Shown: positions 1 to 15,532 of the stretch, piece by piece
Layout: each line of letters starts with the position of its first letter
How positions within the stretch are numbered: the first letter of the stretch is position 1
Source: Deltaproteobacteria bacterium
GTDB lineage: Bacteria; Desulfobacterota; BSN033; UBA1163
DNA length: 15,532 nt
Assembly: GCA_016875255.1 (NCBI GenBank)
Contig: VGRU01000060.1
Location: 1-15,532 of the forward strand
Direction of reading: 5' to 3'
Translations under genes and position numbers: made by a program
The notes under the pieces: generated by a model
Seen by the model: only the letters and a program-made list of their open reading frames with translations
What the model was told of the DNA's origin: nothing
Database searches by the model: none

Positions 1-17
1 CAGTTTCGAAAAAGGTT

Positions 18-277
18 GTCATTCCGGCGAAAGCCGGAATCCAGTCTTTTCAATCCCGCCAAAGGCGGGACTGGATGCCCCCGTATCAAGCACGGGGCAG
101 GCTCCTCAAGTCCGGCATGACAGTAAACCCCGTTAGAAAGTTTTCAACTTTCTAACGGGAAAGCTCACACGGGGCACTCGCCGCGCAAGCGCTGGCGCAG
201 CGGGTTAAACCCCGTGTTCGCTGAAAAGGAAACAACCACCATCCCCGCAGCAGAGCTGCGGGGCTTTCTAACGGGGT
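18..277. repeat. Run of short hairpin repeats
   Basis: This part of the 410-base non-coding left end is a chain of perfect hairpins: arms 21-28/33-40 (ATTCCGGC with a GAAA loop), 54-60/64-70, 79-84/92-97, 129-142/146-159 (14-bp arms), 167-174/210-217 (ACACGGGG outer arms) and 243-251/255-263. The string TTTCTAACGGG occurs twice (149-159 and 265-275). The TGTCATTCCG start is shared with copies near 5137, 5776 and 15515, so this is a dispersed repeat family. No T-run makes any of them a convincing terminator. From 278 to 347 I see only AT-rich sequence. Confidence 0.75.
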
Positions 278-347
278 AAAAAGATTTTACAAACATGCTC
301 TAAATTAATTCTGGAATATTTTCGATTCAATTTCAAGCTTTCATAAA

Positions 348-376
348 TTGACTTCACTCTTCATTTTCATTAAACT
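348..376 (+). promoter_or_regulatory. Candidate sigma-70 promoter of the DUF169 gene
   Basis: TTGACT at 348-353 and TAAACT at 371-376 are separated by exactly 17 bases. They match the -35 consensus at 5 of 6 positions and the -10 at 4 of 6. The predicted transcript start lies about 28 bases before the ATG at 411, with a strong GGGGAGGTGAG ribosome-binding site between. Predicted from sequence only. Confidence 0.45.
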
Positions 377-410
377 TTAAGGTGAAAGAAACCACAAGGG
401 GAGGTGAGAA

Positions 411-1154
411 ATGACTTTCTTTTCAGCAGAAAAATGGAATTCATTTCAAGAGGTCCTTGGATTAACAGAATCACCACTCGGAGTCTATTACATAAATGAT
501 AAACCTGAAGGCATCACCCCGAAAGAGGGAATACAGGGTTGTATGATCGGCCTGCTTCAGAATGCAAGGAAGAAAGGAAAAACTGTCTACTTCGATAAAA
601 CCCATTTCGGCTGCCCCGGAGGCGCCTACTACATGGGATTTTTTGAATCGCCCCGGCCGAACATCGAATACTTCCTCTCCTGCGGGATTCCGGGCGAGAT
701 GGAGGGAGAGCGTTATATCAAGACACCGGAGCGTGCGAGAGAATATTTTGCCAGAATGATACCCAGACGAGCGCCCGCAACCTATTGTGTCTTTAAGCCT
801 ATCGAGCAATTTCAAAGTGGCATAGACCCGGAGGTCGTTGTTTTTTTCGCTTCGCCGGATACCCTTTCCGGCCTCTTTACTCTGACCAATTATGCCCTTG
901 AACGGACGGACGCTGTTTACGCGCCATTTGGTTCCGGGTGTGGAGTCATTCTGACCTATCCTCTCAAGGAGGCAGTAAGGGACCAACCCCGTGCCGTTCT
1001 CGGGATGTTCGATGTCTCGGCAAGGCCCATGGTTGAGAAGGATATTCTCACCCTGGCAATGCCCTGCTCTGTTTTCTTAAACCTTTTAGAAAATGTTTCA
1101 GGAAGTTTTCTCGAAACCGAAAGCTGGAAAAAGGTCCTCCGCAGAATTTTTTAA
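411..1154 (+). CDS. DUF169 domain-containing protein
   Basis: A 247-residue cytosolic protein that fits the DUF169 family by overall length and motifs; there is no signal peptide or membrane segment. Visible family-type features are the N-terminal SPLGVYY segment (residues 21-27), GCPGGAYY at 67-74, GSGCG at 175-179 and an MPCS near 218-221. Six cysteines (44, 68, 91, 126, 177, 219) lie mostly next to glycines and could bind metal, but no standard Fe-S motif is present. DUF169 proteins have no established biochemical role; they often sit near redox genes in anaerobes. The start is supported by GGGGAGGTGAG just upstream. Its stop overlaps, tail to tail, the stop of the ferredoxin gene on the other strand. 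A second start inside another frame was ignored. Family call is from memory of motifs. Confidence 0.85.
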   Translation: MTFFSAEKWNSFQEVLGLTESPLGVYYINDKPEGITPKEGIQGCMIGLLQNARKKGKTVYFDKTHFGCPGGAYYMGFFESPRPNIEYFLSCGIPGEMEGERYIKTPERAREYFARMIPRRAPATYCVFKPIEQFQSGIDPEVVVFFASPDTLSGLFTLTNYALERTDAVYAPFGSGCGVILTYPLKEAVRDQPRAVLGMFDVSARPMVEKDILTLAMPCSVFLNLLENVSGSFLETESWKKVLRRIF

Positions 1155-1393
1155 TCGCTCAGTATATCACTCAAAAGCAGGCGGGCTACTTCGGACATCT
1201 CGGGCTGTATTTCCTCCACTTGAATTGCCTTTTCTTTACAGACGTCAGCACAACTCCTGCATCCAATGCAATCTTCCTCGTGAACAACCACCGATTTGCC
1301 TTCTTTCATCTCAAACACATTTACCGTACAGACCTCCAGGCAGTCTTCACAGCCTTTGCATTTTTCACCGTCCACGATCACTCGAAATGCCAT
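1151..1393 (-). CDS. Small 2x[4Fe-4S] ferredoxin
   Basis: An 80-residue soluble electron carrier. Two CxxCxxCxxxC motifs, at residues 12-22 (Cys12, 15, 18, 22) and 42-52 (Cys42, 45, 48, 52), each bind a [4Fe-4S] cluster in the bacterial ferredoxin fold. Neither motif is followed by the usual proline: Thr follows the first and Lys the second. The C-terminus has an acidic tail of about 25 residues, common in ferredoxins that dock on basic partner surfaces. The gene converges on DUF169 and is divergent from the block starting at 1848, so its promoter must lie within 1394-1640. The ribosome-binding site is weak (AAAGAG about 10 bases before the ATG). It could supply electrons to the oxidoreductase system to its right, but that is inference. 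Confidence 0.9.
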   Translation of the reverse strand: MAFRVIVDGEKCKGCEDCLEVCTVNVFEMKEGKSVVVHEEDCIGCRSCADVCKEKAIQVEEIQPEMSEVARLLLSDILSD

Positions 1394-1505
1394 CTTTAAA
1401 TCTCTTTAAAAAGAAATCGAACCACCAAGCTTTCTATCTGAAACCTAAATGGAGCGATTTTATATTCATAAGGAGAAAGGTTGTTGCTCCTGCCCCGGCC
1501 TTCGC

Positions 1506-1560
1506 AGACGGGGTTAGAAAACCCCGTCTATCGATAGGCGGGACATTCCTGTCCCGCTAT
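1506..1560. repeat. Two adjacent hairpins in the divergent intergenic region
   Basis: The first has perfect 10-bp arms, AGACGGGGTT 1506-1515 and AACCCCGTCT 1520-1529, with an AGAA loop. The second pairs 1534-1544 with 1551-1560 (GCGGGAC core, one bulged base). They resemble the hairpin mosaic at the left end of the window. A further 6-bp hairpin, TAGGTG/CACCTA, lies at 1579-1597. These stand between the ferredoxin start (1393) and the promoter of the block beginning at 1848. No terminator-like T-run follows. Confidence 0.65.
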
Positions 1561-1629
1561 ACAAAGAATCATTCAATTTAGGTGAAATATACACCTATGA
1601 GATGACTCCGGTCAAGGGGGATACCCAAA

Positions 1630-1641
1630 ATTTGTATCCAA
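1630..1641. promoter_or_regulatory. Near-match to the TTGTATACAA operator
   Basis: TTTGTATCCAA here differs by one base from the palindromic operator at 1821-1830. The identity extends to 15 of 16 bases when 1628-1643 is compared with 1817-1832. It lies in the divergent region and could be a second, weaker regulator site serving either the ferredoxin or the + strand block. Confidence 0.35.
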
Positions 1642-1723
1642 TTTGCTTTTTTTGGACATCGGATGGAATTTGATGAATCTCACCAGCACATACCTTATAA
1701 AAAAACGAAATAAGATTGTAACT

Positions 1724-1739
1724 ATTTGTAATTACAAAT
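1724..1739. promoter_or_regulatory. Perfect 16-bp palindrome (possible operator)
   Basis: ATTTGTAATTACAAAT is its own reverse complement. It sits 23 bases upstream of a TTGACA -35 element. The half-sites TTGTA/TACAA are the same as in the palindrome at 1821-1830 but with two extra central bases. A dimeric regulator site is a reasonable reading; which protein binds cannot be told. Confidence 0.4.
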
Positions 1740-1762
1740 CTATTAATATCGTATGTTTTTTC

Positions 1763-1789
1763 TTGACATTCTCAAAAAGATGTTATAAG
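1763..1789 (+). promoter_or_regulatory. Candidate promoter of the CooS-like block
   Basis: TTGACA at 1763-1768 is a perfect -35 box. TATAAG at 1784-1789 is a good -10, but the spacer is only 15 bases, shorter than the usual 17. That would make the promoter weak or dependent on an activator. The surrounding 1680-1800 is strongly AT-rich. Predicted transcript start is near 1796, about 50 bases before the first ATG. Confidence 0.45.
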
Positions 1790-1820
1790 TATCTTTTACT
1801 GTCTGCCTGTTTTGTCAAAT

Positions 1821-1830
1821 TTGTATACAA
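1821..1830. promoter_or_regulatory. TTGTATACAA palindrome, likely GntR/FCD operator
   Basis: A perfect 10-bp palindrome with the GTA-TAC core typical of FadR/FCD-subfamily GntR operators. It lies downstream of the promoter and immediately before the AAAGGGAG ribosome-binding site (1833-1840) of the first gene. Bound repressor would block transcription. The only regulator gene in the window, at 12293-12985, belongs to the matching family. The assignment is inference. Confidence 0.5.
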
Positions 1831-1847
1831 TTAAAGGGAGAGATTTT

Positions 1848-2606
1848 ATGAAAGCCGACCAGGATAAATGTATCGCCTGCAAAAGATGCTTTCCTTTTTG
1901 CCCCATGGGAAGAATTCAAACCTTTAAGAAACACGAACTTATTCCAGGGAGGATTTATATTGAAATCGACCAGGAGCGATGCACGGATTGTGGCGTCTGT
2001 CTCCGGGCGAATATATGTCCTGTCAAAGCCCTTTTCCAGCCCGAAATGGTCTGGCCACGGGAGGTTCGGGGCATTTTAAGCAATCCCCTGATCGAATTTA
2101 AGGGCTCTCAGGTCCCGGGCCGCGGGACCGAGGAGATGAAGACGAATGATGTTTCAGGCCGGTTCCTCCCAGGGGAGGTAGGCGTGGGGATTGAGCTGGG
2201 GAGACCCGGCATCGGCTCCTACTTCAGGGATGTCGAGAGGGTGGCCATGGCTCTGATGGCCGCAAATATCGGCTATGAACTGGCCGCAGAAAATCCGGTC
2301 ACCCATTTCATGTCCGATAAAACCACCGGCAAACTGAGAGACGATGTTCTGAATGAGAAAGCGACCTCTGCCATTATCGAGGGCAAGTGTAAGCTGGAAA
2401 AACTTCCCCAAGCCTTGAAGGTCCTTCAGGAGGTTGCAAAAAAAGTGGACACGGTCTTCACGGTCGAAGTGATTACCAAGGTTCCGCCGGAGGGAGAGAT
2501 TCCGGTCAAACCGGTACTGGAAAGACTCGGGATCTGGCACTCGATCAATACCAAAAATAATATGGGCCTGGGGGAGCCAGCCTTTAAGTTTTATGAGGAT
2601 CAATAG
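1848..2606 (+). CDS. Ferredoxin-domain protein with unrecognised C-terminal domain
   Basis: A 252-residue soluble protein. The N-terminus (about residues 5-62) carries two cluster motifs: Cys8, 11, 14, 18 (CxxCxxCxxxCP) and Cys45, 48, 51, 57. The second has an unusual five-residue gap before the last cysteine (CLRANICP). Residues about 90-245 form a separate alpha/beta-looking domain with a GVGIELGRPG motif and a SYFRDVE segment, ending in NMGLGEP; I do not recognise this family. Almost no cysteines occur there, so it is not a further Fe-S module. The ATG at 1848 is chosen because AAAGGGAG precedes it by 7 bases; an upstream TTG at 1812 would run through the operator. First gene of the + strand block; 237 bases of repeat separate it from the next. 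A role as an electron carrier joined to a binding or regulatory domain is inference. Confidence 0.85.
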   Translation: MKADQDKCIACKRCFPFCPMGRIQTFKKHELIPGRIYIEIDQERCTDCGVCLRANICPVKALFQPEMVWPREVRGILSNPLIEFKGSQVPGRGTEEMKTNDVSGRFLPGEVGVGIELGRPGIGSYFRDVERVAMALMAANIGYELAAENPVTHFMSDKTTGKLRDDVLNEKATSAIIEGKCKLEKLPQALKVLQEVAKKVDTVFTVEVITKVPPEGEIPVKPVLERLGIWHSINTKNNMGLGEPAFKFYEDQ

Positions 2607-2618
2607 CAATTGCATTGA

Positions 2619-2772
2619 AAATCCGAAATTCGAATGTCGAAATCCGAAACAATGACCAAAATTCAAATTTCAAATGACCCAAACCTATTCTTTCCGGTGT
2701 GATGTTTTGAATTTGGAACATTTGAAATTCGGGTTTGTTTCGAATTTCGTGCTTCGATATTCGAATTTCTAC
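2619..2772. repeat. Imperfect inverted-repeat element (CGAAATTCGAA family), copy 1
   Basis: The left half (from 2619) and the right half (to 2772) are imperfect reverse complements over roughly 50 bases each, rich in CGAAATTCGAA and TTTCAAATG. The same wording recurs at 3501-3668 and 14013-14114. CGAAGCACGAAATTCGAAA in copy 2 is exactly the reverse complement of part of this copy's right arm. It is a dispersed, non-coding palindromic repeat that fills the gap between two genes. Confidence 0.7.
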
Positions 2773-2790
2773 GATTTACAAATGAAGAGG

Positions 2791-2800
2791 TTTGTATCCA
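2791..2800. promoter_or_regulatory. Third TTTGTATCCA site
   Basis: TTTGTATCCA is identical over 10 bases to 1631-1640 and one base from the operator at 1820-1829. It lies 43 bases before the next start codon. A decamer could recur by chance, so this is weak support for an additional regulator site. Confidence 0.25.
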
Positions 2801-2843
2801 GCCCTCCAACGAATAGGGCACGGGGGATTAAAGGGAGGAAGAG

Positions 2844-3491
2844 ATGACCCACAGTCTGCACCGAAGGGGAAACTTTGACGATCTAAAAGACGACTTCGTG
2901 GTGTTGGGGTGCCCGGCAACCGGTATCAATAAGGCGGGCTCGTCCCCGAAAACCCAGAAGTTTTTAAGCATCTGTTATAAGAATGGCCCGATCAACCTGG
3001 GCGATATGAAGACGGGCAACATTTATAACACCACGATGGATGTCATCCTGGGCAATATGACCGATAGCACGATCGTCCAGTGCACCTTTGACAACCGGGA
3101 GAAGATCGTTTCGTTGCTGAAGGACTTGAAGGCAAATAAACCCGGCATTTCGATCATCATCTCGGGGGTCAGCGACATCGTTCAGCAATGTATGGAGGAG
3201 GCCGGGCTGGGCCGCATCCATACCATTGAATATTCCCTGGGAACATGGGGACAGACGGAGAAGTTGCCTCACTTTGAGATTCTCAAGACCACCACGATGT
3301 GCGGCCACGCCATGATTGCTGCGGATCTGGTCTACAAAATGGTCCGGGACGTGAAGCGGGGAAGAAGAACAGTTGAAGACGCATGTCTGGAGATGTCCAA
3401 ATGCTGCACCTGCGGCAACTACAATCTGACCCGTGGAATCAAGTTGTTCAAGGAATTGTTACCTTTATATATGGTGCATAGTTTGTACTAA
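2844..3491 (+). CDS. Unrecognised cysteine-rich protein (215 aa)
   Basis: I do not recognise this family. The protein is soluble, with no signal peptide. It opens with a HSLHRRG segment (residues 3-9) and a DDFVVLGCP segment containing Cys23. Further cysteines are at 44, 80, 116, 153, 181, 187, 188 and 190. The densest group is MCGHAM (Cys153, His155) and CCTCGNYN (Cys187, 188, 190). That arrangement could hold an Fe-S cluster or other metal but matches no standard ferredoxin motif. The middle (about 86-125) reads as a Rossmann-like beta-alpha-beta with SIIISGVSDI. The start is supported by AAAGGGAGGAAG immediately upstream. It lies between the ferredoxin-domain protein and the flavoprotein in the CooS-like block, so a redox or catalytic role is possible. 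The last residues (PLYMVHSLY) are not obviously family-like. Confidence 0.8.
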   Translation: MTHSLHRRGNFDDLKDDFVVLGCPATGINKAGSSPKTQKFLSICYKNGPINLGDMKTGNIYNTTMDVILGNMTDSTIVQCTFDNREKIVSLLKDLKANKPGISIIISGVSDIVQQCMEEAGLGRIHTIEYSLGTWGQTEKLPHFEILKTTTMCGHAMIAADLVYKMVRDVKRGRRTVEDACLEMSKCCTCGNYNLTRGIKLFKELLPLYMVHSLY

Positions 3492-3500
3492 CAGACCCAT

Positions 3501-3668
3501 AAATTCGAAGCACGAAATTCGAAATTCGAAACGATTTCGAATAACCAAAATTCTAAACTTATGAATAAAAGAGGTTTTGAAAATTTGATCATTCGGATTT
3601 TGGATTTGTTTCGGATTGGTCCGAGACGGACGCTTCGCCCGATATTCGGATTTCGGATTTTTTCCAAT
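3501..3668. repeat. CGAAATTCGAA-family inverted repeat, copy 2
   Basis: Starts ten bases after the preceding stop codon and ends just before the ribosome-binding site of the next gene. Left half: repeated CGAAATTCGAAA units. Right half: CGGATTTCGGATT-type units in the opposite sense, with the arms imperfectly complementary. Same family as 2619-2772 and 14013-14114. A GC-rich insert, GGTCCGAGACGGACG, at about 3619-3633 forms its own small hairpin. Confidence 0.65.
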
Positions 3669-3686
3669 TCATAGAAGGAGGCAAGA

Positions 3687-4994
3687 ATGCGATATGTCAT
3701 CATCGGAGGGAGTGCGGCGGCGATCAGTGCGATAGAGGCCATCCGATCCATTGATCGTGATTCACCGATCGACCTGTTCAGCGATGAGGCCACTCCCCTC
3801 TTTTCAAGGGTTCTTCTCCCTTATTATATTGCCGAAGAGCTTTCAAAACCTCTCTTAAACTTCAGATCCGCAGATTTCTTTGAGCAGACCAGGGTCGTCC
3901 CTCATCTGGGTGTAAGGGTACAACAAATCTCACCCAATTCCAAAACGGTCCAGACTCAAAACGGGGACGCCCACTCTTTCGACAAGGTTCTTTTAGCCAC
4001 GGGAGGAAATCCTATTATTCCTCCCATCCCGGGGATCGATAAGGAAGGCGTCTCACCCCTGAAGACCATGGCCGATGCGGAAAGGATCTACAATCTCAAA
4101 GGCAAAAAAGCGGTGGTCATCGGAGCCGGAAGCGTTGGCGTCGAATCATGCATCAGCCTCAAGAGAAGAGGAATGGAAGTGACCCTGCTCGAACAATTAG
4201 GGCATGTCCTGCCCACGGTCTTTGATGAAGAGGCCGCCTCCATTATCCGGAAAAGGATCGAAGACCTCGGTATTAAAACGATCACCGGAGAAAAGGCTAT
4301 CCAGTTTACCGGAAATGGCCATGTAAAAAGCGTTGTCACGGATTCCAGGGAAATCGAGTGTGATATGGCCGTGGTCGCCGTCGGTGTCAGGCCTGCCATT
4401 GGACTTGCCCAGACAGCAGGAATAGAGATAGGCTCTCTGGGAGGCATCAAGGTCAATGGCCGGATGATGACCAGTGTGCCGGACATTTATGCTGCCGGCG
4501 ATGTAACCGAAACTTATGATATCACGCGGGACTCGAGTTGGATCAACGCCATCTGGCCTTGCGCTGTGGAACAGGGCCGTTTCGCCGGTTTGAATATGGC
4601 TGGCCGTGAAGCTCTCTACGAAGGGTCCTTCCGGAGGAATTCCATCGGAAATTTTATCGGCGTTCCTGCCATCTCGATGGGATTAACTCAAGCCGAGACC
4701 TGTTCGAGTTGTGAAGGAGGAGAGGCGTTTCAGGAAATCAAAAGAAGGACCAAAGACACCTATAAAAAATTGATTCTAAAGAACGGCCGCCTGGTGGGAG
4801 CCATCCTGGTGGGCCAGACGCAGAAGGCCGGGCTCTTCTTTATTCTATTGAAGAAGAGGATCGATGTTTCCGATTATATTTCGATCTTAATGAGCCGGGA
4901 TATCAATTTCATGAACATTCTGCCATTGATCAGGAGAAATGCGGACCGATTCACGGAGACCGAATACAAGGAGATCATGGATACGATGTTGTAA
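3687..4994 (+). CDS. FAD/NAD(P)H-dependent oxidoreductase (CODH-associated FNOR type)
   Basis: A 435-residue cytosolic flavoprotein of the pyridine nucleotide-disulfide oxidoreductase superfamily. An FAD-binding motif opens the protein (GGSAAAISA, residues 7-15). ATGG at 104-107 is the usual second FAD contact. The NAD(P)H Rossmann motif GAGSVGVES is at 147-155, followed by an acidic LLEQ at 167-170 that favours NADH over NADPH. The second FAD motif is YAAGDV at 268-273. There is no CxxxxC redox pair at the N-terminus, so it is of the NADH oxidase/rubredoxin reductase type. The C-terminus adds about 110 residues, including a CSSC at 339-342. Oxidoreductases of this kind commonly sit beside cooF and cooS and pass electrons between NAD(P)H and the CooF ferredoxin; gene order here supports the same job. 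AAGGAGG precedes the ATG. Confidence 0.93.
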   Translation: MRYVIIGGSAAAISAIEAIRSIDRDSPIDLFSDEATPLFSRVLLPYYIAEELSKPLLNFRSADFFEQTRVVPHLGVRVQQISPNSKTVQTQNGDAHSFDKVLLATGGNPIIPPIPGIDKEGVSPLKTMADAERIYNLKGKKAVVIGAGSVGVESCISLKRRGMEVTLLEQLGHVLPTVFDEEAASIIRKRIEDLGIKTITGEKAIQFTGNGHVKSVVTDSREIECDMAVVAVGVRPAIGLAQTAGIEIGSLGGIKVNGRMMTSVPDIYAAGDVTETYDITRDSSWINAIWPCAVEQGRFAGLNMAGREALYEGSFRRNSIGNFIGVPAISMGLTQAETCSSCEGGEAFQEIKRRTKDTYKKLILKNGRLVGAILVGQTQKAGLFFILLKKRIDVSDYISILMSRDINFMNILPLIRRNADRFTETEYKEIMDTML

Positions 4995-5136
4995 AAGAAG
5001 GAAGAGGTAGAAGAGCGGCCCAAAGGGCCTTGAGGAACGCTTTGCTTGAGGCAAAGGCTATGACTAATATTTTTCGCCCAACCTTTGGCGGCGAAGACGC
5101 GATCCTCAAACCTCAAAATTAAAACAACAAAAAGGT

Positions 5137-5215
5137 GTCATGCCGAACTTGATTCGGCATCTCGTTTTGCGTTGAAACACAGATCCTGAAACAAGTTTAG
5201 GATGACGAGTCCAAG
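5137..5215. repeat. TGTCAT-CCG dispersed repeat with two hairpins
   Basis: Within the 271-base gap after the flavoprotein gene. A perfect 8-bp hairpin, ATGCCGAA 5140-5147 / TTCGGCAT 5153-5160, is followed by an imperfect ATCCTGAAAC...GTTTAGGAT pair. The copy near 5776-5811 and the partial copy at the right end of the window begin with the same TGTCAT-CCG. The rest of the gap (4995-5132) holds a small GGCCC-AAA-GGGCC hairpin at 5017-5029, without a T-run, and otherwise nothing I can assign. Confidence 0.6.
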
Positions 5216-5265
5216 AAATTTCAAATATCTTTGGATAGATTTTATGCGATTGGGAGGATGACGTT

Positions 5266-5718
5266 GTGAAGATTCTAATGGTTGATAAAAGCAAATGCAC
5301 GGGATGTCATCAATGCGAGCTCTGGTGTGGGACGGAAATTTCATCCACCTCAAAAGAGCTCTGTCAGGCCATCCATGAAGAGCCTCAACCCGTGCCGCGG
5401 GTTTATGTCGAAGGAAAACAGTTCGCCCTCCAGTGCCGGCACTGCGATGAAGCGCCCTGCATTGAGGCGTGCCCCAACGGAACCATGCGCAGAGACCCTG
5501 AGACAGGGCTGGTCTATGTCCATGAGCCAACCTGCATCGCCTGCTGGATGTGTGTGATGACCTGCCCCTTCGGAATCATCAACCCCTCCCCTTCGATGAA
5601 GGTGGCGATCAAGTGCGATCGCTGCCGGAACATGGGCTATCCCATCTGTGCGGAGGTATGCCCTACTCAGGCTTTGAAACTGGAGGATCGCAAGGATTAT
5701 CGGACAAAAGTATTTTAA
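5266..5718 (+). CDS. CooF-like 4x[4Fe-4S] ferredoxin
   Basis: A 150-residue soluble electron-transfer protein of the CooF/HycB/DMSO-reductase-B-subunit type. All sixteen expected cysteines are present in four groups: 11/14/17/21, 57/60/65/69, 90/93/96/100 and 117/120/128/132, enough for four [4Fe-4S] clusters. The group 57-69 has the CxxCxxxxCxxxC spacing and group 117-132 the wide CxxCx7CxxxCP spacing typical of this family. There is no twin-arginine signal, so it acts in the cytosol. In known CODH operons CooF carries electrons between CooS and a hydrogenase or oxidoreductase. Here it lies directly between the flavoprotein and the CooS-family gene, matching that layout. It starts at GTG, supported by GGGAGG at 5252-5257. 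The full cysteine set argues that it is functional even though its CooS partner is altered. Confidence 0.92.
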   Translation: MKILMVDKSKCTGCHQCELWCGTEISSTSKELCQAIHEEPQPVPRVYVEGKQFALQCRHCDEAPCIEACPNGTMRRDPETGLVYVHEPTCIACWMCVMTCPFGIINPSPSMKVAIKCDRCRNMGYPICAEVCPTQALKLEDRKDYRTKVF

Positions 5719-5735
5719 TACAAACGCATTAAATA
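5714..5735. repeat. 22-bp direct repeat, first copy
   Basis: The 22 bases 5714-5735 recur exactly at 5835-5856, 121 bases downstream (core AATACAAACGCATTAAAT). The first copy overlaps the last codons of the CooF-like gene. Degenerate inverted versions lie at 5921-5943 and 5957-5973. Between the two direct copies sits a TGTCATTCCG-type repeat with a perfect hairpin, TCCTGAA 5793-5799 / TTCAGGA 5805-5811. Confidence 0.75.
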
Positions 5736-5834
5736 AGATGCTGAAACGAGTTCAGAAGCATGACATGAAAAAGGCTGTCATTCCGAACCAGGTCCTGAAG
5801 CAAGTTCAGGATCTAAGGATTTCGGAATCTCGAA

Positions 5835-5943
5835 TTTAATACAAACGCATTAAATATTTTGTAGGGCAACCCTTTAGGGTTGCTTAAAGCAAGGCTTAAG
5901 CCTTGCCCTACAAGTTAAATTATTTATTGCGCTTGCATTAGTA
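5835..5943. repeat. Nested palindromic element upstream of the CooS-like gene
   Basis: The outer arms 5835-5856 and 5921-5943 are imperfect inverted copies of the AATACAAACGCATTA repeat. Inside lie perfect terminal arms TTGTAGGGCAA (5859-5869) and TTGCCCTACAA (5903-5913). Inside those are two consecutive hairpins: GCAACCC-TTTA-GGGTTGC and the perfect palindrome GCAAGGCTTAAGCCTTGC. The layout resembles a miniature inverted-repeat element. It fills most of the 308-base gap between the CooF-like and CooS-like genes. Past it, 5974-6013 is AT-rich with no convincing promoter that I can see. Confidence 0.65.
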
Positions 5944-6026
5944 ATGACAAAAAATGAATTGCATTTGTATTAGTTAGAATAATGGAATGTTGGGTTTTAT
6001 CCCTTTAAGATAGAAAGGAGTTAGAA

Positions 6027-7754
6027 ATGGAATTCATTCAGAAGAAGACGATTGATAACGCAGTCGAGTATTTTCTGCTTAAAGCTGCTGATAGCGAGAT
6101 TCCTCTGGTATGGGACCGTTATGAAGGACAGCTGCCGGAGTGCGGCTTCTGTGAAACGGGTTTGAGCTGCCGCGACTGCCTTCAGGGACCCTGCATCAGC
6201 CATCCCTTCAGGGATTCGAATAAGGTGGGCGTCTGCGGAAAGGATAAAGACCTCCTTGCCATTCAATCTTTATTAAGGTTGGTCATGAAAGGAACGATGA
6301 CCTATCTCAACCGGTTAAGCGATTTCGCAGGGGGGATTGAGGCTGGAGAAATCAAACCCCAGAATAAGGCCAAAACAGATCAACTCTTAAAAGAAATCCA
6401 GGGCCTCTTCCGAAACGGCGGGTCAGCGGCGAAAAAAGATTTTCCAAAACCTCTGATGCGGGGCTGGGAAGAGATGGGAATTGCTCCGGAAGGAATGGCG
6501 AGGGACCTGTTCAAAGCCTCTCAGAAGTTAGAAGGAGGGATAACGGATGTTGAGGAAATCCTCCTCTGGACATTCAAATCCTCTCTTTTAGGTTGCATGG
6601 CACAATGGCTCTACGGAAGCTTAAAAACGTCGGCCTTTGGTGAAACCGTTCCCACAAAGATTGAAGTCAATCTGGGCGGACTGAAGAAGAAAGGGCCCAA
6701 CCTCCTCATCTATGGTTACTTTTCCCCCATTTTGAAGCAAAAAATAGCCGAAGCTGCAAAAAAACAGGGAGTCCACGTGATGGGCGTATGTACGGAACCA
6801 TTGATGCCCCCGTTCAGCTTTCCCATCGCAACCAATTACGGATCGCAAGAGATTCCCCTGATGACTGGAGCTGTTGATCTCATTGTGATGGGGGATCAAT
6901 CCGTTAATCCCTCCTTGGTTCGAGTAGCCAAAGAATTTGAGGTGCCTATCATCCTGACAGAGGTTTTGAAGAAGGAGAAAGACATCAACCGGTTTGCAAG
7001 GGGGATCGTTGAGAAGGCTAAAAAATCTTTTGACTTCCGCCGCACCATTCCCAGAGACATTCCGGAAATGAAAGAATACGCTACCATGGGTTTCTCCCGG
7101 GATAGCGTGGATGTGAAAAAAATTGCCGCTGGTCTCCAAAAAGGCCTTCTGAAGGGGATTGTGATTCTGGCCGGAAGCAACAATGTCAAATATACTCAGG
7201 ATCAAGAAATCACAACGATGGCGCAGGAGTTCTTGAAAAATGATATTCTTTGCATCTCAAAGGGCGAGGCAAGCGTTGCCCTTGGAAAATACGGACTTCT
7301 AAATCCCACGTTGAAGGAAAAATACTGCGGCAAAGGCTTATCGGATATCCTTTCTTCGCTCGGAAAGGAGGTCCCCTCTGTCATTGATATTGGAGGAGGA
7401 GACGGCGCTCTAACCGATTTCCTGCTGGAAATGACCAGAACAGGGAAAAAAGAATTGAAAGAGTATCCGATAGCAGCCTGTTATCCCGAGGCCAATCGCA
7501 GTTCAGAGGTGACCGAGGCGATGTGGACAGTGGCCATGGGGGTTTCAACCTATTTCTGGCCTGCCCTGCCTGTAACAGGGAGCACCAAGGTCCTGGGAGC
7601 CTTAACTCAATTCTGCGCGGAGAAGTTTGGCTCGAAGCTTATGATCACAACCGAAAAGAAGATGGAAGCCCGTGCCAAGGCTGACTGGATCATAAAAGCC
7701 ATAAAGGGTGAGGAAGGATATCGCCTCAGCGGCAAGCCCTGGAAAAAATCATAA
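6027..7754 (+). CDS. CooS-family (Ni-CO dehydrogenase) protein lacking the C-cluster ligands
   Basis: A 575-residue protein that aligns by eye along its length with the anaerobic CODH catalytic subunit (CODH-II of Carboxydothermus, about 636 residues). The N-terminus matches closely (WDRYEG at 29-34, CLQGPC at 51-56). The B-cluster cysteines 48, 51, 56 and 70 and D-cluster Cys39 are at identical numbers; the second D-cluster Cys47 is Ser, with a new Cys42. The C-cluster site is dismantled. The His ligand region HGH is YGY (229-231). Cys333 is Ser292 (GDQSVNP). Cys446 is Ser384 (AGSNNVK). Cys476 is Glu414 (KGEAS). Cys526 is Gly458 (GGGDG). Only Cys255 lies near the position of Cys295. The proton-relay histidines around 93-102 are also gone. 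The fold-defining segments (ATNYGSQE, TGSTKVL) persist, so this looks like selection rather than decay. CO oxidation is therefore unlikely; the real reaction is unknown. AAAGGAG precedes the ATG. Confidence 0.9.
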   Translation: MEFIQKKTIDNAVEYFLLKAADSEIPLVWDRYEGQLPECGFCETGLSCRDCLQGPCISHPFRDSNKVGVCGKDKDLLAIQSLLRLVMKGTMTYLNRLSDFAGGIEAGEIKPQNKAKTDQLLKEIQGLFRNGGSAAKKDFPKPLMRGWEEMGIAPEGMARDLFKASQKLEGGITDVEEILLWTFKSSLLGCMAQWLYGSLKTSAFGETVPTKIEVNLGGLKKKGPNLLIYGYFSPILKQKIAEAAKKQGVHVMGVCTEPLMPPFSFPIATNYGSQEIPLMTGAVDLIVMGDQSVNPSLVRVAKEFEVPIILTEVLKKEKDINRFARGIVEKAKKSFDFRRTIPRDIPEMKEYATMGFSRDSVDVKKIAAGLQKGLLKGIVILAGSNNVKYTQDQEITTMAQEFLKNDILCISKGEASVALGKYGLLNPTLKEKYCGKGLSDILSSLGKEVPSVIDIGGGDGALTDFLLEMTRTGKKELKEYPIAACYPEANRSSEVTEAMWTVAMGVSTYFWPALPVTGSTKVLGALTQFCAEKFGSKLMITTEKKMEARAKADWIIKAIKGEEGYRLSGKPWKKS

Positions 7755-7781
7755 GTCTTATAGGACTTATATGACTTATAG
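7752..7781. repeat. Small tandem/hairpin repeat across stop and start codons
   Basis: GACTTATA occurs at 7764-7771 and 7773-7780 (9-base period). TAAGTC 7752-7757 can pair with GACTTA 7764-7769. The TAA stop of the CooS-like gene (7752-7754) is in the hairpin and the ATG of the next gene (7771) is in the tandem repeat. Such a structure could affect re-initiation. Confidence 0.55.
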
Positions 7782-8946
7782 ACCTTATCAAAGCGGCAGA
7801 CATTTTCTTCAGATCCCGGGGCCGACCAATGTGCCAGACCGCGTTCTCAGGGCCATGGCCCAGCCCACCATTGACCACCGGGGGCCCGAATTTGCGAATC
7901 TTGCCCATGAAGCGCTCCAGGGGCTTAAAAAGATTTTCAAAACCTCAGGGAAAGCAGTTATCTTTCCCTCTTCCGGGACCGGAGCTTGGGAGGCGGCGCT
8001 GGTCAATACCTTATCTCCGGGAGATAAAGTATTGATGTTCGAGACAGGTCACTTTGCAACCCTCTGGCGCAACATGGCAGTGAAACTCGGGTTCGACGTC
8101 GATTTTGTCCCCGGGGATTGGCGACATGGCGTTGATCCTTCTGCCGTTGAGGAAAAACTCTCCAAAGATCGTAACCATGTCATCAAGGCGGTGGCAATCG
8201 TCCATAATGAAACCTCCACGGGTGTGACCAGCCGTGTGGCAGAGGTGCGCAAAGCCATCGATCGCGCCGGACATCCAGCGCTCTTGATGGTTGATACGAT
8301 CTCCTCCCTGGCATCGATCGATTACCGGCATGATGAGTGGGGTGTGGATGTCACAGTTGGCTGTTCTCAGAAAGGCTTGATGCTTCCTCCTGGCCTCGGA
8401 CTTAATGCCATCAGCGACAAAGCCCTGAAAGCTACGAAACAGGCAAGATTCCCGAAATCGTTCTGGGACTGGGAGGCCATGATTTCAGATAATCAATCCG
8501 GCTTTTTTCCTTATACTCCCGCCACCAATCTTCTTTACGGCCTCCGGGAATCTCTTCGGATGTTGTTTGAAGAAGGGCTTGAAAATGTCTTTAACCGTCA
8601 TCGCCGTTTCGCAGAAGCCACACGACGGGCTGTCCGGGCATGGGGGCTGGAAATCCTCTGTTCAAACCCTGAAGAATACAGCCCTTCCCTCACAGCGGTC
8701 TTAATGCCGGACGGATACAATGCCGATGAGCTTCGTGAGGTCATCCTGAAAAAGTTCAATATGTCGCTTGGCACAGGTCTCGGAAAACTGAAGGGAAAGA
8801 TATTTCGAATCGGACATCTCGGCGACTTCAATGACCTGATGCTTGCCGGGACCCTTTGCGGGGTTGAAATGGGCCTCGACTTGGCAAAGGTTCCCCACTC
8901 AACAGGAGGGGTCCATGAAGCGCTGAATTATCTGACAGGGCAATAA
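7771..8946 (+). CDS. Class V aminotransferase, serine/alanine-glyoxylate type
   Basis: A 391-residue PLP enzyme of fold type I, class V, full length for the serine-glyoxylate/alanine-glyoxylate aminotransferase family. It begins with the family signature IPGPTNVP (15-22). HNETSTGV at 145-152 and VDTISSL at 174-180 place Asp175 against the PLP pyridine nitrogen. GCSQKGLMLPPG puts the Schiff-base lysine at Lys201. The expected chemistry is transfer of an amino group from serine or alanine to glyoxylate, giving glycine; the exact substrate cannot be read. The ATG at 7771 is preferred: it gives the normal family N-terminus, has a short AGGA five bases upstream, and leaves a 16-base gap to the CooS-like gene. 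A GTG at 7708 would overlap that gene. Tight spacing on both sides implies co-transcription with the CooS-like gene and tctC. Confidence 0.92.
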   Translation: MTYRPYQSGRHFLQIPGPTNVPDRVLRAMAQPTIDHRGPEFANLAHEALQGLKKIFKTSGKAVIFPSSGTGAWEAALVNTLSPGDKVLMFETGHFATLWRNMAVKLGFDVDFVPGDWRHGVDPSAVEEKLSKDRNHVIKAVAIVHNETSTGVTSRVAEVRKAIDRAGHPALLMVDTISSLASIDYRHDEWGVDVTVGCSQKGLMLPPGLGLNAISDKALKATKQARFPKSFWDWEAMISDNQSGFFPYTPATNLLYGLRESLRMLFEEGLENVFNRHRRFAEATRRAVRAWGLEILCSNPEEYSPSLTAVLMPDGYNADELREVILKKFNMSLGTGLGKLKGKIFRIGHLGDFNDLMLAGTLCGVEMGLDLAKVPHSTGGVHEALNYLTGQ

Positions 8947-8975
8947 AATCCATTTACTATGAAAGGAGGAAGGTC

Positions 8976-9956
8976 ATGAAGAAGCGAATTTTTACACTGT
9001 TACTGGTCACGGGTCTCACCATTTTATTTGCTGGTTTGGTATGGAGCCAGGCGCCTAAACCGAAGGACTACCCCACACGGGCGATTGAGGTGGTCGTCCA
9101 GTATGGTGCTGGCGGTGGAAGCGACATCTTTGTGAGAAGTTTAATGATGCCTGCAAGATCGCAACTTAAAGTCCCTATTAATGTTACCAACCTTACCGGT
9201 GGAGCAGGGGTCAAGGCATCCACTTACGTTCTTTCACAACCCGCCGATGGCTACACCATCTATAACTTCAGCCCTGAACAGCTCATCAATACCGTTTTCG
9301 GTCGCGAGAATTATAAAGAGTTTGTCCCTCTTTGTAATGTTCAGCAGGATCAGAGCGTTTTCTATGTGAGGGCTGAGAGTCCATTTAAGACGATTCAGGA
9401 TGTCATTAAGTATGCAAAGGAAAACCCGGGTAAATTGCAGTTTACCGGAACAACAGCCGCAAGTCCGGATGAAGTGATCATCATGCTCTTTGCAAAAAAA
9501 GCCGGCATCAAAGTGAAGTACATTCCCTTTGATGCCGCACCCGAGACCCATGCCGCCGTTCTCGGAGGCCATATCGATCTCCTCCATGAAGAGCCGGGTG
9601 TCATCATGTCGCTCATTGAAGCCAAAAGGCTTCGTCCTCTGATCGCCTTCACCGAAAAGAGACTGGATAAATTTCCCGATGTTCCCACGGCAAGGGAGTT
9701 GGGCTATGACATCACTATGGGCCGTTGGAGAGGACTCTGTGTAAAGAAGGGAACGCCCCAGGAGATCATCAACTATCTTTCTGATGTTCTCAAAAAGTGT
9801 TCACAGGATCCCTCCTATAAAGCCATTGAAAAGGCAAACCTTCTCGACCTCCGGCCAGGCTGGAAGGGACCTGAAGAATACGGAAAATTCTGGGATGAGG
9901 AGTATGTCAATTACAGAGCGATCTTTGATGAACTCGGATATCTGAAAAAGAAATAG
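8976..9956 (+). CDS. tctC: TTT transporter periplasmic substrate-binding protein (TctC/Bug family)
   Basis: A 326-residue secreted receptor of the tripartite tricarboxylate transporter family. The N-terminus is a classic Sec signal: KKR, a hydrophobic stretch at about 6-22, then a likely cleavage after SQA (residue 26). There is no lipobox cysteine, so the protein is free in the periplasm. The mature part has family features: the YPTRAIEVVV start, GAGGGSDIFVR, a central TGTTAASPDE, DVPTARELGYD near residues 230-240, and an IFDELGYL end. These proteins bind carboxylates through two beta-alpha loops that touch the carboxyl group; the side chain specificity is not readable. It starts 29 bases after the aminotransferase, with AAAGGAGGA as ribosome-binding site. 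A 301-base non-coding insert separates it from tctB, unusual for a transporter operon. Confidence 0.93.
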   Translation: MKKRIFTLLLVTGLTILFAGLVWSQAPKPKDYPTRAIEVVVQYGAGGGSDIFVRSLMMPARSQLKVPINVTNLTGGAGVKASTYVLSQPADGYTIYNFSPEQLINTVFGRENYKEFVPLCNVQQDQSVFYVRAESPFKTIQDVIKYAKENPGKLQFTGTTAASPDEVIIMLFAKKAGIKVKYIPFDAAPETHAAVLGGHIDLLHEEPGVIMSLIEAKRLRPLIAFTEKRLDKFPDVPTARELGYDITMGRWRGLCVKKGTPQEIINYLSDVLKKCSQDPSYKAIEKANLLDLRPGWKGPEEYGKFWDEEYVNYRAIFDELGYLKKK

Positions 9957-9974
9957 ATTCAAATGATGTGTGAA

Positions 9975-10184
9975 CCTTAACGTTGATAAAAAGTGAGGCA
10001 AGTGTGCTTACAAACCTTTACAATTGCGGATTATTTTTATATTTTATGGGAAACATACGATGTAACCTGATGTGGCCTTTGGGTTTTGCTTGAAAACAGC
10101 GTAGCCAAACGTTTAAAGGTGCCGCTGTAAAGTTTTTCCAGCACACCCGCCTCCCTTTTCATGTAATTTTTACGCAACTGTGAC
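9975..10184. repeat. ~210-bp inverted-repeat element A between tctC and tctB
   Basis: The left arm (9982-10022) and right arm (10126-10178) are imperfect reverse complements; for example GAGGCAAGTGTGCT on the left corresponds to GAGGCGGGTGTGCT read from the right, and both end in CTTTACA. The ends match those of element B (12980-13190): CCTTAACGTTG at the left and TTTAYGCAACTGYGA at the right. GTGAA flanks both sides (9970-9974, 10185-10189), a possible target duplication. No open reading frame is seen. It may be a miniature transposable element; an RNA structure is the alternative. Confidence 0.5.
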
Positions 10185-10200
10185 GTGAATAATAAATCTT

Positions 10201-10234
10201 GGTAGCCGCTCCGGTAAATACCGGAGCGGCTACC
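10201..10234. repeat. 34-base near-perfect hairpin before tctB
   Basis: GGTAGCCGCTCCGGTA (10201-10216) and its exact reverse complement (10219-10234) are separated by two bases. It lies 24 bases before the tctB start and outside element A. There is no T-run, so it is not a standard terminator. In RNA it would be a very stable stem near the ribosome-binding site and might stabilise the upstream tctC message, as REP-type hairpins do. Confidence 0.8.
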
Positions 10235-10257
10235 CTATCCTATTTGGGAGTGAATTT

Positions 10258-10749
10258 ATGTTTAAAGGGGAAATTCTCATCAGCGCAGTTGTTTTCTTAG
10301 GCTCCCTTTATCTCTATTTTGAATCGATGAAATTCGAGGGACATGAGATTTATGGAAAACTTGGGCCGGCCTACTGGCCCAAGTTTCTCCTTATCTGTCT
10401 CATGGTTCTGAGCTTTCTGGTGGCCGTGGATGCAATCCGGGAAAGAAAAAAGGGGACTCCGGAGAACAAGGAAGAATCGAAATTCGATGGCGGAAAGGTG
10501 AGGCTTCTCCTTGCCGTTGGCTTTATCGTCCTCTATTTCTTTCTAATGAAAATTGTTGGTTTCACCGCCCTCACCCCCTTCTTCCTCATTGCTTTTATGG
10601 TCCTTTTGGGAGAGAGGAAAAAGATCTGGATGCTCGGCATTTCGGTCGGGATAACCGCTCTGATCGTCTGGGCCTTTACGAAAGCAATGTACGTTCCCCT
10701 GCCGAGAGGCGTAGGGATTTTTCTCGAATTCAGCCATATTTTTTATTAA
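10258..10749 (+). CDS. tctB: TTT transporter small membrane subunit (TctB)
   Basis: A 163-residue inner-membrane protein with the usual size of TctB subunits. Hydrophobic stretches at about 6-22, 41-58, 82-100, 104-120 and 126-144 give four to five membrane helices. The charged loop at 61-80 (RERKKG, KEESK) lies between helices 2 and 3. GPAYWPKF at 36-43 is typical of the family (GPxxxP near the start of helix 2). In the TTT family this subunit assembles with TctA to form the membrane part of the secondary, ion-driven carboxylate importer. GGGAG is the ribosome-binding site. The gap to tctA is 18 bases, so the two are translated from one message. Confidence 0.88.
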   Translation: MFKGEILISAVVFLGSLYLYFESMKFEGHEIYGKLGPAYWPKFLLICLMVLSFLVAVDAIRERKKGTPENKEESKFDGGKVRLLLAVGFIVLYFFLMKIVGFTALTPFFLIAFMVLLGERKKIWMLGISVGITALIVWAFTKAMYVPLPRGVGIFLEFSHIFY

Positions 10750-10767
10750 AAAGAGGAGAACATTGTC

Positions 10768-12255
10768 ATGGTAGATGTCTGGTTGGGAGCGATACAGAGC
10801 ATATTTAATCCAGTCACACTTCTGATGATTTGGGGCGGGGTTCTCCTTGGGGTAACACTGGGCTCTGTGCCCGGACTTAACTCTACGATGGGGACAGCTC
10901 TCCTCATTCCCTTCACGTTTGCCATGACCCCGATCAATGGTCTTGCATTGCTCTCGGCCGTTTACTGCGGGGGGACCTATGGAGGGTCTATCTCGGCTAT
11001 CCTCTTCAATGTCCCCGGAGCTCCGGAAGCCTCAGCCACGGTCTTTGACGGCTATGAGATGGCAAAAAAGGGACAGGCTGCCCAGGCTCTTGGTTATGCA
11101 ATCATATGTTCTTGCCTTGGGGGCCTTTTCAGTGTGGTCGTTATGACATTTATTTCCCCGTTTCTGGCCAGCGTCGCCCTCACCTTTTCTCAGCCTGAAT
11201 ACTTTGCCCTTGCCATTACTGCGTTAACCCTTATTTCTTCCCTGGGAGGAAAGGGGCTGAAGAAGGCGACCATTGCTGGGGTTTTCGGGCTTCTGATGGC
11301 TACGATTGGAATTGATCCGATGACCTCTGATCCCCGTTTCACATTCGGGGGAAAGGCCCTGATTGGAGGAATCAATTTCATTCCTGCCATTATCGGGGCC
11401 TTTGCCGTGGGTGAGATCCTTGCCCGGGCGGAGAGCCGGAGTGATAAAAAGGAGGTATTTCTTTCAAAGATTTCGACCAAACTGCCCCGGATAAAAGAAA
11501 TTTTCAGAATGAAGTGGCTTGTCATCCGATCTGCCTTGATCGGAACATGGATTGGAATTCTCCCTGGCGTTGGAGCTACCACAGCCGCTTTTGTGGGCTA
11601 TGCCGAAGCAGTCCGCTGGTCGAAAAACCCTGAAAAATTCGGAACAGGAATCCCTGAAGGAATCGCAGGTCCTGAAACAGCGAACAATGCCGCAACAGGC
11701 GGAGCCATGGTCCCTCTTCTTACCCTTGGAATTCCAGGGAGCGCCACCACTGCGGTCATCATCGGCGGGTTTCTGGTCCACGGCCTTCAGCCCGGCCCCA
11801 TGCTTTTCATGAACCAGCCGAAGCTCATGTATTCCATTTTCCTCGCGATGTTTCTTGCCAACATCCTCATGCTCTTTGCCGGACTTGGAGTTGCCAAGGT
11901 CTTTTCCAATTTCAGAAGAATCCGATATTCTATTCTCGGACCCTGCATCTTCATCTTTGCGGCCATCGGCTCCTATGGAATCCGGAACGACCCGACCGAC
12001 CTCTGGATCATGTTCTTCTTCGGAGTCATCGGTTACTTCATGAAGAAGTACAACTATCCCATTGCTCCGATGATCATCGGCCTGGTCCTTGGAAACCTCA
12101 CCGAAATCTCTCTGAGGCGGGGAATGAGGATGGCGGATTATGACCTGTCCGCATTTTTGTTCCGTCCTATAGCCGCAGTCATCCTCGCCATTGCCGTGAT
12201 TTCGATCCTTTACAGTTTAATTCGGAAGAAACCCAAGGTCCTGGAGGAGGATTAA
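10768..12255 (+). CDS. tctA: TTT transporter large membrane subunit (TctA)
   Basis: A 495-residue polytopic inner-membrane protein, full length for TctA, with roughly eleven or twelve hydrophobic helices. The duplicated family signatures are clear: GTYGGSISAILFNVPG (about residues 70-85) in the first half and TLGIPGSATTAVIIGG (about 318-333) in the second, plus a GVLLGVTLGSVPG and a GILPGVGATT that are also repeats of each other. Re-entrant loops at these motifs form the transport path in the family. It works with TctB and TctC to import a carboxylate using an ion gradient. AGAGGAG lies just before the ATG. The regulator gene begins 37 bases after its stop. Confidence 0.95.
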   Translation: MVDVWLGAIQSIFNPVTLLMIWGGVLLGVTLGSVPGLNSTMGTALLIPFTFAMTPINGLALLSAVYCGGTYGGSISAILFNVPGAPEASATVFDGYEMAKKGQAAQALGYAIICSCLGGLFSVVVMTFISPFLASVALTFSQPEYFALAITALTLISSLGGKGLKKATIAGVFGLLMATIGIDPMTSDPRFTFGGKALIGGINFIPAIIGAFAVGEILARAESRSDKKEVFLSKISTKLPRIKEIFRMKWLVIRSALIGTWIGILPGVGATTAAFVGYAEAVRWSKNPEKFGTGIPEGIAGPETANNAATGGAMVPLLTLGIPGSATTAVIIGGFLVHGLQPGPMLFMNQPKLMYSIFLAMFLANILMLFAGLGVAKVFSNFRRIRYSILGPCIFIFAAIGSYGIRNDPTDLWIMFFFGVIGYFMKKYNYPIAPMIIGLVLGNLTEISLRRGMRMADYDLSAFLFRPIAAVILAIAVISILYSLIRKKPKVLEED

Positions 12256-12292
12256 TCTCAATCGCTTCTTAAAAAACCATCGAGTCCATACC

Positions 12293-12985
12293 ATGCGGCG
12301 TAAACCTATCTCTGCAGCAACCCTCCCCAACAATGGTCTCCCGGTTAGGGGAAAGGTCTATGATTATTTAAAAACCGCGATTCTTTCCGGCCGTCTGAAT
12401 CCCGGCGAAAAATTGACCGAGGAACACCTCGCCAAAACCATAGGGGTGAGCCGAACCCCTGTTAGAGAGGCGCTCCATAAATTAGAGTCGGAAGGACTGA
12501 TCAAACCCCGTAAAAAGAGGGGTTTTTTTGTCTCCGGAGATTCGAAGGAGGAGGTTGAGGAGCTCTTTGAAATCCGATCTGTCCTGGAGGGATACGCTCT
12601 GAGAGTAGTCTCGGAAAGAATCTCCGATCAACTTCTTGAACGGCTCAACGGGTTCATCAAGAAGGCCGAAAAGGCCTTGAGAAATAGAAGAATCGACGAG
12701 GTGTTCAGATGGAACACCCGGTTCCATGACACGCTTCATTCGATGGTCGCAGAAAAAAGGCAGCTCCACCGATTGATGGTGGACATCAGGAAATTTGTGC
12801 TCCGATACCGGAAGGACACTCTCAAATATCCCGATGGCGGGAAAAGGGCCGTGGAAGGCCACCGCAAAATCATCATCGCCCTTCAGTTGAAAGACCCTGA
12901 CCTCTGTGAGCGGGTCATGCGGGACCACATACGCGAAGCCAAAGACGATGCCCTGCAATCTCTGTTCGGGAAAGGTTTACCTTAA
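12293..12985 (+). CDS. GntR-family regulator, FCD (FadR) subfamily
   Basis: A 230-residue DNA-binding protein. The winged helix-turn-helix is at about 17-82: the recognition region is GVSRTPVREALHKLESEGLI (51-70) and the wing RGFFV (76-80). Residues about 88-220 form the all-helical FCD ligand-binding domain. The metal-ligand pattern is readable: Asn141 (usually Asp), His145, His190 and His212, which commonly hold Zn or Ni and contact a carboxylate effector. Such regulators often repress transport and catabolic genes until the organic acid substrate binds. Gene position at the end of the transporter operon and the TTGTATACAA box at 1821-1830 suggest autoregulation of the whole block. There is no strong ribosome-binding site before the ATG at 12293. 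The final Pro codon and stop (CCTTAA) coincide with the left end of element B, so the C-terminus may have been altered by its insertion. Confidence 0.93.
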   Translation: MRRKPISAATLPNNGLPVRGKVYDYLKTAILSGRLNPGEKLTEEHLAKTIGVSRTPVREALHKLESEGLIKPRKKRGFFVSGDSKEEVEELFEIRSVLEGYALRVVSERISDQLLERLNGFIKKAEKALRNRRIDEVFRWNTRFHDTLHSMVAEKRQLHRLMVDIRKFVLRYRKDTLKYPDGGKRAVEGHRKIIIALQLKDPDLCERVMRDHIREAKDDALQSLFGKGLP

Positions 12986-13190
12986 CGTTGCAGAAGATTT
13001 AGTCATACGGACATGGGTGAACCGGTCGTAAAGGCTTCGGGGCGAACCTTTAAGGCGATCAGCACATACATTTCCAACCCTTGCTGGAGTTCACCTTAGG
13101 TGAAGTCCGCCGATTCCCCTAACATGTCAAATCAATCGCCGTTCGAAGCCTTGAAGAGCGGTTTACCCATGGCCGTTTATGCAACTGCGA
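12980..13190. repeat. ~210-bp inverted-repeat element B between convergent genes
   Basis: Arms 13013-13039 and 13144-13170 are reverse complements at 22 of 27 positions, and weaker pairing extends outward to 12987 and 13185. The ends match element A (9975-10184) in sequence and spacing. GGTTTA(C) flanks both sides (12974-12980 and 13191-13197). A small hairpin TTCACCT/AGGTGAA lies at its centre (13090-13104). It occupies the whole gap between the convergent GntR and TauE-type genes, and might also act as a transcription barrier. No coding potential seen. Confidence 0.55.
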
Positions 13191-13193
13191 GGT

Positions 13194-14006
13194 TTACTTC
13201 AAAATGATATAAACTGCGATGAGGATCACGAAAAGGGCAAATAACTTTCGCAGGCGAAATGGGTGCGTCTTGAATGAGACAAGAGCCCCTGCTCTTGCTA
13301 AAAAGATCGTCCCGATGGCGAGGGCTATTCCTCGCTCCAGATCAACAAACCCGAGACTCCACTTCGGCAAATCCGCCCGTCCCATCCCGTTCCAAATATA
13401 ACCCGCCACTGAAAAAAGAGCCGTAATGATGATTGTGGCGCTCGATGTCCCGATCGCCAATTTCAGAGGCATCTTTAAGACGTAGTACATGATGGGGATG
13501 GTAAAAACACCTCCCCCGATTCCCGCCAGAGCGGAAACCATACCAGCAGTCAGCCCCACCCCGACCAAACCAAAGACGCCTGGTTCGGATGAGCGTTCCA
13601 GCTTCTTCTGAGCTACAGCCTGACTTTCCGTCAGCATCCGGACGGCGGCGATCGAAACAATGACGGCAAAGGCGACCTGCAAATGCTTTCCGCTCAAAGC
13701 CGCTGCAAGCCAGGTGGTTAAAAAAGCGGTCAGGCCGCTGGAAAACCCGATCGTCAGGACCGCACGCCAGTTGATGTTTCCCTGTTTGTTATGTTGATAT
13801 GCGCTTGAAATCGAGGCGAAAAGGACGACGAAGAGGCTGGTGCCGATGGCGATATGAGTCAGCACAGAGGGAGAAAAACCCAGATGTTCATAGCTGAAAA
13901 TCAGGATGGGAACCATGATGAACCCGCCGCCCACCCCGAAGAGCCCAGCAAGGAATCCCACGCCGCATCCCACCGCCACAAAGATTAAAAATTCGATCAG
14001 GGCCAT
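13194..14006 (-). CDS. TauE/SafE-family membrane exporter
   Basis: A 270-residue inner-membrane protein with eight hydrophobic segments in two homologous halves. Each half starts with the family's glycine motif: LFGVGGGFIMVPIL (about residues 22-35) and LAGIGGGVFTIPIM (about 161-174). Family members move organosulfur or sulfur oxyanions such as sulfite or sulfoacetate, or other small anions; the substrate here is unknown. There is no strong ribosome-binding site before the ATG at 14006, which directly abuts a repeat element. The stop codon lies in the GGTTTAC copy that borders element B. It may share a transcript with the permease gene upstream on the same strand, separated by 114 bases of repeat. 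I see no link to the CooS-like block beyond position. Confidence 0.9.
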   Translation of the reverse strand: MALIEFLIFVAVGCGVGFLAGLFGVGGGFIMVPILIFSYEHLGFSPSVLTHIAIGTSLFVVLFASISSAYQHNKQGNINWRAVLTIGFSSGLTAFLTTWLAAALSGKHLQVAFAVIVSIAAVRMLTESQAVAQKKLERSSEPGVFGLVGVGLTAGMVSALAGIGGGVFTIPIMYYVLKMPLKLAIGTSSATIIITALFSVAGYIWNGMGRADLPKWSLGFVDLERGIALAIGTIFLARAGALVSFKTHPFRLRKLFALFVILIAVYIILK

Positions 14007-14012
14007 ATCATT

Positions 14013-14114
14013 AAATTCGGAATGCAGATTGCGGAGTGCGGAGTGAAAAACAAAGAAAAAGTTTTCTTCTTTTTGGTTATAAATTCCGAAATCCGCATTC
14101 CGAAATCCGAAATC
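14013..14114. repeat. CGAAATCCGAA-family inverted repeat, copy 3
   Basis: The left part (ATTCGGAATGCAGATTGCGGAG) and right part (14085-14114, with TCCGAAATCCGCATTCCGAAATCC-like units) are imperfect inverted copies. The centre pairs AACAAAGAAAAAG with CTTCTTTTTGGTT at about 14049-14080. Read on the - strand, it follows the permease stop and ends in T-rich sequence, so it may also terminate that transcript. Same family as 2619-2772 and 3501-3668. Confidence 0.5.
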
Positions 14115-14120
14115 AAGGCT

Positions 14121-15350
14121 TTATTCATACCTCAGCGCTTCGATCGGGTTGAGCAGAGAGGCTTTCCTCGCCGGATAGAACCCAAAGAAGACCCCCACTG
14201 ACCCTGAAAAGAAAAAAGCCAGGAGGATTGCCTGTGCTGAAAAGAGAACGGGCCACTGGGTGAAGCTCGACAGGATGAGGGTCCCAGCAATTCCAACTCC
14301 TATGCCAAGTATTCCTCCCACCAGACTGAGCACCAGGGATTCGATGAGGAATTGGAGAAGGATATCCTTTCCCTTTGCACCCACGGCGATGCGAATCCCG
14401 ATCTCTCTCGTCCTCTCCGTTACCGATACGAGCATGATGTTCATAATCCCGATCCCGCCAACGATCAGAGAGATGGAGGCAATGGCACCCAGGAGCAAAG
14501 ACATCACCCTTGCTGATTCCTCCGCGCTTGAAGCAACCTCGGTCAGGTTTCGAACTGAAAAGTCATTCTCCTGGGCGGGTTGAAGCCGGTGCCTCTGCCG
14601 GAGAAGCTCTGTGATCTGTTCCTCCACGGTCTTCATCACCTCAGGCTCACTTGCCTGAACCGTGATCACCCTCACCATTCCTGGAAACTGCATTCCGAAG
14701 AGCCTCTTCTGTGCTGTGGACAGGGGGACGAAGATGATGTCATCCTGGTCCGTTCCCCAGGCCGATTGCCCCTTGGGATTTAGTACGCCAATGACGGTAA
14801 ACGGAACTTTTTTGATCCGGACGATCTGCCCGATCGGGTCAATCCCTCCGAAAAGATTATCCGTCACGGTCTTTCCGAGGAGACAGACTTTGGTGGCGCC
14901 GTCCAGGTCCTGTTGTGTGAAGGTTCGGCCTGAATGGAGTGACCATTCCCGGATCTCGAGAAGCTCGGGAATTGTTCCATAAACAAGCGTGGACCAGTTC
15001 TGGTTTCCGAAAATCACCTGAGCGACTCCGGAGATATGCGGGGCTACGAGCCTGACACCCGGGATCTCCGTTAAAATCGCTTTCGAATCCTCGATGGTAA
15101 GTGTGGGTACGGTCCCCGCTCCGAACCTCATCCCGCCGCTGGTCGAGCTTCCGGAAAGCACGATGAGGATATTCGACCCCATGCTCGCAATCTGGTCGGC
15201 GATCTTCTTCTTTGCCCCTGACCCCACGGCGATCATTGCGATCACAGCGCCCACGCCGATGATAATTCCGAGCATGGTGAGGCTGGAGCGCATCTTATTG
15301 ACCATGAGGCCGCGAAGGGCAATCCTGAGGCTGGCAAAGAGTGTTGTCAT
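14121..15350 (-). CDS. MacB/FtsX-type ABC transporter permease
   Basis: A 409-residue inner-membrane protein with the four-helix layout of the MacB/LolC/FtsX permeases. Helix 1 is at about 22-45, after the family start LRIALRGLMVNKMRSSLTMLGIIIG. A large periplasmic MacB_PCD domain spans about 46-270. Three helices follow at about 283-307, 330-360 and 370-395. The signature MLVSVTERTREIGIRIAVGAK (about 307-327) and the ending PARKASLLNPIEALRYE are diagnostic. Members use an ATP-binding partner to drive lipoprotein, peptide or macrolide export through mechanical movement rather than a channel. No ATPase gene is present in the window, and the 180 bases upstream are non-coding, so the partner must be elsewhere. 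There is no clear ribosome-binding site. The protein appears complete. Confidence 0.92.
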   Translation of the reverse strand: MTTLFASLRIALRGLMVNKMRSSLTMLGIIIGVGAVIAMIAVGSGAKKKIADQIASMGSNILIVLSGSSTSGGMRFGAGTVPTLTIEDSKAILTEIPGVRLVAPHISGVAQVIFGNQNWSTLVYGTIPELLEIREWSLHSGRTFTQQDLDGATKVCLLGKTVTDNLFGGIDPIGQIVRIKKVPFTVIGVLNPKGQSAWGTDQDDIIFVPLSTAQKRLFGMQFPGMVRVITVQASEPEVMKTVEEQITELLRQRHRLQPAQENDFSVRNLTEVASSAEESARVMSLLLGAIASISLIVGGIGIMNIMLVSVTERTREIGIRIAVGAKGKDILLQFLIESLVLSLVGGILGIGVGIAGTLILSSFTQWPVLFSAQAILLAFFFSGSVGVFFGFYPARKASLLNPIEALRYE

Positions 15351-15405
15351 AATAATGAAAATTGAGGTTAAGGTTGAGTTTAAGAATTTCTAAACCTTAG
15401 CTGAT

Positions 15406-15454
15406 AACGTTCAAGACATCGTTCATTAAATTAACATTCAGGACATCGTTCACA
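15406..15454. repeat. Two-unit 27-bp tandem repeat
   Basis: AACGTTCAAGACATCGTTCA (15406-15425) and AACATTCAGGACATCGTTCA (15433-15452) differ at two of 20 bases, period 27. It lies upstream of the permease gene on the - strand. A related TTAAAGCTGTTAAACG stretch follows. The last 18 bases of the window (TTGTCATTCCGGACTTGAT) are the beginning of another TGTCAT-CCG repeat copy cut by the window edge. No gene seen in 15351-15532. Confidence 0.65.
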
Positions 15455-15532
15455 TTCAAACGGTTAAAGCTGTTAAACGTTTTGATATACCTGAGGTATA
15501 AGTTTTATTCGGTTTGTCATTCCGGACTTGAT

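Follow-up and report, generated by a model that had tools for sequence, protein, structure and literature searches.

In Ni,Fe-CO dehydrogenases (CODHs), the ligands of the C-cluster are His261, Cys295, Cys333, Cys446, Cys476 and Cys526 in CODH-II numbering, and His93 and Lys563 act as acid-base catalysts. Type III D-clusters are [2Fe-2S] clusters. Cys295 is named as a C-cluster ligand in PMC13240472 and PMC9311411, and the former prints [2Fe-2S] for “type II” D-clusters, apparently a slip for type III. CODHs relay electrons among their C-, B- and D-clusters, with a CooF-like ferredoxin as the recipient (PMC6344411), and the three C-terminal C-cluster cysteines are described as highly conserved “with a few exceptions” (Inoue 2019, PMC6344411). 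Sequences with such ligand mutations are excluded by the filters of Inoue 2022 (PMC8776680) and likewise by those of a 2026 marine survey (PMC13240472), and clades G and H are left out of a 2026 context analysis in eLife (PMC13056359). A literature search, with most subscription papers outside it, found no description of a CODH family without the C-terminal C-cluster cysteines.

The window, by which we mean the whole 15,532-nucleotide stretch of DNA analyzed here, encodes a CooS-like protein of 575 amino acids (6027 to 7754, forward strand). This protein and its relatives, the window family, resemble clade G/G-1 in having a type III D-cluster, a threonine or serine at the position of Cys295 and a tyrosine at that of His93, and their locus resembles that of clade G/G-1 in having an FAD/NAD(P)-dependent oxidoreductase (FNOR) and a CooF-like ferredoxin as neighbors (Inoue 2019, PMC6344411). 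However, G-1 keeps His261, Cys333, Cys446, Cys476, Cys526 and Lys563, whereas the window family has none of these four cysteines; the G-1 signature of H,T,C,C,C,C with Y,K is broken by the loss of the four cysteines and the lysine. Two marine clade G sequences are called standalone in PMC13240472, unlike the loci of the window family. CooS-V of Carboxydothermus (group D-1) is, like the window protein, a CODH scaffold with an altered active site (PMC9311411), and it shares the tyrosine at the His93 position (table in PMC6344411). CooS-V has glutamate in place of Cys295 and holds a [4Fe-3S-nO] cluster (PMC9311411), whereas the window protein is without the other four cysteine ligands; the combination of a glutamate at 295 with these four cysteines kept does not occur in the window family. 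A first-pass annotation of this DNA had invoked CODH-V as a precedent, which stands for an altered scaffold but is a weaker parallel than suggested, as CODH-V lacks one cysteine and the window protein four (PMC9311411).

Two other known systems share features with the locus. Hybrid cluster proteins (HCPs) belong to the same Pfam family as the window protein (Prismane, PF03063), but their hybrid-cluster cysteines are absent from it, and HCP models (TIGR01703) gave no match to it at E 1e-3; a clade-G-like relative matched TIGR01703 weakly, at 22 bits. CODH-CooF-FNOR clusters, such as locus L057, in which the ligands are kept, have CooS, a CooF-like ferredoxin and FNOR adjacent as in the window. 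Window-type loci differ from these clusters in carrying two genes designated fam3 and fam2 before FNOR, wherever the contig reaches that far, and in a CooS without the C-cluster cysteines.

The first-pass claim of an intact reading frame with fold-defining motifs was borne out. The 575-codon frame is open, and its product matches the Prismane/CODH family (PF03063, E=1.1e-51); the best sequence match in the PDB is 6elq (E=5e-62, residues 6-547), by its structure title CODH-IV of Carboxydothermus, and CODH-II was matched as well. Against TIGR01702, the NCBIfam model of the CODH catalytic subunit, the protein scored 221.6 bits, below the cut-off of 478, which the clade-G-like protein of L054 likewise missed (280.5 bits). 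An AF2 model of the window protein, built on an alignment of 22 sequences in which every other member shared at least 70% identity with it, reached a pLDDT of 65 and a pTM of 0.69, with low values at residues 23-69 and 251-288; a model this weak supports the fold, the clusters and the pocket being beyond its resolution. A Foldseek search with this model returned a CODH in 50/50 listed rows (best E 3.4e-26), at a TMq of 0.65-0.69 and an rmsd of 10-12 Å, which speaks for the overall fold only. Judged by these matches, the CODH fold is kept.

Alignment with CODH-II places Ser292 in the column of Cys333 (YQC), Ser384 in that of Cys446 (AGC), Glu414 in that of Cys476 (TGC) and Gly458 in that of Cys526 (GSC). 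The HGH motif reads YGY, with Tyr231 in the His261 column, and the columns of Lys563 and His93 hold Ser493 and Tyr93. All four cysteine replacements and the YGY in the first-pass annotation were thereby reproduced, and its central claim, that the C-cluster ligands are gone from a protein that still has the fold, is well supported. It had also proposed that at most one ligand, Cys255, remains; the upper limit holds, but the assignment of Cys255 as that ligand is ambiguous and the less likely reading. This cysteine lies in GVCT, compared to GICCTG in CODH-II, and a one-gap placement pairs it with CODH-II Cys294 rather than with the ligand Cys295, while the two-gap placement on Cys295 scores 5-9 BLOSUM62 units worse in 18/18 canonical rows (17 distinct genes). 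The window protein would thus retain at most one cysteine ligand, and more likely none. The six C-cluster ligands of a functional Ni,Fe-CO dehydrogenase are not present as a set, nor are its His93 and Lys563, and, judged by its defining residues, the protein is a member of the CODH/Prismane superfamily that is not a CO dehydrogenase. The B-cluster cysteines, which had been reported as kept, are indeed all found (Cys48, Cys51, Cys56 and Cys70), and Cys39-x2-Cys42-x5-Cys48 is the type III D-cluster motif, C-x2-C-x5-C, given for D. vulgaris CooS and clade G (Inoue 2019, PMC6344411).

A search of 5.8 billion proteins with the CooS-like protein yielded 769 matches at E <= 1e-20, of which the best 120 (69-96% identity) were combined with the window protein into a set of 121. 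Whether the same replacements are fixed in homologues, a question raised by the first-pass annotation, can be answered for this set: Cys333, Cys446, Cys476 and Cys526 are found in 0/121 proteins, as is Lys563. His261 is present in 23/121, and His93 in four, the window protein not among them. Position 292, in the Cys333 column, is F in 70, W in 25, S in 14, Y in 9, L in 2 and A in 1 of the 121, and the aromatic residues (104/121) would fill the pocket. Position 384 is serine in 120/121, position 414 is E in 85, G in 35 and Q in 1, position 458 is a gap in 74/121, and position 231 holds seven different residues. The Cys295 column is Thr or Ser in 118/121 proteins and the His93 column Tyr in 116/121. 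By comparison, Cys39, Cys42, Cys48, Cys51, Cys56, Cys70 and Cys255 are present in 121/121. The four cysteine ligands are also absent from 14 proteins whose loci come from genome records (L001-L014; they share 48-83% identity with the window protein), where 384 is Ser, Thr or Gly and 414 is Glu, Asp or Gln, and where one protein, that of L013, has a lysine in the Lys563 column; the protein of L015 is cut by a contig end and was left out of the residue counts.

The source names of the ligand-free matches are mostly Deltaproteobacteria, Syntrophaceae, Desulfohalobiaceae and Thermodesulfobacteriota, and many of these matches carry the JGI name of a CODH catalytic subunit. Together with the filters of the published surveys, this naming means that annotation-based estimates of CO-oxidizing potential may be too high. 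A further CODH homologue was detected in 12/14 host genomes, with none found in G004 and G012, and the 15 further host CODH genes for which a locus was available (L030-L044) all keep His261, the four cysteines and Lys563, so that most hosts have another candidate for CODH chemistry.

Four genes precede the CooS-like gene on the forward strand. The fam3 gene (1848 to 2606) encodes two [4Fe-4S] ferredoxin motifs (8 Cys) and about 190 amino acids of another domain, with the start placed at ATG 1848 rather than TTG 1812 on the basis of its relatives. It is followed by fam2 (2844 to 3491, 215 amino acids), by FNOR (3687 to 4994, 435 amino acids), which has a GAGSVG dinucleotide motif at 146 and PadH, below cut-off, as its best NCBIfam match, and by a polyferredoxin of 150 amino acids (5266 to 5718) whose 17 cysteines leave room for four [4Fe-4S] clusters and which is called HydN/CooF-like by likeness, the listed NCBIfam matches being below their cut-offs. 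Downstream on the same strand lie a class V aminotransferase (7771 to 8946, likely start ATG 7771; best NCBIfam match BhcA, below cut-off), a tripartite tricarboxylate-type transporter (8976 to 12255) and a GntR/FCD regulator identified by Pfam (12293 to 12985). Within the transporter, TctC is assigned by Pfam (8976-9956), and 10258-10749 and 10768-12255 are presumably TctB and TctA, judging from likeness and position. A small 2[4Fe-4S] ferredoxin of 80 amino acids with 8 Cys (1151 to 1393, reverse strand) is a recurrent upstream neighbor. The spaces between the genes of the five-gene run measure about 195-308 bases in the window and are narrower in L003. Intergenic positions 2618-2689, 2712-2768, 3500-3557 and 14081-14112 hold short, imperfect repeats with many GAAATTCGAA-like words.

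The order fam3 - fam2 - FNOR - polyferredoxin - CooS-like was found by tblastn in 13/15 loci, L007 and L011 beginning inside the run. Across the 15 loci, identity to the window was 73-93% for fam3, 67-95% for fam2, 63-89% for FNOR, 71-97% for the polyferredoxin (present in 15/15) and 48-83% for the CooS-like protein. The same five-gene order is present in the window itself, in L055 and in the ligand-bearing L054, and the ligand-bearing L052 and L053 begin inside the run. Neither this order nor the kinship with clade G had been recognized in the first-pass annotation. The class V aminotransferase accompanies 11/17 ligand-free loci (the 15, the window and L055) and 0/3 ligand-bearing loci; it is absent from L001 and L010, where at least 5 kb of downstream sequence is present, and four further loci could not be judged. 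The transporter beside the cluster is of the Tct type in some loci and of what we take to be the TRAP type in others, and the idea that ligand loss went together with a change of transporter was abandoned, since transporters differ among the ligand-free loci too.

We propose, with a probability of about one half, that the ligand-free protein serves as a B/D-cluster electron conduit with FNOR and the polyferredoxin, on behalf of a separate catalytic unit for which fam3 and fam2 are the candidates. On this view, a former CO dehydrogenase would persist as a dimer that conducts electrons through its Fe-S clusters and offers a docking scaffold. NAD(P)H/FAD in FNOR would exchange electrons with the polyferredoxin and, by way of the D- and B-clusters, with the separate catalytic unit, in either direction, rather than with the old C-site. 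This unit would most likely consist of fam3, with its 2[4Fe-4S], and fam2, with a candidate Cys/His metal site, its substrate being an imported organic acid; no bound nickel and no CODH activity would be expected of the ligand-free protein. The reading is favored because conservation extends to the B- and D-clusters and to the ferredoxin and FNOR neighbors but not to the old ligand positions, and for the same conservation an electron relay is the best fit among the three functions that the first-pass annotation had offered, the others being a different cofactor and substrate binding. Further points in its favor are purifying selection, the recurring gene order, the aromatic residues in the Cys333 column, the more degenerate protein of L089 described below, the second CODH homologue of most hosts and the fold matches. 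If it is true, nature would here have parted the CODH scaffold, together with its B/D electron wire, from the nickel cluster that does the catalysis. The fuller version, in which a CODH was turned, at its own locus, into a core for electron transfer alone, within an as yet undescribed Fe-S oxidoreductase of several subunits in Desulfobacterota with fam3/fam2 as the catalytic part, is put forward tentatively, as a possibility with odds somewhat against it.

The conduit reading is tempered by the conservation of two pocket residues, Cys255 and Glu494, and some pocket chemistry may persist. The emptied pocket could instead be a different active site, binding a substrate or another metal with Cys255, Glu494, Glu414 and residues nearby, in a neofunctionalized oxidoreductase whose B/D relay is intact. 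Beyond the invariant Cys255, this is consistent with Glu494, next to the lost lysine, which is found in at least 98% of the 121 proteins and in 14/14 loci, in a column occupied by Ala in no fewer than 95% of the best 120 of 832 clade-G-like proteins and in 18/18 canonical rows. (The Glu494 of D. vulgaris HCP is unrelated, the shared number being a coincidence.) Yet the old ligand positions 292, 414, 231 and 458 are strongly variable, the aromatics at 292 suggest a filled pocket, and the conservation of Cys255 is not specific, this column being Cys in 119/120 clade-G-like proteins (best 120 of 832) as well. We regard a new active site as unlikely, at perhaps one chance in four.

Still less probable is a redox or ligand sensor, a regulatory subunit of the FNOR-polyferredoxin complex through which no electrons flow. 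A regulatory function was suggested in PMC13056359 for the CODHs of clades C and D, but the window gene cluster looks catabolic and has a GntR regulator of its own, and two cluster sites are kept in the protein.

Pairwise dN/dS values, obtained with our own Nei-Gojobori script, were 0.155 (L007/L008), 0.106 (L005/L006), 0.101 (window/L001) and 0.104 (window/L002) for the ligand-free CooS-like gene. Three of these pairs have a dS close to 1, which makes their ratios rough. A ligand-bearing pair gave 0.171, and seven comparisons of neighboring genes gave 0.022-0.117; of the five genes compared between the window and L001, fam2 had the lowest value (0.036). The low ratios of the CooS-like gene support purifying selection on the ligand-free gene and a retained function, as the first-pass annotation had supposed. 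That the CooS-like gene is the fastest-changing of the five (48-83% identity, against 63-97% for the other four) might suggest a functionless, decaying CODH remnant, but this is contradicted by the dN/dS values of 0.10-0.16 and by B/D cysteines that are invariant in the 121 proteins, and we consider it very improbable.

Relatives that keep the ligands were found in a sample of 395 genomes from the phylum of the L003 genome, in which a maximum of three candidates per genome was scored. A CooS-like match at E <= 1e-43 was present in 10/395 genomes, five ligand-free, three ligand-bearing and two canonical CODHs. The three ligand-bearing proteins (L047, L048 and L049; 55-58% identity to the window protein) keep His261, Cys333, Cys446, Cys476, Cys526 and Lys563; Cys295 is replaced by Thr in them and His93 by Tyr, and their D-cluster is of type III. 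In Table 2 of Inoue 2019 (PMC6344411), this signature is the one listed for G-1. That these relatives have cysteines in exactly the lost columns answers the concern that the cysteines had merely shifted in the alignment. Although at least 98% of the 121 proteins have Cys255, Cys409 and Cys434, an alignment artefact hiding a normal or altered C-cluster is highly improbable, as Cys409 stands beside a full ligand set in the same three relatives, Cys434 pairs with a CODH-II cysteine that is no C-cluster ligand, and neither of these two is found in L013 and L014, the loci that branch deepest.

With the L054 copy as query, 832 matches were obtained, of which the best 120, query included, were aligned. 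His261, the four cysteines and Lys563 are present in 120/120 of these proteins, and the Cys295 column is T in 96 and S in 24. We call this ligand-bearing group clade-G-like, the G-1 label resting on its residue signature in a comparison and a tree that did not include OGP75751. The tree comprised 70 rows (18 of the 121 window-group and 18 of the 120 clade-G-like proteins, L001-L014, L046-L049 and 16 of the 18 canonical rows), with two canonical rows omitted, L032 because it is partial and L045 because it belongs to the same gene as L034; ligand columns were removed and quick searches used. The ligand-bearing group forms a clade in this tree (SH-aLRT 100), and the ligand-free and G-1-like groups fall together, apart from the canonical CODHs (SH-aLRT 100). 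In the unconstrained tree the ligand-free rows form four lineages on a weakly supported backbone, while the best tree with these rows as one clade is 0.84 lnL higher (p-AU 0.55). Several independent ligand losses were set aside on this score, which does not disprove them, and a single loss is the simplest and preferred reading, though not proved, because Glu494 is characteristic of the ligand-free proteins and the constrained tree is no worse.

Among 17 genomes of one order, which may be incomplete, six carry a ligand-free protein, three a ligand-bearing one, eight neither and none both (E <= 1e-60). The ligand-bearing L054 is flanked by GntR, TauE-like, MacB-like and DUF169 genes that are 73-85% identical to those of the window, a flank common to the ligand-free loci L003, L004, L012 and L055; of the other ligand-bearing loci, L053 shows only the DUF169 gene of this flank and L052 none of it. 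Ligand-bearing relatives in the same order, once between the same flanking genes, amount to a built-in comparison. As they have the same neighbors, these neighbors are no proof of a non-catalytic role, and the partnership is independent of the loss. In the window, the DUF169 (COG2043) gene (411-1154, forward strand) recurs near ligand-free and ligand-bearing clusters alike, and the conserved right flank shared with L003, L004, L012, L054 and L055 consists of the TauE-like (13194-14006) and MacB-like (14121-15350) genes, both on the reverse strand and presumably named correctly from likeness; NCBIfam gave just a weak MamO match for the former.

A more degenerate form was found in L089 (13610-15079, reverse strand), where a 489-amino-acid CooS-like protein, 23% identical, has four cysteines around the B-cluster, where one extra residue is inserted, Asp and Leu at D-cluster columns, and neither the C-cluster ligands nor Cys255. 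Curated family matches reach its N-terminal part alone, and the gene is accompanied by three fam3/fam2 sets, FNOR and a polyferredoxin. The B-cluster survives in every stage of CooS-like degeneration seen.

Finally, the fam3/fam2 pair extends beyond the CooS-like loci. An alignment of 14 fam2 proteins, among them a paralogue at 38% identity, shows Cys153-Gly-His155, Cys188 and Cys190 to be invariant. No match of fam2 to Pfam or NCBIfam was obtained at E 1e-3; at looser limits, matches in Pfam, NCBIfam and the PDB were weak and scattered (e.g., Rpp14, E 0.0045), those of single members to SWI2/SNF2 (E 0.0022) and DUF659 (E 0.0033) were equally unconvincing, and an AF2 model on 61 sequences reached a pLDDT of 53. 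The designed PPR proteins that fam3 matched in the PDB align with it over about 26 residues, and these matches were discarded as spurious, the remaining matches weighed being to ferredoxins. Relatives of fam2 occur in 29/395 genomes, with up to seven matches each, compared to 8/395 for the CooS-like family, and 10/11 regions around them, some cut by contig ends, have no CooS-like match. On these counts, fam3/fam2 can probably act without the CooS-like protein, a point that weighs against the conduit reading, and the pair is possibly a new enzyme class. One locus, L097, carries fam3-fam2-FNOR-GntR-polyferredoxin beside LamB/YcsF and carboxyltransferase genes on a contig that ends at the polyferredoxin, where a CooS-like gene may have been cut off. 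Away from CooS-like genes (L088-L096), fam3/fam2 lie beside PdxA or Tct/TRAP-type transporters, and also beside a set of AFOR, a TPP enzyme and a CoA-transferase III.
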